Below, one piece after another: positions 1-64,000 of a DNA stretch of 64,000 nt; within the stretch, counting starts at the first letter, position 1, and each line of letters opens with the position of its first letter. A model generated the notes under the pieces. That model had not been told where the DNA came from and did no database searches. It saw only the letters and a program-made list of their open reading frames with translations. The stretch lies in NCBI RefSeq assembly GCF_003818135.1, contig NZ_RPOH01000030.1, positions 62,001 to 126,000 of the forward strand, in the 5' to 3' direction. The stretch comes from Buttiauxella warmboldiae. GTDB taxonomy: Bacteria; Pseudomonadota; Gammaproteobacteria; Enterobacterales; Enterobacteriaceae. Position numbers and translations under genes: made by a program.

Positions 1-1
1 C

Positions 2-268
2 GACGAATACGATTCACGTAACCGTCCGTTTATCTGGAGCATGACCGGCGGCGAAGTTCGCTATGAAAGCGGCCTGGTGGAAACGCTGGTGGGCGATGGT
101 GTTAACGCGGTTAAAGATGCAGTTAACGCGGCAATCGCGCAAGGCGTTCCGGCGCAACATCGCACCGATAACTATGCCTGGTATCTCGAACGCCTAAGCA
201 ATTTCGACACTAAAAAACAGGCTGATGCCGAACAGATTAAACAGCTTTTTGGGGAGAAACGCGCATGA
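2..268 (+). CDS. mdcD: Malonate decarboxylase beta subunit, C-terminal part (partial)
   Basis: An open frame enters from the left edge and ends at 268; about 88 residues are visible. MdcD is the carboxyltransferase-like beta subunit that, with MdcE, decarboxylates malonyl-ACP to acetyl-ACP in the biotin-independent cytoplasmic malonate decarboxylase. The fragment itself is not diagnostic. The assignment rests on the next gene being mdcE, joined by a 4-base ATGA overlap, and on mdcF, mdcG and mdcH following in the known Klebsiella order. An internal ATG at 41 is not the start because the frame is open upstream. Confidence 0.9.
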   Translation, partial: DEYDSRNRPFIWSMTGGEVRYESGLVETLVGDGVNAVKDAVNAAIAQGVPAQHRTDNYAWYLERLSNFDTKKQADAEQIKQLFGEKRA

Positions 269-1065
269 GCCAGAAACTGAATCGCGCCGCCATTTGGTTG
301 GACAAACTGACCGCCAGCGCACCGCGTATGGCTGGCCTGTGTGCTTCCGTTCAGGTTGCTGACGGCAACGTTGATGGCAAAGCCGCGCGTTTTATTGCCG
401 TCGTACCGGATGAAAATAACCACTATCCACGCGCTAAAGGCGGTGAAGTCGGTCTGCTCGAAGGCTGGACGCTGGCGAAAGTGGTTAGCGAAACCATCGC
501 CGAAGATGCTGATGCGGCAGAAAAACGCGCCATCGTGGCCGTTATCGACGTGCCGAGCCAGGCTTATGGCCGCCGCGAAGAAGCGTTTGGTATCCACCAG
601 GCGCTGGCCGGTGCGGCAGCAGCTTATGCCAATGCGCGTCTGGCAGGCCACCCGGTGGTGGGCCTGATTGTTGGCAAAGCGATGTCCGGTGCGTTTCTGG
701 CGCACGGCTACCAGGCAAACCGCCTGATTGCTTTCAACGATTCCGGCGTGATGATTCACGCGATGGGTAAAGAGTCCGCAGCACGTATCACGCTGCGTAC
801 CGTGGAAGCGCTGGAAAAACTGGCCGCCACCATCCCGCCGATGGCCTATGACATCAGCAACTATGAAACCCTCGGCCTGTTATCTGCGCTGTTAGATATT
901 GCCAGCCCGGAAGCGCCACAAAGTGCCGATATGGACAAGGTGAATGCAGCCCTGGCTACCGCGGTGCGCGAAGCTCGCAGCGATAACACGCTGAAAAACC
1001 GCCTGCATGCGGAAAACCGTCGTAGCTCAGCCCTGGTGCGTGAACGTATGCGCGCAGCCTGGTAA
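265..1065 (+). CDS. mdcE: Malonate decarboxylase gamma subunit
   Basis: 266 residues. MdcE pairs with MdcD to form the malonyl-ACP decarboxylase heterodimer, a crotonase-fold relative of the carboxyltransferase alpha subunit. The segment G-K-A-M-S-G-A-F at about residues 138-145 is the glycine-rich oxyanion loop expected in this fold. The start overlaps the mdcD stop (ATGA, 265-268), which implies translational coupling and equal subunit amounts. A stem-loop and a 133-base gap follow before mdcF. No sign of damage. Confidence 0.95.
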   Translation: MSQKLNRAAIWLDKLTASAPRMAGLCASVQVADGNVDGKAARFIAVVPDENNHYPRAKGGEVGLLEGWTLAKVVSETIAEDADAAEKRAIVAVIDVPSQAYGRREEAFGIHQALAGAAAAYANARLAGHPVVGLIVGKAMSGAFLAHGYQANRLIAFNDSGVMIHAMGKESAARITLRTVEALEKLAATIPPMAYDISNYETLGLLSALLDIASPEAPQSADMDKVNAALATAVREARSDNTLKNRLHAENRRSSALVRERMRAAW

Positions 1066-1102
1066 AGACGGTTTAAAAAGACAGACCTGCCAGACGATCA
1101 CC

Positions 1103-1125
1103 CTGGGCGCCTTTAGAGCGCCCGG
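1103..1125 (+). promoter_or_regulatory. Intercistronic stem-loop between mdcE and mdcF
   Basis: GGGCGC (1105-1110) and GCGCCC (1118-1123) form a perfect 6-bp stem with a 7-base loop, extendable by two pairs to 1103/1125. No T run follows, so it looks less like a terminator than like an RNA-stabilising or partly attenuating hairpin. It separates the enzyme subunit genes from the transporter gene. Function inferred. Confidence 0.45.
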
Positions 1126-1198
1126 TAAAAATACATCGTCTGAAAATACTCACCATCGCACCGGTGCTGGAATTCTTTTTTTAACTACAGGTGAAGTT

Positions 1199-2158
1199 AT
1201 GACTTACGTAATTGTTCATGCGCTTGCGCCCATTTTTGTCATCATGCTGCTCGGCTTTTTTGCCGGTAAAGCGAAGATGGTCGATAACAAAAATGTTTCC
1301 CTGCTCAATATCTTTGTAATGGATTTCGCCCTGCCAGCCGCGCTGTTTAGCGCCACGGTTCAGACGCCGTGGGCAGGTATCGTCAAACAGTCACCGATGA
1401 GCGTGGTGCTGGTTCTGGCAATGTGGATTACCTACGCTGCGATTTATTTCCTGGCGACCAAAGTATTCAAAAAATCTCCGCAGGATGCGGCGGTACTGAC
1501 ATTGACCGTTGCGTTACCCAACTATGCGGCGCTTGGCCTGCCAATTCTGGGCAGCGTTCTGGGGGAAGGTTCGGCCACTTCACTCTCCGTTGCGGTTTCC
1601 ATCGCCTGTGGTTCGGTGTTGATGACGCCGTTCTGCCTGATGATTCTGGAGCGTGAAAAAGCGCGTGCGGCTGGCGAATCTGTCGGTTCTACCCTCGCCA
1701 TGCTGCCGGTTCTGATGTGGCGTTCGCTGAAAAAACCTATCGTCTGGGGCCCGCTGCTGGGGGTGATTTTGTCAGCGGTCGGCATTCGTATGCCTGACCT
1801 GCTGCTGGCGTCAATCAAACCGCTGGGCATGTCTGCGACCGCTGCGGCGCTGTTCCTGACCGGTGTGATCCTCTCTGCTCGTAAGCTAAAAATTAACACC
1901 GTAGTGTGCGTGGCGACCATCACCAAGCTGCTGATCCAGCCGTTTATTGCCTGGGGTATCGTACTGGCGCTGGGTCTGAGCGGGCCGGTTGCGATCACGG
2001 CGATCCTGATGATTGCGCTGTCTGCGGGCTTCTTCGGCGTGGTGTTCGGTAACCGTTTCGGCGTACAGTCGCCGGATGCTGAAGCCGTCTTGCTGCTGAG
2101 CTCCGTGCTCTCTATCCTGTCGTTACCGCTGTTTATCTCTCTGACTTCAGGAATGTAA
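1199..2158 (+). CDS. mdcF: Malonate transporter, AEC (auxin efflux carrier) family
   Basis: 319 residues, about ten hydrophobic segments. AEC-family MdcF is the expected malonate importer of Klebsiella-type mdc operons. The ATG at 1199 follows an AGGTGA-like ribosome site. An in-frame upstream start at 1007 would run back through mdcE and is rejected. The N-terminal membrane helix (THVIVHALAPIFVIMLLG-like) begins right after the chosen start, as in the family. mdcG starts 3 bases after the stop. Confidence 0.9.
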   Translation: MTYVIVHALAPIFVIMLLGFFAGKAKMVDNKNVSLLNIFVMDFALPAALFSATVQTPWAGIVKQSPMSVVLVLAMWITYAAIYFLATKVFKKSPQDAAVLTLTVALPNYAALGLPILGSVLGEGSATSLSVAVSIACGSVLMTPFCLMILEREKARAAGESVGSTLAMLPVLMWRSLKKPIVWGPLLGVILSAVGIRMPDLLLASIKPLGMSATAAALFLTGVILSARKLKINTVVCVATITKLLIQPFIAWGIVLALGLSGPVAITAILMIALSAGFFGVVFGNRFGVQSPDAEAVLLLSSVLSILSLPLFISLTSGM

Positions 2159-2161
2159 ATC

Positions 2162-2776
2162 ATGAACACACCGCGCCCACACGACTTACTCTGGCTAACG
2201 GATAGCGATGCGCTTGAAGAGGTGAGTGAAGAGTGGGTAGCAAGCCAGTGGCGGCCCCGGCTGCCCGTGGTGGTGCGGCGTGATGTGAGTCGTGATGCGC
2301 GCATTCCGGTAGGCGTTCGTGGAATGCGCCGCGACCAGCGGGCGGCCGGATGGGTAAACGTTGTAAAAGTGAAACGCATCGTTTCCCCGGAATTTCTGGC
2401 TTCCCGCGATCTGTTAGTTAAATCCCCGTTTATTTCGCTGCCGCCTGTTCAGGGCGCGGTTCAACTTGCACTACGAGATTGGCCCTGGGTCTGGGGCATT
2501 ACCGGCAGCGTGGGTTACGCGCTGGCGACGGAAGTGCCGGTTCTGCATGCCGAAAGCGATCTCGATTTACTGATTCGTTGCCCGGCGCGCGTTGAACGCG
2601 ACGCGTTGCTTGCATGGCAGCAGGTTACCAGCCAGTTGTTATGCCGCGCCGATACGCAAATTGAAACGCCACAGGGGGCTTTTGCCCTGGCAGAATGGTT
2701 ACGCGACGGGCGCGTGTTGCTGAAAACTAACGGCGGGCCACAAATCGTTACTGACCCGTGGGCATTAAAGGGATAA
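2162..2776 (+). CDS. mdcG: Malonate decarboxylase holo-ACP synthase (phosphoribosyl-dephospho-CoA transferase)
   Basis: 204 residues. MdcG attaches the 2'-(5''-phosphoribosyl)-3'-dephospho-CoA prosthetic group made by MdcB to the acyl carrier subunit MdcC. The nucleotidyltransferase-like signature G-S-V-G-Y-A-L-A followed by S-D-L-D-L-L-I lies near residues 118-139; the Asp pair is the metal-binding element. It starts 3 bases after mdcF and ends 2 bases before mdcH, so it is in the same transcript. Confidence 0.92.
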   Translation: MNTPRPHDLLWLTDSDALEEVSEEWVASQWRPRLPVVVRRDVSRDARIPVGVRGMRRDQRAAGWVNVVKVKRIVSPEFLASRDLLVKSPFISLPPVQGAVQLALRDWPWVWGITGSVGYALATEVPVLHAESDLDLLIRCPARVERDALLAWQQVTSQLLCRADTQIETPQGAFALAEWLRDGRVLLKTNGGPQIVTDPWALKG

Positions 2777-2778
2777 GC

Positions 2779-3687
2779 ATGAAAATTCTCTTCACTTTCC
2801 CCGGACAGGGAACGCAGCGTGCAGGTATGCTGCGGACGTTACCGCAAGATAGCGATGTTATGGCGCGTGTTCGCGCGGTGTTAGGCGCTGAAGCCGACGA
2901 TCTGGATACCGAAGAAGCATTGAAGCATACCCGTGCCGTTCAGCTGTGCCTGCTGATTGCCGGAGTGGCCTGTGCGCAGGAGCTTGAGCGTAATGGGGTC
3001 GTACCCGACATGGTGTGCGGGTTATCCATCGGCGCATTTCCTGCGGCGGTTGTGGCGGGGGCGCTAAGCTTTGAAGATGCGCTGCGCCTGGTGACATTGC
3101 GCGGTGATTTAATGGAGCAGGCGTATCCGCAAGGTTACGGCTTAACCGCGATTACCGGACTGCAGCTCAATCAGGTCGAGAGCCTGGTGGAAGGCAGCGG
3201 AACCTATATCGCCAATATTAATGCCGAGCAGCAAATTGTGATTGCCGGAAGGGATGAGGACATGGCGCAAGTCGCCCGGCGTGCGCTGGCAAGCGGGGCG
3301 CAGAAAGCCAAACAGCTGGCGGTTAGCGTGCCATCGCACTGTGCACTACTGGCCGAACCGGCGCGAAAACTGCAACAGGCGTTTGCCGATGTGACGCTGG
3401 CTCGCCCGCGCTGTACTTATCTCAGCGGCAGCACCGCTCGCGTGGCCTGGCAACCTGAGAACATTGCCGAAGATTTAGCGCTGAATATGTCGCGTACCGT
3501 GCGCTGGCGTGATGCGATGGTTGCCGCCAATGAACGCGAGGTGCGCCTGGCAATCGAGATGCCGCCGGGTAGCGTCCTGACAGGACTCACGCGCCAGGCG
3601 TTCCGCGAAGGCGAAATGGTTTGCGCGGAAAATAACAGCGTAGCGCTGATTCAACGCCTGGCCGAGCGCGTTAAAGCGGCGCGTTAG
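2779..3687 (+). CDS. mdcH: Malonate decarboxylase epsilon subunit (malonyl-CoA:ACP transacylase)
   Basis: 302 residues. MdcH primes the enzyme by transferring malonyl from malonyl-CoA to the ACP subunit, as in FabD. The N-terminal F-P-G-Q-G-T-Q-R motif, the nucleophile elbow G-L-S-I-G-A-F (Ser about residue 88) and the V-P-S-H-C segment with the catalytic His are visible. The ATG at 2779 follows an AAGGGATA ribosome site; an in-frame GTG at 2758 inside mdcG is less likely. The 3' end overlaps the end of convergent mdcR by 17 bases. Confidence 0.93.
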   Translation: MKILFTFPGQGTQRAGMLRTLPQDSDVMARVRAVLGAEADDLDTEEALKHTRAVQLCLLIAGVACAQELERNGVVPDMVCGLSIGAFPAAVVAGALSFEDALRLVTLRGDLMEQAYPQGYGLTAITGLQLNQVESLVEGSGTYIANINAEQQIVIAGRDEDMAQVARRALASGAQKAKQLAVSVPSHCALLAEPARKLQQAFADVTLARPRCTYLSGSTARVAWQPENIAEDLALNMSRTVRWRDAMVAANEREVRLAIEMPPGSVLTGLTRQAFREGEMVCAENNSVALIQRLAERVKAAR

Positions 3688-4609
3688 GCTTATCAATAAA
3701 CGAACGGGCGTACATACGCCCTTCGGCGGCCAGAGCCAAAAGGTTGGGGTCGAGTTCGCGGTTGCGGGCAAAGACAATCGCGATGGATTGCTGCATTTGA
3801 TACGGCTCGGCAAGTTTCAGCATTTGCACTGAGTTTTCATACACTTTTTTCATGCGTCCCGGCATTAACGACAATCCCACACCCGCCTGCACCAGGCTCA
3901 GCATCGAGAAAATATCATTCACCCGGGTGACAATTTCCGGTTCAAACCCGGCGATATGAAATGCTTCCTGGAACCCGTTATAGGTCGCAAATCCTTCCGC
4001 TAACGAAACAAACTTCTGGTTATGGTAATCACGAAGATCGGCTAACTTGCTGGTATCAAGCGGGAAGGAGCCGGAAGCGGCGAGAAAAATATCATCCTGG
4101 AACAAAGGCAGCACTTCGAAGCGGCTGCGATCTATTTCGCTTTCTGAAATAGAGATCAGAATGGCGTCCAGCACGCCATCTTCGAGCATATTTAGCAGCA
4201 TCTGGTTGGAGCCCATGGTGAGATCCATTTCCAGCTCCGGGCGGCGCAGTTTCATCCCCATAATCAGGCGCGGTACGGTTTCAAGCGTCAACGAATAGAG
4301 GGTGCCAATCCGCAGCCGGCCTTGCCCAACCCCCGCGGCCTGGCGGGTTTCTTCGAGGCCTCGCGCCATTAAGGCGACAGCTTCTTTGCTGTGTTCAAGC
4401 AGCGTTAAGGCCGCCGGCAGCGGCACCAGATTACGCCCTTTATGAATAAATAGCGGGCAGCGAACGCCTTCTTCAAGCGTATGCAGCGCCCGGTGGACGC
4501 TGACGCCGCTGATCCCCAGCGCTTCGGCGGTGCGGGCGATGTTTCCTTTCTCCATAAACGACAGAAAGATTTCAAGTTTACGGAAAGTGATCTCTGCATC
4601 TATTTTCAT
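3671..4609 (-). CDS. mdcR: LysR-type regulator of malonate utilisation
   Basis: 312 residues. N-terminal winged HTH (residues about 8-66, with ...GNIARTAEALGISGVSVHRAL...) and a C-terminal periplasmic-binding-like effector domain. In Klebsiella MdcR activates the mdc operon in response to malonate. Here it is convergent to mdcH (17-base overlap of 3' ends) and divergent from the TRAP transporter at 4894, so it is well placed to control that transporter as well. Gene symbol by context and family. Confidence 0.85.
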   Translation of the reverse strand: MKIDAEITFRKLEIFLSFMEKGNIARTAEALGISGVSVHRALHTLEEGVRCPLFIHKGRNLVPLPAALTLLEHSKEAVALMARGLEETRQAAGVGQGRLRIGTLYSLTLETVPRLIMGMKLRRPELEMDLTMGSNQMLLNMLEDGVLDAILISISESEIDRSRFEVLPLFQDDIFLAASGSFPLDTSKLADLRDYHNQKFVSLAEGFATYNGFQEAFHIAGFEPEIVTRVNDIFSMLSLVQAGVGLSLMPGRMKKVYENSVQMLKLAEPYQMQQSIAIVFARNRELDPNLLALAAEGRMYARSFIDKPNAPL

Positions 4610-4893
4610 CGATTATTTGGTTCTGCCCACCCGGTAAGTTTCCCATAAAGTACCTTAAAACGGCTCCATCTTCACCAGCTGAAACGGTTTAAGGCCGGTC
4701 AGTTTTTCGCTAAACCGTAAAGAAAAGTCAGTTTTAAGCCCCTTTTTCAGTGCGATTCTGAGATCTAAATTGCAAAATGAATCAAAACTTCGATTTACAT
4801 GAAATATTGTTTCATTTTTGATTTGTTCGATGCGTAAATGCTTCCGAAACGTAAAGAGTACCACTCAGAACTCATGGATAAGGGACTTTAAGG
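4610..4893. promoter_or_regulatory. Divergent control region mdcR / TRAP transporter
   Basis: 284 bases, AT-rich. An inverted repeat ATGAAA-N5-TTTCAT lies at 4799-4815, about 80 bases before the dctP-like start, and is a candidate regulator operator. A GGGACTTTAAGG ribosome region precedes the 4894 start. No unambiguous -10/-35 pair was fixed. That MdcR binds here is inference. Confidence 0.4.
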
Positions 4894-5907
4894 ATGCTGC
4901 ATTTGAAACCTGTTTTGCCAAAAATTTCGCTGATTGCTACAGCCGTTGCGGCGACAATTTTATTGAGCGGATGTGGCGATGACGCTGCTCCAACGGGCAC
5001 CGTAACGCTGAAAACCGCGTTTAACCAATCTGAAAACAACCCACAATACAAAGCGTTAGTCTCTTTCAGCGATAAGCTGGAGTCCGCGACTAACGGTCGT
5101 TACAAATTAGAAATCCACCCGAATGAGCTGTTGGGCGACCAGCGGGCCTCGCTTGAACTGGTTCAGTCTGGCGCGATTCAAATGGCCGTGGTGGCTAACC
5201 CACTGGTCGAGAACTTTAATAAAAACTTCTCGGTCCTGGCGATGCCGTATGTCTACGACAACCCTGAGCATCAGCGCAAAGTGTTTACTTCCGGCGCGCT
5301 TGATAGCCTGTTTGCCTCCACCAAAGGCACCGGTTTTGAAGTGATCACCGCCTATACCGCTGGCGCACGCAGCGTGTACACCAAAGGCGCTGCGGTCACT
5401 AGCCCGGCGAATATGCAGGGTAAAAAGATCCGCGTGATGCAGTCCGACACCATGATCAAAATGTTGAGCTGCATGGGCGGGACCGGCGTACCTATGGGGC
5501 AGGGTGAGGTCTATTCTGCCATTCAGCAGGGGGTACTGGACGGTGCCGAAAATAACGAAATTACTTACGCTGACCTCAAGCAGTACGAAGTGGCGCCGTA
5601 TTTCTCTGCCACCCGTCATGTGATGGTTGCCGACCTGTTAGTGGCGAATGAAAACTTCCTCGCCAAAATGGATGAAGGCGATCGCGAGCTGTTCCGTAAA
5701 CTGGCTAAAGAGAGCACTCAGACCCAGTTTGAACTGTGGGACAAGGCGCTTGACGGCGCACGTCAAACCGCCAAAGACAATGGCGCGACCTTCACTGAAG
5801 TGGATATCAAACCATTCCAGGAACGCTGTAAGCCGCTGCAGTCCGCCATGTTAACCACGCCGGAACAAAAAGCGCTGTACGAAACAATTCGTGAGTTGGC
5901 CGAGTAA
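4894..5907 (+). CDS. TRAP transporter substrate-binding lipoprotein (DctP family)
   Basis: 337 residues. DctP-type proteins bind a carboxylate in the periplasm and hand it to the QM membrane subunits. The N-terminus is a lipoprotein signal: hydrophobic stretch then L-L-S-G-C with Cys at residue 27, followed by G-D-D. The segment G-K-K-I-R-V-M near residue 178 carries the conserved Arg that contacts the substrate carboxylate in the family. The gene is the first of a P-Q-M operon. A membrane-anchored P protein is less common than a soluble one in enterobacteria. Substrate unknown; malonate is likely from the neighbours. Confidence 0.85.
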   Translation: MLHLKPVLPKISLIATAVAATILLSGCGDDAAPTGTVTLKTAFNQSENNPQYKALVSFSDKLESATNGRYKLEIHPNELLGDQRASLELVQSGAIQMAVVANPLVENFNKNFSVLAMPYVYDNPEHQRKVFTSGALDSLFASTKGTGFEVITAYTAGARSVYTKGAAVTSPANMQGKKIRVMQSDTMIKMLSCMGGTGVPMGQGEVYSAIQQGVLDGAENNEITYADLKQYEVAPYFSATRHVMVADLLVANENFLAKMDEGDRELFRKLAKESTQTQFELWDKALDGARQTAKDNGATFTEVDIKPFQERCKPLQSAMLTTPEQKALYETIRELAE

Positions 5908-5922
5908 TACGGCTTAGTAGCC

Positions 5923-5942
5923 AGGGGACCTGCGGGTCCCCT
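5923..5942 (+). promoter_or_regulatory. Stem-loop between dctP-like and dctQ-like genes
   Basis: AGGGGACC (5923-5930) pairs with GGTCCCCT (5935-5942) around a TGCG loop. The stem ends two bases before the GGAG ribosome site of the next gene. Such hairpins after binding-protein genes usually stabilise the upstream mRNA and lower expression of the membrane subunits. Role inferred. Confidence 0.5.
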
Positions 5943-5954
5943 GTGGAGAAAATA

Positions 5955-6497
5955 ATGAAAGTGACCCAAACCGCCCCCTCCGCCGCCGTATCCAAATCTG
6001 ATATTTATTCGCATATTACCCGAGTGAAGCAGGCCGTTGATAAGGTGGCTTCCTGGCTGTGTATTTTGCTTGTGGGATTAATGACGCTGCTGGTGACCTG
6101 GCAGGTGGCTTCTCGTTATCTGTTTAATAGCCCAAGCGCCGTCAGCGAAGTGTTGGCGCGTTATCTGTTTATCTGGCTGGTATTGATTGGCGGGGCCTAT
6201 GTTTTTGGCCTGCGCGAGCATATGGCGATTACCTTTATGCGTGACAAAATGCCGCGTAAGTTGCGTATCTCCCTGGAAATTGTGGGCGAGCTTGCCACCT
6301 CGGTATTTGCCTTACTGGTGCTGACCATCGGTGGTTATATTGGGATGAGCCGCCAGATGGCGCAGCTCGATTCCGCGCTACAAATTCCCATCGGCATTAT
6401 CTACATTGCGATTCCACTCAGTGGTGCAATGACGCTGTTCTATTGCCTGTATAACCAATATGGGCTGTTCAGAAAGTTCTCTTCGAAACAAGATTGA
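5955..6497 (+). CDS. TRAP transporter small permease (DctQ family)
   Basis: 180 residues with four predicted membrane segments, matching the DctQ topology. It forms the complex with the M subunit. The ATG at 5955 has GGAG six bases upstream; a GTG at 5943 in the same frame would consume that ribosome site and is rejected. 12 bases separate it from the M gene. Confidence 0.88.
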   Translation: MKVTQTAPSAAVSKSDIYSHITRVKQAVDKVASWLCILLVGLMTLLVTWQVASRYLFNSPSAVSEVLARYLFIWLVLIGGAYVFGLREHMAITFMRDKMPRKLRISLEIVGELATSVFALLVLTIGGYIGMSRQMAQLDSALQIPIGIIYIAIPLSGAMTLFYCLYNQYGLFRKFSSKQD

Positions 6498-6509
6498 TTA
6501 GGTGTCGAT

Positions 6510-7817
6510 ATGGATATAGCAATTATTGTAGCGCTGGTCATGTTTAGCGGGGTGTTTATTTTACTGCTGACAGGTGCGCCAATCAGTATCAGCATCGGGA
6601 TTTCATCCTTTGCTGCGATGTTACTTATTTTACCTTTCGACGGGGCGATCTTAACCTCTGCCCAGCGTGTTTTTGTTGGCCTGGACTCCTTTGCATTATT
6701 AGCCATCCCGTTCTTTATTCTGGCGGGGAATTTAATGAACAATGGCGGGATAGCCATTCGTTTAATTAACTGCGCAAAAATGATCAGTAATTTTTTGCCG
6801 GGCCCGCTGGCGCAGACCAACGTGGTTGCCAATATGCTGTTTGGCTCCATCAGCGGTTCTGGTGTGGCGTCTGCGGCGGCTGTCGGCGGCATTATGTCCC
6901 CGATTCAGAAGAAGGAAAATTACGATCCGGCGTTTAGCGCCGCGGTAAATATCGCTTCTGCGCCAACGGGAATGCTGATCCCTCCAAGCAATTCACTGAT
7001 TGTCTACGCAACCGTTGCGGGTAGCGTCTCTATCTCCGCGCTGTTTATGGCCGGTTACGTACCGGGCATTCTGTGGGGGCTGGGCGTGATGCTGGTTGCT
7101 GGTTTCATTGCCAAACGTCGCGGCTATGTGGCTGACCGTTCGGCCAATAAAGGCCAGACGCTGCGTATCCTGTTTGATGCGGTGCCAAGCCTGATGATGA
7201 TTGTCGTGGTTATCGGCGGCATTCTTGGCGGCATATTTACCGCTACTGAAGCATCGGCGATTGCCGTGGTTTATTCGCTGGTGCTCGGCATTATTTATCG
7301 CAATATTAAACTGGAAGATTTGCCGAAGATATTCCTCGCTACCGCGAAAATGACGGCGATTGTGATTTTCATGCTGGCGGCGTCTTCTATTATGTCGTGG
7401 GTCATGGCTTTCACTAAAATCCCTGCGTTGATTGCCTCTGGGTTACTTTCAGCAACCGACAGCTTTATCATTATTTTGCTGATTATGAACCTGGTGCTGC
7501 TGCTGGTGGGTACCTTTATGGACCCCACGCCTGCGGTATTAATCTTCACCCCAATTTTCCTGCCAATCTGTATGCAATTCGGTATGGATCCGGTGCACTT
7601 CGGTATCATGATGGTATTTAACCTGTCACTCGGCACCATTACGCCGCCGGTTGGGCCAATACTGTTTACCGGCTGTAAAGTCGGGGATATTAAGATCGAG
7701 CGCGTCATCAAACCATTGCTGCCATTCTTTGCGGTAATTGCAATTGTGCTGATGATGGTGACCTATTTACCGGCTGTCACCATGGCGCTGCCACAGAGCA
7801 TGGGGCTGGTAAAGTAA
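6510..7817 (+). CDS. TRAP transporter large permease (DctM family)
   Basis: 435 residues, about twelve membrane segments, full length for the family. It is the sodium-coupled transport subunit of the DctPQM system. The conserved G-S-I-S-G-S-G-V-A-S stretch and P-P-S-N-S-L-I near residues 113-170, and the T-I-T-P-P-V-G-P loop near 378, are DctM signatures. Last gene of the TRAP operon; a REP-like repeat pair follows. Confidence 0.92.
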   Translation: MDIAIIVALVMFSGVFILLLTGAPISISIGISSFAAMLLILPFDGAILTSAQRVFVGLDSFALLAIPFFILAGNLMNNGGIAIRLINCAKMISNFLPGPLAQTNVVANMLFGSISGSGVASAAAVGGIMSPIQKKENYDPAFSAAVNIASAPTGMLIPPSNSLIVYATVAGSVSISALFMAGYVPGILWGLGVMLVAGFIAKRRGYVADRSANKGQTLRILFDAVPSLMMIVVVIGGILGGIFTATEASAIAVVYSLVLGIIYRNIKLEDLPKIFLATAKMTAIVIFMLAASSIMSWVMAFTKIPALIASGLLSATDSFIIILLIMNLVLLLVGTFMDPTPAVLIFTPIFLPICMQFGMDPVHFGIMMVFNLSLGTITPPVGPILFTGCKVGDIKIERVIKPLLPFFAVIAIVLMMVTYLPAVTMALPQSMGLVK

Positions 7818-7824
7818 GCCCTCT

Positions 7825-7915
7825 CCATTCGGATATCGCTACGCTAATCCGACCGACCCGTTACAGATAGTTTTGTGGCGGGTATTTCGTCGGTCGGGTA
7901 AGTGAAGCGACACCA
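7825..7915. repeat. REP-like palindromic pair (BIME)
   Basis: CGGATATCGCTACGCTAATC (from about 7829) followed by CGACC resembles one REP unit. GGTCGGGTAAGTGAAGCGAC (about 7892-7912) resembles a degenerate unit in the opposite orientation. It sits just after an operon end, where REP elements usually lie. Recognised by eye, so the boundaries are approximate. Confidence 0.5.
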
Positions 7916-8194
7916 GTCTTGCCTGATCCACCCATAAGCCTTTCCAGTATTTCCCCCAAAACATCCCCTGGCTCACAAAGTTGCTCAAAAACTCTCACTG
8001 AGAACTCTCACTTAAGCATTGCTAATGCGTGACTGTAATCACACTAAACCAGCCAATCATTACGATTCCGCCCTTTTTTGTGGCGCAAATCACTATTGAA
8101 GCTGCGATTTCCACTTCAAAGTGGAAAACAACTCGCTACAAACCTTTAACCCTGCCCGATACATTAAAAACCTGACAGCAGAGAGGTACGTAGT
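7916..8194 (+). promoter_or_regulatory. Promoter region of the SFCGS/DUF4310 operon with a CRP-like site
   Basis: Within the 377-base gap after the TRAP operon. CGTGA-CTGTAA-TCACA at 8028-8043 differs from the CRP consensus TGTGA-N6-TCACA at one position. A TACGAT at 8061-8066 is a possible -10 about 30 bases downstream of the site centre. A near sigma-54-like spacing (TGG at 8122, GC at 8135) is weak and not claimed. GAGAGG at 8181-8186 is the ribosome site of the first gene. Catabolite control is inferred. Confidence 0.5.
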
Positions 8195-8530
8195 GTGAAT
8201 GACGGATCGGTAATGGGTAATGAAGCCGGGAATACCGGGGAAATGCAATTCACGGAACAAGTGTTGGCGTTTATCAATACGCTGCTGAAGAACAGAAGCA
8301 TCACGCCGAATGCGGTGCAGGAAAAAATGCTGAGATCCCATGTTCGTGCTATGGCCCATCGATCGCTGACAGGTGAATCGTTGCCAGACGTTGAAGAGAG
8401 TTTGTTTGAGGAGATCTCTGCTGACTCGCTGGCGATGGCGAAAGAAGTGGTGGAACAGTTTGGCAATTTACCGGTTGAAGAAGCCTGGTTGCTGTCAGTG
8501 CATTTCGAAGTGGCGAAAGACAATCTTTGA
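8195..8530 (+). CDS. Stand-alone PRD-domain protein (EF_0829-like)
   Basis: 111 residues: essentially one PTS regulation domain without a DNA- or RNA-binding domain. Candidate phosphorylatable histidines are H49 and H55 (R-S-H-V-R-A-M-A-H-R) and H103 (L-S-V-H-F-E). From memory, small PRD proteins of this kind mark a rare conserved cluster first noted in Enterococcus faecalis and Aeromonas. It starts with GTG at 8195 behind GAGAGG; an ATG at 8213 is possible. It may sense PTS phosphorylation state or act as a subunit of the transporter encoded downstream. Function not established. Confidence 0.75.
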   Translation: MNDGSVMGNEAGNTGEMQFTEQVLAFINTLLKNRSITPNAVQEKMLRSHVRAMAHRSLTGESLPDVEESLFEEISADSLAMAKEVVEQFGNLPVEEAWLLSVHFEVAKDNL

Positions 8531-8547
8531 GCAATAAGGAGAAGCAC

Positions 8548-8910
8548 ATGGAGCAAATTACCGTAGTGATTGGCGATCGTCTGGGTAAAGGCCAGAAAGT
8601 GGCCGCAGGAGTTGAAAAAGCAGGTGGCCGTGCCGTGGTGATTCCTGGTGTTGCTGCGGATATGAAACTGGGCGACGTCATGAAAGCAGAAAATGCCGCC
8701 TTCGGTATCTCCTTCTGCGGCAGCGGCGGTGCTGGTGCAATCACTGCACAGACTAAACATGGCTACAAAGCGAAGTACGGTATGCGTTCAGTGGATGAAG
8801 GAGTGACGGCAATCAACGAAGGCAATAATGTGCTGGGTTTCGGTTTTATGGATAAAGAAGAACTGGGCGAACGCCTGGTGCAGGCCTGGGCCAGGAAGTA
8901 CGGCAAGTGA
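8548..8910 (+). CDS. Glycine-rich SFCGS-family protein
   Basis: 120 residues, soluble. The name-giving motif S-F-C-G-S-G-G-A-G-A is at residues 55-64 with Cys57 at the start of a glycine loop. The N-terminal V-V-I-G-D-R-L-G-K-G-Q-K-V looks like the first strand and helix of a small alpha/beta domain. Start ATG 8548 with AAGGAG six bases upstream. A single Cys at the head of a loop in a small alpha/beta protein beside membrane proteins is reminiscent of PTS EIIB domains; this is inference, not homology shown here. No experimental function known to me. Confidence 0.8.
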   Translation: MEQITVVIGDRLGKGQKVAAGVEKAGGRAVVIPGVAADMKLGDVMKAENAAFGISFCGSGGAGAITAQTKHGYKAKYGMRSVDEGVTAINEGNNVLGFGFMDKEELGERLVQAWARKYGK

Positions 8911-9209
8911 ATATGAAAGAACACTTTTCCGAAACAGTGAGAGTGAAGGGACGAGGCGATACCAAAGCTAAAGCCTTTGCTGACGCCCTGAACCATGTTC
9001 AGAGTTCGGTGCTGAAATCGTCTCCCCACATTTTACTGCGCATTGAACCACAGGATGTGCAGGTTGTTCAGGCGTGGGTGCAGGTCAAGAAAGAGGCGTT
9101 TTTGTTCTTCTTCCTGAAGCGTGAAAAACAAATGTTCAGCGTCGAGCTGGATGTTGCAGTCAATGTTACGGCAATCAACATGAACAAAGTCGATTTCATT
9201 CCCCAATAA
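8907..9209 (+). CDS. DUF4312 family protein
   Basis: 100 residues, soluble, with mixed charged and hydrophobic segments (...KKEAFLFFFLKREKQ... near residue 70). Member of the small family that always travels with SFCGS, DUF4311 and DUF4310 genes. The GTG at 8907 overlaps the previous stop and has AGGAAG eight bases upstream; the ATG at 8913 is an alternative. Probably a cytoplasmic partner of the membrane proteins that follow. Function unknown. Confidence 0.75.
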   Translation: MNMKEHFSETVRVKGRGDTKAKAFADALNHVQSSVLKSSPHILLRIEPQDVQVVQAWVQVKKEAFLFFFLKREKQMFSVELDVAVNVTAINMNKVDFIPQ

Positions 9210-9232
9210 AATCACACAGCAAGGACAGACAT

Positions 9233-10009
9233 ATGTTCTTAATTATATTAATAAAATCGCTAATCATCGGCGGTCTGGTGGGTGTTGGAGTTGGTGCCGG
9301 GGCTGCTCGTATGTTTCATGCGCCGACGACTCAGGGGATGGGCGCTTTCCGTACTCTCGGTGAACTTAACTCCTGCGAAGGCGATCCGGCTTCACACTTC
9401 TCATTTGGATTAGGTTTCTTCTTCAACGCCTGGGCTTCCTCTGTTGCAGCAGGTGCGTTCACCCAGGACGTTGACCATCGCATTATCCCAAACTGGGGGG
9501 CGGCTGCCTTGATGGTGAAAAACCGTAACGTTGCCGACACCTTGCATGACCCGAAAAAGATGGCCATCGCCTGCGGCATCATCGGCATGATTGTGGTGGC
9601 CTTCCTGAACACCACGGCTTCCGCCGTTCCCGCAGCATTGCAGGTGACTGCCGTAAAAGTTCTGGTTCCTGCGGCTAACCTGCTGGTTAACACCGTGATG
9701 CCAGTTATTTTCTGGCTGGCGGCAATTGATGCTGGTAAGAAATCGGGATTCTGGGCGACGATTTTCGGTGGCTGTGCACAACTGATTATGGGCAATGCCG
9801 TACCAGGCCTGGTGCTCGGTATCCTGATTGGTAAAGGTGTGGAAGAGAGCGGCTGGAACCACGTCACCAAAGTCATGATGGTCGCGATTATTGCGCTGTT
9901 TGTCCTGAGTGGCTTTTTCCGTGGCTTCGATATCAAGATGATCGAATCTTTCCATCTGACCGTGCCGAACTGGTTAGATCTGATTCATAACTCGCTGAGT
10001 GGAAAATAA
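9233..10009 (+). CDS. DUF4311 family membrane protein
   Basis: 258 residues with about six or seven hydrophobic segments and many glycines (G-G-L-V-G-V-G-V-G-A-G-A-A near the N-terminus). AAGGA precedes the ATG. Together with the next gene it makes a two-protein membrane module of unknown mechanism, here proposed as the translocation path of a sugar-acid transporter. The next gene starts 11 bases after its stop. Confidence 0.78.
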   Translation: MFLIILIKSLIIGGLVGVGVGAGAARMFHAPTTQGMGAFRTLGELNSCEGDPASHFSFGLGFFFNAWASSVAAGAFTQDVDHRIIPNWGAAALMVKNRNVADTLHDPKKMAIACGIIGMIVVAFLNTTASAVPAALQVTAVKVLVPAANLLVNTVMPVIFWLAAIDAGKKSGFWATIFGGCAQLIMGNAVPGLVLGILIGKGVEESGWNHVTKVMMVAIIALFVLSGFFRGFDIKMIESFHLTVPNWLDLIHNSLSGK

Positions 10010-10020
10010 GGAAGCCTGTG

Positions 10021-10662
10021 ATGGAAGAGAATAAAGGTTTCTGGTACGCCGACTGGTCTTTCCCGATTTTTGTTGGCCTGCTTTCTTCCGGCGTGTTCGC
10101 CGGAACACACATGTATTACCTGTACGGCATCGGGGCTTTCAACGAAGTAGCGTTTGTCTCCATGCTACGTGCCGGGATGGATACCGGGGTATATGGTGCG
10201 GTTGCGGCATTTGGCGCCAGTTTCCTGTTTGCCCGCATCATCGAAGGCTCGTTGGTCGGGATTCTGGATATCGGTGGCGCGATTCAAACCGGTGTCGGGC
10301 TGGGCGTTCCTGCATTGTTGCTTGGCGCAGGCATAATCTTCCCGGTGGCAAACTTCACCGCTTCTCTGGTGACGGGATTAATGATTGGCCTGGCGATTGG
10401 CTACGTGATCATTCTTGCGCGTAAGTTCACTATCAACCAGAGCGATTCAACCTACGGCGCTGATGTGATGATGGGGGCGGGTAACGCTTCTGGCCGCTTC
10501 CTTGGCCCCTTGATCATCCTGAGCGCGATGACCGCATCGATTCCAATTGGTATCGGCTCGCTGATTGGTTCACTGCTGTTTTACCTGTGGAGCAAACCGA
10601 TTACCGGTGGTGCCATTCTTGGTGCGATGATCTTTGGAGCATTCTTCCCGATTGCTTTGTAG
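10021..10662 (+). CDS. DUF4310 family membrane protein
   Basis: 213 residues, about six hydrophobic segments. Start ATG 10021 with AAGGAAG overlapping the previous stop codon; a GTG at 10018 is possible. Like DUF4311 it is found only in this kind of cluster as far as I know. The gene order SFCGS - DUF4312 - DUF4311 - DUF4310 followed by catabolic enzymes suggests a transporter made of two soluble and two membrane proteins. Confidence 0.78.
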   Translation: MEENKGFWYADWSFPIFVGLLSSGVFAGTHMYYLYGIGAFNEVAFVSMLRAGMDTGVYGAVAAFGASFLFARIIEGSLVGILDIGGAIQTGVGLGVPALLLGAGIIFPVANFTASLVTGLMIGLAIGYVIILARKFTINQSDSTYGADVMMGAGNASGRFLGPLIILSAMTASIPIGIGSLIGSLLFYLWSKPITGGAILGAMIFGAFFPIAL

Positions 10663-10709
10663 CTCTTTTGGGCGGATGGAGCATTCCATCCGCCAGTCAG
10701 GAGAAAACC

Positions 10710-11843
10710 ATGTACGACTTAATCCTGCGCAACGCCCGCCTGGTGGACGATACCGTTATCGACATCGCGCTCAAGGACGGCAAAATTGCGGCACTGGGCG
10801 AAGTAACGGGCGAAACCCGCGCACAACGCCAGCTTAACGGTGAGTATTACGTCAGCGCTGGTTGGATTGATTCCCACGTTCACTGCTACCCAAAATCCCC
10901 GATTTATCACGATGAACCCGACAGTATCGGTATTCATACGGGCGTGACGACGGTGGTGGATGCCGGAAGCACCGGTGCGGATGATATTGACGAGTTTTAC
11001 GCGTTGACTCGCAGTGCGCAGACCGATGTTTATGCGTTGCTCAATATCTCCAGAGTGGGGTTGATTACGCAAAATGAACTGTCAGATATGGCGAATATCG
11101 ACAAAGTTGCGGCGCGTGATGCGGTCAAGCGCTACCCAGATTTTATCGTCGGTATTAAAGCACGTATGAGCAGCAGCGTAGTGGGGGCCAATGGCATCAA
11201 ACCGTTGGCCTATGCCAAAGCAATCCAGCGTGAAAACGGTGACCTGCCGCTGATGGTGCACATTGGCAATAACCCGCCAGACCTTGATGAAATCGCCGAT
11301 TTACTGAGCAGTGGCGATATCATTACCCACTGTTACAACGGCAAACCGAACCGCATTCTGACCCCAGCGGGTGAGCTCCGCGCCTCCATTGTCAGCGCCA
11401 TACAACGTGGTGTGCGCCTTGATGTCGGCCACGGTACTGCCAGCTTCAGCTTTGAAGTGGCGAAAATCGCCATCGGTAAAGGGATTCTGCCGCACACTAT
11501 CAGCTCCGATATTTATTGCCGCAACCGCATTAACGGCCCGGTACACAGCCTCGGCGTGGTGATGTCTAAATTCCTCTCTCTCGGTATGTCTCTGCCGCAG
11601 GTGATTGATTGTGTGACCATACATGCCGCCGATGGCCTGCGCCTGGCAAACAAAGGACGTTTGTCAGTTGGGCTTGATGGCGACCTGACGATTTTCGCCA
11701 AACGCCGCCGGCTGACGGTATTTACCGACTCCGAAAATCAGACACTCCAGGGTGAACAACAGCTGGTGGCACTTGCTGCAGTCCGCGCCGGGAAGTGGTT
11801 TTTGACCGAAAAAGGGAAAGAAGAACATGCCTTCGATTTATGA
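10710..11843 (+). CDS. Amidohydrolase/deacetylase-family metallohydrolase (EF_0837-like)
   Basis: 377 residues. TIM-barrel amidohydrolase: metal motif D-S-H-V-H near residues 55-59, a likely carboxylated bridging Lys in G-I-K-A-R-M-S near 151, further ligands in H-I-G-N, H-C-Y-N-G and the catalytic Asp in S-S-D. Start ATG 10710 with CAGGAG upstream; the frame extends back to 10587 inside DUF4310 but lacks a ribosome site there. Related enzymes remove acyl groups from hydroxy or amino acids. Here it likely deacylates or opens an amide of the imported sugar acid. The end overlaps the next gene by 17 bases. Confidence 0.85.
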   Translation: MYDLILRNARLVDDTVIDIALKDGKIAALGEVTGETRAQRQLNGEYYVSAGWIDSHVHCYPKSPIYHDEPDSIGIHTGVTTVVDAGSTGADDIDEFYALTRSAQTDVYALLNISRVGLITQNELSDMANIDKVAARDAVKRYPDFIVGIKARMSSSVVGANGIKPLAYAKAIQRENGDLPLMVHIGNNPPDLDEIADLLSSGDIITHCYNGKPNRILTPAGELRASIVSAIQRGVRLDVGHGTASFSFEVAKIAIGKGILPHTISSDIYCRNRINGPVHSLGVVMSKFLSLGMSLPQVIDCVTIHAADGLRLANKGRLSVGLDGDLTIFAKRRRLTVFTDSENQTLQGEQQLVALAAVRAGKWFLTEKGKEEHAFDL

Positions 11844-12945
11844 AAAATACAATTTAAAACAAGTCATTAATGCATCAGGCCGTATGACCGCACTCGGTGT
11901 TTCTACCCCGCGTCCGGAAGTAGTGGACGCCGTAATGAACGGCATGAATCACTATTTTGAAATGAAAGAGCTGGTGAACAAAACCGGGGAATACATCGCA
12001 AAACTGCTGGATGTGGAAGCGGCGACGGTAGTGTCCTGCGCTTCTGCCGGTATTGCGCAATCGGTGGCGGCGGTGCTGGTGAAAGACAACGCGTGGCTAA
12101 TTGAAAACCTGCATAACACCCCGCTTGAGAATAACGAAATCGTGTTGCCAAAAGGCCACAACGTGAACTTCGGCGCGCCGGTGGGCAGCATGGTGTATCT
12201 CGGCGGCGGCAAAGTGATTGAAGCCGGTTACGCCAACGAATGTTCTGCCGATCAACTGGCTGCGGCGATTTCCCCGCGCACGGCGGCCATTCTGTATATC
12301 AAATCTCACCACTGCGTGCAGAAAAGCATGCTTAGCGTTGAGCAGGCGGCGGTCGTGGCCCGCAAGCATAACCTGCCATTAATTGTTGATGCTGCGGCCG
12401 AAGAAGATTTGCAGTGTTACTACCGCGCCGGTGCGGATCTGGTGATTTACAGCGGCGCAAAAGCGATTGAAGGGCCAACCAGCGGTCTGGTGATCGGCAA
12501 AGCGCAGTATATCGAGTGGGTGAAACTGCAAACCGGCGGCATTGGACGCGCCATGAAAGTCGGTAAAGAAGGCATTCTTGGCCTGACCTGTGCCATCGAA
12601 CATTATCTGAGTGCGGAAAAAGAGAGCGGTGCGCAGATGGTGGAAAAAATGACACCGTTTATCGCTAACCTCAACACGCTCGAGGGCATCAGCGCCCGCG
12701 TGGTGTGGGATGCAGCCGGACGCGATATCGCGCGCACTGAAATTAAGTTCGATGAAGCGGCGATTGGCGTCAGCACCGTCGAGTTGGTGAGCGCGCTGAA
12801 ACAGGGCGAATATGCGATTTTCTTCCGTGGCTACAAAGCCAACGAAGGGATTATCGAAGCCGACGTGCGCAGCGTCAGCCCGCAGCAGCTAGAGATTATT
12901 TATCACAGCATTAAGGCATTGGTCAGCAAGGAGAAACAGGCATGA
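11827..12945 (+). CDS. DgaE-like PLP-dependent ammonia-lyase
   Basis: 372 residues, SelA-related fold-type I PLP enzyme. The PLP lysine is probably K212 in Y-S-G-A-K-A-I-E-G-P. The characterised relative, Salmonella DgaE, removes ammonia from D-glucosaminate-6-phosphate to give 2-keto-3-deoxygluconate-6-phosphate. It overlaps the amidohydrolase by 17 bases and the aldolase by 4 (ATGA), so the three enzymes are coupled. The exact substrate is not known; a 6-phospho amino-sugar acid is the likely class. Confidence 0.85.
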   Translation: MPSIYEKYNLKQVINASGRMTALGVSTPRPEVVDAVMNGMNHYFEMKELVNKTGEYIAKLLDVEAATVVSCASAGIAQSVAAVLVKDNAWLIENLHNTPLENNEIVLPKGHNVNFGAPVGSMVYLGGGKVIEAGYANECSADQLAAAISPRTAAILYIKSHHCVQKSMLSVEQAAVVARKHNLPLIVDAAAEEDLQCYYRAGADLVIYSGAKAIEGPTSGLVIGKAQYIEWVKLQTGGIGRAMKVGKEGILGLTCAIEHYLSAEKESGAQMVEKMTPFIANLNTLEGISARVVWDAAGRDIARTEIKFDEAAIGVSTVELVSALKQGEYAIFFRGYKANEGIIEADVRSVSPQQLEIIYHSIKALVSKEKQA

Positions 12946-13682
12946 AATTGACCCCGAATTTTTATCGTGACCGTGTTTGCCTGAACGTGCTGGCTGGTTC
13001 GAAAGAGAATGCGAAAGCCATTTATGACGCTGCCGAAGGGCATGTGCTGGTCGGAGTGCTTTCCAGAAACTACCCGGATGTTGCCAGTGCTGTCGCTGAT
13101 ATGCGCGAATATGCGTCGTTGATCGACAATGCGCTTTCTGTTGGGCTGGGCGCAGGCGACCCGAACCAGTCGGCAATGGTCAGTGAAATCTCCCGCCAGG
13201 TACAGCCGCAGCATGTAAACCAGGTATTTACCGGCGTGGGAACCAGCCGTGCGCTGCTTGGGCAAAATGAAAGTGTGGTTAACGGCCTGGTTTCCCCAAC
13301 TGGCACGGTCGGCATGGTGAAAATTTCCACCGGCCCGTTGAGTTCCGGCGCGCCAGATGGAGTCGTACCTGTCGAAACAGCCATTAATCTGCTGAAAGAT
13401 ATGGGCGGTAGCTCAATCAAATACTTCCCGATGGGCGGTCTGCAATGCCGTGAGGAGTATCAGGCGGTAGCCAAAGCCTGTGCGCAGCATGATTTCTGGC
13501 TGGAGCCAACCGGGGGTATCGACCTTGAGAATTACGAAGAGATCCTGAAGATCGCGCTGGATGCGGGAGTGAGTAAAGTTATTCCGCATATTTACAGCTC
13601 GATCATTGATAAAGCGAGCGGCAATACGCGTCCGCAAGATGTGCGCACTTTGCTGGAAATAACGAAGAACCTGGTCGGGTAA
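12942..13682 (+). CDS. DgaF/DagF-like 2-dehydro-3-deoxy-phosphogluconate aldolase
   Basis: 246 residues. KDPG-aldolase-like TIM-barrel with the Schiff-base lysine expected in S-S-I-K-Y-F-P-M-G-G near residue 160. Expected reaction: 2-keto-3-deoxy-6-phosphogluconate to pyruvate and glyceraldehyde-3-phosphate. Last enzyme gene of the operon. A 249-base gap then leads to the regulator. Confidence 0.85.
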   Translation: MKLTPNFYRDRVCLNVLAGSKENAKAIYDAAEGHVLVGVLSRNYPDVASAVADMREYASLIDNALSVGLGAGDPNQSAMVSEISRQVQPQHVNQVFTGVGTSRALLGQNESVVNGLVSPTGTVGMVKISTGPLSSGAPDGVVPVETAINLLKDMGGSSIKYFPMGGLQCREEYQAVAKACAQHDFWLEPTGGIDLENYEEILKIALDAGVSKVIPHIYSSIIDKASGNTRPQDVRTLLEITKNLVG

Positions 13683-13931
13683 AACTACGCTCATCCCGGC
13701 TCTCTTCCTGAAAAGGAGAAAGCTGGGTGAACCATCAGCAGGGAGAGAGGGCAGGCTGGGGTCGACTAATTTTAATAACAATCAGGAGGTTCAGTACCTG
13801 CTGCAGGTTATCTGGTTATCGCTTCACTTACTGTTCACAGGGAATCAGCCGCAAAAGATTCTGGTATCTGCTAAAGATAAAGAGTTGTTGTAATGGACGC
13901 CTGCGCGCCCGTTTAATCAAAGGAAACGGCA
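13683..13931 (+). promoter_or_regulatory. Leader region before the PRD regulator
   Basis: 249 bases without a convincing gene. An imperfect stem, CCCGGCT (about 13694-13700) against AGCTGGG (about 13721-13727), follows the aldolase stop and may be a weak terminator or an RNA target. AAAGGAAAC just before 13932 is the ribosome site of the regulator. A possible 80-codon frame from 13727 has no family-like features and is not called. Confidence 0.3.
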
Positions 13932-15842
13932 GTGAGATTTCCAAACCAACGTCTGGCCCAGCTTTTTGACATGTTGCAAAACGAGGCGCTGCCCCAGGAT
14001 GAACTGGCGCGGCGTTTATCTGTTTCTACCCGAACGGTACGTACCGACATCACGGCTTTAAATGTGTTGATGATCGGGCATGGCGCACAATTTGTACTTA
14101 ATCGTGGTACGGGTTATCAACTTAATATTGTCGATTCTGTACGTTACCAGTCTCTTCTGGAGCAACCCTCACACCAGCTACGCATACCGCGTACTCCCCC
14201 GGAACGCGTACACTATTTGATGGTGTGTTTTCTGACTTCGGCATTCTCTTTAAAACTCGAAGATCTGGCTGAAGAGTGGTTTGTCAGCCGGGCCACTTTG
14301 CAAAGCGACATGGCAGAGGTGCGCGACTGGCTGGCGCACTACCACCTGACAATTGAAACGCGCCCGCGTCACGGCATGAAATTATTCGGCAGTGAGATGT
14401 CGGTTCGCGCCTGTCTGACCGATCTGCTCTGGAAACTGATGCAGGAAGAAGGTGAAAACCCGCAGCTGACAGAAGAAGTACTTAACGCCGGCGTGCCGGA
14501 ACAACTGGCGGCAGAACTGCATAACTGTTTTGTCCGTTGCCGCATTCGTCTGACTGATGAGGGTGAACAGTTTATCCGTTTATATTGCTCTGTTGCGGTG
14601 CGGAGGATTAGCGAAGGTTATCCGTTGCCGGAATTTAGCGCTGGCGATGTTGATGAAGCGGTATGTGAAGCCGCGCGGCAAATTACGCTGCTGCTACAGA
14701 CGCTGGCTGGTAAACCGCTTACTGAGGCGGAAGAGCAGTGGTTGCAGGTTCATATTGCCTCGCGTCAGGTGCAAGAGGTGGCAGCCAGTGCGATTAGTGC
14801 CGATGACGACGAAGCGCTGGTGAACTACATCCTTGGCTTTATCAATAGTAACTATAACTACAACTTGTTGACGGATAAGCAGTTGTACGCGGATTTACTT
14901 ACGCATATCAAAACGATGATCACCCGTGTGCGCTACCAGATAAACATTCCCAACCCGCTACTTAGCAATATCAAACAGCACTACCCGATGGCCTATGACA
15001 TGACGCTGGCGGCGGTGTCGAGCTGGGGAAAGTACACGCCTTATGTTATCAGCGAAAATGAAATTGGTTTTCTGGTGCTGCATATTGGCGTCGGACTTGA
15101 ACGGCACTACAACATTGGTTATCAGCGCCATCCGCGCGTGCTGCTGGTTTGTGATACCGGTAATTCCACGGTACGCATGATTCAGGCGATGCTGCTGCGT
15201 AAATATCCACAGATTGAAGTCACGCGTATCATCTCGCTACGTGACTATGAACAGCTTGAAAATATTGAAGAAGATTTTGTTATTTCCACGGTGCGATTGA
15301 CGGATAAAGCCAAACCCACCGTGGTGGTGGCTCCATTCCCGACCGAGTATCAATTCGAACAGCTCGGCAAGCTGGTGCTGGTGGATCGTACGCGTCCGTA
15401 CATGCTGGAAAAATTTTTTGATGCCAACCACTTCCGCATAATTGATAAGCCCATCACCCAGCAGGCGTTATTCAGCGCTTTGTGTCAGCAGCTTGAGCAG
15501 GAAGGTTATGTCGGGGCTGATTTCTATCCGTCGGTGGTGGAACGTGAGGCCATTGTCAGCACCGTGCTAGGGGAGGGGATTGCGCTACCTCACTCGTTAG
15601 GGCTGATGGCGAATAAAACCGTGGTGTATACCGTGCTGGCGCCCCAGGGCATCAGTTGGGGTGATGAAACGGCGTACGTTATCTTCCTGCTGGCGATCGG
15701 CAAAAGTGAGTACGAAGAGGCGATGGCGATTTACGATCTGTTTGTCACTTTTCTGCGCGAAAGGGCGATGCCGCGTTTACGGGATAGCCGTAATTTTGAT
15801 GAATTTAAAGCGGTGGCAATGGATTGTTTGAGTCGGTTTTAA
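13932..15842 (+). CDS. Transcriptional regulator with HTH, two PRDs, EIIB and EIIA domains
   Basis: 636 residues. Order: DeoR-like HTH (about 4-60), second Mga-like HTH (about 92-150), PRD1 (about 185-285), PRD2 (about 292-398), EIIB with C407 in V-C-D-T-G-N-S-T, EIIA with H554 in G-E-G-I-A-L-P-H-S. This is the MtlR/LicR architecture of PTS-controlled activators. PRD1 keeps H274 but has Ser-Val where the other His is expected; PRD2 keeps H325 and H384. GTG start with AAAGGAAA upstream. Likely activates the 8195-13682 operon when unphosphorylated at some sites; this is inference from the architecture. Confidence 0.88.
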   Translation: MRFPNQRLAQLFDMLQNEALPQDELARRLSVSTRTVRTDITALNVLMIGHGAQFVLNRGTGYQLNIVDSVRYQSLLEQPSHQLRIPRTPPERVHYLMVCFLTSAFSLKLEDLAEEWFVSRATLQSDMAEVRDWLAHYHLTIETRPRHGMKLFGSEMSVRACLTDLLWKLMQEEGENPQLTEEVLNAGVPEQLAAELHNCFVRCRIRLTDEGEQFIRLYCSVAVRRISEGYPLPEFSAGDVDEAVCEAARQITLLLQTLAGKPLTEAEEQWLQVHIASRQVQEVAASAISADDDEALVNYILGFINSNYNYNLLTDKQLYADLLTHIKTMITRVRYQINIPNPLLSNIKQHYPMAYDMTLAAVSSWGKYTPYVISENEIGFLVLHIGVGLERHYNIGYQRHPRVLLVCDTGNSTVRMIQAMLLRKYPQIEVTRIISLRDYEQLENIEEDFVISTVRLTDKAKPTVVVAPFPTEYQFEQLGKLVLVDRTRPYMLEKFFDANHFRIIDKPITQQALFSALCQQLEQEGYVGADFYPSVVEREAIVSTVLGEGIALPHSLGLMANKTVVYTVLAPQGISWGDETAYVIFLLAIGKSEYEEAMAIYDLFVTFLRERAMPRLRDSRNFDEFKAVAMDCLSRF

Positions 15843-15853
15843 GGGGAACGTTA

Positions 15854-15920
15854 TGGTGGATGACGCTTCGCTTATCGACCCTACAGACATTAACGGGCGG
15901 ATAAGCAGCGTCATCCGCGC
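15854..15920. repeat. REP/BIME element
   Basis: GGTGGATGACGCTTCGCTTA at about 15855-15874 and, inverted, GGGCGGATAAGC...AGCGTCATCCGC at about 15895-15919. Two REP units in opposite orientation in the 80-base gap between convergent genes, a standard position. It can act as a bidirectional transcription and decay barrier. Confidence 0.75.
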
Positions 15921-15922
15921 GG

Positions 15923-16498
15923 TTACTTCAGAAGAGTAAACGCGGTGGTCACATGCTTCACGCCACTGACCCGGCTGGCAATATCTGCCGCGGCTTTGGC
16001 TTCTCTGTCAGTCAGTAAACCTAACAGGAACACTTCGCCATTTTCGGTCGTGACTTTCACATTCGTCGATTTCACCCGATCGCTTGTCAACAACTGCGAA
16101 CGTACTTTGGTCGTTATCCAGGTGTCATTTGATGCCGTACCCAGGCCAATTGGTGCCATATTACGGATTTCGTTGTACACCTCGGTGGTGCCCTCAACGC
16201 CCAATGCAATTTGTTTGGCACGGGATGCAAGTTCGCTATCAGGCGACTGGCCCACCAGCAGCACTTTGCCCTGATAGGCGCTGACGTTAATACGCGCCTC
16301 TTTCTTGAGCTGTGCGTCTTTGTTCAGTGCGCTATTGATGCGCAACTCCAGCGTACTATCATCAACCTGCGTACCCACTGAGCGTGGATCCGTTGCCGTT
16401 TTAGTGGCAACTGCTGCGGTACCCACGACCGCCGCCGCAACACAACCTTGTAGCAGCAACGCGGTAATAAGGACTGCAAGTGGCTTATATGCCTTCAT
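15923..16498 (-). CDS. dolP: Outer-membrane lipoprotein DolP (YraP), two BON domains
   Basis: 191 residues. Lipobox L-L-L-Q-G-C with Cys19. Two BON domains follow (about 47-115 and 125-190). DolP supports outer-membrane integrity and BAM function, localises to the division site in E. coli and is in the sigma-E regulon there. It lies 9 bases downstream of diaA in the conserved yraN-diaA-dolP order. The signal sequence and length match the family. Confidence 0.95.
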   Translation of the reverse strand: MKAYKPLAVLITALLLQGCVAAAVVGTAAVATKTATDPRSVGTQVDDSTLELRINSALNKDAQLKKEARINVSAYQGKVLLVGQSPDSELASRAKQIALGVEGTTEVYNEIRNMAPIGLGTASNDTWITTKVRSQLLTSDRVKSTNVKVTTENGEVFLLGLLTDREAKAAADIASRVSGVKHVTTAFTLLK

Positions 16499-16507
16499 CT
16501 GTGCTCC

Positions 16508-17098
16508 TTAATCGTCCTGGTGAGGGAATAACGTATTATCAATCAGATCGCATAAGCAGTTTACCGTCAGCATATGCATTTCCTGAATGCGTGCGCTGCG
16601 GTGAGAAGGGATGCGAATTTCTACATCCTGCGGCCCCAGTAGCCCGGCCAGTTCCCCGCCATCATAGCCAGTCAATGCCACGATAGTCATATCGCGCGTC
16701 ACCGCGGCTTCTACCGCTTTGACAATATCACGGCTGTTGCCACGGGTCGAAATAGCGAGCAAAACATCACCGGTTTGGCCAAGCGCACGTACTTGTTTGG
16801 CATACACTTCTTCGTGTAAACGATCGTTGGCGATCGCGGTTAAGACCACGTTATCAGCGTTAAGTGCAATGGCAGGTAAACTTGGGCGCTCAGTTTCAAA
16901 GCGGTTGATCATGCTGGCGGCAAAATGCTGGGCGTTGGCCGCTGAGGTGCCGTTACCGCAGCAAAGGATTTTATTGCCGTTGAGCAGCGACTGAACCAGC
17001 GTCATTGCGCCACGGGAGATAGCATCTGGCAGAGCTTCCGCTGCGGCAATCTGGGTTTGAATACTTTCCGTGAAGCAGACTTTGATTCTTTCGAGCAC
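16508..17098 (-). CDS. diaA: DnaA initiator-associating protein DiaA (SIS domain)
   Basis: 196 residues, full length for DiaA. SIS phosphosugar-binding fold with the loop [10 protein letters not shown] near residues 47-56. DiaA tetramers bind DnaA and promote ordered initiation complexes at oriC. Sits between yraN and dolP as in E. coli. Confidence 0.95.
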
Positions 17099-17117
17099 GT
17101 TAGTTTACCTGGTTACT

Positions 17118-17537
17118 TTAAACATCTGCGGTGAACGCGTTGGTTAACCACTCTATTTCATTGCCGGTGAAGGCTAACACATCGAAACGGCAATCCACAG
17201 TATCAAAACTTCCCGATGTGCGGGCTAGCCAATATGAAGCCGCTTGCAAGAGCTTATGTTGCTTGCGACGCGTCACGCTTGTGGCCGCGTCACCGAAGAG
17301 ACTGGAGCGGCGATATCGTACTTCGATAAAAACGATAACGCCGCCGTGCTGCATGATGAGGTCGATTTCGCCGCCGCGAGAGTGGACGTTGGCGGCGATA
17401 AAACGCAGCCCTTTGCGTTCAAGAAAGCGGCGCGCTTCTGATTCATAGTGCGCGCCCGCCTGTTGACGACTCAGGAGGCGGGAACGATTTGACCCTGACT
17501 GAATTGCAGCCAATTTAATTTCCTGTTGATAACGCAA
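17118..17537 (-). CDS. yraN: UPF0102 family protein YraN (nuclease-like)
   Basis: 139 residues against about 131 in E. coli. Restriction-endonuclease-like core: G-G-E-I-D-L-I with the acidic pair and F-I-E-V-R-Y-R-R with the E-x-K-type position as Arg/Tyr as in the family. Biochemical role unknown. The chosen start overlaps the end of lpoA by 67 bases; a shorter start inside the overlap cannot be excluded. Confidence 0.9.
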
Positions 17538-19546
17538 TCCTGACTGGCAGAAAGCGTACCGGTATTGCCATTCACCTGGTAACCAGGCACCTGGCGCATT
17601 TGCGAGAAGTGGTTTGCCAGTGACCAGGCATCGACGCCCATTGCATACAGACGAGCCAGCGAGTAATCGTTATGCACGCTGCTCAGCGCCTGCTGCATCA
17701 ACGACGGGTTGTTGCCCGCCAGCATCGGAATCTCGCTGAACTGCAACCCTTCCATTTCCAGACGGAAATCCGGGCCGTTTATCCCCTGTGAGCTGCGTGA
17801 GCTGGCGTACAGCTGCGCCGGACTACGGCTGCCGGTACGCATAGTAATCATTGGCTTGATAAGCGCCACTTCATCGGATGTCGCCACAATATAAGCGGCA
17901 TCTACGCCACCGGATACGGAGCCGGTAATTTGCGCATCTGTTGGCGGAGCCGGAATAGTCAGCCCGCCAATCGTCACGCTTTCTGCTTGCGCAGGCGCTG
18001 CGTTCACGGGCGTGCCGCTTAACGCGATACCTGAACCGCTGTTTATACCCTGCCTCAGCTCGGCCGTGGAGCCGAACTTCTGCTGCAGCACCGTACCGCC
18101 GCCAAGCTTCAGCCACTCATCGGCAAAGGCTTTGGTCACTCGGTCACCCAGCGCGCTGCGCGGCACCAGCAGCAGCGGTGCACGGTGCCCCTGCTGCCAG
18201 ATATGCTCTGCGGCATCACGCGCCTCGTCTTCTGGTGATAGGGCGAAGTAGCAGATATTGGCGCGGTTCTGCACTTTTTCTGGCTGGTTGAGCGCCAGAA
18301 TATTCAGCGGCGAGGTGGTCGTTGCCAGCCGATCGACATTGTTTTTAAGCAGTGGGCCGACGACTAAAGTGGCGCCATCCTGCTGGGCTTGTGCCAGCAA
18401 CTGAGCGAGCGGTTGCGTGGTGGTGTCGTAAACTTTAATTTCCGCAGACGGATTAGCCGCAGCGGCTGGCGCTGGAGCCGGCTGTGCCTGAGGCGCTGCC
18501 GCTTGTGGAACCCCCGCCGTTTCTGCTGGCTGCTGAGTTAAGTCATCAACGGATGCCGCCGCAGGACTTGCGACCATATCAGGATCGGTTGGCTGCGGTA
18601 ACGCCGCCTGGGGGGTAGCAACAGATTGTGCGTTAGCATCCGGCGCTGGTGCTGCCGCATTAGATTGCGCTACCGGCGCTGAACCCATGTTTTTCGCCGC
18701 TTCAAAACCTTGCTGAATGGTACGACCAAATACCGCAGCCTGCCCGCTTAGCGGCAACAGCAGGGCGATTTTCTCAGTCGAAGCCGGTTTATAATTCTGC
18801 ATATTGCTTAGCTGAGTGGGCAACGTTTTGGCCCCCGGATTTTGCGGGTAGCGCGTTTGCCAGTCTTTAATCCCGGCTTTCAGCATTTCCGGGTCGTTGC
18901 GGTTATCGTTCCATACGCGTTGCAGATCCAGCCAGCCTTGCAGCGTATTTTCGTCTGCATTAATCACCAGCGCATTCATCTGTTCCGGCGTCATCTGCGA
19001 CAGTGCCTGCCAGGTGCCGTCGATATTTTTCTGATGTGCAGGGCCGCTCAGCATAGGCTCCTGGGCAATATAAGTGCGCAGCAACTCAAGCGACGGACGA
19101 TTCTGGTTGGTATCGATAACCGCCTGGTAATAGCGCGCCTGCTGATTTTTGTTCAGCTCAGCCAGATTGATTTTTGCCAGCGCGGCGTTAGCGGCGGCGT
19201 AATCTTTCTGCGCGACTCTGATTTCCGGCACCAGCAGCTGTTGTTCACGGCGCTGTTCATCACTCATCTCTTTTGGCAGCTGATTGTAGAGATCAACGGC
19301 CTGCTGAGTTTTGCCTTCTTTCACCAGCGCATGAATGGCGAGTAATTGCCAGGTGGTCTTGCTATCATCACCGCTTTGCTGCATCTGTTGCAGATAATAG
19401 GCGGAATCCGCTGTGGCTTCGCCCTGCATATGCGCGGTTGCCTGATCTGGTGCTTTTGTCGTGGTACAGCCAGCGAATATTAGCGCGGCCAGTACAACCG
19501 GCAGACAGCGCCCGGCTTTAGAACGAATAATTTTAGACGGTACCAT
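17471..19546 (-). CDS. lpoA: Penicillin-binding protein activator LpoA
   Basis: 691 residues. Outer-membrane lipoprotein: signal with F-A-G-C, Cys27. N-terminal TPR-like domain (to about 250), a Pro/Ala/Gln-rich low-complexity linker (about 295-370) and a C-terminal periplasmic-binding-like domain that activates PBP1a in peptidoglycan synthesis. The linker is inside the C-terminal domain region, as in other enterobacteria. Divergent from rsmI with 62 bases between starts. Confidence 0.95.
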
Positions 19547-19608
19547 TCTGTATCCAGTGTAATTTTTATCTCAGTGTTCAATATTAAATCGGCAATACGG
19601 ATGAAACA

Positions 19609-20475
19609 ATGAAACAACTCGAAACGGCGGCTATTTCTGCCAGCACGCTCTACATCGTTCCGACACCCATCGGTAACCTCGGCGATATCACACAGCGGGC
19701 GTTATCCGTGTTGCAAAGCGTTGACCTGATTGCCGCCGAAGATACTCGCCATACCGGTTTGCTGCTGCAACATTTTGCGATTAATGCGCGCATGTTCGCA
19801 CTGCACGATCATAACGAACAGCAAAAATCAGAAACCCTGCTGGCTAAACTGCAGCAAGGGCAAAGCATCGCGTTAGTTTCTGATGCAGGAACGCCACTGA
19901 TTAACGATCCCGGCTACCATTTGGTACGAACCTGCCGTGAAGCGGGTATCCGCGTGGTGCCGTTGCCAGGGCCGTGTGCGGCGATAGCTGCATTAAGCGC
20001 GGCGGGTTTACCTTCCGACCGTTTTTGCTACGAAGGTTTTCTGCCGGCAAAATCCAAAGGCCGTCGCGACGCGCTTAAAGCGATAGAGCAAGAACCGCGC
20101 ACGCTCATCTTTTACGAGTCTACCCATCGTCTGCTCGATAGTTTAGATGATATATGCGCTGTGCTGGGCGAATCGCGTTATGTCGTGCTGGCGCGCGAGC
20201 TAACAAAAACCTGGGAATCCATTCACGGTGCGCCGATTGGTGAGCTGGCGGCGTGGGTCAAAGAAGACGAAAACCGTCGTAAAGGCGAGATGGTGCTGAT
20301 TGTTGAAGGCTTTAAAGCGCCTGCCGATGATGCGTTGCCAGCCGATGCGCTGCGCACTTTGGCACTGCTGCAAACTGAACTGCCACTGAAAAAAGCCGCT
20401 GCGCTAGCTGCTGAAATCCACGGCGTGAAGAAGAATGCGCTGTATAAATATGCTCTGGAAAATAGCGAGAAATAA
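19609..20475 (+). CDS. rsmI: 16S rRNA 2'-O-ribose C1402 methyltransferase RsmI
   Basis: 288 residues. Tetrapyrrole-methylase-fold SAM enzyme: N-terminal [14 protein letters not shown] and the S-D-A-G-T-P motif near residue 92. It modifies C1402 in the decoding centre together with RsmH. Divergent from lpoA. A strong hairpin lies about 50 bases after the stop. Confidence 0.96.
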
Positions 20476-20523
20476 GTTATTCCGGGATGCGTATTGTGCT
20501 TTTGATTAATCCGGATGAATGAA

Positions 20524-20555
20524 CCCCCCGCAGTCTCAACTGCGGGGGGACTTTT
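20524..20555 (+). terminator. Terminator after rsmI
   Basis: CCCCCCGCAG (20524-20533) and CTGCGGGGGG (20540-20549) form a perfect 10-bp stem around TCTCAA, followed by ACTTTT. It lies between the convergent rsmI and GH36 genes and may stop both. Confidence 0.8.
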
Positions 20556-20574
20556 AAATTTAACACTGTGAGTT

Positions 20575-22473
20575 TTATTTCGCGTCTGTAGCGGGTGTTG
20601 CCTCTATCACCAGCGTTTGCAGCGGTTTCAGCGTAACTATAACCGGTTTGCTGTAGTCGCCAGGCAGCGTGATATTTGCGCCATAGATTGGCTTTAGTGT
20701 GAATTGTGTCGCTTCACCGTCAGGGATTTCAAAGCTCTTCGTCAAATCCAGATAGTAGTTTTGTTCTTTATCTGACGGATTACGTAAACCAAAGATGGCT
20801 TTATTTTTGTTCCACGATGCCCAGCCATAAACGTCGAGCGCTGTTGGATCGCCACCAATCCAGTGGGTATCGACCAGCACGCTACTGTTCGCTCGTGACC
20901 ATTTCGCAGCATTGGCCAGCGTGTCCCATTTGGCACCGTTGAGCATGGATGGCGTGATATACAGCTCTTGTAGCTGAGTGCCGGTAGCAAAGTAGCTCCA
21001 GACCTGATCGGCGAAATCGCTGTCCGTCTGAATTTTCTCTAGTCCAAAATAGGCATTCTCAGCACTGACAATTCCGTGATACATCAGCGAATTTATCGGA
21101 AAAAGTGGACCTTTACGTACAATCGAACGATATGTCTCAGCGTCACGATAGGTCATCCATTGTTGTACCGGTGAACCTTTGCCATACACGTTAATATCGT
21201 CGCCCTGACGCCAGATAGAGTCGGCATAGAACAACCAGGACGGGCTGGCGTCGGTGCCGGTTGTCAGATTAATAAACAGGTCTTTATTTGCCGTACGCAT
21301 GTTTTTAATCAGCTCAATTGAGGCATCAAAATCGGACGCAAACTGGCTACCTTTAATCCAGTTATTGGCATTGCCCATACCATCAAGTTTGAACGAAGTA
21401 ATATGCTCATTGCTGATTAATTTAATAATTTGTTCATTAAAGTTACGGAAATAGTTGGGGCCAGAGAGGGCAAACTTCCCGTCAACAGTTTCAAATCCAT
21501 TCTCTTTGGCATGGGAGACGCGAATATCGCGTGGTTTGTTATAGCCTCCCCACGGAGATAACCATAAACCAACGGAAGTATGGAAACTGTCGGCTTTATT
21601 TTTCACAACGCCAAACCCGTTACTGAACGCCGGGCCAAATAGCCATTTTCCTGTGCGATCGTCCCAGCCATCATCCAGTAAAAAACCATCCAGCTTCACA
21701 CCGCGCTTTTTAATCAGTTCATCAGCGTAAGCATCCATCCGATTAAGGACATCTTTTTCGCTATAGGTGGTAAAGAAGCCGATATCCATCCAGCTGTTGT
21801 AATGAAGATATGGCTGATACGGACGCGGGCGCATAGCATTGATAAATTCATTGAAGCTACGGCGCAGCTGGTTTGTTGCCTCAAAGGTGCCGAAGTAGGT
21901 GGTATAGGTAACCGGGGCATCCGTTTTAATCGGTGTTTTTAACCCAACATTCAGATTGGTTGTAGTTTCATAGGCATAAGTATTAACGATGGGCTTTTCC
22001 GGCAGGATAAAAAAGCTATCAGCGATAATGGGCGAGCTATTAATGGCTCCATTAACATAAGGTGCTTGTGATTGCCCTTTCGTTGGGAAGAACGTTATTT
22101 TTGCAACCTCCTGCGCCTTGCCTTTCGCTTTAATTGTATAGTCGATACTTGCATACTTTTCTTTCAGAACATTCAACACTACGGTGACGGAAAAATCTTT
22201 ATGGTCATAATCGATATGGATTGAATTATCTTTTTGGCTGATGTTTTTTACTTTAAAGTCGGTTGCGTGGATGACCTTTTCATTTGGAAGAGTCAGAAAG
22301 AACAACTCTTTAGGCGCCAGCTTGCTCGCTGAAAGTTTATCCTTAATCACGACTGCAGAATGAGTGCCGTCAAATGAGATGGCGATATTGTTGTTTGTGA
22401 GCAGATATTCGGTAGCGAACGCGCTATTGCTAACCAGCAAAAGTAATAACGAGCTTTTAATGATTCTATTCAT
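20575..22473 (-). CDS. Exported GH36-like alpha-glycosidase (probable alpha-galactosidase / alpha-N-acetylgalactosaminidase)
   Basis: 632 residues with a signal peptide (cleavage likely after A-F-A, residue 20). N-terminal beta domain, then a TIM barrel with L-L-D-D-G-W near 265-270 and F-K-L-D-G-M-G-N at 361-368, where D364 fits the clan GH-D nucleophile; D425/D426 in R-Q-G-D-D may be the acid/base. No second-substrate evidence in the sequence. It lies downstream of agaY in the GalNAc regulon, so release of terminal alpha-GalNAc from glycans in the periplasm or outside is likely. Not one of the core E. coli aga genes. Confidence 0.75.
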   Translation of the reverse strand: MNRIIKSSLLLLLVSNSAFATEYLLTNNNIAISFDGTHSAVVIKDKLSASKLAPKELFFLTLPNEKVIHATDFKVKNISQKDNSIHIDYDHKDFSVTVVLNVLKEKYASIDYTIKAKGKAQEVAKITFFPTKGQSQAPYVNGAINSSPIIADSFFILPEKPIVNTYAYETTTNLNVGLKTPIKTDAPVTYTTYFGTFEATNQLRRSFNEFINAMRPRPYQPYLHYNSWMDIGFFTTYSEKDVLNRMDAYADELIKKRGVKLDGFLLDDGWDDRTGKWLFGPAFSNGFGVVKNKADSFHTSVGLWLSPWGGYNKPRDIRVSHAKENGFETVDGKFALSGPNYFRNFNEQIIKLISNEHITSFKLDGMGNANNWIKGSQFASDFDASIELIKNMRTANKDLFINLTTGTDASPSWLFYADSIWRQGDDINVYGKGSPVQQWMTYRDAETYRSIVRKGPLFPINSLMYHGIVSAENAYFGLEKIQTDSDFADQVWSYFATGTQLQELYITPSMLNGAKWDTLANAAKWSRANSSVLVDTHWIGGDPTALDVYGWASWNKNKAIFGLRNPSDKEQNYYLDLTKSFEIPDGEATQFTLKPIYGANITLPGDYSKPVIVTLKPLQTLVIEATPATDAK

Positions 22474-22505
22474 CTGCGTTTCCTGTCAGGGTATTTTCAA
22501 ATGCA

Positions 22506-22535
22506 GGGTGTTATCCATATTTATGGGTAACACCC
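22506..22535 (-). terminator. Hairpin between agaY and the GH36 gene
   Basis: GGGTGTTA and TAACACCC flank an inner CCATA/TATGG pairing. On the minus strand no long T run follows, so partial termination or mRNA stabilisation is more likely than full termination. It would set lower expression of the GH36 gene. Confidence 0.45.
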
Positions 22536-22548
22536 TGAGCGGAAAAAT

Positions 22549-23439
<891 letters not shown>

Positions 23440-24594
23440 TCAGCCTTTCCACGGATGAATAATGACACCTTTTACAACACGGTTGACCGTGCCGCTGGCA
23501 GAAGGCGTATCAGGGGTAATGCCTGCTTTGATGGATTCGGTCAGCGCGAAAATCTGCGCATACATCAGGAAGCAGAAAGCCTGCTCAACGTCGATAAAAT
23601 CACGGGCAGGCGGTAACCAGATATGCGGCCCGGCTTCGACTTGCGGGCACGGCGAAGAGCAGATAGCGACAACGTGCAGGGCTTGCTGGTCGCGGCGCAG
23701 TTCAGCCAGTAAATCGAGATCGTACTGGCGGGTATACGGATGGCTTGAAACCATCACCACAACCAGCGTTTGGTCGTTAACCAGTGATTTTGGGCCGTGA
23801 CGGAACCCGGCTGGAGAGTCATAAAATGCCGCCAGTTTACCTGCCGTTAGCTCCAGCACTTTTAATGCGGATTCACGCGCCACGCCCTGCAGGCCACCGC
23901 TGCCGAGGTAAACCACGCGTTTAAAAGGCCCATCGCCAAACACGCTGCCATGGAATTCGCCCTGTGAGGCAATGATTTGTTCACAGCGTCTGGCAACATC
24001 CTGGAAAGTGTTGCTGTTAATGATATCTGGCGCAAAGACAGCGAGGCAGCTTGCCATCATGGTGGTGATACTGCTGGTCATGGCGAAGCCGCGATCGTGG
24101 GTTTCCGGCGGCATTAACAGCGCCAGCGAATTACCGCTTGTCGCCGCGTTCTGATACAGGCTACCGGCCTCATTGCAGGTGATGATCAGGTGGTAACACT
24201 CTTTGACTAGCTGGTTGACCAAATCCACTGCCGCAACGCTTTCCGGGCTGTTACCCGAGCGCGCAAATGAAACCAGCAGCGTAGGTGTTTGTTCGGCTAA
24301 GTAATCCAGCGGGTTCGTCACAAGATCGGTGGTGGGCACGGCAACAAAGTTTTTCCCGGTGTGGCGTGACAGCCACGGGGTAATGATATCGCCAATAAAC
24401 GCGGAGGTTCCTGCGCCCGTCAGGATGATTTTTAACGAGGTGTTTTGCAGCAAAGGCGCAAGGAACGTATCGATGTGGCTGCGCTGATGATCGATATTGT
24501 TTAACGATCGCAGCCAGCTTCCCGGCTGTTGGCGGATCTCTTTTTCGGTCCAGGTGGATGTGCCGGAAAGACAGGCAGATTGGGTTTCGCTCAT
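23440..24594 (-). CDS. agaS: Galactosamine-6-phosphate deaminase/isomerase (SIS family)
   Basis: 384 residues, same length as E. coli AgaS. Two SIS domains (L-T-G-A-G-T-S-A-F near residue 58 and Y-L-G-S-G-G-L-Q-G near 229). AgaS converts GalN-6-P to tagatose-6-phosphate and ammonia. First gene of the agaS-agaY(-GH36) transcript; two AgaR-like operators lie in its upstream gap. Confidence 0.95.
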   Translation of the reverse strand: MSETQSACLSGTSTWTEKEIRQQPGSWLRSLNNIDHQRSHIDTFLAPLLQNTSLKIILTGAGTSAFIGDIITPWLSRHTGKNFVAVPTTDLVTNPLDYLAEQTPTLLVSFARSGNSPESVAAVDLVNQLVKECYHLIITCNEAGSLYQNAATSGNSLALLMPPETHDRGFAMTSSITTMMASCLAVFAPDIINSNTFQDVARRCEQIIASQGEFHGSVFGDGPFKRVVYLGSGGLQGVARESALKVLELTAGKLAAFYDSPAGFRHGPKSLVNDQTLVVVMVSSHPYTRQYDLDLLAELRRDQQALHVVAICSSPCPQVEAGPHIWLPPARDFIDVEQAFCFLMYAQIFALTESIKAGITPDTPSASGTVNRVVKGVIIHPWKG

Positions 24595-24897
24595 AACTCA
24601 GTCCTTAGCAGTGCAGGATCATCGGAAGTAGCACAAAGCAGAAAAGGACAATCTTTCGTTTTGTTTCATTTGCTCAGCTTTATGCTTGAATAAAATCTAT
24701 AGAAAAGAAAATGAAAGGTCAATGTAATAAAAGAAATAAAACGAAAAATGCGTTCCAGGAAAAGACGGTTTATTATTAATATATTGATTTAAATTAATAT
24801 TTAATGAATTTAAATAGCATGGATAAATTTAATCGAAAGGAAAAGAAAGATCTGCCAGCGGGGAGATGGCAGACCAAAACGGAGCACAATGAAAGCG
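24595..24897. promoter_or_regulatory. agaS promoter region with two AgaR-like operators
   Basis: 303 bases, AT-rich. Site 1 at 24651-24673 has the core CTTTCGTTTTGTTTCATTTG. Site 2 at 24726-24750 carries the reverse of the same pattern (AAAAGAAATAAAACGAAAAA). A third, weaker match, AAAAGAAAATGAAAGG, is near 24701-24717. These fit the E. coli AgaR consensus. No other gene is seen here. Confidence 0.7.
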
Positions 24898-26031
24898 CTA
24901 CAGGGAGAGCGCCTGGCCGTCAGACCAGACGTTGTGCAGTAAAAGCTGCGGGTTAAGCGCAATAATATGGGCGCGTTTACCTACGGCCAAGGAACCTAAC
25001 TGCTTATCTAACCCGAGCATTTTAGCCGGATGAAGCGACGCCATATGAATGGCATCTGCGGCAGCCACACCGACGTTATTCACCAGGTTTCGTACGGCCG
25101 CATCAAGCGTCAGAGCGCTTCCTGCCAGCCCGCCGCTTGCGGTGCGCACGATCCCGTGATGCAGGGTTACCGGGTGCCCGCAAATTGAATAGTTACCGTC
25201 AGGCATACCGGCGGCCCTCATGGCATCGGTAATCAGAACAATGCGCGGCCCGGCGCAGGTACAGCTGATATTCATGACGGCCGGGTGCACGTGGTGCCCG
25301 TCGGCAATCAATTCCAGCCAGGCACGTTTGTCGGTTAAACCTGCACCCACCATTCCCGGGTTGCGGTGATGCAAACCCGTCATACCGTTAAAGCAGTGCA
25401 CCAGGCCATCAGCCCCGGCATCGAATGCCTGCATGGTCTCCTCATAACTGGCGGCGCTATGGCCGAGCATCACGCGGATATCACGGCTTTTCAGATGCCT
25501 GATAGTGTCCAGCGTCGCGGGTTTTTCCGCCGCTAACGCCACCACGCGCAACGTGTTTTGCGACACGGCTATCAGCCGATCCAGCTCTGCGCTATCCAGC
25601 TCGCGAAATAACTCGGGTGGATGAGCACCTTTGTTAAGTGGCGTGAAATATGGCCCTTCGAGGTAGCTACCTAGCACGCTGGCACCTGGCCCGCCGTGAA
25701 AATAGCGTTGCGCAATACGCCGCAACGCTCGTTCAATATCGGCAAGCGGGGCGGTGACGGTAGTGGGTAACCAGGCTCCCACCCCTTCCCGCGCTTTGTG
25801 CATTGCCAGCCGGTCGAGAGCCGTGGGGTCGTCATCCATGACATCAACCCCATCGCCGCCGTGAACATGAATATCAATGTAAGCCGGGCACAGCAGCTCT
25901 GCATCGCGCGCCGTTATTCCTACAGGGATAGGCTCAATGGCGACAATAGTGCCGTTATCGATGCGTAGCTGGTGGTCGTCTCGCCAGCCCTGCTCGGTAA
26001 GGAGGCGCCTGGCGCGTAGCAGGGTGGTCAT
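24898..26031 (-). CDS. agaA: N-acetylgalactosamine-6-phosphate deacetylase
   Basis: 377 residues, NagA family amidohydrolase. D-I-H-V-H-G-G-D-G at the metal site (about residue 53), L-E-G-P-Y metal Glu near 124, G-H-S-A-A and V-H-C-F-N-G-M-T, catalytic D in I-T-D-A-M. It removes acetate from GalNAc-6-P to give GalN-6-P. It is full length, unlike the truncated K-12 copy. The start overlaps agaF by 4 bases. Confidence 0.94.
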   Translation of the reverse strand: MTTLLRARRLLTEQGWRDDHQLRIDNGTIVAIEPIPVGITARDAELLCPAYIDIHVHGGDGVDVMDDDPTALDRLAMHKAREGVGAWLPTTVTAPLADIERALRRIAQRYFHGGPGASVLGSYLEGPYFTPLNKGAHPPELFRELDSAELDRLIAVSQNTLRVVALAAEKPATLDTIRHLKSRDIRVMLGHSAASYEETMQAFDAGADGLVHCFNGMTGLHHRNPGMVGAGLTDKRAWLELIADGHHVHPAVMNISCTCAGPRIVLITDAMRAAGMPDGNYSICGHPVTLHHGIVRTASGGLAGSALTLDAAVRNLVNNVGVAAADAIHMASLHPAKMLGLDKQLGSLAVGKRAHIIALNPQLLLHNVWSDGQALSL

Positions 26032-26462
26032 ATTCCTTCCTCAACCGCCTCAGCTTCGCGGTAGCGTCCCATTTCATCCACCAGGCTGGTTAAACCACGA
26101 TGGCCGCATTCCAGAGCCTGAAGGCGGAACTCTTTACTGCTTAGCCCATCGCGCTCCAGCACCATTTCCAGCAGCAATTGCAGGTTGATGCCGGTGATCA
26201 CTTCGCGGTCCTCTTTCTCCAGCGCCAGGGTGGAGGCCACGCGGAAGGGGGTACCGCCGAGTAAATCGGTTAAAAACACCAGCCCTTCGCTCTCATCTAA
26301 TGCGCCAATGGCTTCTTCAAACTGAGCCGTGAGTAATGCCGTTGAGGAGGTTTCAGGAAAATCAATGGCGATAAACTGCTCTTGTTCGCCCAGAATCTGC
26401 TTCATCGCTTTTTCCAGCCCGCTGGCAAAGCCACCGTGACCGCTAAGAATAATGCTTAACAT
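26028..26462 (-). CDS. agaF: PTS GalNAc-specific EIIA component
   Basis: 144 residues, mannose-family EIIA. Phospho-His is H9 in L-S-G-H-G-G-F-A. It passes phosphate from HPr to AgaV during uptake of N-acetylgalactosamine. Lies between agaE and agaA. Confidence 0.93.
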   Translation of the reverse strand: MLSIILSGHGGFASGLEKAMKQILGEQEQFIAIDFPETSSTALLTAQFEEAIGALDESEGLVFLTDLLGGTPFRVASTLALEKEDREVITGINLQLLLEMVLERDGLSSKEFRLQALECGHRGLTSLVDEMGRYREAEAVEEGI

Positions 26463-26477
26463 ATTGTTTTCTCTCGA

Positions 26478-27347
26478 TTACAGGAAATGGGCAAATTTCC
26501 CGACCACCCCCAGCACGACCGTGATTCCGATCAGACGCAGAGGACTCCAGCCGCGGCGCACCAGCGCATACATGCACAAGGTATAAACCAGCGGTAAGAA
26601 AGCCGGCATCAGTTTGTCGATAACGTCGGTTTGCAGTTTTACCACCGCATCACCGGCCGTAATTTCAAGCGTGGTGGCAAGGCGAACGTAGGTAGCCACC
26701 AGCGCGCCAATCACCGTCATCCCAACAATCGATGCGGCATGGCCGACTTTACGAGTGTTGGCTTTAATTAACGGGATGGCCGCCACCCCCATGCGGTAAG
26801 CGTAGTGAGCAAGCCCAAAGCGCAGGCCAAGGTGTACCACGTTAAACAGCACGATAAAGATCACGGCACCAAGGATCGAACCCTGTAAGGCAAGGCTCGC
26901 CCCGATGCCGCCGCAAATTGGCAGCAAGGTCAGCCAGAACATGGCATCGCCAATTCCTCCCAGCGGCGCACCCACGGCAATTTTTGTGCTCTGGATACTG
27001 TTCACATCCTGTTTTGAACGCTCCATCGCCAGGATAATGCCGATGACAAAGGTCACGAGGAAGGGGTGCGTATTGAAGAACCCCATGTGGCCTTTCATGG
27101 CGCGAGCCAGGTCGTTTTTGTTGGTGTGGATTTTTTTCAGCGCGGGCAGCAAGCCATACAGCCAGCCTGACGCCTGCATACGTTCATAGTTAAATGATGC
27201 CTGTAACAGCATGGAGCGCCATGCTACCCGGTTGATATCCTGCTTCGTCAGTTCCGCGCCAATACGCTGGTCTTCATAGACATTGTCATTTTTTTCGACC
27301 GCGGCGCTGTCCGCGACGCCTGGCAGAGTCTGTTCGTTAGATCCCAT
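26478..27347 (-). CDS. agaE: PTS GalNAc-specific EIID component
   Basis: 289 residues, mannose-family EIID with C-terminal membrane segments. Start ATG 27347 has GAGGAA seven bases upstream inside the end of the EIIC gene; a TTG at 27353 is less likely. The N-terminus is about 30 residues longer than usual and hydrophilic. Overlaps agaW by 11 bases. Confidence 0.9.
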   Translation of the reverse strand: MGSNEQTLPGVADSAAVEKNDNVYEDQRIGAELTKQDINRVAWRSMLLQASFNYERMQASGWLYGLLPALKKIHTNKNDLARAMKGHMGFFNTHPFLVTFVIGIILAMERSKQDVNSIQSTKIAVGAPLGGIGDAMFWLTLLPICGGIGASLALQGSILGAVIFIVLFNVVHLGLRFGLAHYAYRMGVAAIPLIKANTRKVGHAASIVGMTVIGALVATYVRLATTLEITAGDAVVKLQTDVIDKLMPAFLPLVYTLCMYALVRRGWSPLRLIGITVVLGVVGKFAHFL

Positions 27348-28119
27348 CTTCAAATTCCTCTTGCTTCACGTGTGTAGGTTGCTGTGGCGCCGGGTCTTTA
27401 CGTAAGAAGTCGATCAATGCCATCGCCAGCGCGGCGGCGGCAATGGCCAACACCGGCAGCTTCAGCCAGGCGGCAGCCACAAAGCCAAGAATGAAATAGG
27501 GGATGTAGGCGTTCTTCATCATGATCTTCAGCAGTACGGCAAAACCGATAGCTGGCATGATGCCGCCCGCCACACCGAGTCCGTCAATCAGACGGGCAGG
27601 CAGCACGTCAATGGCGGTTTTCGCATGTTCCGCACCGAAATAGATCGGCAGGAAGGCGCACAGGAAATAGAAGATACCGAGCGCCAGCAGCGCCAGGTAG
27701 TTCACCCGTTCAATGCCCGCGGTATCGGCGTTAGCCGCCATGCGATCGCAGCGTGCCATGACGCCTGACATGACGGAGAACAAAAAGGTAATCCCCATTT
27801 GTACCGCCACGGCGAAGGGGACGGCGATACCGACGGCAACTTCAGGTTTCACCCCGGTCGTGATAGCAAAGGTGGTGCCGACGATGGTGCCGATAATAAC
27901 GTTTGGCGGCTGCGCACCGGCAAGCGGTGCCAGCCCCATCCAGACCAGCTCCAGCGTACCGCCGCACAAAATACCGGTATGCAGATCGCCAAGAATCAGG
28001 CCTACCAGCGGCCCCAGAACCACCGGGCGGTGCATGTGCGTCAGGCCGTTGAACATATCCAGGCCAGCAATAAAGGCCAGAATACCCAAGGCTAACGCCT
28101 GTAATAAGCTAATTTCCAT
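27337..28119 (-). CDS. agaW: PTS GalNAc-specific EIIC component
   Basis: 260 residues, mannose-family EIIC with several membrane segments and the F-N-G-L-T-H stretch near residue 23. The ATG at 28119 is preceded by GAGGGAATATCT; a longer frame to 28236 covers the EIIB gene and is rejected. It forms the membrane channel with AgaE. Confidence 0.92.
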   Translation of the reverse strand: MEISLLQALALGILAFIAGLDMFNGLTHMHRPVVLGPLVGLILGDLHTGILCGGTLELVWMGLAPLAGAQPPNVIIGTIVGTTFAITTGVKPEVAVGIAVPFAVAVQMGITFLFSVMSGVMARCDRMAANADTAGIERVNYLALLALGIFYFLCAFLPIYFGAEHAKTAIDVLPARLIDGLGVAGGIMPAIGFAVLLKIMMKNAYIPYFILGFVAAAWLKLPVLAIAAAALAMALIDFLRKDPAPQQPTHVKQEEFEDGI

Positions 28120-28129
28120 AGATATTCCC

Positions 28130-28603
28130 TCAGAGGAGTTTATAGAGATCCTGCGCGGATTCCGTTGGCACGCCCTGAACAAAACACTCCACTCCGGCCT
28201 GTTGCAGACCCTGAAAAGCGGCAATGTCCTGCTCATCGACAGAGACGGTTTTCGCGATCTGTTTTTTGCCTTCTGCGTAGTGCATGTTGCCGACGTTAAT
28301 CCGCGTTACAGGCACGCCGCCTTTTACTAACGTCAGGAAATCACTTGGGTTTTTACAAACCAGCAGGATTTTCTGGCGGTCGGCTGCGCGGTGAATATTG
28401 TCGATAACTTTTTGCAGCGGCCAGAAACGCACCGCGATCCCTTCGGCCAGAACCATCTCCATTAAATTTTGCTGTACCGGATCTTCAGCCACCCGATCGT
28501 TGGCCACCAGCACCAGGTTTGCCCCGGAAAAACCGACCCACTGCACGCCGACCTGGCCGTGAATCAGTCGCTCATCAATGCGGCTTAATACAATGTTTGG
28601 CAT
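28130..28603 (-). CDS. agaV: PTS GalNAc-specific EIIB component
   Basis: 157 residues. Mannose-family EIIB: phospho-His H15 in D-E-R-L-I-H-G-Q-V. It phosphorylates the sugar to GalNAc-6-P on entry. 10 bases before agaW and 26 bases after agaZ. Confidence 0.93.
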   Translation of the reverse strand: MPNIVLSRIDERLIHGQVGVQWVGFSGANLVLVANDRVAEDPVQQNLMEMVLAEGIAVRFWPLQKVIDNIHRAADRQKILLVCKNPSDFLTLVKGGVPVTRINVGNMHYAEGKKQIAKTVSVDEQDIAAFQGLQQAGVECFVQGVPTESAQDLYKLL

Positions 28604-28629
28604 GCTTTTTTCCTCTTATTATCATTGTG

Positions 28630-29922
28630 TTAATGGGATGCAGAAGCGCCGTGGCAAGCGGCATGGTACTGGCGCAAAACGTCCTGAATATGGTCGATGA
28701 TGAGTTCATGCGGCGTCGCCGCGATTTTTCCTGCACGGACCTTAGCGTACTGCAGCGGCAGATACTGGCTGATCAGCGGCAAAGGAAGAGATCCTGCAGC
28801 CAGACTGGTCACAAGTCTGGAATAGGCTTGATCGATCTCTTGATCCGGCCAGTAATAGCGGACGCGGTCAGAGAAGCTGTACCCGCGCGCCAGACGGCGA
28901 TCGTGGGTGTTACCGTGATAGTGCTGTTTCCAGTATTCAGGCTGCTCGAGCATCACGCTTTCAAGGACTTCCCGCAGGCCCGAACATTGATGGGCCGGGC
29001 GCAATTCGTGCTCGATAGCCGCCAGCGAAAACAGCGCTTCGCGCAGGGCAAAAGTGAGGGCCGGGCCGACTTTCAGAATGGCAAAATGATGCTCAACCAG
29101 CTGCCGCAGGGCTTCTGGCGTCTGGTAATCGGTGGAGTGCGCTTCAAACACCAGGGTGTCGAACGCTTCGATCATCTGGCTGAGGGAAAGTGATTTCTCG
29201 GGCTGATAATCAATGACCTGGGTGTGATCAAATTCAACCCCCGGCTGTACCACCAGCCCGATAATGCGTGGCCATAGGTCGCTCAGTCCTTGCAGCTCAA
29301 AAGCGTGCCGATGGGCTTCAAGCGTCGCTTTCGCTGCCTGCGGCGTGGTCACCGCCAGCTGCGCCAGCGTTTCATGGGCGCCGCCCGGCACCGGCACTTC
29401 AGTGCCGATAACGTAAACCAAATCTGAAGCGCCAAACTTTTCTACGCAGGTTTGCTCGGCAATCTTCGCCAGTCTTGCAGCACGCATGGCGACGATGACA
29501 TCGGTTAACGGGACAGGATCGTCCGCGCAAGACATGCTGCAATCGAGGTGGATCTTTTTGAAACCTGCGGCGACATAGCAGCGAATTAACTCATCGGCGT
29601 TGCGCATAGCTTCATCTGCGGGCAATGCCTGCCAGCGGTTCGGGCCAAGATGATCGCCCCCCAGAATCAGATGCTGGCGCGGCAAGCGGTGCTGGTCTGC
29701 CAGCTGCTCGACAAAGGTACGGAAATCTTGTGGCGTCATACCGGTATAACCGCCGTGCTGGTCAACCTGGTTGGATGTCGCTTCTATTAACAGGGGGGAA
29801 CGGGCTTCTCTGGCATGGCGCATTGCCGCTTCAAGAACCAATGGGTGAGCGGAACAGACGGCAAAAATGCCACATCGTGAATCCTGCTTATGGTTGGCCA
29901 CCAACGCGGTTAACTGTTTCAC
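28630..29922 (-). CDS. agaZ: Tagatose-1,6-bisphosphate aldolase, AgaZ/KbaZ subunit
   Basis: 430 residues. GatZ/KbaZ family, the non-catalytic chaperone-like subunit needed for full activity and stability of AgaY. First gene of the agaZ-V-W-E-F-A transcript. The gene order lacks agaB, agaC, agaD and agaI, so only the GalNAc branch, not a dedicated galactosamine branch, is present. Confidence 0.93.
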
Positions 29923-30173
29923 TTTCCTCTCCGTATGGGTTAATCAGGCTTTTTTCTTTCGATTTGTTTCATTTGATAGTGGATTACGGTGTGATAAAAA
30001 CAAAACGAAAGTTTATGGAATTGAGATCTGTTTCGCAAAAGAAACGCAATGAAAGCCTTTTTAAGCCGAAAGCTGCGGATTTGGCTCAAAGTGTAAAGAC
30101 TTGCTTTCCGTGAAAAGAAAGGTGTTAATAGGCGAAGTGAAATGAAACGAAAGGTTTTATGAAAGGGTTATCT
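29923..30173. promoter_or_regulatory. Divergent agaZ / agaR control region with four AgaR-like operators
   Basis: Four matches to the AgaR pattern: 29953-29977 (TTTCGATTTGTTTCATTTG, same orientation as site 1 at agaS), 29994-30017 (CAAAACGAAAG), 30035-30057 (AAAAGAAACGCAATGAAAG) and 30134-30158 (GAAATGAAACGAAAGG). The last ends just before the agaR ribosome site, fitting autoregulation. A TGTGA half-site near 29990 may belong to a CRP site. Confidence 0.7.
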
Positions 30174-30986
30174 ATGAATAATACCGGCGCAGCAACGGAT
30201 AAACGTGTAACAGGAACCAGTGAAAGGCGTGAGCAGATCATTCAGCGTCTTCGTCAACAAGGCAGCGTGCAGGTGAACGATCTGTCGTCATTATTTAGCG
30301 TGTCGACGGTCACTATCCGTAACGATCTGGCGTTTCTGGAGAAGCAGGGTGTGGCCGTGCGTGCGTATGGTGGTGCCTTAGTTTGCGATTCAGGTACTCC
30401 GGTGGTTGAACCGACGGTTGAGGATAAAAGCTCCCTGAATACTTCGCTCAAGCGCAGTATTGCGCGCGTGGCGGCTGAACTGATCAAGCCGGGCCACCGG
30501 GTGATTCTCGACTCAGGGACCACCACTTATGAAATTGCGCGCCATATGCGTAACCATAAAGAAGTGATTGCCATGACCAACGGCATGAACGTGGCGAATG
30601 CACTACTCGAGGCGGAAGGTGTGGAACTGCTCATGACCGGCGGGCATTTGCGCCGCCAGTCGCTCTCATTCTATGGCGATCGGGCCGATCAATCCCTGCA
30701 AAACTATCACTTCGATATGCTGTTTCTTGGGGTGGATGCTATTGATTTGGAACGCGGTGTCAGTACGCACAACGAAGACGAAGCCAGGCTTAACCGTCGC
30801 ATGTGTGAAGTGGCTGAACGCATTATCGTCGTGACGGACTCCACGAAGTTCAACCGTTCCAGCCTGCATAAAATTATTGATACCCAAAGAATTCATATGG
30901 TTATCACCGATGCAGGGATCCCCGCTGCAAGCCTGACCGGGCTGCGCAAAGGCGGGATTGAAGTGGTTTTGGTTGATGAAGGTTGA
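30174..30986 (+). CDS. agaR: DeoR-family repressor of GalNAc utilisation
   Basis: 270 residues. HTH near residues 19-70, C-terminal DeoR sensor with D-S-G-T-T-T-Y-E and G-V-D-A-I-D. Close to E. coli AgaR throughout. The ATG at 30174 has AAAGGG upstream and matches the E. coli N-terminus (M-x-N-T-x-A...[10 protein letters not shown]); an ATG at 30159 is in frame but inside an operator. It represses the two aga transcripts until GalNAc or GalN-6-P appears. Confidence 0.95.
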
Positions 30987-30998
30987 GAGTAAAAGCGG

Positions 30999-31024
30999 TG
31001 GATGGTTTTTGCACTCATCCACCA
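30999..31024. terminator. Hairpin between agaR and the DHA2 efflux gene
   Basis: GGTGGATG and CATCCACC form an 8-bp stem with a T-rich loop. It sits between convergent genes. No clear T run follows on either strand, so termination strength is uncertain. Confidence 0.45.
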
Positions 31025-31036
31025 TAGGGTTATTAT

Positions 31037-32431
31037 CTACGCCTGTGACAGCTTATATCCCCGCAGCCGGCTAACGCTAAGGATGATGGCTAAAGTCGTT
31101 GCGATAACGGCCAGCCACAGGCTGATATGCACCGCGCTGCTTTGCGCGTAAATCGACATAAATACCCCGACAAATGCTGCACCCAGGCACTGGCCGAAGG
31201 TGCGCATAATCGCCAGCACGCCCGAGGCGTATCCGCTGTTTTCCCTCGAGGCGTTAGACAGCATTTCCCGGTTATTCGGGCTCTGGAAGCAGCCAAAACC
31301 AATGCCGCATATCAGGCTGCGCAAGCAGATATCCCACGCCTGAGCGTGTTCCGGCAGCATCGCCAGCAATGCGAGACCCGCCGCAAAAATACACAAACCT
31401 ACCGTTGAGATTATCGCGGGCGAGTAGCGGTCGGCTAAGCGCCCGGCGTGTGGCGCGGCCAAAATAATGCCGATGGGCCATGGCGTGAAAAGCAGCGCCG
31501 AAATTAGCGCGCTGTAGCCGTAAACGCTCTGGAACAGGAACGGCAAGGCGATAAAGGTGATGCCCTGGCTGACAAACGAGGCCAGAGAAGTGAGCGCTGC
31601 CAGTGAAAAGCGCGAAGAGGCAAAAATGTTGAGCGGGAGCAGCGGTTTCGTGACGCGGCGCTGAACCCAGATAAACGCCAGGCTGCTGATAATGGCGGTG
31701 CCGCCGAAAGCTATCGCTATTTTCAGGTCATTGTTTCCTGCGTGCGTGAAAGCATCGGCCGCCATCACTAGTGCGCCTAACGCAATGGCCGATAACAACG
31801 CGCCTGCGTAATCAAACGGTTCACGCTTTAAAGCGGGATTATTGGGCACCACGCGCAGGGCGAGCAGCATCGCGACAATGCCCAGCGGAATGTTGATCGC
31901 AAACAGCCACTGCCAGCTTAATGTCGCAAGTAGGGTGCCGCCGAGGATTGGCGCGATGGCGGTGCTGGCGCCAATCAGCAAGGCGTTCAACCCAAGAACA
32001 CGGCCAAGCAGGCGGTTAGGAAACACCGAGCGCAAAATTGCCGGGCCAATACTTAATGTGGCGGCACCGCCAATGCCCTGTAATACGCGCATGGCAACGA
32101 GCATCTCCAGCGATGTCGAGAGCGCGCAGCCCACGGAGGCGAAGGTGAATACGCTCAGGCCGAAGGTGAAAACTTTGCGAAAACCAAGGCGGCTGGAAAG
32201 TGCGGCAAAAATTGCCAGCGTCATTGCCGCGCAGAGCAGATAACCGTTTGCCACCCAAACGGTAGCGGCTTCTGATGCGTTAAGGGAACGGGCGATTTGT
32301 GGCAGCGCGATATTGATCATCGAGCCGTCGAACACCGCCATCGCCGCCATGGTCATGACGGCGGCCATCGCTAAACCACGCTCAAAGCCGGGTAAACCTT
32401 CATCGCCTGGCCGGTGGGAAAAAAGCGCCAT
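31037..32431 (-). CDS. MFS transporter, DHA2 (EmrB/QacA-like) family
   Basis: 464 residues with about fourteen hydrophobic segments, as in drug:proton antiporters with 14 spans. N-terminal F-D-G-S-M-I-N-I-A-L-P motif and the R-V-L-Q-G-I-G-G-A motif near residue 110 are typical. Start ATG 32431 chosen with GAGAA upstream; an in-frame start at 32446 is possible. The divergent LysR gene at 32553 likely controls it. Substrate unknown. Confidence 0.85.
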   Translation of the reverse strand: MALFSHRPGDEGLPGFERGLAMAAVMTMAAMAVFDGSMINIALPQIARSLNASEAATVWVANGYLLCAAMTLAIFAALSSRLGFRKVFTFGLSVFTFASVGCALSTSLEMLVAMRVLQGIGGAATLSIGPAILRSVFPNRLLGRVLGLNALLIGASTAIAPILGGTLLATLSWQWLFAINIPLGIVAMLLALRVVPNNPALKREPFDYAGALLSAIALGALVMAADAFTHAGNNDLKIAIAFGGTAIISSLAFIWVQRRVTKPLLPLNIFASSRFSLAALTSLASFVSQGITFIALPFLFQSVYGYSALISALLFTPWPIGIILAAPHAGRLADRYSPAIISTVGLCIFAAGLALLAMLPEHAQAWDICLRSLICGIGFGCFQSPNNREMLSNASRENSGYASGVLAIMRTFGQCLGAAFVGVFMSIYAQSSAVHISLWLAVIATTLAIILSVSRLRGYKLSQA

Positions 32432-32552
32432 AATTAACATTCTCAATGGTTGTGGTTACCAGAAATATAGCCGCGTGGAAGACATGGCGGAAGACGCAGC
32501 ATTTGCATTAATAAGCTGCATCAAACGCCTTATCCTGGTTATTATCTAAAAT

Positions 32553-33482
32553 ATGAATGAACCTGACCTGAACTTACTTATCGCGCTGGATGTGCTTCTT
32601 GCCGAAGGAAGTGTGGCGGGCGCTGCGCGTCGTTTAGGGTTGAGCGCGTCAGCAATGAGCCGCACGTTAAGCCGCCTGCGCGATACCACTGGCGACCCGC
32701 TACTGGTACGGGCCGGGCGTAACATGGCCCTGACGCCTTATGCGGAAGAGATTCGCGAGCGCACACAAAATGCAGCCTTTGAAGCTCGTGCGATACTGCG
32801 TCCATCGACCAATCTCCTCAATCTTGCCACGCTGGAAAGAAGCTTTACCCTGCGCACCAATGCGGGGTTTATCGAGATCTTCGGCGCGGCACTCATTACC
32901 GCAGTGGCGAGCGTCGCCCCTTTGGTGCAGCTGCGGTTTATGTCTAAGCCGGAGAAAACGGCGAAGTATTTGCGCGAGGGGCTAATTGACCTTGAAGTCG
33001 GCGTGCTCGGGGATATGGGGCCGGAAATACGCTTAACGGCGCTGTATCGAGATAAGTTTGTCGGCGTAGTAAGAAAAGGCCATCCGCTTGAGTTGGAAAG
33101 TGAAATCACGCCAGCAATGTATGCCGCGTTCGGACACGTGGTGGTTTCACGGCATGGCCGTGGCACCGGCCCGGTAGACGCGCTGCTGGCAGAGTTGAAT
33201 TTAGCACGCAAGATTGCGGCTTTGGTACCGGGATTTCCTGCGGCGTTAGCGGTGGCACAGGCGTCTGAACTCGTGGCGTTGGTGCCAGCGACATTCCTGC
33301 TAAATCAACCGGGGTTAAATGGCAATTCAGGGGAAGCAAGGCTTTATGTTTTTGATCTGCCGGTGAAAACTAAAGACATCACCATTTCGTTGATGTGGCA
33401 TCCGCGTTCGGAAGCCGACCCGGCGCACCGATGGTTGCGGCAGCTGGTGTTGAGTGTGTGTCGGGAAAAGGTGCCGGGATAG
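32553..33482 (+). CDS. LysR-type transcriptional regulator
   Basis: 309 residues. HTH in residues about 5-62 (V-A-G-A-A-R-R-L-G-L-S-A-S-A-M-S-R). NodD/SyrM-like subgroup spacing. The 121-base gap to the MFS gene holds promoters for both. No ligand can be inferred. Ends about 210 bases before rnpB. Confidence 0.85.
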   Translation: MNEPDLNLLIALDVLLAEGSVAGAARRLGLSASAMSRTLSRLRDTTGDPLLVRAGRNMALTPYAEEIRERTQNAAFEARAILRPSTNLLNLATLERSFTLRTNAGFIEIFGAALITAVASVAPLVQLRFMSKPEKTAKYLREGLIDLEVGVLGDMGPEIRLTALYRDKFVGVVRKGHPLELESEITPAMYAAFGHVVVSRHGRGTGPVDALLAELNLARKIAALVPGFPAALAVAQASELVALVPATFLLNQPGLNGNSGEARLYVFDLPVKTKDITISLMWHPRSEADPAHRWLRQLVLSVCREKVPG

Positions 33483-33656
33483 CGGTTATAGGGCGGATAG
33501 CATCGCGTACTTCGGCCACGTTCGAGAACGCATCGCTGCCGCCATATTGCATACGCTCGCAGAAGCACTGAAAAATGCCTTTGATAATATTTACCTTGCT
33601 GCGCGCAATATTGCGGCAACAGTGCTCATCGGCATAAATACGACACGTTAGTAAAC

Positions 33657-33685
33657 GTGACAGCGGCAGCTAAACCTTCTATACT
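33657..33685 (+). promoter_or_regulatory. rnpB: rnpB promoter
   Basis: GTGACA (33657-33662) and TATACT (33680-33685) with a 17-base spacer. The mature RNA 5' end lies 8 bases after the -10 end, the normal distance. GC-rich bases just after the -10 resemble a stringent discriminator. Confidence 0.75.
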
Positions 33686-33692
33686 TCGCGCC

Positions 33693-34069
<377 letters not shown>

Positions 34070-34080
34070 ATTCAACACAG

Positions 34081-34112
34081 CGCCCGCACGGTGAAAACCG
34101 AGCGGGCGTTTT
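34081..34112 (+). terminator. rnpB terminator
   Basis: CGCCCGC (34081-34087) and GCGGGCG (34102-34108), with inner CGGT/ACCG pairing and a following TTTT. Positioned 11 bases after the mature 3' end, as in E. coli. Confidence 0.85.
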
Positions 34113-34128
34113 GCTATGCGCAGAAGAC

Positions 34129-34199
34129 AGATGAATGACTGTCCACGACACTCTTCATGGAAAGAAAGCGGCTTATCGGTCAGCTTCAACCATTCAACA
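34129..34199 (+). repeat. Partial direct repeat of the rnpB 3' end
   Basis: Bases 34129-34150 (AGATGAATGACTGTCCACGA...) and 34169-34199 (CGGCTTATCGGTCAGCTTCA...) repeat 34020-34041 and 34048-34078 of rnpB. The second copy has about 12 extra bases between the two blocks and lacks the terminator stem. E. coli carries similar repeats after rnpB. Probably non-functional or a second processing site. Confidence 0.85.
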
Positions 34200-34248
34200 G
34201 AACGCCCTCGCGCATAAAACACCCATGTTGATGCTGAAAATTCAAGCA

Positions 34249-34288
34249 GTGTCGCAAGTCGATAGCTCTCGACACGTCACTTTTGACG
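34249..34288 (+). promoter_or_regulatory. Candidate FhlA upstream activating sites of fdhF
   Basis: Two dyads: GTGTCG...CGACAC (34249-34275) and CGTCACTTTTGACG (34275-34288). They lie about 75-110 bases before the -24 element, a usual position for the enhancer of the formate activator FhlA. Assignment by position and half-site likeness (TGTCG/TGACG). Confidence 0.5.
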
Positions 34289-34360
34289 ATGACCTGTTTT
34301 TCGTCAGAGTTTTGCTGCTTTTACCGCCGTAAGATGCCGGTTATTCCCGTTCTTTTTATA

Positions 34361-34376
34361 TGGCATAGATCATGCA
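34361..34376 (+). promoter_or_regulatory. Sigma-54 promoter of fdhF
   Basis: TGGCATAGATCATGCA: GG at 34362-34363 and GC at 34374-34375, the required 12-base spacing. It fits RpoN/FhlA control of formate dehydrogenase H. The fdhF start is about 70 bases downstream. Confidence 0.75.
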
Positions 34377-34447
34377 TTAGAACGGGGAGATGTGATCGGC
34401 TGTTTGAGTGTCACACACATTTAGCAGCATTGACTGGAGCAACACTG

Positions 34448-36595
34448 ATGAAAAAAGTCGTCACGGTTTGTCCCTATTGTGCCTCGGGTTGCAAAATCAA
34501 TCTCGTGGTCGATAACGGCAAAGTCGTCAAGGCGGAAGCGGCTCAGGGTAAAACTAACCAGGGCGAGCTTTGCCTGAAGGGGTATTACGGTTGGGATTTT
34601 ATTAACGATACGAAAATCCTCACCCCGCGTCTTAAATCACCGATGATTCGTCGCCAGAAAAGCGGCAAACTCGAAAACGTTTCCTGGGATGAGGCGCTGG
34701 ATTATGTCAGCACTCGCCTGAGTGAAATCAAAGCGAAGTACGGTAACGATGCCATCATGACCACCGGTTCTTCCCGTGGTACGGGCAACGAAACTAACTA
34801 CATTATGCAGAAATTTGCGCGCGCCGTTATTGGTACCAATAATGTCGATTGCTGCGCACGCGTTTGACACGGCCCATCGGTTGCAGGTCTGCACCAATCG
34901 GTCGGTAACGGCGCTATGAGCAACTCAATCGTCGAGATTGAGGATACCGATTTAGTGTTTGTGTTCGGGTATAACCCGGCAGATTCACACCCTATCGTGG
35001 CTAACCGCGTGATCCGCGCGAAGCAAAAAGGGGCGCAAATCATCGTTGTCGATCCGCGTAAAATTGAAACCGCGCGCATCGCCGATATGCATTTGCAGTT
35101 AAAAAATGGTTCTAACATCGCCCTGCTGAACGCCATCGGACATGTGATTATCGAAGAAAATCTGTATGACCAGGCATTCGTGGCTGAACGTACCGAAGGT
35201 TTTGACGAGTATCGCAAAATTGTGGCGGGCTACCCGCCTGAATCCGTTGAAGAAATCACCGGCGTTAGCGCAGCAGAAATTCGCAGCGCAGCACGTATGT
35301 ATGCGAAGGCGAAAACCGCCACGATTCTGTGGGGCATGGGCGTGACCCAGTTCTATCAGGGCGTGGAAACCGTTCGCTCGTTGACAAGCCTGGCGCTGAT
35401 GACGGGCAACCTGGGTAAACCGAACGTTGGTGTTAACCCGGTTCGCGGTCAGAACAATGTTCAGGGTGCCTGTGATATGGGCGCACTGCCGGATACTTAT
35501 CCGGGCTATCAGTACGTTAAAGATGAAGCCAGCCGCGAGAAGTTTGCTAAAGCCTGGGGGGTTCCGTCGCTTCCGGCTCATATCGGCTATCGCATCAGCG
35601 AGCTGCCACACCGTGTTGCACACGGCGAAGTACACGCTGCGTACATCATGGGTGAAGATCCGCTGCAAACTGATGCGGAACTTTCCGCCGTACGTAAAGC
35701 GTTTGAAGAGCTCGAGCTGGTGATTGTGCAAGACATCTTCATGACCAAAACCGCGGCTGCCGCCGATGTGATTTTGCCCGCCACCTCCTGGGGTGAACAT
35801 GAAGGCGTTTACACCGCAGCCGACCGTGGTTTCCAGCGCTTCTTTAAAGCGGTAGAACCGAAGTGGGATCTGAAAACGGACTGGCAGATTATCAGTGAAA
35901 TTGCCACCCGCATGGGTTATCCGATGCACTACAACAACACCCAGGAAATCTGGGATGAGTTGCGCGGTCTGTGCCCGGATTTCTACGGCGCAACATACGA
36001 GAAAATGGGCGAGCTGGGTTATATCCAGTGGCCTTGCCGCGATGTTGCCGAAAGCGACCAGGGCACTTCGTTCCTGTACAACGGTAAGTTTGACCGTGCC
36101 AACGGCCTGGGTGAATTCTTTACCTGCGACTGGGCGCCGCCAATCGACAAAGTTACCGCAGAGTACCCGATGGTGCTTTCCACGGTGCGTGAAGTGGGCC
36201 ACTACTCTTGCCGTTCAATGACCGGTAACTGTGCGGCACTGGCCGCCCTGGCTGATGAGCCTGGCTATGCGCAAATTCATGCGGAAGATGCTGCACGTTT
36301 AGGTATCGAAGATGAAGCGCTGATTTGGGTGAATTCACGCAAAGGCCGAGTCATCACGCGTGCGAATGTGAGCGAGCGTCCAAACAAGGGCGCCGTTTAT
36401 ATGACCTACCAGTGGTGGATTGGCGCCTGTAACGAGCTGGTAACGGAAAACCTCAGCCCGATTACTAAAACGCCTGAGTATAAGTACTGCGCCGTACGCG
36501 TTGAGGCGATTGCCGATCAGAAAGCTGCCGAGCAATATGTGATTGACGAATATAACAAGCTAAAAGCCAGCTTGCGCGAAAGCGCCGCGGGTTAA
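34448..36595 (+). CDS. fdhF: Formate dehydrogenase H, selenoprotein
   Basis: 715 residues if UGA 34865-34867 is read as selenocysteine; Sec140 is the same position as in E. coli. [4Fe-4S] ligands C8, C11, C15 and C42; molybdopterin domains follow. The downstream frame from 34868 continues the same protein without a gap, so this is one gene and not two. It oxidises formate and feeds the formate hydrogenlyase complex in the cytoplasm. RpoN promoter upstream and a terminator after the stop. The neighbours are rnpB and acs, so its partner hyc genes are elsewhere. Confidence 0.97.
34865..34908 (+). promoter_or_regulatory. Bacterial SECIS element of fdhF
   Basis: Stem-loop starting at the UGA codon. 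The upper hairpin GGTTGCAGGTCTGCACC (34879-34895) has the bulged U and GGTCT apical loop bound by SelB. It lies within coding sequence at the spacing required for selenocysteine insertion. Confidence 0.92.
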
Positions 36596-36617
36596 TCCTC
36601 GCGAAAAAGAAGCCTGA

Positions 36618-36645
36618 GAGCTGCCAATCGGCAGCTCTTTTTTTG
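36618..36645 (+). terminator. fdhF terminator
   Basis: GAGCTGCC (36618-36625), loop AATC, GGCAGCTC (36630-36637), then seven or more T. Classic intrinsic terminator 22 bases after the fdhF stop. Confidence 0.92.
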
Positions 36646-36801
36646 GCTTTTGCCTCTCTCCTCTCAAGATGTATTGATTACCTTTTCAACAATTTAATTA
36701 ATGCGTGATCTGTCGCCCAAAAAATAAACAAAGCCCGCCGTACCCCTGTAATTAACCTTTGCGTGACATATTATTAACATCCCACAGGGAGAAAAAAAGC
36801 C
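36646..36801 (+). promoter_or_regulatory. acs upstream control region
   Basis: 156 bases between the fdhF terminator and acs. CGTGATCTG near 36705 could be half of a CRP site, and runs of A/T fit IHF or Fis sites known for E. coli acs. The -10/-35 pair was not fixed. AGGGAG precedes the acs start. Confidence 0.35.
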
Positions 36802-38757
<1,956 letters not shown>

Positions 38758-38826
38758 CCGCTCTGCTCCTTCTCCCCGGGGAAGGAGCCAAAACAATAAA
38801 AACCCCTTACCTCTGGAGACTGTGTG

Positions 38827-39144
38827 ATGAATGATGCAACCATTTATCAGCGGATAGAAGGCAGTGCGCATTTCAGGGAGCTAGTCGAGAAGCGGCAACG
38901 GTTTGCCACCATTTTGTCCATTATCATGCTGGTGATTTACGTCAGCTTTATTTTGCTGATTGCCTTTGCGCCCGGCTGGTTGGGCACGCCTTTACATGCA
39001 GGTACGACCGTCACGCGCGGGATCCCCATTGGCGTGGGGGTGATTCTGATTTCCTTCTTCCTGACAGGGGTCTATGTCTGGCGGGCAAACGGCGAATTTG
39101 ACCGTCTGAATAATGCAGTCGTGCGCGAGGTGAAGGTATCATGA
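38827..39144 (+). CDS. yjcH: DUF485 inner-membrane protein YjcH
   Basis: 105 residues, two membrane segments. Conserved between acs and actP in enterobacteria and probably a helper of ActP. The ATG at 38827 fits the E. coli N-terminus; a GTG at 38824 is equally well spaced from GGAG at 38813. Overlaps actP by 4 bases. Confidence 0.9.
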
Positions 39145-40799
39145 AACGTTTTCTCGGCGTTATCGCCGCACCGCTCATTGCCCTGCCTGCGTCAGCTTTT
39201 GCTGCGGATGCGATTACCGGGGCCGTTCAGCGCCAGCCGACCAACTGGCAGGCGATTATTATGTTTATCGTGTTCGTCGCCTTTACCCTGGGTATCACTT
39301 ACTGGGCCTCGAAGCGCACCCGTACCCGTAGCGATTATTACACCGCCGGCGGCAATATTACCGGTTTCCAGAACGGCCTGGCGATCGCGGGTGACTATAT
39401 GTCCGCCGCCTCTTTCCTTGGCATTTCGGCGCTGGTGTTCACCTCCGGTTATGACGGCCTGATTTACTCCCTGGGCTTTCTGGTCGGCTGGCCGATAATC
39501 CTGTTCCTGATTGCTGAACGCTTGCGCAACCTCGGTAAATATACTTTTGCCGACGTCGCTTCCTATCGTTTAAAACAGGGCCCCATCCGTATTCTGTCTG
39601 CCTGTGGTTCTCTGGTGGTCGTCGCGCTTTACCTGATTGCGCAGATGGTGGGTGCTGGTAAACTTATCGAGCTGCTGTTCGGCCTGAACTATCACGTTGC
39701 GGTGGTGCTGGTCGGCGTGTTGATGGTGATGTACGTGTTGTTCGGCGGCATGCTGGCCACCACCTGGGTGCAGATAATCAAAGCGGTGCTGCTGCTGTTT
39801 GGCGCAAGTTTCATGGCCTTTATGGTGATGAAACACGTCGGCTTTAGCTTCAATAATCTGTTCGCCGAAGCGATTGCGGTACACCCGAAAGGGGTGGCGA
39901 TTATGAGCCCCGGAGGGCTGGTAAAAGACCCGATATCCGCGCTGTCGCTGGGGCTAGGTCTGATGTTTGGTACGGCCGGTTTGCCGCATATCCTGATGCG
40001 TTTCTTCACCGTAAGCGATGCCCGTGAAGCGCGTAAAAGCGTGCTGTTTGCCACCGGGTTTATGGGCTATTTCTACATCCTGACCTTTATCATCGGCTTT
40101 GGCGCCATCATGCTGGTGGGGGCAAATCCTGCCTTCAAAGATGCGGCGGGCGCGTTGATTGGCGGCAATAATATGGCGGCGGTTCACCTGGCAGATGCGG
40201 TGGGTGGCAGCCTGTTCTTAGGCTTTATCTCGGCGGTTGCCTTCGCCACCATTCTTGCGGTGGTTGCAGGCCTAACGCTGGCCGGTGCGTCTGCGGTTTC
40301 ACACGACCTTTATGCCAACGTTTTCCGTAAAGGCGCTTCCGAGCGTGATGAGCTGAAAGTCTCGAAAATCACCGTTCTGGTGCTGGGCGTGGTGGCAATC
40401 CTGTTGGGGATTTTGTTCGAGAAGCAGAACATCGCCTTTATGGTGGGCCTGGCGTTCTCGATTGCTGCGAGCTGTAACTTCCCGATTATTCTGCTGTCGA
40501 TGTACTGGTCAAAACTGACCACGCGCGGCGCGATGATCGGCGGCTGGCTCGGCCTGCTGACGGCGGTCATTCTGATGATCCTGGGGCCTACGGTTTGGGT
40601 GCAGGTTCTGGGCCATGCCTCGGCTATCTTCCCGTACGAATACCCGGCGCTGTTCTCGATTCTGGTAGCGTTTGTCGGTATCTGGGTGTTCTCTGCAACC
40701 GATAATAGCCCGGAAGGAAATCTGGAACGTGAGAAATTCCGCGCTCAGTTCATTCGTTCCCAAACCGGGATTGGTATTGAACAAGGGCGTGCACACTAA
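39141..40799 (+). CDS. actP: Acetate/glycolate:cation symporter ActP
   Basis: 552 residues, sodium:solute symporter family, about thirteen membrane segments after an N-terminal cleavable-looking signal (A-F-A-A). Scavenges acetate for Acs. Coupled to yjcH by ATGA overlap and followed by a strong terminator. Confidence 0.96.
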
Positions 40800-40810
40800 C
40801 GAGTCCTGTC

Positions 40811-40848
40811 GCTCCCCGGCTCGTGTGAGTCGGGGAGCATATTTTTTT
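40811..40848 (+). terminator. actP terminator
   Basis: GCTCCCCG (40811-40818) and CGGGGAGC (40831-40838) followed by ATATTTTTTT. Ends the acs operon. Confidence 0.9.
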
Positions 40849-41225
40849 ACCTTTGCTGATTATTTAAGTAGATCACCACATCAGGACACCGTGTGAAACA
40901 TCAGTAAAAGATTATTTTTTGAGCCGGTTTTTTTGCTACCTGCAACCAGCAAATTTATTGATGGGCTGACTGTACGGCATCATTAACAGTCGTGTCGTTT
41001 AAAAGAAAGATTTTTATAATGAATAGCTTTTTAATCGCCTGCATGTCTGCCAGTTTAAAATTATGAGCGTAGTATGAAAAATTACTATTCTAAGCGTCTG
41101 GTGCATCATGCTTATAATTTTTAGTGCGCTTTTATCGTGCCTAAATATATCTGCCAAAATGAACGTTGTTGATTGCTTTTTTTAGACAAAAAACAACCGT
41201 ATCTGCCAGGCGATACCTCGACTCA
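40849..41225. other. AT-rich gap between actP and the orphan fliA gene
   Basis: About 380 bases, much richer in A/T than the neighbours. Only very short frames occur, for example 17 codons from 41075. The minus-strand run after the fliA stop (TTGTTTTTTGTC) has no clear stem. No gene can be supported; it may be imported DNA with fliA. Confidence 0.5.
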
Positions 41226-41948
41226 TTATTTATCGGCACCTAATCTTGCGCGCAAGCGTTTAATCGCCTGACTATGCAGCTGGCTTACGCGAGTTTCGGT
41301 GATGTTTAACAGGATACCCACTTCCTTCATATTGAGTTCTTGTTGGTAGTATAAATTTAGCAAAAGCTGTTCTCTCTCAGGTAGTGCTTTGATTTCTTTG
41401 CTTATTTGTTTAACTAATTTTCCCTTCATCAGCTCATGAAAGGGGTTTAGCATCTCATTTTGTAGATCAGGCTTTTCAAGGTCGGCAAAAAACTCCTCCT
41501 GCAACTCTTCCAGGGAAGAAAATTGGCTGGTATTCGTGTCCAGCAGCATCTGTTGATACTCAGCCAGGGCAATACCCATGCTGGCAGCAACATCTGCTTC
41601 AGATGCAGCTCTCCCTGTTTCCTGCTCAACCTTTTGAATTGCAGTGGAAATTTCTCGTGCTTTTGTGCGAACCCTACGGGGAACCCAGTCGCGTTCGCGT
41701 AATTCATCAATCATCGCCCAGCGAATACGTTGCGTGATGTAGGTGCTGATGCTAATCCCTTTTTTAGGATCAAATTGGTCAATAGCGGTGAGCATACCAA
41801 GCGCACCAGCCTGAATCAGATCGTCCAGTTCTACACAAGGCGGTAATCTGACCTGCAAACGAAGAGCTTCACGACGAACTAAAAAACGATATTTCAACCA
41901 CAATTCATCTTTTTGCACGACGCCAGTATGGGAGTAAATACCATTCAC
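41226..41948 (-). CDS. Orphan FliA-like sigma-28 factor
   Basis: 240 residues. Sigma regions 2 (E-A-L-R-L-Q-V-R-L-P...D-D-L-I-Q-A-G), 3 and 4 are complete. Region 4.2 (E-T-R-V-S-Q-L-H-S-Q-A-I-K-R-L-R) is almost the same as in E. coli FliA, but regions 2.1-2.3 and the linker differ strongly. No flagellar or anti-sigma (flgM) gene lies nearby, and codon use is AT-rich. Likely a paralogue from a secondary flagellar locus or horizontal transfer, probably still able to read sigma-28 promoters. The ordinary fliA is expected elsewhere. Confidence 0.82.
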   Translation of the reverse strand: MNGIYSHTGVVQKDELWLKYRFLVRREALRLQVRLPPCVELDDLIQAGALGMLTAIDQFDPKKGISISTYITQRIRWAMIDELRERDWVPRRVRTKAREISTAIQKVEQETGRAASEADVAASMGIALAEYQQMLLDTNTSQFSSLEELQEEFFADLEKPDLQNEMLNPFHELMKGKLVKQISKEIKALPEREQLLLNLYYQQELNMKEVGILLNITETRVSQLHSQAIKRLRARLGADK

Positions 41949-42353
41949 GATTTCATTATCCGGTGTATAAAAAAGATAACAATTATTCAGCAGTATTGCT
42001 GAATCAAATAGTCTGATAAGACCACGGAAAATTAAGCAATCCGTTACTTAAAGTTAAGATGGAGCATTCAGAACTAACTTGTAGGATATTGCTATCAATC
42101 TGGTTACAGAGTTCTTCCTTTAACATCAATAATGCAACATGTTTGCTCTTACATAGCGAGCATTGCCTACAGGCCATGGCGTGGAGACGAAGTGCTTCTG
42201 GAGGCTAACCGTCGGGTGATGGCAGCCGGAAGGCGCTGAACTTCTCGCATTCGGCCGGGCACATTGCCGTGACGGGTGCCCTCGCTATTTTTCTTGATTA
42301 AAGGATAATGGCTGATTCTGAAACGATAGTTTATTTTGGGTAAGGGAAGAGGC
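41949..42353. other. Gap upstream of the orphan fliA: promoter region plus unassigned GC-rich segment
   Basis: 405 bases. Near fliA it is AT-rich and holds a perfect 8-bp inverted repeat, ATTCAGCA-GTAT-TGCTGAAT (41985-42004), a candidate operator or attenuator. From about 42165 to 42300 the sequence turns GC-rich abruptly without an open frame of note; it may be a gene remnant or a structured leader of the next gene. AAGGGAAGAGG at 42343-42353 is the ribosome site of the DMT transporter. Confidence 0.4.
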
Positions 42354-43286
42354 GTGAGCAATAACGTTTCGCTGTTTACGAATAAGAAGTTCGCATGGAT
42401 GGGGGCCGCTTTTTGTTGCTTGTTATGGGGTAGCGCTTACCCGGCAATTAAAAACGGCTACGAAATTTTCCAGATAGCGCCAGACGATTTGGCAGGCAAA
42501 ATTGTCTTTGCCGGTTACCGTTTTGTTATTGCTGGCCTGCTGTTGCTGGCGTTCGCCGCTTTACAGGGCAAATCCATTGCGCGTTTATCCGGCCGACAGT
42601 ATTCCCAGCTCGCCGTGTTGGGCATCACCCAGACCGCTGTGCAATACATCTTCTTCTATATTGGCCTCGCGTATACCACGGGCGTAAAAGGCTCGATCAT
42701 GAATGCTACCGGCACCTTCTTTAGCGTGCTGCTGGCGCATTTTATCTATCAAAACGACAAACTCAGCATCAACAAAGTGGTGGGCTGCGTGCTCGGTTTT
42801 GCCGGCGTGATGGTGGTGAACTTCAACAGCCAGCTGATGGACTTTAGCTTTAGCCTGATGGGCGATGGTTTCGTGGTGCTGGCGGCGTTGATTCTTTCTG
42901 CCGCATCGCTGTACGGCAAACGTATTTCGCAAACCATGGACGCCACGATCATGACCGGCTGGCAGCTGGCTATCGGCGGCGTGGTGCTGACGGCGGGCGG
43001 CTATGCCTGCGGCGGCAGGCTTGCGTTTCATGGCTGGGAGTCGGTGGCGATCCTTGGCTATCTGGCGCTGTTGTCGTCGGTGGCATTTGCGCTATGGAGC
43101 CTGCTGCTCAAGCACAATCGCGTGGGGATGATTGCGCCGTTTAACTTCCTGATCCCGGTTTCAGGCGCGGTATTATCGGCCATCTTCCTGCAGGAGAGCA
43201 TTCTCGAGTGGCGCTATGCGCTGGCGCTGGTACTGGTGTGCTTCGGCATCTGGCGGGTGAACGTCGTCAAGTCCCGCTTAAATTAG
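42354..43286 (+). CDS. EamA/DMT-family transporter
   Basis: 310 residues, ten membrane segments in two EamA repeats (about 12-150 and 165-305). W-G-S-A-Y-P-A near residue 30 and the second-repeat entry are typical of drug/metabolite exporters. GTG start at 42354 with AAGGGAAGAGG immediately upstream; a TTG at 42336 is unlikely. Substrate unknown. Confidence 0.85.
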   Translation: MSNNVSLFTNKKFAWMGAAFCCLLWGSAYPAIKNGYEIFQIAPDDLAGKIVFAGYRFVIAGLLLLAFAALQGKSIARLSGRQYSQLAVLGITQTAVQYIFFYIGLAYTTGVKGSIMNATGTFFSVLLAHFIYQNDKLSINKVVGCVLGFAGVMVVNFNSQLMDFSFSLMGDGFVVLAALILSAASLYGKRISQTMDATIMTGWQLAIGGVVLTAGGYACGGRLAFHGWESVAILGYLALLSSVAFALWSLLLKHNRVGMIAPFNFLIPVSGAVLSAIFLQESILEWRYALALVLVCFGIWRVNVVKSRLN

Positions 43287-43350
43287 AGCAGGCAAGATCG
43301 TCAAATGCAGGCCATTATTTATCCATCTTTTCTCGATAAAGGGCCTGCAA

Positions 43351-44238
43351 ATGACCAGACTTACCGCAAAAGATTTCCCTGCTGAACTGCTCGAATACTT
43401 CGATTTCTATGTCCATGGCAAAATCAGCAAGCGTGAGTTCCTCGATCTGGCGGGGAAGTTTGTCGTCGGCGGGCTTTCCGCGGTGGCTCTCGGAACGCTG
43501 CTGACGCCAGATTACGCTTACGCCACGCAAGTGGAATTTACCGACCCGGAAATTGTGGCGCAATATATTGAATACTCTAGTCCACAAGGCCACGGCCAGG
43601 TAAGGGGCTATATGGTGCGCCCTGCAAAAGCGGCAGGTAAGGTGCCGGGCGTGGTGGTCGCGCATGAAAACCGTGGGCTAAATCCGTATATCGAAGATGT
43701 GGCGCGGCGCGTGGCCAAAGCGGGGTTTATTGCGCTGGCCCCGGACGGACTAAGTTCGGTTGGCGGCTATCCCGGCAATGACGAAAAAGGCCGGGAGCTG
43801 CAAGCCCGGGTTGACCCCACCAAACTGATGAATGACTTTTTCGCGGCGATTGAATTTTTGATGCACCACGCAGCGGTCAGCGGGAAAGTGGGCATTACCG
43901 GCTTCTGTTATGGCGGGGGAGTGGCGAATGCCGCTGCGGTCGCTTACCCGGAATTGGCCGCCGCCGTGCCTTTCTATGGCCGCCAGCCTGCAGCTGCGGA
44001 TGTGCCACGTATCAAAGCGCCGCTACTGCTGCATTACGGCGAACTGGATGCGCGCATCAACGAAGGCTGGCCCGCCTATGAAGCGGCGCTGAAAGCGAAT
44101 AATAAGGTCTACGAAGGCTATATCTACCCCGGCGTGAATCATGGATTCCACAACGATTCGACACCGCGCTATGACAAAGCGGCTGCGGAACTTGCGTGGA
44201 CGCGCACTATTGACTGGTTCCGCAAATATCTGGTTTAG
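43351..44238 (+). CDS. Dienelactone hydrolase family protein (YghX-like)
   Basis: 295 residues. Alpha/beta hydrolase: nucleophile Cys in G-F-C-Y-G-G-G (about 188-194), Asp in E-L-D-A-R, His in N-H-G-F-H. The N-terminus has K-R-E-F-L-D-L-A-G-K followed by a hydrophobic stretch, a degenerate twin-arginine-like signal. In E. coli the homologue yghX is often broken and lies beside yghU; here it is intact and convergent to yghU. Natural substrate unknown. Confidence 0.85.
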   Translation: MTRLTAKDFPAELLEYFDFYVHGKISKREFLDLAGKFVVGGLSAVALGTLLTPDYAYATQVEFTDPEIVAQYIEYSSPQGHGQVRGYMVRPAKAAGKVPGVVVAHENRGLNPYIEDVARRVAKAGFIALAPDGLSSVGGYPGNDEKGRELQARVDPTKLMNDFFAAIEFLMHHAAVSGKVGITGFCYGGGVANAAAVAYPELAAAVPFYGRQPAAADVPRIKAPLLLHYGELDARINEGWPAYEAALKANNKVYEGYIYPGVNHGFHNDSTPRYDKAAAELAWTRTIDWFRKYLV

Positions 44239-44332
44239 CGCCTGCCCATCCGGAACAGCACATGGCTTATTGCCTGGGTCATGTGCCCTTTGTCTAAGTT
44301 ACCAGAAGGGGCCGGGCGAACCCGGCCGCGTA

Positions 44333-45199
44333 TTATTTCGCTAACTTATCTTCGGTTCTCAGCTCAAAATCCGACGCGTCGTGGCGTTCGTGCAGTTGCT
44401 GTGAGGGTTCGCCGAAGGTGCGGTTCACTATGCGTCCGCGTTTTACCGCCGGACGGTTGGCGATTTCATCAGCCCAGCGGGCAAAGTTTTTATATGACGC
44501 CACATCAAGAAATTCCGCCGCATCATACAGTCCACCTTTTGCCAGCGCGCCATACCATGGCCAAATGGCGATATCCGCAATCGTATATTCATCACCGGCA
44601 ATAAAGCGATGCGTCGCCAGCTGCCTGTCGAGCACGTCCAGCTGGCGTTTGGCTTCCATGGTAAAGCGGTTAATCGCGTACTCCATTTTCATCGGCGCGT
44701 AATGATAGAAATGGCCAAAACCGCCGCCAAGGTAGGGGGCTGAACCTTGCAGCCAGAACAGCCAGTTCAGCGTTTCTGTGCGCGCTGCACGCTCTACCGG
44801 CAGGAAATGGCCAAATTTCTCCGCCAGATAAAGCAGGATCGCACCAGATTCGAAAACGCGAATCGGTGGTGTGGCCGAATGGTCCATTAGCGCCGGGATC
44901 TTTGAGTTCGGGTTCACCGCCACAAAACCGCTGGAGAACTGATCTCCTTCGCCGATACGAATCAGATGTGCGTCGTATTCCGCCTCGCTTACGCCTAACG
45001 CTAACAGCTCTTCAAGCAGAATCGTGACCTTCTGCCCGTTCGGCGTGCCGAGAGAATAGAGCTGCAACGGATGTTGGCCAATGGGCAGCGAGCGCTCGTG
45101 AGTCGCACCGGCAACCGGGCGGTTGATATTAGCAAAGGTGCCGCCTTCGTCTTTTTTCCACGTCCAGACTTCAGGTGGCTGGTAGTTATTCTCTGACAT
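44333..45199 (-). CDS. yghU: Glutathione S-transferase-like disulfide reductase YghU
   Basis: 288 residues. N-terminal thioredoxin-fold domain (L-Y-S-L-G-T-P-N-G-Q-K-V near residue 50) and C-terminal helical GST domain. YghU in E. coli binds two glutathiones and has disulfide reductase activity. The start at 45199 matches the E. coli N-terminus; the frame extends upstream to 45286 but those residues are not family-like. Confidence 0.94.
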   Translation of the reverse strand: MSENNYQPPEVWTWKKDEGGTFANINRPVAGATHERSLPIGQHPLQLYSLGTPNGQKVTILLEELLALGVSEAEYDAHLIRIGEGDQFSSGFVAVNPNSKIPALMDHSATPPIRVFESGAILLYLAEKFGHFLPVERAARTETLNWLFWLQGSAPYLGGGFGHFYHYAPMKMEYAINRFTMEAKRQLDVLDRQLATHRFIAGDEYTIADIAIWPWYGALAKGGLYDAAEFLDVASYKNFARWADEIANRPAVKRGRIVNRTFGEPSQQLHERHDASDFELRTEDKLAK

Positions 45200-45520
45200 A
45201 GTGCGTTTGCCTGTGGGTTGCAAGGGAGTAAGTGAAAAGTGTAACCAATATTGCTGACAAAGCAGGAAAAAGCGTGATGTTTTCACACTTTGTGACGATC
45301 GGCAAAAATCAATAAATTGATTTTCCTGGGGCGTTTAGCGAAAAGCATAAGCTTTGTCAGCTGCCCGGGTTACCCCACTTTGTTTTGTTCGGTAATCGCC
45401 CGCTATTTTTTTTAACTTCCCGGCGTGTGATCGGGGTTAACAACTGGTTAACTGTAAATTTGCAATATGAACCAAATGATACAACATTAACCGACTTATC
45501 CCGACAGACCAGGAGCCTTC
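45200..45520. promoter_or_regulatory. Divergent control region yghU / quiC1-type gene
   Basis: 321 bases. Holds a palindrome AAAATCAATAAATTGATTTT (45305-45324), two direct copies of GGTTAAC 11 bases apart (45435-45441 and 45446-45452) and a TGAACC half-site (45468-45473) that matches half of the palindrome before the MFS gene. AGGAG precedes the 45521 start. No gene seen. Confidence 0.45.
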
Positions 45521-47386
45521 ATGCAGCGTTCAATTGCAACCGTATCTATCTCTGGCACGTTGCCTGAAAAACTGGCCGCAATCTCGGCTGCTGGTTTTGA
45601 CGGCGTGGAGATCTTCGAAAACGATCTGCTTTACTACCCGGGAACGCCTGCCGATGTGCGGAAAATGGCGGCAGACCTGGGGCTGACCATTACCTTATTC
45701 CAGCCGTTCCGCGATTTTGAAGGGGCGTCGCGCCCGCAGTTTGCCAGCAACCTGGAACGTGCGCGACGCAAGTTTGCCCTGATGCACGAACTTGGATGCA
45801 ACACCATGCTGCTGTGCAGCAACGTGGCCCCTGACTGTTCGGCAAATATCGATTTGCAGGTCAGCGATCTTGCCCATCTGGCCGAGCTGGCGCAGCGTAA
45901 TGCTATCACCGTCGGCTATGAAGCGCTGGCATGGGGCACCCATGTGAATCGTTATCGTCAGGCGTGGGAACGCGTTAAGCAGGTTAACAGTCCGGCGCTG
46001 GGGCTGGTGCTGGACAGTTTCCATGTCCTTTCGCTGGGCGACCAGCTGATTAACCTTGACGATATTCCGGTGGATAAAATCACCTTCCTGCAGCTGGCCG
46101 ATGCGCCGCTGATGAAAATGGATGTGCTGGAGTGGAGCCGCCATTTCCGCTGCTTCCCGGGGCAGGGCGAGCTGCCCGTGGTCGAATTCACCCGCCTGCT
46201 GACCGAGAAGGGGTATCGTGGCCCGTGGTCGCTGGAGATTTTTAACGACAGCTTCCGTGCGACTCCTAACGCGCCAACGGCCAAAGACGGCTATCGCTCG
46301 CTGCTGTGGCTGGAGGAGCAGACCAGAGCGGCTAATCCGCAAATCGATGCGCCGTTATTCCATAGCGCAACCCAGGCCAGCTATCAGGGCATCGAGTTTT
46401 TAGAGTTTGCCACCGATGCCAAAGACGCCGTGGCGCTGGGCGAGGCGCTACGGCCGCTGGGTTTTGCACGGGCGGGAGAACACCGTTCGAAAGAGGTCAC
46501 GCTCTGGCGCAACGGTGGAGTGAACGTGATCATCAACCACCAGCCGCACAGCTGGGCCGATGAGTTTCATCGTCGCCACGGCGTTTCGCTGTGTGCGATG
46601 GCGTGGCGCGTGAAAGGGGCGGCGAACGTTCTGCAACGGGCACAGGATTACGGCTATCCCATCTGGCATGAAAAACATGGGCCGGATGAGCGTGCGCTGG
46701 CGGCTGTGTGTGCGCCAGACGGTAGCCTGATCTATCTGATAGAAGCACCGCTTCAGGGGGAAAGCGATATTTATCACACCGATTTCGACCTTGCAGAAAC
46801 GGCCAGCCAGGGCACGCTGCGCGGTATCGATCATCTGGCGTTAGGGCTGGTGGAAGGCAGCCGTGATAACTGGATTATGTTTTTCCGTGCGGTATTCGGC
46901 TTTGAGCTGGATAACGAGCTGAGCGTGCCGGATCCGTATGGCCTGGTCCGAAGCCAGGTGATGCACAGCCCGTGTCACTCCATTCGCCTGCCGCTGAATA
47001 TGTCGCACAGCCTGGATACGCAAATCGCCCGCTCGGTGGCGAGTTATCAGGGCACCGGCCTGCAACATGCCGCATTTGCCTGTGATGATTTACCGGCGAC
47101 TGTGGAAACCCTGCAATCTAAGGGGTTGAAGTTGCTGCCTATACCAGCGAATTATTATGGGGATTTGCTGGCACGTTTCGGAGCAAATAACGCACTGCTA
47201 ACGGGGCTTGAGCGACTGAATATTCTTTATGAGCGCGATGCGCATCAACAGGAGTTCCTGCACGCCTATACGCCTCCTTTCCGGGCCGACCGTTTCTTCT
47301 TTGAGCTGGTCGAGCGGCGGGGAGATTATCAACAGTATGGCGCAACCAATGCCGCGGTTCGTCTGGCAGCCATGCAAACACGGTAG
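45521..47386 (+). CDS. quiC1: 3-Dehydroshikimate dehydratase, QuiC1 type (sugar-isomerase-like domain fused to HPPD-like domain)
   Basis: 621 residues. N-terminal xylose-isomerase-like TIM barrel (about 1-270) with metal ligands in Y-E-A-L-A-W-G, L-D-S-F-H, F-L-Q-L-A-D and S-L-E-I-F-N. C-terminal vicinal-oxygen-chelate part (about 290-615) resembling 4-hydroxyphenylpyruvate dioxygenase. Bifunctionally annotated proteins of this build are dehydroshikimate dehydratases giving protocatechuate. Followed by an MFS carrier and an AroE-like enzyme, which fits uptake and catabolism of shikimate or quinate. No protocatechuate dioxygenase genes are in the window. Confidence 0.85.
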   Translation: MQRSIATVSISGTLPEKLAAISAAGFDGVEIFENDLLYYPGTPADVRKMAADLGLTITLFQPFRDFEGASRPQFASNLERARRKFALMHELGCNTMLLCSNVAPDCSANIDLQVSDLAHLAELAQRNAITVGYEALAWGTHVNRYRQAWERVKQVNSPALGLVLDSFHVLSLGDQLINLDDIPVDKITFLQLADAPLMKMDVLEWSRHFRCFPGQGELPVVEFTRLLTEKGYRGPWSLEIFNDSFRATPNAPTAKDGYRSLLWLEEQTRAANPQIDAPLFHSATQASYQGIEFLEFATDAKDAVALGEALRPLGFARAGEHRSKEVTLWRNGGVNVIINHQPHSWADEFHRRHGVSLCAMAWRVKGAANVLQRAQDYGYPIWHEKHGPDERALAAVCAPDGSLIYLIEAPLQGESDIYHTDFDLAETASQGTLRGIDHLALGLVEGSRDNWIMFFRAVFGFELDNELSVPDPYGLVRSQVMHSPCHSIRLPLNMSHSLDTQIARSVASYQGTGLQHAAFACDDLPATVETLQSKGLKLLPIPANYYGDLLARFGANNALLTGLERLNILYERDAHQQEFLHAYTPPFRADRFFFELVERRGDYQQYGATNAAVRLAAMQTR

Positions 47387-47405
47387 TTCTATTGACAACA
47401 ATAAA

Positions 47406-47421
47406 TGAACCTTAAGGTTCA
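47406..47421. promoter_or_regulatory. Perfect 16-bp palindrome before the MFS gene
   Basis: TGAACCTTAAGGTTCA, 20 bases after the quiC1 stop and 37 bases before the MFS start. A TTGACA at 47392-47397 overlaps the region upstream. The TGAACC half also occurs before quiC1 (45468). Likely operator of an unlinked regulator; could also fold in RNA. Confidence 0.45.
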
Positions 47422-47457
47422 ATTAAAGCACCTGCAACCTACACAGAGGAATCAACA

Positions 47458-48774
47458 ATGGCGAGTTATGGCCAGGGCGACATCGCCGCCCCAAAAACTG
47501 GTGTTGAAAAACGTTCCCGTACCCGACTGGTTATTCTGACCCTTCTGGCTATCGGCACGATGATTAACTACCTCGACCGCACGGTATTAGGAATTGCCGC
47601 CCCGCAGCTGAGTGCCGATCTTGGTATCGGTGCGGCAACCATGGGCGTGGTGTTTTCGGCATTTGCCTGGACCTATGCGGCGATGCAAATCCCCGGCGGC
47701 ATTTTTCTTGACCGCTTCGGTAACAAAGTCACTTACGCGCTGGCGCTGTTCTTCTGGTCGGCTTTTACCCTGTTCCACGGCCTGGCGATGGGGTTGAAAA
47801 CCCTGCTGCTATGCCGTTTAGGATTAGGGATCAGTGAAGCGCCCTGTTTCCCGGTCAATAGCCGTGTGGTCGGCAAGTGGTTCCCACAGCACGAGCGTGC
47901 GCGCGCCACGGCGGTATACACCGTTGGGGAGTACATCGGCCTTGCCGCGTTTGCCCCGCTGCTGTTCTTTATTATGGAAACCTTCGGCTGGCGTACGCTG
48001 TTTATCACCGTCGGCGTCGTGGGTATTCTGTTTGTGCTGGTGTGGTGGCGTTTTTACCACGAACCGCACGAGTCTAAGACCGCTAACCAGCTTGAGCTTG
48101 AATATATCGGCCACGATATGGAAGCGGCCGAGCCTGAGCCGAAAATGAACTTTAGCTGGGCGAATGTCGTCAAGCTGGTGAAATGCCGCCAAATCCTCGG
48201 CGCGGGCATCGGCCAGTTTGCCGGTAATACCACGCTGGTCTTCTTTCTGACCTGGTTCCCAACCTATCTTGCGACCGAACGACATATGCCGTGGCTGAAA
48301 GTAGGCTTTTTTGCCATTCTGCCGTTCCTTGCAGCCGCCGTTGGCGTGATGTTTGGCGGCTGGGTCTCTGACCAAATCCTCAAGCGCACCGGTTCGGTCA
48401 ACGTGGCCCGTAAATTGCCGATTATTACCGGGCTGCTGATGGCAAGCCTGATTATTTTGGCCAACTGGATGCCGACGGATGCGCTGGTGATTACGGTGCT
48501 GTCGGTTGCGTTCTTCGGGCAGGGAATGGTGGGGCTGGGCTGGACGCTGATTTCCGATATGGCCCCGAAAAACCTGGCGGGTCTGACCGGTGGTTTATTT
48601 AACTTCTGCTCGAATCTGGCCTCGATTATCACGCCGCTGATCGTGGGTTTTATCGTGGCGGCGACCGGCAACTTCTTCTATGCGCTGGTCTATATCGGCG
48701 GTGCGGCCCTGCTGGGCGTATTGGCCTATGTTTTCATCCTTGGCGATATCAAACGTATTGAACTGACTGATTAA
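47458..48774 (+). CDS. MFS transporter (anion:cation symporter family), probable shikimate/quinate carrier
   Basis: 438 residues, twelve membrane segments. N-terminal M-I-N-Y-L-D-R-T-V-L-G motif is typical of the GudP/ExuT branch. RBS GAGG before the ATG. Lies between a dehydroshikimate dehydratase and an AroE-like enzyme, so a hydroaromatic acid is the likely substrate; this is inference. Confidence 0.85.
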   Translation: MASYGQGDIAAPKTGVEKRSRTRLVILTLLAIGTMINYLDRTVLGIAAPQLSADLGIGAATMGVVFSAFAWTYAAMQIPGGIFLDRFGNKVTYALALFFWSAFTLFHGLAMGLKTLLLCRLGLGISEAPCFPVNSRVVGKWFPQHERARATAVYTVGEYIGLAAFAPLLFFIMETFGWRTLFITVGVVGILFVLVWWRFYHEPHESKTANQLELEYIGHDMEAAEPEPKMNFSWANVVKLVKCRQILGAGIGQFAGNTTLVFFLTWFPTYLATERHMPWLKVGFFAILPFLAAAVGVMFGGWVSDQILKRTGSVNVARKLPIITGLLMASLIILANWMPTDALVITVLSVAFFGQGMVGLGWTLISDMAPKNLAGLTGGLFNFCSNLASIITPLIVGFIVAATGNFFYALVYIGGAALLGVLAYVFILGDIKRIELTD

Positions 48775-48826
48775 TTAACGATCCATTACGGCGTCGCCGG
48801 ACGGCGCCGTGACAGAGGTAGAAGCA

Positions 48827-49663
48827 ATGGAAATTAGTGGTAATACCCGTTTAATCGCTCATCTGGGCTACCCGACCACCACCTTTAAAGCGCCGTTGAT
48901 CTACAACCCGTGGTTTGAAAATCAGGGTATTGATATCAAAGTGGTACCAATGGGGGTGAAAGCGGAAGACTATGCGCAACTGATCCCTTCTTTATTTCGT
49001 ATGACCAATATTATTGGCGCGTTAGTGACGATGCCGCATAAAGTTTTGACTTGCGACCTGGTGCAAAGCCTCAGCCCCACGGCGCAAATTGCCGGAGCCT
49101 GTAACGCTATTCGCCTTGAGCCGGACGGCACGCTGCGAGGCGATATGTTCGATGGCGATGGTTTTGTGCGCGGCGTGTTGCGCAAAGGTATTCCGCTACG
49201 CGGTGCGCGTGCGTTAGTCGTCGGCAGCGGTGGCGTTGGTTGCGCTATTGCTGCGTCACTGGCCGCGGCGGGTGTCGATACGCTGGCGCTGTATGATAGC
49301 CGGGCGGCGAGCAGCGAAGCGTTAGCCAGACGGCTGCGTAGCCACTATCCGACGCTTAACGTGCAGACGGGGTTGCGCAACCCCAAAGAGTTTTCCATTG
49401 TGGTTAACGCAACGCCGTTGGGCATGAATCCTGGCGATGAGCTGCCCGTGGATGTAAATGCGATAACGCCGGGCACCTTCGTCGGAGAGGTGGTGATGAA
49501 GAGCGAAATCACGCCATTTTTGCAGGCGGCAATCAAAAGAGACTGTCAGATACAACCTGGTACAGATATGTTGTTTGAGATGATCCCGGCTTATATGGAA
49601 TTTTTTGGCCTGCCTGAAGTGACGCCGGAAGCGTTGCGAAAACTGTCAAAAGTCGATTATTAA
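48827..49663 (+). CDS. Shikimate/quinate dehydrogenase-like protein (AroE family)
   Basis: 278 residues. N-terminal substrate domain with catalytic K72 in V-T-M-P-H-K and a likely catalytic D109 in M-F-D-G-D-G-F; Rossmann G-S-G-G-V-G near residue 130. The usual Ser-x-Ser of the substrate pocket is replaced by T-T-T-F in G-Y-P-T-T-T-F, and the normal N-T-D is F-D. It is therefore not the housekeeping AroE but a catabolic or altered-specificity relative. Start ATG 48827 with AGAGGT upstream; a GTG at 48809 is possible. Confidence 0.8.
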   Translation: MEISGNTRLIAHLGYPTTTFKAPLIYNPWFENQGIDIKVVPMGVKAEDYAQLIPSLFRMTNIIGALVTMPHKVLTCDLVQSLSPTAQIAGACNAIRLEPDGTLRGDMFDGDGFVRGVLRKGIPLRGARALVVGSGGVGCAIAASLAAAGVDTLALYDSRAASSEALARRLRSHYPTLNVQTGLRNPKEFSIVVNATPLGMNPGDELPVDVNAITPGTFVGEVVMKSEITPFLQAAIKRDCQIQPGTDMLFEMIPAYMEFFGLPEVTPEALRKLSKVDY

Positions 49664-49765
49664 CAAATGGTTAATGGGTGTTTTTACCAGTGATAAACGC
49701 CCTGTAAACGAAGCGGTAAATGAGACGTAATCTACCTTTGGAGCTGTGGACGGCTAAAATAATCC

Positions 49766-49958
49766 TTGTCATTCATCGCCTAAGCATGAGTTAATACGTC
49801 CATCGGTTTGACGTACAGACCTTTAAAGCAACTTAGTAAAGCAGTCCTTCAAGAGTCATCCCTGGATACCCTTTGTCGTGTGCTCCTCTACCGCTTCATA
49901 AAATCTGTAAAGCATACCAAATCGCCGTAAGGCACACTTAATTCAAAAGGTAATACAC
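49766..49958 (+). promoter_or_regulatory. cspA-type promoter and long 5' leader with cold box
   Basis: TTGTCA (49766-49771) and GTTAAT (49790-49795) form the promoter. The cold box TGACGTACAGA is at 49809-49819. The leader of about 155 bases closely follows the E. coli cspA leader, including CAAAT-CGCC-AAGGCACAC before the ribosome site. The leader is a cold-responsive RNA thermoswitch in E. coli. Confidence 0.85.
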
Positions 49959-50171
49959 ATGTCTAACAAAATGACTGGTCTGGTAAAATGGTTCAACGCT
50001 GATAAAGGCTTCGGCTTCATCACTCCAGACGACGGTTCTAAAGATCTGTTCGTTCACTTCTCTGCAATCCAGAACGACGGTTACAAATCTCTTGATGAAG
50101 GCCAGAAAGTTTCCTTCACCATCGAGAACGGCGCTAAAGGCCCAGCAGCTGGTAACGTAACTAGCCTGTAA
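49959..50171 (+). CDS. cspA: Major cold shock protein, CspA type
   Basis: 70 residues, one OB-fold with RNP1 K-G-F-G-F-I and RNP2 V-F/L-V-H-F. An RNA chaperone that melts structured mRNA at low temperature. It differs from E. coli CspA at only a few positions (Asn for Gly at residue 3, Leu for Ile and Val, Asn for Ser). The long leader with cold box supports the cspA rather than cspC/E class. Could be one of several cspA copies. Confidence 0.93.
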
Positions 50172-50202
50172 GGTTAGCGTTAACTAAGCTCTAAAGAATT
50201 TA

Positions 50203-50226
50203 AAAACCCGCTTCGGCGGGTTTTTC
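50203..50226 (+). terminator. cspA terminator
   Basis: AAAAACCCGC-TTCG-GCGGGTTTTT, a perfect stem with a stable tetraloop and T run. Its symmetry lets it also end the operon arriving from the right on the minus strand. Confidence 0.93.
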
Positions 50227-50245
50227 GTTTCTGCGGTTTATAGAT

Positions 50246-51256
50246 TTACTGTTTTGGCGATTCCGGAACACAGGATTTCGGGTCAAACACCGTTCTCCAG
50301 TCCTGCTTCATATCCACCACCGTCCAGCCTTTCTCCTGCGCCATACTTAGCCCTTCGACCAGTTTACCGCTGGCAGGTGGATGGCTATCGTAAGCATATT
50401 CACGCCCGGCATCGGTATGGTGAACCAGCAAACCGAAGGTTTTATAGTCCGGATTGGCTGCGGTGTACTGCATCATCGCTAAATCGCCATCGCTGTTACC
50501 AAACGCCGCCACCGGGCGCTGGCCCATAAACAGGTGAATGGCAACGGGCTTGGCGGCCGCATCGTCGTAGAAAGCCCCTTTCATGGTTTTACGCAGCTGC
50601 GTGCCGTTATCGGTTAGCGCAAACTCGCTCAATGAGAAGGAGCCGATAACCTGCTCAGGCGGGATGCCATACATTTTTTCCGCCACCACGCGCATAAAAT
50701 CGATGCCGCCGCCGGAAACAATCCACGTTTTAAAACCGTTCTTACGCAGATAGTCGAGCAGCTGGCGCATTGGCTGGTAACCCATTTGATCATAACGGCA
50801 GCTAAAGCGGTTATCGCGGTGGCTCTCCACCCAGCTGCTGACGCGCTGGTTAAATTCGTCGGTGGTGATGTTGCTGTGCGTCAGCTCTAAAAGCTGCATC
50901 AGCCCTTTTTCACCCGCAGCAGCAACGGTTTTTAAATCGTTATTCAGCACCGCGCTCACAATGGGGTCATTTTTCCATTCCGGGTGCTCTGGCGCGAGGC
51001 GTTTTACTTCATCAACCGCAAACTGAAGCTGGAAGGTTAACGGGGCTTCCGGCCACAGGGTGCCGTCGTTATCAAACACCACGTAGCGTTTCTCAGGTGG
51101 AATATAGGTTGAGCGGTCTTGATTGGTGGCATTTTGCACCCACTGCTCGATAGCCCGTTTCGCGGAGGTATCGTTCCAGGCTGATAGCGGGTCGGCGGCC
51201 TGCGCCGCGCCAATAGTGCCGAGCAGCAAGGCGCTGAGTAGAAATTTGTGTTTCAT
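50246..51256 (-). CDS. Periplasmic HAD-family phosphatase-like protein
   Basis: 336 residues with a signal peptide (A-Q-A, cleavage near residue 20). HAD motif I F-D-N-D-G-T at 61-66 (nucleophile D62, acid D64), motif II V-S-G-G near 176 and motif IV G-N-S-D-G-D near 253. Exported HAD enzymes act on phosphate esters; substrate unknown. Last gene of the sulfatase/MoxR operon and overlaps the BatD-like gene by 4 bases. Confidence 0.82.
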   Translation of the reverse strand: MKHKFLLSALLLGTIGAAQAADPLSAWNDTSAKRAIEQWVQNATNQDRSTYIPPEKRYVVFDNDGTLWPEAPLTFQLQFAVDEVKRLAPEHPEWKNDPIVSAVLNNDLKTVAAAGEKGLMQLLELTHSNITTDEFNQRVSSWVESHRDNRFSCRYDQMGYQPMRQLLDYLRKNGFKTWIVSGGGIDFMRVVAEKMYGIPPEQVIGSFSLSEFALTDNGTQLRKTMKGAFYDDAAAKPVAIHLFMGQRPVAAFGNSDGDLAMMQYTAANPDYKTFGLLVHHTDAGREYAYDSHPPASGKLVEGLSMAQEKGWTVVDMKQDWRTVFDPKSCVPESPKQ

Positions 51257-52272
51257 CGTTCACCCCTTTTAGTGGGAGTCAGGTCGGGTAGTTGAACAGG
51301 GCTCCAGAAGCGTTGCCAGCGGTGGTGCAGATATTGCCAGCTGCGCCACAGCAGGCGCCGCATAAACCAGATGATCAGCGCAACAAGGGCCAGAAAGCCA
51401 GCCAGCAGTGCGGTTTGCCATTTGTCTTGCCCGCTGGTGCCGCGCAGTGCCGACTCGCTACCCGCCGCAGGCGCTTTGGCGACCGGCAGGGTTGAGCCGG
51501 GTAACTCCGCTATTTTCCATTGCAGATTAACGGTATCCCACCAGCGTAATTTGACGGGCGGCAGGATAATCGTGCCCGCCTGCGACGGCAGATAACGCAG
51601 CGTTTCTTCGCGCTGCGCACCTTCTATTTCGCCACGCCCTGATTTCAGCAGCGTGTTTACCGGCAGGAGACGCTGCGTGTCGGTGCCCGGAATGGCGAAC
51701 AGTATTTGTGGAATTTGCGCCGCGACAATCCCGTTGGCTTTGACGGTAACGGTGCGTTCTACAGCATCGCCAGCGTGCAGCTGTTTGTTCTCTTTACCGG
51801 CATGATATTGGGTGATTTTCTGGCTCAGGGTTAAGCTGCTGGCTGGCAAGAAACGGTCTGGCTGTTCCACACCCTTTGGCCAGACGATCTCTTTTTTCAG
51901 CTCTGGCAGCTGTACCGTGACCGGCGGCTGGTTTGGCGAGCTTAGCGTAATGTCCAGCGCCGGCATGCGCAGCAGCCCCCGATCCCAGGCCGTAACCTGA
52001 CGCTGCAGGCGGATCCCGCTCCAGCTAATGCCATTTTTCTGACGGCTCAACAGCTGGTTGGGCAGCGGCGTGGTGAGTAACGAGCCGTTTTCAATTTTAA
52101 AATCAGGCCATTCAGGCGGTGGGTTAAACCAGCTATCGGTCCAGAAGGTGATGGCAACGCGCACCGGTTGGCCAGGCGCCACATGCTCGGGCGCTTCAAG
52201 TTCACGGGTGATGTCCATTGCAGCCCGGGCAGGCAGAACGGCCAGCAAAAGCACAATCAGCAAGGCTCTCAT
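51253..52272 (-). CDS. BatD-like membrane-anchored protein
   Basis: 339 residues: signal peptide, beta-rich periplasmic part (about 20-265), one membrane helix near 290-307 and a basic cytoplasmic tail. It resembles BatD of aerotolerance operons. Overlaps both neighbours by 4 bases. Role with the MoxR/VWA module unknown. Confidence 0.7.
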   Translation of the reverse strand: MRALLIVLLLAVLPARAAMDITRELEAPEHVAPGQPVRVAITFWTDSWFNPPPEWPDFKIENGSLLTTPLPNQLLSRQKNGISWSGIRLQRQVTAWDRGLLRMPALDITLSSPNQPPVTVQLPELKKEIVWPKGVEQPDRFLPASSLTLSQKITQYHAGKENKQLHAGDAVERTVTVKANGIVAAQIPQILFAIPGTDTQRLLPVNTLLKSGRGEIEGAQREETLRYLPSQAGTIILPPVKLRWWDTVNLQWKIAELPGSTLPVAKAPAAGSESALRGTSGQDKWQTALLAGFLALVALIIWFMRRLLWRSWQYLHHRWQRFWSPVQLPDLTPTKRGER

Positions 52273-53792
52273 GGCGTCTCCTCCGTGTTGGCGCGGTAGA
52301 GATTTTCCAGCAGACCGGAAGGGGAAACCTCAAGGTTTTCAAACCACTGATTAACCTGTGGGCTGCTGCTGGCAACGGGCTGGATATCCTTTTGATTGAC
52401 GCCCTGATCTTTCTTTAAATCGTGTTTAATTTCGTCCGGTTTATAATCCTGTTCTTTGCCCTGAGCCGCCTGGCGGTCGCGCTCTTTCTGGCGCAATTCC
52501 ATTATAATTTTTGCGATAGCCGCGCGGTTTTTCTGCGCCATATCCCAGTCCGGGCGCAGGCTTAAAGCACGGTCATAGCTGTTTATGGCCTGCTGCCACT
52601 GCTTTTGTTGAGCGTAACTGTTGCCCGTCCATAACAGCGATTCAGCGGTTTGCGGTGCCTGGCGAAATGCGAAAGCGGCGGCGGCAAAATCTTCGGCGCG
52701 GTAGTAGGCGATGCCTTGCCACAGAGGGTCCTGGAAACGTTCAGCCGCTTTTTTGTAGTCGCCATGTTTAAAAGCGATCTGTCCCTGCATATCGGGGCTA
52801 ATCCAGGCATCCTGCCATGCGGCCTGGCTTTGTGGCATATACAGCAGCGGCACCAGCACCATCAGCCAGCAAATCAGCTGGCGCCGCCCGAGCAGCAATA
52901 ATAAAAGCATTGGAATCACCAGCAGGTAGCCGCTGTTTTTCCAGTGTAAATCGCCGCGCGCGTTGTTTTGCGCGTTAACCGACTGCTGAATGTGGCTGGT
53001 GATAACGTCTACATCGCTGTCGTCACCGGTGACCAGGGTGACCGGAATACCGCCATCACGAATTTTGCTAAAGCGCTCGACGTTAAGGCGGGTATCAATG
53101 CCGCGCTGGGCGTAGTTTTGCGGTAATTCACCACCGCGGGCGGTGCCGGGTACCCAAATCTGGATGGGAACCTGCAGCTGGGTAAGCCAGGCCGCGTCCT
53201 GCGGGGAAATGCTATCGGCGACCAGTAAGATATTACGCGGCATATTCGGCGTTTCCGGCATATTTTTCAACGCCAGGGCGATAGCTTGCTTCAGTCCCGC
53301 CCCCTCGCCTTCCGGCAGTAAATTCGGACTCTGCGCAGCTAAAAACAGCGAGTAAAACGTCGGGTCGATGGTTAACGGAGTGGTCAGATACGCATGGCTG
53401 TTGTAGACCACCAGGCCAAAGTGCATGCCGGCCGAGCGGTTCATCAAATCCATGATTTTGCTTTGCATCCGCTGATGGCGACTTGGCGTTAAATCCTGGG
53501 CGTACATCGCCGGATCTTGCTGTAAGACCACCATCATATTGCTTTGCTGCGTCAGGGCTGCGGGCAATTCACGCTGCCAGGTGGGGCCAGCGAGCGCGAA
53601 CACGCCCAGCGCGCACAGCCACGGTAAAACCTGAGTGAGTCGTTTTTGGCGTCCGATTATCAGCGCTTTGGCAAACGGCTTGCCCATAATCTGATGCCAG
53701 GCGCTGCGCTGGCCGCTGGCCATCAACCACAGCAGGACGTAGAGCAGCAGGCCGAGCAGCCGCCAGGGGTAAACAAAATGGAAGTCGCTCAT
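52269..53792 (-). CDS. VWA-like (BatB-type) protein with C-terminal TPR repeats (BatC-type)
   Basis: 507 residues. Two N-terminal membrane helices, VWA-like domain (about 80-290), another helix near 315-345, then TPRs (about 360-450) and a charged tail. The MIDAS motif D-x-S-x-S is absent: the expected place reads V-L-Q-Q-D-P-A-M-Y, so metal binding is probably lost. Fuses the BatB and BatC functions. Start ATG 53792 is where the family N-terminus begins; the frame extends to 53885 inside the previous gene. Confidence 0.78.
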   Translation of the reverse strand: MSDFHFVYPWRLLGLLLYVLLWLMASGQRSAWHQIMGKPFAKALIIGRQKRLTQVLPWLCALGVFALAGPTWQRELPAALTQQSNMMVVLQQDPAMYAQDLTPSRHQRMQSKIMDLMNRSAGMHFGLVVYNSHAYLTTPLTIDPTFYSLFLAAQSPNLLPEGEGAGLKQAIALALKNMPETPNMPRNILLVADSISPQDAAWLTQLQVPIQIWVPGTARGGELPQNYAQRGIDTRLNVERFSKIRDGGIPVTLVTGDDSDVDVITSHIQQSVNAQNNARGDLHWKNSGYLLVIPMLLLLLLGRRQLICWLMVLVPLLYMPQSQAAWQDAWISPDMQGQIAFKHGDYKKAAERFQDPLWQGIAYYRAEDFAAAAFAFRQAPQTAESLLWTGNSYAQQKQWQQAINSYDRALSLRPDWDMAQKNRAAIAKIIMELRQKERDRQAAQGKEQDYKPDEIKHDLKKDQGVNQKDIQPVASSSPQVNQWFENLEVSPSGLLENLYRANTEETP

Positions 53793-54766
53793 GCTGTTTT
53801 CTCCCGCACAAAGCGTGTGACCGCGAGTAAAATCAGCAGCACCAGCGCCAGAAGGAGCGGCCACTGAAATAGCGGGATGTGCCATGACCAGCCGATGGAT
53901 TTCACCTGTACCGGCGTAATGGCATCAATCTCTTTCCAGACGCTATCCAGCGACGCGCCAGAGCCGGCGGCAGTCCAGGATTTACCGCCGGTGATGCGTG
54001 CAATATCCTGCATCAGCGGGAGATCCACTTTGTCATCGCCGCGACTGTTGAGGTCGCCAAAGGCGATGGTATGCACCTGAACGTGATGCGCTGCCGCCAG
54101 CTGTGCGGCAAGGGCTGGAGCCAGCTGCGAAGCGGTGTCGTTACCATCGGTAAGCAAAATCGCCAGTTTGCTGGCCTCTTTATTGGTGGGGCCGTCGAGC
54201 AGTTTCACCCCCACGCCCAGCGCATCGCCAATAGCGGTTTGCTCGCCAATCATGCCGGGCGCGAGTTGGTTAATACGGGTTTGCAGCGCCTGCTTATCTT
54301 CGCTGACCGGTGCGAACGGCCAGGCGGAACTGGCAAAAATCACCAGCCCGATGCGGTCCGTTTTACGCGCTGCGACAAATTTGCGTACCGACTGCTGCAC
54401 CGCCTGCAGGCGGGTTTCTCCGCCCGGCACATCGTTTTTCCCCATCGAACCGGAGACATCAAGGATGAGCACCACATCGCGCATCGGCTTTTGTCTATGC
54501 TGCGGTGGCGTCAGGTATTCCGGGCGGGCGAGGGCGGCGATGAGCAGAATCCATACCAGCCAGAAAAACAGGCTGGAAAGCCTGCTGGTACGCACCGGCT
54601 GGCTATTAAGTTTTAGCTCATCAATCAGCTGCGGCAAAAAGGGTACGCGAACGTGCTCTTTCACCTCGCGCTCCTGTGGTAACAAGTAGCGGCCAATCAG
54701 CGGCAGGAAAATCAGCAGCCAGGCCCAGGGCCAGGCGAAATCAATGCGGCTCAGAAACTCAGACAT
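53789..54766 (-). CDS. VWA-domain (BatA-type) membrane protein
   Basis: 325 residues: two N-terminal helices, VWA domain with intact MIDAS L-D-V-S-G-S-M near residue 98 and a C-terminal helix. Probable partner of the MoxR ATPase. Overlaps DUF4381 by 8 bases and the next gene by 4. Confidence 0.85.
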   Translation of the reverse strand: MSEFLSRIDFAWPWAWLLIFLPLIGRYLLPQEREVKEHVRVPFLPQLIDELKLNSQPVRTSRLSSLFFWLVWILLIAALARPEYLTPPQHRQKPMRDVVLILDVSGSMGKNDVPGGETRLQAVQQSVRKFVAARKTDRIGLVIFASSAWPFAPVSEDKQALQTRINQLAPGMIGEQTAIGDALGVGVKLLDGPTNKEASKLAILLTDGNDTASQLAPALAAQLAAAHHVQVHTIAFGDLNSRGDDKVDLPLMQDIARITGGKSWTAAGSGASLDSVWKEIDAITPVQVKSIGWSWHIPLFQWPLLLALVLLILLAVTRFVREKTA

Positions 54767-55199
54767 ACGGTAGTTTCTCCAGCCAGTTTTTCAGTTGCGA
54801 TTGCAGGCGCGCGTTGTGAATAGCCTCAAGTTGATTATCCGGCTGGCAATATCGGGTACTCAGCTGCTGGCGCAAATCGTTGTCGATTGCCACCTGCTGC
54901 AAAAGTTGTTCAGGGGAGAGCGCGTGGCTGATATGGTGGCGTGGCTGGTGCATCAGAAGAATGCGTTTTATCAGCGCAAGCCAGCTATCGACGCTATGGG
55001 GCTGTTGCAAAGCGGCCAACGCCTCACGACGCCACAAATTACGCCGCCAGCGCGCAAGGCGAAATAACAGAAAGATCGTCAGCCCGATAAGCAGCATGCC
55101 GCCGAGCACAAACCAGCCCGGCGGCAGTGGAAACCAGGAAAGACCGGGTGGAAGTGCGGGGCTGAGCAGCTCCGGCACGCTAAATCCTTTCTCCAGCAT
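54759..55199 (-). CDS. DUF4381 membrane protein
   Basis: 146 residues. One membrane helix near residues 27-48 followed by a helical cytoplasmic domain. Regular member of MoxR/VWA operons, function unknown. Starts directly after the DUF58 stop. Confidence 0.8.
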   Translation of the reverse strand: MLEKGFSVPELLSPALPPGLSWFPLPPGWFVLGGMLLIGLTIFLLFRLARWRRNLWRREALAALQQPHSVDSWLALIKRILLMHQPRHHISHALSPEQLLQQVAIDNDLRQQLSTRYCQPDNQLEAIHNARLQSQLKNWLEKLPYV

Positions 55200-56105
55200 T
55201 CAGACTCCCTTTTGTAGCTGTTTGAGAAGATCCTCGGCGACGACTATCTGATTCACGCGGATCCCAAGCCGTGTCAGGCGATTTTGTAAGCCGGAAAGCC
55301 GTGATGTTACGCTGCGCTGAATCTCATCTTTGAGCCGTGGTGCAAGTGAAAATGCGGCTTCATGGCCCTGATAGCTGGCGGCCAGGTTGCCCCGGGTTGG
55401 CAGCGTCAGATGGAGATTGTCGAGGATCACAAACGCGCTGATTTCACAGCGCCGTCTTAGCGCGGCCAGTAACGCTTCCCCCGATGCGTCCAGATCGTGG
55501 AAATCGCCAATTGCAGCCACCCACGATCCGCTGGGGATCAGGTGCATGGCGTGTTGCAGCACGTCGGAAAGCGAAACGGCGGCTGGGGTTTCTTCAGGAT
55601 AGCGTTCGGGTAGCCGCTGGTTGTATTGCAGCACGTCGTCGAGTACGGCGGGCAGGCTGGTTCTCGGGGCGCGGCATTTTTGCAGGCTATATTGCGTGTC
55701 GCTGAAAATGGCGCTGCCAAGGCGATCGCCATCATGCCAGCTACGCCAGGCCAGCAGAGCGGCAATTTTAGCGGCCGCGACTGATTTGGTTTGTCCACGG
55801 GTGGCAAAATACATATCAAGGCGCTGATCGACAATCAGGAATACCGGACGCTCGCGCTCTTCGTTATAGAGTCTGATCCATGGCGAGCGCAGCCGTGCCG
55901 TGGCTTGCCAGTCAATCAGACGCACGTCGTCACCGGGCTGGTAGCGGCGCAGGCTGTCAAAATTAAGCCCGCGGCCTTGCTGGCGCGATACGCGTTCCCC
56001 GGCCAGCGCGCCCGGCGGGATTTGCCCTGGCGGGTTTGACAATAGCCGGGCTTCCCCTGCCAGCGCCATCAGGGTGTGACGATCAACCTGCAATGCGCCG
56101 TCCAT
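55200..56105 (-). CDS. DUF58 family protein (VWA-like)
   Basis: 301 residues. Contains the R-x-Y-Q-P-G-D-D-V-R-x-I-D-W DUF58 signature near residues 53-66. Second member of the canonical MoxR-DUF58-VWA set. Start and the MoxR stop share one base (TAATG). Confidence 0.87.
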   Translation of the reverse strand: MDGALQVDRHTLMALAGEARLLSNPPGQIPPGALAGERVSRQQGRGLNFDSLRRYQPGDDVRLIDWQATARLRSPWIRLYNEERERPVFLIVDQRLDMYFATRGQTKSVAAAKIAALLAWRSWHDGDRLGSAIFSDTQYSLQKCRAPRTSLPAVLDDVLQYNQRLPERYPEETPAAVSLSDVLQHAMHLIPSGSWVAAIGDFHDLDASGEALLAALRRRCEISAFVILDNLHLTLPTRGNLAASYQGHEAAFSLAPRLKDEIQRSVTSRLSGLQNRLTRLGIRVNQIVVAEDLLKQLQKGV

Positions 56106-57103
56106 TACGCCACCACTGCGTCGAGCAACATCCGAATCACCTCGTCTGGCGAACGGTTATCGGCATTCGCCTGGTAGCTCAACATCAGGCGGTGGCGCAG
56201 TACGGCTGGAGCCACCAGTTGAATATCCTGCGGCAGTACCGCATCACGCCCTTCAAGCCAGGCCAGCGCACGGCCACAGCGGTCGAGTGCCAGCGTACCG
56301 CGTGGGCTGACGCCAAAAGTGATGTAGCTGGCAAGAGTATCGCTGACGCCTTGCGGGTGGCGGGTGAGATCCACCAGATTGACGATGTAGTTTTCAACCG
56401 TTGGCGCGACGTAAACCGCCGAGATTTCCTGCCAGCAGGTGGCGATATCCTGCTGGCTAAGCATCAGGGCTGGCGGCAATTTTTCCGGGCTTTCTACGGC
56501 ACTGGCCTGGTATTTTTGCTGCTGCTCGGAACGCACCAGCTGCATCACTTTTTGCTCGTTCTCTTTGGACGGGTAATCCACCACAACCTTCATCAAAAAG
56601 CGGTCAAGCTGGGCTTCAGGCAAAGGCCAGGTGCCTTCCTGATCCACCGGGTTTTGCGTCGCCAGCACCATGAAAATGCCTGGTAGAGGCCAGGTTTTCC
56701 CGGCAACGGTGACGTGGCGTTCCTCCATCGCTTCCAGCAATGCCGATTGCACCCGCGCCGAGGCGCGGTTTATCTCATCGGCAAGAATGATATTGCCGAA
56801 CACCGGGCCCGGGCGAAAGCGGAACTGGTCTTCTTCACGCGTGGCGTTTTGCTGGTAAATCTCACTGCCGGTAATGTCGGACGGCAGCAGATCCGGCGTG
56901 AACTGAATACGGCGAAACTCGCCTTCTACGTGTTTAGCCAGTTCACGTACGGCACGCGTTTTGGCAAGGCCCGGTAAACCTTCGAGCAGCACGTGCCCGT
57001 CACACAGCAGGGCGACAATCAGCATCCGCACCAGCGATTCCTGCCCCAAAACCTGTTGATTCATACGCTGCTCAAGCTCGAGCAGCTTCTCTCTGTTTGT
57101 CAT
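56105..57103 (-). CDS. MoxR-family AAA+ ATPase
   Basis: 332 residues. Walker A G-L-P-G-L-A-K-T near residue 40, Walker B I-I-L-A-D-E-I-N-R-A near 105, sensor 1 A-T-Q-N-P. MoxR ATPases work with VWA proteins as chaperones that insert cofactors or assemble complexes. It overlaps the anSME stop by 4 bases, which ties it to sulfatase maturation. Confidence 0.92.
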   Translation of the reverse strand: MTNREKLLELEQRMNQQVLGQESLVRMLIVALLCDGHVLLEGLPGLAKTRAVRELAKHVEGEFRRIQFTPDLLPSDITGSEIYQQNATREEDQFRFRPGPVFGNIILADEINRASARVQSALLEAMEERHVTVAGKTWPLPGIFMVLATQNPVDQEGTWPLPEAQLDRFLMKVVVDYPSKENEQKVMQLVRSEQQQKYQASAVESPEKLPPALMLSQQDIATCWQEISAVYVAPTVENYIVNLVDLTRHPQGVSDTLASYITFGVSPRGTLALDRCGRALAWLEGRDAVLPQDIQLVAPAVLRHRLMLSYQANADNRSPDEVIRMLLDAVVA

Positions 57104-58395
57104 TTGCGCAATCCTGCAAAGTCACGTTTCAAAAGCGTGGCGAGACCGACCAGCATCGGCTCGGCGTAATTGAAGAAAGCTTTGATGCCGGGACACAGAT
57201 AGTTAAGGCCCGGTTCGCCATCTGGCGTGCGAACAAGGCGGTTTTTCGGGCATTCGCCCCAGCATAATTTCAGATACGGGCACTGTTTACAGTATTCCGG
57301 CAGCGTGTCTTTTTTCCCCATGCCAAAGGCTTTCTGGCGTTCGGAAAATGCCAGGTGCGCGAGTTTGGTGTCTTCGATATTGCCAATCTGGTATTCGGGG
57401 TAAACGTAGTGGTCGCAGGAATAGATATCGCCATTTTTTTCTATTGCCAGGCCTTTGCCGCAGAACTCAGAAGCGGTGCAAATCTGCGCGGGCATCCCCA
57501 TGGTTTGTGCGACGGCCGTTTCGAACAGATTGACCTGTACGCGGCCTAAGTCGTTGTTTACCCACTCTTCGAACACGGTTTTCAGGAAGGTGCCCCAGTC
57601 CTCAGGGTCAACCGACCAGTCGGTGACGATAGAGTCCAGATCCCCAGGTTTTGCGCGGCGCGTTCCGGTCATCGGGATGGTGTCATCGCGCCAGAATTGC
57701 GGGGCGGTGACTTTGAAATCAACCGCTTCTACGCACGGATTAAATTGCACGTAGGTTGCGCCCAGTTCGCGGGTGACAAAGCGGTAAACTTCCAGCGGGA
57801 ATCGAGCGTTGGTGCGGTTGACGGTGACGAGCGCGTTGAAAGGGACTTTGTATTTTTTGAGCGCTGCGACGCCTTTCATCACTTTGTCGAAAGTCGGTTT
57901 TCCGCTGCGCGTGACGCGGTAGCGGTCATGTAATTCGCGTGGGCCGTCAATCGACAGGCCAACCAGAAAACGGTGTTCTTTCAGAAATTCGGCCCAGTGG
58001 TCATTGATCAGCACGCCGTTGGTTTGTAAGTCGTTTTCGATGCGCTGGCCGGGCTTTTGATACTGTTTCTGGAATTTCACCACCTTGTGGAAAAAATCCA
58101 GCCCCATCAGGGTTGGTTCACCCCCCTGCCACGAGAAAACAACCTGCTCGCCATCCTGCCCGTCAATGTACTGGCGAATGAAGTTTTCCAGCACTTCGTC
58201 GCTCATGCCGGTATGGCGGTCCTGGTGCAGTAACTCTTCTTTGTGCAGATAAAAGCAGTAGGAGCAGTCAAGGTTACAGGTGGAACCGGTCGGCTTCGCC
58301 ATAACGTGGAAGCGACGCTGGTAGGCAGGGCCCTTGCCATCATATTTTTCTGCTGACGGTAGCGCTTTAGCCGGCAATGTGGTGCTGTATTTCAT
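57100..58395 (-). CDS. Anaerobic sulfatase-maturating radical SAM enzyme (anSME)
   Basis: 431 residues. Radical SAM cluster C40-x3-C44-x2-C47; SPASM cysteines in the C-terminal part, including C-K-Q-C-P-Y-L-K-L-C-W-G-E-C-P. It oxidises the active-site Ser (or Cys) of sulfatases to formylglycine in the cytoplasm, without oxygen. The adjacent sulfatase is of the Ser type and must be its substrate. AslB/AtsB-like. Confidence 0.93.
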   Translation of the reverse strand: MKYSTTLPAKALPSAEKYDGKGPAYQRRFHVMAKPTGSTCNLDCSYCFYLHKEELLHQDRHTGMSDEVLENFIRQYIDGQDGEQVVFSWQGGEPTLMGLDFFHKVVKFQKQYQKPGQRIENDLQTNGVLINDHWAEFLKEHRFLVGLSIDGPRELHDRYRVTRSGKPTFDKVMKGVAALKKYKVPFNALVTVNRTNARFPLEVYRFVTRELGATYVQFNPCVEAVDFKVTAPQFWRDDTIPMTGTRRAKPGDLDSIVTDWSVDPEDWGTFLKTVFEEWVNNDLGRVQVNLFETAVAQTMGMPAQICTASEFCGKGLAIEKNGDIYSCDHYVYPEYQIGNIEDTKLAHLAFSERQKAFGMGKKDTLPEYCKQCPYLKLCWGECPKNRLVRTPDGEPGLNYLCPGIKAFFNYAEPMLVGLATLLKRDFAGLRK

Positions 58396-58411
58396 GGCAG
58401 TCCCCTGAACA

Positions 58412-58433
58412 ACCGGGCAGATGACTGCCCGGT
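58412..58433 (-). promoter_or_regulatory. Stem-loop between sulfatase and anSME
   Basis: ACCGGGCAG-ATGA-CTGCCCGGT, a perfect 9-bp stem. It follows the sulfatase stop by 13 bases and has only a weak T run (GTTGTT), so it likely lowers rather than blocks transcription of the maturase-MoxR genes. Confidence 0.6.
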
Positions 58434-58445
58434 ATAAGTAAAAAA

Positions 58446-60032
58446 TTAATTACTTTTCGCACCCTGCTCGATCAAAGACTGAACATCTGAGACGGTGAAG
58501 GAGCCTGGTTTTTGACGTGGTGGGAACTCCTGGAAGCTTTGCAGCATTTCACCGACGTATTTCTGCGCGCCACCGAGCAGGAACAGGCGGCTATAGAACC
58601 AGTTGTTGTAATCCATACCGGTATCGCCTTTTTCCAGCGGGTCGATTTCCAGATCGAAAATCATCGGGACGCGCAGGACGGTGAACGGATAGCGCCACAC
58701 ATCCATGCCGGTATGTTCCTGAATCATGAAGTGGGCTTTCCAGCGGCCATAGCGGATGGCCAGCAGGTCGCCATCATCGCTCCAGTAGAAGAACTCTTTA
58801 CGCGGGTCTTCGCCTTTGCCCTGCAGGAAATCGAGCTGGTTATAGCCATCCAAATGGACTTTGTAAGTTATCGAGGTGGTTTTGTAGCCTTTGAGCAACT
58901 GCTCTTTGATATCCGGCACGCCGGCTGCCGCGACCAGAGTAGGGAACCAGTCGTTACTGGCAACGATATCGTTAATCATGGTGCCAGGCTTGATATGGCC
59001 TGGCCATTTGATCATCGCCGGTACGCGGAAACCGCCTTCCCAGCCGGTATTTTTCTCACCGCGGAATGGCGTCATGCCGGAGTCGGGCCAGGTGGCGAGC
59101 ATCGGGCCGTTATCGGTGGTGTAGAGCACTATGGTGTTGTCTTCGATGCCGAGGTCTTTAATCTTCTTCAGCACTTCGCCCACTATCTTGTCATGCTCAA
59201 CCATACCGTCGGCATAATCTCCCAGCCCGGTAACGCCTTTACTGGCATCTTTGATATGGGTTTTGTTGTGCATACGGGTGGTGTTGTACCAGGTGAAGAA
59301 GGGCTTCCCGGCTTTGGTCTGGCGTTCCATAAAGTCGTTGTTGGCGGCGAGCGTCTCTTCGTCAACCGTTCCCATACGTTTGATATTAAGCGGGCCGGTA
59401 TCTTCAATTTTGCCGTCGGCGCTGCTCTTAATGACGCCGCGTGGGCCGAACTGTTTACGGTACTCAGGATCTTTCGGATAGTCTGGGTTTTCCGGCTCTT
59501 CTTCGGCGTTCAGATGGTAGAGATTGCCGAGGAACTCATCGAATCCGTGCGCGGTTGGCAGGAATTCATCGCGGTCACCGAGGTGGTTTTTACCAAACTG
59601 CCCGGTAGCATAGCCGAGCTGTTTAAGGATATTGGCAATAGTGGGATCATTTTTGCTGATGCCCTGCGGTGCACCCGGCATCCCGACTTTACTCATCCCG
59701 GTACGGAATGGCATTTGCCCGGTAATAAACGAAGAGCGCCCGGCGGTAGAACTTTGTTCCGCGTAGTAGGAGGTGAATTTGGCACCCTCATTGGCGATGC
59801 TGTCAATGTTCGGCGTTTTATAACCCATGGTTCCCTGGTTATAGGTGCTTATATTCCAGTAACCCACATCATCGCCGAAAATAACTACGATGTTAGGTTT
59901 CGAGGTGTCTTGCCTGGGGGCATTTTCGGAGGAGGCTGTCGCAGGTGCGGCATTAACACTGGACACGGCGCCAGACATCAGCGTAAGCATGCTGGCTATC
60001 ATTGTCCTTTTAAAAGGGACGTTATTGAGCAT
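58446..60032 (-). CDS. Exported arylsulfatase, Ser-type
   Basis: 528 residues with signal peptide (V-N-A-A-P, cleavage near 29). Metal ligands D54/D55 in F-G-D-D-V. Maturation motif S95-T-A-G-R in place of Cys, the same form as Klebsiella AtsA, so formylglycine is made by the adjacent anSME. D-N-G-P holds the distal ligand pair. Hydrolyses sulfate esters in the periplasm. First gene of the nine-gene operon. A 513-codon open frame on the opposite strand is an artefact of the GC-rich codon bias. Confidence 0.93.
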   Translation of the reverse strand: MLNNVPFKRTMIASMLTLMSGAVSSVNAAPATASSENAPRQDTSKPNIVVIFGDDVGYWNISTYNQGTMGYKTPNIDSIANEGAKFTSYYAEQSSTAGRSSFITGQMPFRTGMSKVGMPGAPQGISKNDPTIANILKQLGYATGQFGKNHLGDRDEFLPTAHGFDEFLGNLYHLNAEEEPENPDYPKDPEYRKQFGPRGVIKSSADGKIEDTGPLNIKRMGTVDEETLAANNDFMERQTKAGKPFFTWYNTTRMHNKTHIKDASKGVTGLGDYADGMVEHDKIVGEVLKKIKDLGIEDNTIVLYTTDNGPMLATWPDSGMTPFRGEKNTGWEGGFRVPAMIKWPGHIKPGTMINDIVASNDWFPTLVAAAGVPDIKEQLLKGYKTTSITYKVHLDGYNQLDFLQGKGEDPRKEFFYWSDDGDLLAIRYGRWKAHFMIQEHTGMDVWRYPFTVLRVPMIFDLEIDPLEKGDTGMDYNNWFYSRLFLLGGAQKYVGEMLQSFQEFPPRQKPGSFTVSDVQSLIEQGAKSN

Positions 60033-60387
60033 CTTTGGAACTCCGTTTATTAGGGGGCTCAGTGAGTATAGTCAAGGCCTGAAATTTGCCATTACATTTT
60101 GAATTGTCATGGAAATATCTTAATTAAGAGGGGTGGAACAATGGTTAAATTAAAAAAATGCCAAAGTTAGCTAACTAATTGAAATGGAATAAATGGTGCG
60201 ATATACCGTAGCATTTGAAACTAAAGTAAGTCTTAACTAATCTGTTTATTTTTAAATATCAAGATGAGATATCAGGCGAGATAAATGAGAGGGCAGTAGC
60301 CAGGCCCGAAATTTATTTTTCCGATTAGTGACCTTCGCTAAGTTAAAGCGGCATCAGCAATACGCATTTAGTTGCATTATGAAATTA
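60033..60387. promoter_or_regulatory. AT-rich region upstream of the sulfatase gene
   Basis: About 355 bases, strongly A/T-rich, between the sulfatase start and the decayed GGDEF gene. It should contain the operon promoter but no clear -10/-35 pair or known operator was fixed. No gene seen. Confidence 0.4.
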
Positions 60388-60846
60388 TTAATAAGTTACA
60401 CGATTACTGCCATCTTTCCTGGCGCGATAAAGCTCTTTATCCGCTTTTTCGGCCAGGATTTCGAGGTTCATGCCTTTCTGCCATTGCGCCATACCCTGGC
60501 TGATAGCCCGGGCCTGGGTAATGTTATCGCAACCACAACCACATTAAGGCAGCGCCTTGTGATAAAAACCATCAGTAATATTTTTCCTGAATTTTAGCGT
60601 AATCATCAGGTTTATTAATGACAGAGAGATGATATAGCTACACAGTATTTGTAAAATTAAAAGAAACGATTCAGCTCCGCTGATATCGAGGCCGCGCAAC
60701 AGTAACCAGACGCAAAATATAATATTTAATGACAAGAACCACATGTAACCTTTAGTGCTGGTAATAACGCTTTCGCCAGCGCTGTGATTAATGTCCATCA
60801 ATGCTGATCCTCTCGTCAGGTTATTTGATGATAGCCTGTTGTTCAT
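60388..60846 (-). pseudogene. Decayed diguanylate cyclase (membrane N-terminus joined to GGDEF C-terminus)
   Basis: The 5' part (60544-60846) encodes 100 residues with two membrane segments and ends at TAA 60544-60546. In the same frame the next codons, to 60388, read ...Q-A-R-A-I-S-Q-G-M-A-Q-W-Q and A-D-K-E-L-Y-R-A-R-K-D-G-S-N, the C-terminal end of a GGDEF domain. The central catalytic part is missing. So a deletion joined the membrane part to the domain end and left an in-frame stop. A second start at 60798 is possible. Confidence 0.7.
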
Positions 60847-61006
60847 CCAGCTGTCACCTGGCGAGCTTGCTTACAGGCAACACCTTAATCTCTCTTCAGT
60901 TATCTTGAATATGCTTAATGCTGGTCTATGCTCAACGTAGGTTATGCACCGGGGAGATTTTGTCGCGTAACTGAATAATAAAATAAAAATCCTTCCTTTC
61001 CGGGTG

Positions 61007-62626
61007 ATGCATATGATTAGAGCACTGCTGCTATTTTTGGCATGGACATCGCTGTTCGCCTCTTACGCGCTACAGGCGGCGGAACCTCGGCAGCTTCCTT
61101 CCGCACAGGATAAAGCACGTACGGTTTATATTTTTCATCACCCGATTGTTATGTTGCAGGCCAAATTTGGTCTGACGACGCCCGAAGAGCGCGTGCTGCG
61201 TATTCGCCACATTCTACGTTCACTCAGCGAAGAAGATGTTCGCCAGCCGGTGAAAGTGACTCCGGTTAAGCGTTACAACCAGCAGGCGCGGCTATTTACC
61301 ATTAACGGCAAGCCGTTAATGCTGCTGGCTGAAGGCGATCTGGACGAAGGCGATGACTTAACCCTCGACCGGGCGGCACAGCTGGTATTAATACGCATGG
61401 ATGAGCAGCGCACTTCCTTACGCGATCAATACTCTTCGTCTTATCTCGCGACTGCGACGGCAAAAACGTTGGCCGGTACGCTCGCTTTGGGGCTGCTGCT
61501 GTATGGCGCATTCCGATCCTGGAGAGGGGTGAAGCGTTATTTTGAAGCCAGAGTCAGCCGGAAAAAGGGGCTGATTCCGGCTAAATGGCGCGAGTTAGTG
61601 GGGGCGGTGGAAGGCTATCTCTATGGTCTGCTGATGATTTTACTGGGGATCGCCGCATTTTATCTCTGGCTGAGCTGGATCTTCCAACTCTACCCGTGGA
61701 CGCGAGCCTGGGGGGAATCATTAGGCGAATGGTCGATTAATGTTATCCAGCGGATTGCGTTATCCATCGTTTCCGCTTTCCCTGGCTTATTGATTGTGTT
61801 GATCATTTTTTTAATTACCGCCTTTATTCTGAAGCTGCTGAAAATCCTGCTTACCCGCGTTGAGAGCGGCAAGCTGGTGGTGCCGGGCCTGCACCCGGAA
61901 ACGGTAGGAGCAACGCGCAAACTGATTTCGGTGATGGTCTGGCTCTTCGCGCTTTCAGCGGCCTATCCGTTTTTGCCCGGGGCCAACTCTCTGGCGTTTA
62001 AAGGCATCAGCGTGTTCTTCGGTTTGATGTTAACGCTTGGCTCGGCCGGGGTGATGAACCACGCGATGAGCGGCCTGGTGCTGACCTATTCACGCGCGCT
62101 GCGCAAAGGTGATGTGATCCGCATCGGGGATAACGAAGGGCTGGTAAACGAAGTCGGGATGCTGGCCACGAAAATTTTGACGCGCGAAAACTACATTGTG
62201 ACGGTGCCCAATGCCGTGGTGGTGAGCGGCAAAATTACTAACCTTAGCGCGCAGAACCCGGGCGGGGGCGTCAACCTGACGACCAGCGTCACCATCGGCT
62301 ACGACACCCCGTGGCGGCAGGTTCACGCCATGCTGGAACTGGCTGCCAGGCGCACCCAGGGTATCGATCAACAGACCTTGCCACTGGTGCGTCAGCTTAA
62401 TCTGATGGACTGGTATATCGCCTATGAACTGCAGGTCACACTGCGCCCCGATGAATCGCTGGCAGGAGTGAAAAGTGAATTGCACAGCCATATTCAGGAT
62501 GTGTTTAACGAGTTTAACGTGCAGATTATGTCGCCGAATTTTGTTAACCAACCGGAAGGCCCGGTAACGGTGGCACGGGATAACTGGTTTGCGGCACCGG
62601 CCATACAGCCTGATAAGCAGCCATGA
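61007..62626 (+). CDS. MscS-family mechanosensitive channel-like protein
   Basis: 539 residues. Signal peptide, a periplasmic part (about 25-145), then several membrane segments and the MscS pore and beta domains (about 310-520), with G-S-A-G-V-M-N-H-A-M-S-G pore lining near 345 and G-D-V-I-R-I-G near 370. Small-conductance type. Start ATG 61007; GTG 61004 and ATG 61013 are in frame. Overlaps the barrel gene by 4 bases. Confidence 0.85.
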   Translation: MHMIRALLLFLAWTSLFASYALQAAEPRQLPSAQDKARTVYIFHHPIVMLQAKFGLTTPEERVLRIRHILRSLSEEDVRQPVKVTPVKRYNQQARLFTINGKPLMLLAEGDLDEGDDLTLDRAAQLVLIRMDEQRTSLRDQYSSSYLATATAKTLAGTLALGLLLYGAFRSWRGVKRYFEARVSRKKGLIPAKWRELVGAVEGYLYGLLMILLGIAAFYLWLSWIFQLYPWTRAWGESLGEWSINVIQRIALSIVSAFPGLLIVLIIFLITAFILKLLKILLTRVESGKLVVPGLHPETVGATRKLISVMVWLFALSAAYPFLPGANSLAFKGISVFFGLMLTLGSAGVMNHAMSGLVLTYSRALRKGDVIRIGDNEGLVNEVGMLATKILTRENYIVTVPNAVVVSGKITNLSAQNPGGGVNLTTSVTIGYDTPWRQVHAMLELAARRTQGIDQQTLPLVRQLNLMDWYIAYELQVTLRPDESLAGVKSELHSHIQDVFNEFNVQIMSPNFVNQPEGPVTVARDNWFAAPAIQPDKQP

Positions 62627-63774
62627 AAAAGCCCCTATCCGCGTTAGCGGTTCTGTTATCTATAGGTCTGTTTCCGCCTCTGGAGGCCAACGCCGCCGGG
62701 TTGATTGACGATACGGATGGCATGCCTGATATGAGCAACTACCTGAGCGAAAACCGCTACGGTTTCCTGCCGATCCCGGTAGTGATAACCGAACCTGCCA
62801 TTGGCTACGGCGGCGGCTTATTCGCTCTTTTTTTGCATGATACGGCAGATAGCAAAGCCGCCAAATCCCGGCCTGATGCGCCCGCGATCCCTCCCGCGAT
62901 GTCGGCATTCGGCGGCGGGGCCACGCAAAACGGCACCTGGTTTGTCGGCGGCGGCCATCGCCATACCTGGCATAACGACAGCATTCGGTATCTGGTCGCA
63001 CTTGGCTATGCCGATATCAATCTGGATATCTATTCCGGTGATATCGCCGGTTTTGGCCAGGGCAAGGGGATTAGCACGCAAACCCGGGGCTACGGCGGGA
63101 TGCAGAAACTGCTGTTTCGCGTCGCGGATACGCCGTTTTTTCTTGGCGGCTCGCAGTTTTATGCACAAACAAAAATCTCAGCGGATAACCGGGTTATTAA
63201 CCGGGCACTGCAACGGGTGCTGGGGGAAGAAAGCGCCTCTTCTGCTGTCGGGCTGATTGCGCAATATGATACCACTGACAATTTTTTCTACCCGCGCAAT
63301 GGGTTGTCAGCCACCGGGGAATACCAGTTTTATACCGGCTTCCTCGGTGGTGATTATCGCTACGACATGCTGACGCTCGACGGGAAATATTTTCAGCCGC
63401 TGGGCCAGGAGTTCACTCTGGCACTGGCGGCAAATTATCAATCGCTTTCGCGCCATGACAGCCACCTGCCGCCGATGGCGCGGCCTTATATTAATTTGCG
63501 AGGCATCTCGCGTTACCGCTACCAGGGGGATTATGTCAGCACCGTGCAAACCCAGCTGGCATGGCAAATGACGCCACGCTGGATATTGCAGGGATTTGTG
63601 GCAGCAGGAAGCGCCAGCAAAACCGCCGACGATCTCTACCGGCAAACCGAAGTGGCGTATGGCGGCGGGTTCCGCTATCTGATTGCCCGCCAGTTTGGTT
63701 TGCATACCGGGGTTGATGTCGCCTTTAGCGACAGCGAACAGGCCGTCTATTTTAATGTGGGGGCGGGCCTGTAG
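62623..63774 (+). CDS. BamA/TamA-family outer-membrane beta-barrel protein
   Basis: 383 residues: signal peptide (A-N-A-A), then an Omp85-like barrel without POTRA domains. It ends in the aromatic/hydrophobic G-A-G-L of barrel proteins, with L-R-G-I-S-R-Y-R-Y-Q-G-D-Y near 290 as the conserved L6-like loop. The absence of POTRA domains sets it apart from BamA and TamA; related to patatin-type or 'surface antigen' barrels. Translationally coupled to the MscS-like gene. Confidence 0.8.
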   Translation: MKKPLSALAVLLSIGLFPPLEANAAGLIDDTDGMPDMSNYLSENRYGFLPIPVVITEPAIGYGGGLFALFLHDTADSKAAKSRPDAPAIPPAMSAFGGGATQNGTWFVGGGHRHTWHNDSIRYLVALGYADINLDIYSGDIAGFGQGKGISTQTRGYGGMQKLLFRVADTPFFLGGSQFYAQTKISADNRVINRALQRVLGEESASSAVGLIAQYDTTDNFFYPRNGLSATGEYQFYTGFLGGDYRYDMLTLDGKYFQPLGQEFTLALAANYQSLSRHDSHLPPMARPYINLRGISRYRYQGDYVSTVQTQLAWQMTPRWILQGFVAAGSASKTADDLYRQTEVAYGGGFRYLIARQFGLHTGVDVAFSDSEQAVYFNVGAGL

Positions 63775-63821
63775 CGGAAATAAGCCGCCCGATCGACCAT
63801 GCAAAAAGATAAGAGAATACG

Positions 63822-64000
63822 ATGAAGAAAATCCAATGGGGTGTGCGGCAGTGTCGGGCAATGGCGCTGCCGTTACTGTTTGTATCCGGCGCGGCGTTTG
63901 GCGCTACGGCAGATGCGGTGACAGAAAGCAGCCGGTTTCCCATCTGGGGGGATGAAGCGCGCGCGCGGGGATATTCTATTCCGCTGCCGTTTGGCGTGAA
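63822..64000 (+). CDS. Exported protein of unknown function, N-terminal part (partial)
   Basis: 59 residues before the window ends. Signal peptide (A-F-G-A) and then W-G-D-E-A-R-A-R-G-Y-S-I-P-L-P-F-G. Not recognised. 47 bases after the barrel gene, so probably the third gene of that operon. Confidence 0.65.
   Translation, partial: MKKIQWGVRQCRAMALPLLFVSGAAFGATADAVTESSRFPIWGDEARARGYSIPLPFGV

Follow-up and report, generated by a model that had tools for sequence, protein, structure and literature searches.

A nine-gene operon of Buttiauxella warmboldiae as a candidate PTS-coupled system for the uptake and degradation of an N-acetylated amino-sugar acid

Which compound does a conserved nine-gene block of Buttiauxella warmboldiae import and degrade, and where does its phosphate come from when no kinase gene lies between the genes? 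The window (the whole stretch of DNA that was analysed, 64,000 nucleotides) carries the block on the + strand at positions 8195–15842, with every gene present in the order lone PRD, SFCGS, DUF4312, DUF4311, DUF4310, amidohydrolase, DgaE-like lyase, KDGP aldolase and PRD/EIIB/EIIA regulator. Profile searches gave family matches well above chance for all nine. An earlier sequence-only reading had described nine co-directional, overlapping genes with no kinase, and the gene calls and family matches agree with it on both points.

The block opens with the lone PRD protein (8195–8530; TIGR03582, the EF_0829 family, 127.5 bits), a candidate EIIA-like phosphocarrier or PTS sensor, followed by the SFCGS protein (8548–8910, with ATG 8548 as the best start codon; PF14272, 4.5e-59, and TIGR03577), a candidate EIIB-like carrier, and the small soluble DUF4312 protein (8907–9209; PF14189, 6.4e-32, and TIGR03578). 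SFCGS and DUF4312 overlap by 4 nt as called and by 0 if DUF4312 starts at ATG 8913. The next two genes encode the candidate permease subunits DUF4311 (9233–10009; PF14188, 4.4e-121, and TIGR03580) and DUF4310 (10018–10662; PF14187, 1.2e-105, and TIGR03579). Both are hydrophobic by hydropathy, and SFCGS and DUF4312 contain no membrane window, in keeping with the predicted pairs of membrane and small soluble proteins. The catabolic genes encode an amidohydrolase/deacetylase (10710–11843, best start ATG 10710; TIGR03583, the EF_0837 family, 6.1e-168), which is a candidate amino-sugar acid N-deacetylase, a DgaE-family PLP ammonia-lyase (11827–12945; TIGR01437, 2.4e-182, 605.7 bits) and a KDGP aldolase of the DgaF family (12942–13682; PF07071, 2.9e-110; NF047796, 395.6 bits against a cut-off of 300), as had been read from the sequence. 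The first two of these overlap by 17 nt and the last two by 4 nt. After a 249-nt gap (13683–13931) comes the HTH-Mga-PRD-EIIB-EIIA transcription regulator (13932–15842), with HTH, Mga, PRD and PTS_EIIA_2 domain matches and an EIIB-like part assigned by sequence reading; PTS-type domains are present in both regulators, as first proposed. A supposed lactonase remnant in the gap was rejected: the strongest tblastn match (4.9e-5) falls on the end of the aldolase gene, within an upstream read-through of the query frame.

Related loci were compared for conservation of the block. The lone PRD, SFCGS, DUF4312, DUF4311 and DUF4310 genes occur together in all 85 long related loci (DUF4310 being a fragment in one, L097), with the lone PRD gene directly upstream of SFCGS in each, and because the five-gene set is kept throughout, the block is not a chance assembly. 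Seven of the nine genes are already covered by NCBI hypothetical-equivalog models (EF_0829 to EF_0839 / AHA_3910 to AHA_3917). The system is therefore undescribed, as had been claimed, in that these models carry no function, but not in the sense of being unrecorded. A limited literature search, one query of which was dominated by unrelated matches, found no published function for the cluster.

The catabolic enzymes give the clearest indication of the substrate. The DgaE homologue meets the subfamily model TIGR01437 and scores 379.3 bits against the NF047797 DgaE equivalog, for which the cut-off is 600. Lys212 (the lysine of the SGAK motif) and His162 are kept in 85/85 sequences and His161 in 83/85, as are, in all 85, Arg303, Arg334 and Arg348. 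By chain positions counted by hand, these arginines align with the phosphate-docking Arg301, Arg332 and Arg346 of PMC9529869. Since all three are invariant, the substrate of the DgaE step is probably phosphorylated, as had been supposed. The position opposite the carboxylate-side Arg226 of DgaE is Lys in 70 and Arg in 15 of the 85 sequences and, together with the score far below the equivalog cut-off, this suggests that the substrate may differ from that of DgaE. The nearest solved chains to the amidohydrolase are 8wzy and 2ics. An N-acyl amino-sugar acid, the substrate originally put forward, is reasonable, and the most likely candidate is N-acetyl-D-glucosaminate (GlcNAc1A), which LPMO cleavage of chitin, for one, could supply; a GlcNAc1A pathway of comparable chemistry is described in PMC9537276, where deacetylation proceeds without phosphorylation. 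The window's genome gave an LPMO_10 match that covers only positions 51–183 of 183. A lactonase gene is found in 45 of the 85 loci and, by a crude rule, 36 of these 45 have a signal-like start.

Judged by profile comparison, the SFCGS protein is a shortened relative of the RpiB/LacAB sugar-phosphate isomerases. The hhalign score between the two was 38.5; none of 200 column shuffles exceeded 20.9, and 11 further profiles or sequences stayed at or below 14.2. The Pfam SFCGS model also matched the LacB/RpiB gene in three of five plasmid records (best E 1.2e-5, below the model cut-off). In that run 6 of 14 control genomes also gave matches with the SFCGS family that fell short of the cut-off (E up to 10), and in another run 1 of 14 did so at E 0.001. 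The sole cysteine of SFCGS, Cys57, is invariant in 86/86 sequences and aligns with the isomerase cysteine within a shared Cys-G-S/T-G motif. At 120 residues SFCGS ends at least 20 residues before the 11 aligned relatives (141–176 residues). An RpiB/LacAB isomerase presumably requires its active-site residues and a C-terminal phosphate-binding stretch, and the position preceding a conserved Asn, which we take to be that of the catalytic His, is Ile89 in SFCGS, His in five and Ser in four of the 11 RpiB/LacAB proteins. A glucitol-type EIIB, first suggested by a sequence motif, was discarded as a relative, as SFCGS resembled neither glucitol EIIB (two SrlE sequences only) nor the regulator EIIB in profile comparisons, for which the profiles were thin.

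The lone PRD protein is a better candidate for an EIIA-like step. PRD domains are PTS-controlled regulatory domains, and in this protein His49 and His103 are invariant in 86/86 alignment rows, with no DNA-binding domain found by domain search and no membrane window. In the large regulator, His325, His384, Cys407 and His554 are invariant in all 84 rows of an alignment from which the E. faecalis sequence was excluded, and the regulator therefore probably needs HPr. A connection to the PTS comes from two near-identical Bartonella plasmids, which carry the whole cluster with a ptsP-annotated gene 64 nt behind the regulator. By domain scan, the HY406 copy is an HPr-EI fusion with GLHARPA and GGATSH motifs, and the HY761 copy is 99.7% identical to it; the two plasmids represent one event. 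Neither a PTS permease, among the 49 annotated genes, nor a kinase is annotated on the HY406 plasmid. Relatives of the fusion occur on 397 plasmid records and, in all three examined, have a ptsG EIIBC gene next to them or close by. The evidence for EI/HPr dependence is genomic and comes from the Bartonella pair, other hosts being uninformative. At the level of sequence, PTS coupling of the cluster is supported by this fusion and by the invariant PRD histidines and SFCGS cysteine, which provide the invariant phosphorylatable residues necessary, but not sufficient, for a PTS Enzyme II.

In the DUF4312 alignment neither a His nor a Cys is invariant, and the protein shows no believable relation to HPr, EIIA, EIIB or RpiB; a 15-column match to HPr (E 0.0026) was not believed. 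Consequently, the four proteins of unassigned function cannot all be classical phosphocarriers, and of the suggestion that they form a phosphorylating PTS-like transporter it is the PTS link that finds support. No PTS domain was found in any of the four at E up to 1, in line with the proposed lack of recognised EII domains. The DUF4311 and DUF4310 proteins are highly similar among Enterobacterales-like relatives (90–99% identity in 42 aligned sequences) and in 40 aligned sequences (87–96%), respectively, and their AlphaFold2 models are of low confidence (pLDDT 44.3 and 50.2). Their profiles found no EIIC in the PDB, nor was there similarity of DUF4310 to SrlE or between DUF4311 and DUF4310. 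A weak DUF4311 match elsewhere in the genome (E 7.8e-5) was judged to be chance; it falls in a membrane segment rich in Gly, and the protein concerned is, to judge from its sequence, DjlA.

Collectively, these data suggest an operon for the import and breakdown of an N-acetylated 2-amino-2-deoxy-aldonic acid, with GlcNAc1A as the most likely one, that would be phosphorylated on entry by a PTS-type relay, a reading that we regard as close to an even proposition. In many relatives a lactonase, probably exported, would first open the lactone. DUF4311 and DUF4310 would form the membrane channel, with DUF4312 as an accessory subunit, and O6 of the substrate would be phosphorylated during entry at the expense of PEP, the phosphate passing from EI to HPr, the lone PRD (His49/His103), SFCGS (Cys57) and finally the substrate. 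The amidohydrolase, from its family, would then remove acetate; the lyase, from its characterised homologue and conserved residues, would convert D-glucosaminate-6-P to KDG-6-P and ammonia; and the aldolase, again from its family, would yield pyruvate and glyceraldehyde-3-P. The large regulator would sense the state of the PTS.

EI and HPr could, however, serve the regulators only. Uptake would then be by an ordinary ion-coupled secondary permease, with the lone PRD and large regulator sensing HPr phosphorylation, the Bartonella HPr-EI being kept since the regulator is inactive without it, and phosphate added by a kinase elsewhere or by a side activity. The nature of PRD domains and the invariant residues of the large regulator suit this explanation, as does a characterised inner-membrane GlcNAc1A transporter, which belongs to the SSS family (PMC9537276). 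Nevertheless, we consider it somewhat unlikely: a dedicated EI-HPr would, by our reasoning, be costly for a regulator that could instead be lost, the lone PRD has no DNA-binding domain and invariably precedes SFCGS, and 84 of the 85 loci contain no PfkB relative (E 1e-5), with no kinase seen, by eye over the first 60 residues, among flank families common to at least five loci. The exception is the E. faecalis version, in which a PfkB protein resembling KDG kinases lies behind the aldolase and would make phosphorylation during uptake unnecessary; a required kinase for the same substrate, encoded elsewhere, had been named in the sequence-only reading as a refuting result, and the E. faecalis gene goes half-way towards it. 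If this order were general, the substrate would be deacetylated and deaminated without phosphate and KDG kinase would then make KDG-6-P, as KdgK does after deamination in the ong pathway (PMC9537276), and a housekeeping kdgK could, we suppose, serve in Enterobacterales. Late phosphorylation appears very unlikely to us, perhaps excepting E. faecalis, given that the phosphate-site arginines are invariant even there and that the Bartonella plasmid provides EI-HPr and no annotated kinase.

A further reading leaves transport to DUF4310, DUF4311 and DUF4312 and makes SFCGS a true RpiB/LacAB-type isomerase or a sugar-phosphate-binding enzyme. Its superfamily and the aligned cysteine are compatible with this, and Ile89 still allows an enzyme as the presumed catalytic His is present in only 5 of the 11 relatives. 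The early end of the chain and a proposed chemistry of deacetylation, ammonia loss and aldol cleavage, with no isomerisation step, make an enzymatic role unlikely.

The PTS-relay reading can be set against known systems. The Salmonella Dga pathway (the mannose-family PTS DgaABCD with DgaE and DgaF) shares the DgaE-family lyase, the DgaF-family aldolase and a PTS dependence that is only proposed here; in place of a DgaABCD-type EII the present cluster has the four uncharacterised proteins and the lone PRD, and its added amidohydrolase points to an acylated substrate. The ong cluster of Pseudoalteromonas, for oxidised chitin, shares the proposed GlcNAc1A substrate, the course from deacetylation through deamination to KDG-6-P and a possible LPMO origin, but employs SSS uptake, a subtype V D-aminoacylase-like amidohydrolase (OngB), a fold-type III PLP enzyme (OngC) and late phosphorylation by KdgK (PMC9537276), whereas the present cluster has an EF_0837-type amidohydrolase, a SelA-like DgaE and proposed early phosphorylation. 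The window's enzymes do not match the Ong families as given in the papers. A parallel in layout is the yhf operon (yhfS–yhfZ) of E. coli K-12, with a lone PRD protein (YhfY; TIGR03582, 1.6e-6, below the model cut-off), a small RpiB-like Cys protein (YhfU), a membrane protein (YhfT), a PLP enzyme and a hydrolase. The two differ in that YhfT has no believable similarity to DUF4310/4311, a direct comparison of YhfU with SFCGS gave no match, and the second of the PRD histidines, by eye in an extended alignment, seems to be missing from YhfY. It is possible, although we propose it only tentatively, that both represent a PTS permease class unrelated to known Enzyme II, in which a free PRD stands in for EIIA and a one-Cys RpiB-fold protein for EIIB, with DUF4311/DUF4310 as the translocator; the yhf proteins would be another, independently assembled member. 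The PTS, among the most thoroughly studied of bacterial transport systems, would then gain a type of permease, free-standing PRD proteins would act as phosphate carriers rather than only as sensors, and an isomerase fold would have been turned into a carrier. Many Enterobacterales and E. faecalis would have a way to use monomers of oxidised chitin, or acids related to them, that differs from the ong gene set of the marine bacterium (PMC9537276), and four families of unassigned function and part of the yhf operon become directly testable.

The hosts were surveyed at several depths. Among the best 80 of 498 relatives in a contig scan, a selection that under-samples family diversity, all but one are Enterobacterales by title, including Klebsiella, Enterobacter, Citrobacter and Pantoea, and a version also occurs in Enterococcus faecalis. 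Relatives were present in 12 of 398 genomes of a phylum sample, own genome included and all of the same family, and in 0/48 and 0/385 genomes of broader surveys, the latter of a class that we take to be Alphaproteobacteria. A survey with the SFCGS family found 1 of 369 genomes positive, the own genome, and 279 pattern matches in viral contigs included no relatives. An initial reading that the cluster occupies two separate chromosomal places was dropped on flank counts. TRAP genes lie upstream in 7 of the 85 long loci, all from Buttiauxella, and were left out of the system.

The nine genes that the sequence-only reading had placed at 8195–15842 (lone PRD, SFCGS, DUF4312, DUF4311, DUF4310, amidohydrolase, DgaE homologue, DgaF-family aldolase and a large regulator) were confirmed in position, plus-strand orientation and tight overlaps, and each matches its family decisively. 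Hypothetical-equivalog NCBI models, named from Enterococcus faecalis EF_0829 to EF_0839 and Aeromonas AHA_3910 to AHA_3917, exist for seven of the nine, and the gene set is already known at the family level. In the literature searched, the DUF names returned no relevant paper and the locus names only passing remarks, on EF0839. Conservation was assessed over 85 long loci. Species genomes supplied the best 80 among 498 relatives, and plasmid records the other five; the counts are of non-independent events and include near duplicates (both Bartonella plasmids and several congeneric species). The PRD, SFCGS, DUF4312, DUF4311, DUF4310 and aldolase genes were found in all 85 loci, the amidohydrolase and DgaE homologue in 84, and the regulator also in 84, contig L016 breaking off at that point. 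The locus without amidohydrolase and DgaE genes is that of Aeromonas caviae KAM479 (L097), where DUF4310 and the aldolase occur only as parts of one ORF (about 10639–11340) that fuses the start of the former with part of the latter; this arrangement is an internal deletion. A locus labelled Chryseobacterium (L085, CACSKA010000007.1) has an enterobacterial cluster, with DUF4311 92% identical, and is probably a mislabelled or mixed assembly.

The cluster is flanked by pmbA/nrdG (annotated in locus L015) alone in 51 of the 85 loci, by the lipoprotein gene found 3′ of the window's cluster (15923–16498) as sole common flank in 13, by both in 16 and by neither in five. Among the flank families common to at least five loci, each judged by eye from the 60 N-terminal residues of a single member, no sugar kinase or EII gene was seen. 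Just upstream of the window's cluster, on the same strand, lie TRAP transporter genes for DctP, DctQ and DctM (4894–7817); DctM is present in seven of the 85 loci, every one Buttiauxella.

SFCGS gave weak matches to RpiB/LacAB in Pfam and NCBIfam scans (E 0.02 and 0.0015, respectively), and a profile of 22 SFCGS sequences searched against all PDB chains returned three matches, Escherichia coli RpiB at the top (E 0.17), a second RpiB and a nitrogenase. When compared profile to profile with 11 RpiB/LacAB proteins, SFCGS scored 38.5 (P 4.3e-6, probability 87%), with Cys57, the sole invariant cysteine of SFCGS (86 of 86 sequences), aligned with the isomerase cysteine; the controls reached at most 20.9 in 200 column shuffles and 14.2 for 11 other profiles or single sequences. 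The Pfam SFCGS model was also run over five whole plasmid records, picked for holding RpiB/LacAB genes. It matched one place in each of three, an annotated lacB, rpiB or RpiB/LacA/LacB gene (E 1.2e-5, 0.0011 and 0.011, each in one small record), and nothing in the other two. As the profile scores exceed those of the controls and all three plasmid matches fall under the model's own cut-off, the relationship is remote but well supported. That SFCGS is itself a true RpiB/LacAB-type isomerase or sugar-phosphate-binding enzyme is improbable, as at 120 residues it is shorter than the 11 relatives (141–176) and is without their C-terminal stretch. Ile89, which sits opposite what we take to be the catalytic histidine of the isomerases, is no bar to such a role, because only five of the 11 relatives have histidine there.

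The lone PRD gene lies immediately upstream of SFCGS in 85 of 85 loci, and His49 and His103 of its product are present in all 86 sequences. Two such PRD-domain histidines are PTS phosphorylation sites; a domain scan of the protein found no DNA-binding domain. The DUF4312 alignment contains no invariant His or Cys, and its profile comparisons gave no believable match. DUF4311 and DUF4310 are hydrophobic, and their AlphaFold2 models failed, probably because the input sequences are too alike (90–99% and 87–96% identity to the window's copy, respectively, in the aligned sequences).

In the Salmonella DgaE crystal structure, manual docking placed the substrate phosphate near Arg301, Arg332 and Arg346 (available text of PMC9529869), which correspond to Arg303, Arg334 and Arg348 of the window homologue by alignment, with positions counted by hand. 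These three arginines, His162 and the lysine of the SGAK motif are invariant (85/85). Since the phosphate-site arginines are kept throughout, the substrate of the cluster lyase is very probably a 6-phosphorylated 2-amino-aldonate. In contrast, the carboxylate-side Arg226 of DgaE is replaced by Lys in 70 of the 85 homologues and kept as Arg in 15, and the substrate perhaps therefore differs somewhat from that of DgaE. The presence of the amidohydrolase points to an N-acylated starting compound for the pathway. In 45 of the 85 loci the aldolase and regulator genes have a lactonase-family gene between them, and a crude rule assigns 36 of the 45 a signal-like start; an exported lactonase fits a lactone form of the acid, and the window's cluster contains no lactonase gene.

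LPMO action yields C1-oxidised chitin with N-acetyl-D-glucosaminate (GlcNAc1A) as its terminal unit. The GlcNAc1A pathway shown in Pseudoalteromonas uses other protein families and no early phosphorylation, its authors having weighed and rejected a phosphorylate-first route for that strain (available text of PMC9537276). Unlike that pathway, the cluster as read here would phosphorylate first and looks like a phosphorylate-first GlcNAc1A route. An LPMO_10 match is present in the window's genome (positions 51–183 of 183). Other isomers or acyl groups are possible as substrate.

The cluster of Bartonella sp. HY406 and HY761 is carried on a 55-kb plasmid, with a ptsP-annotated gene (671-residue protein) 64 nt 3′ of the regulator. 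In the HY406 product an HPr domain is joined to the full set of three EI domains, and the motifs GLHARPA and GGATSH are both present; the HY761 copy has 99.7% identity to it, and the two plasmids count as one event. The annotation of the HY406 plasmid names no PTS permease among the remaining genes. On the simplest reading, the cluster depends on EI and HPr and carried both into a host that is presumably without a usable sugar PTS. The fusion fits a phosphate need of the transporter or of the regulators alone, and does not tell which. Relatives of it occur in 397 plasmid records, in 191 over at least 80% of the fusion, and each of the three records inspected has a ptsG EIIBC gene next to the relative or in its vicinity. 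In the large regulator (HTH-Mga-PRD-EIIB-EIIA), His325, His384, Cys407 and His554 are present in 84 of 84 rows with E. faecalis left out; the domain scan of the E. faecalis regulator found no EIIA domain.

The Bartonella plasmids (L096, 1–7085; L123, 274–7254) have two copies of their rep/par region, inverted relative to each other, and a set of type VI secretion genes next to the cluster. The window's genome also has two glucitol-type PTS gene sets (L098, L099), each with an EIIBC beside which EIIC-like, EIIA-like and oxidoreductase-like genes were read from sequence.

The E. faecalis version (L013) adds a PfkB protein whose nearest models are of KDG-kinase type, with scores under their cut-offs, and, between DUF4310 and the amidohydrolase (14767–17502), a lactose/cellobiose-type EIIC, a 99-residue protein and a MupG-family hydrolase. 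A relative of the PfkB protein is found in one of the 85 loci, that of E. faecalis, and EIIC relatives in two. On one reading, the whole system works without phosphorylation; as pure conjecture, oxidised chitobiose might enter E. faecalis via the extra EIIC, with the unphosphorylated acid freed and phosphorylated later. Because the E. faecalis version allows these other readings, a PTS-coupled permease, with PRD and SFCGS as candidate phosphocarriers and DUF4311/DUF4310 as membrane part, stands at about even odds, and the best explanation overall, PTS-coupled uptake and degradation of an N-acetylated amino-sugar acid, falls just short of an even chance. The 747-kb record that holds L013 (NZ_CP143580.1) is filed as a plasmid and has murF, D-alanine ligase and udk, which are usually chromosomal.

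The four proteins SFCGS, DUF4312, DUF4311 and DUF4310 had been proposed from sequence to form a phosphorylating, PTS-like permease for an N-acyl amino-sugar acid. The analysis supports this in part and sharpens it: a PTS link and a phosphorylated substrate of the lyase are supported, and domain scans found no homology to known Enzyme II families. Because membership of the known Enzyme II families is a matter of homology, and this is lacking, the cluster is not to be filed among them; that it works like an Enzyme II permease is the best-supported reading.

A parallel is offered by the E. coli K-12 yhf operon (L114, 4936–12345), which encodes a lone PRD, a small RpiB-like Cys protein, a membrane protein, a PLP enzyme and a hydrolase. 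YhfY is a lone PRD like that of the window (TIGR03582, E 1.6e-6, under cut-off), and the C-N-T-G stretch of the small protein YhfU falls opposite the cysteine of RpiB (hhalign 27.0, E 6.5e-4; E 0.065 against Pfam LacAB_rpiB), with no match when YhfU and SFCGS were compared directly. The membrane proteins of the two operons differ. As the same triad recurs with unrelated membrane parts, a PRD, an RpiB-like Cys protein and a membrane protein may represent a principle common to both operons. The window's own genome (L116) also has homologues of yhfU, yhfT, php and yhfW.
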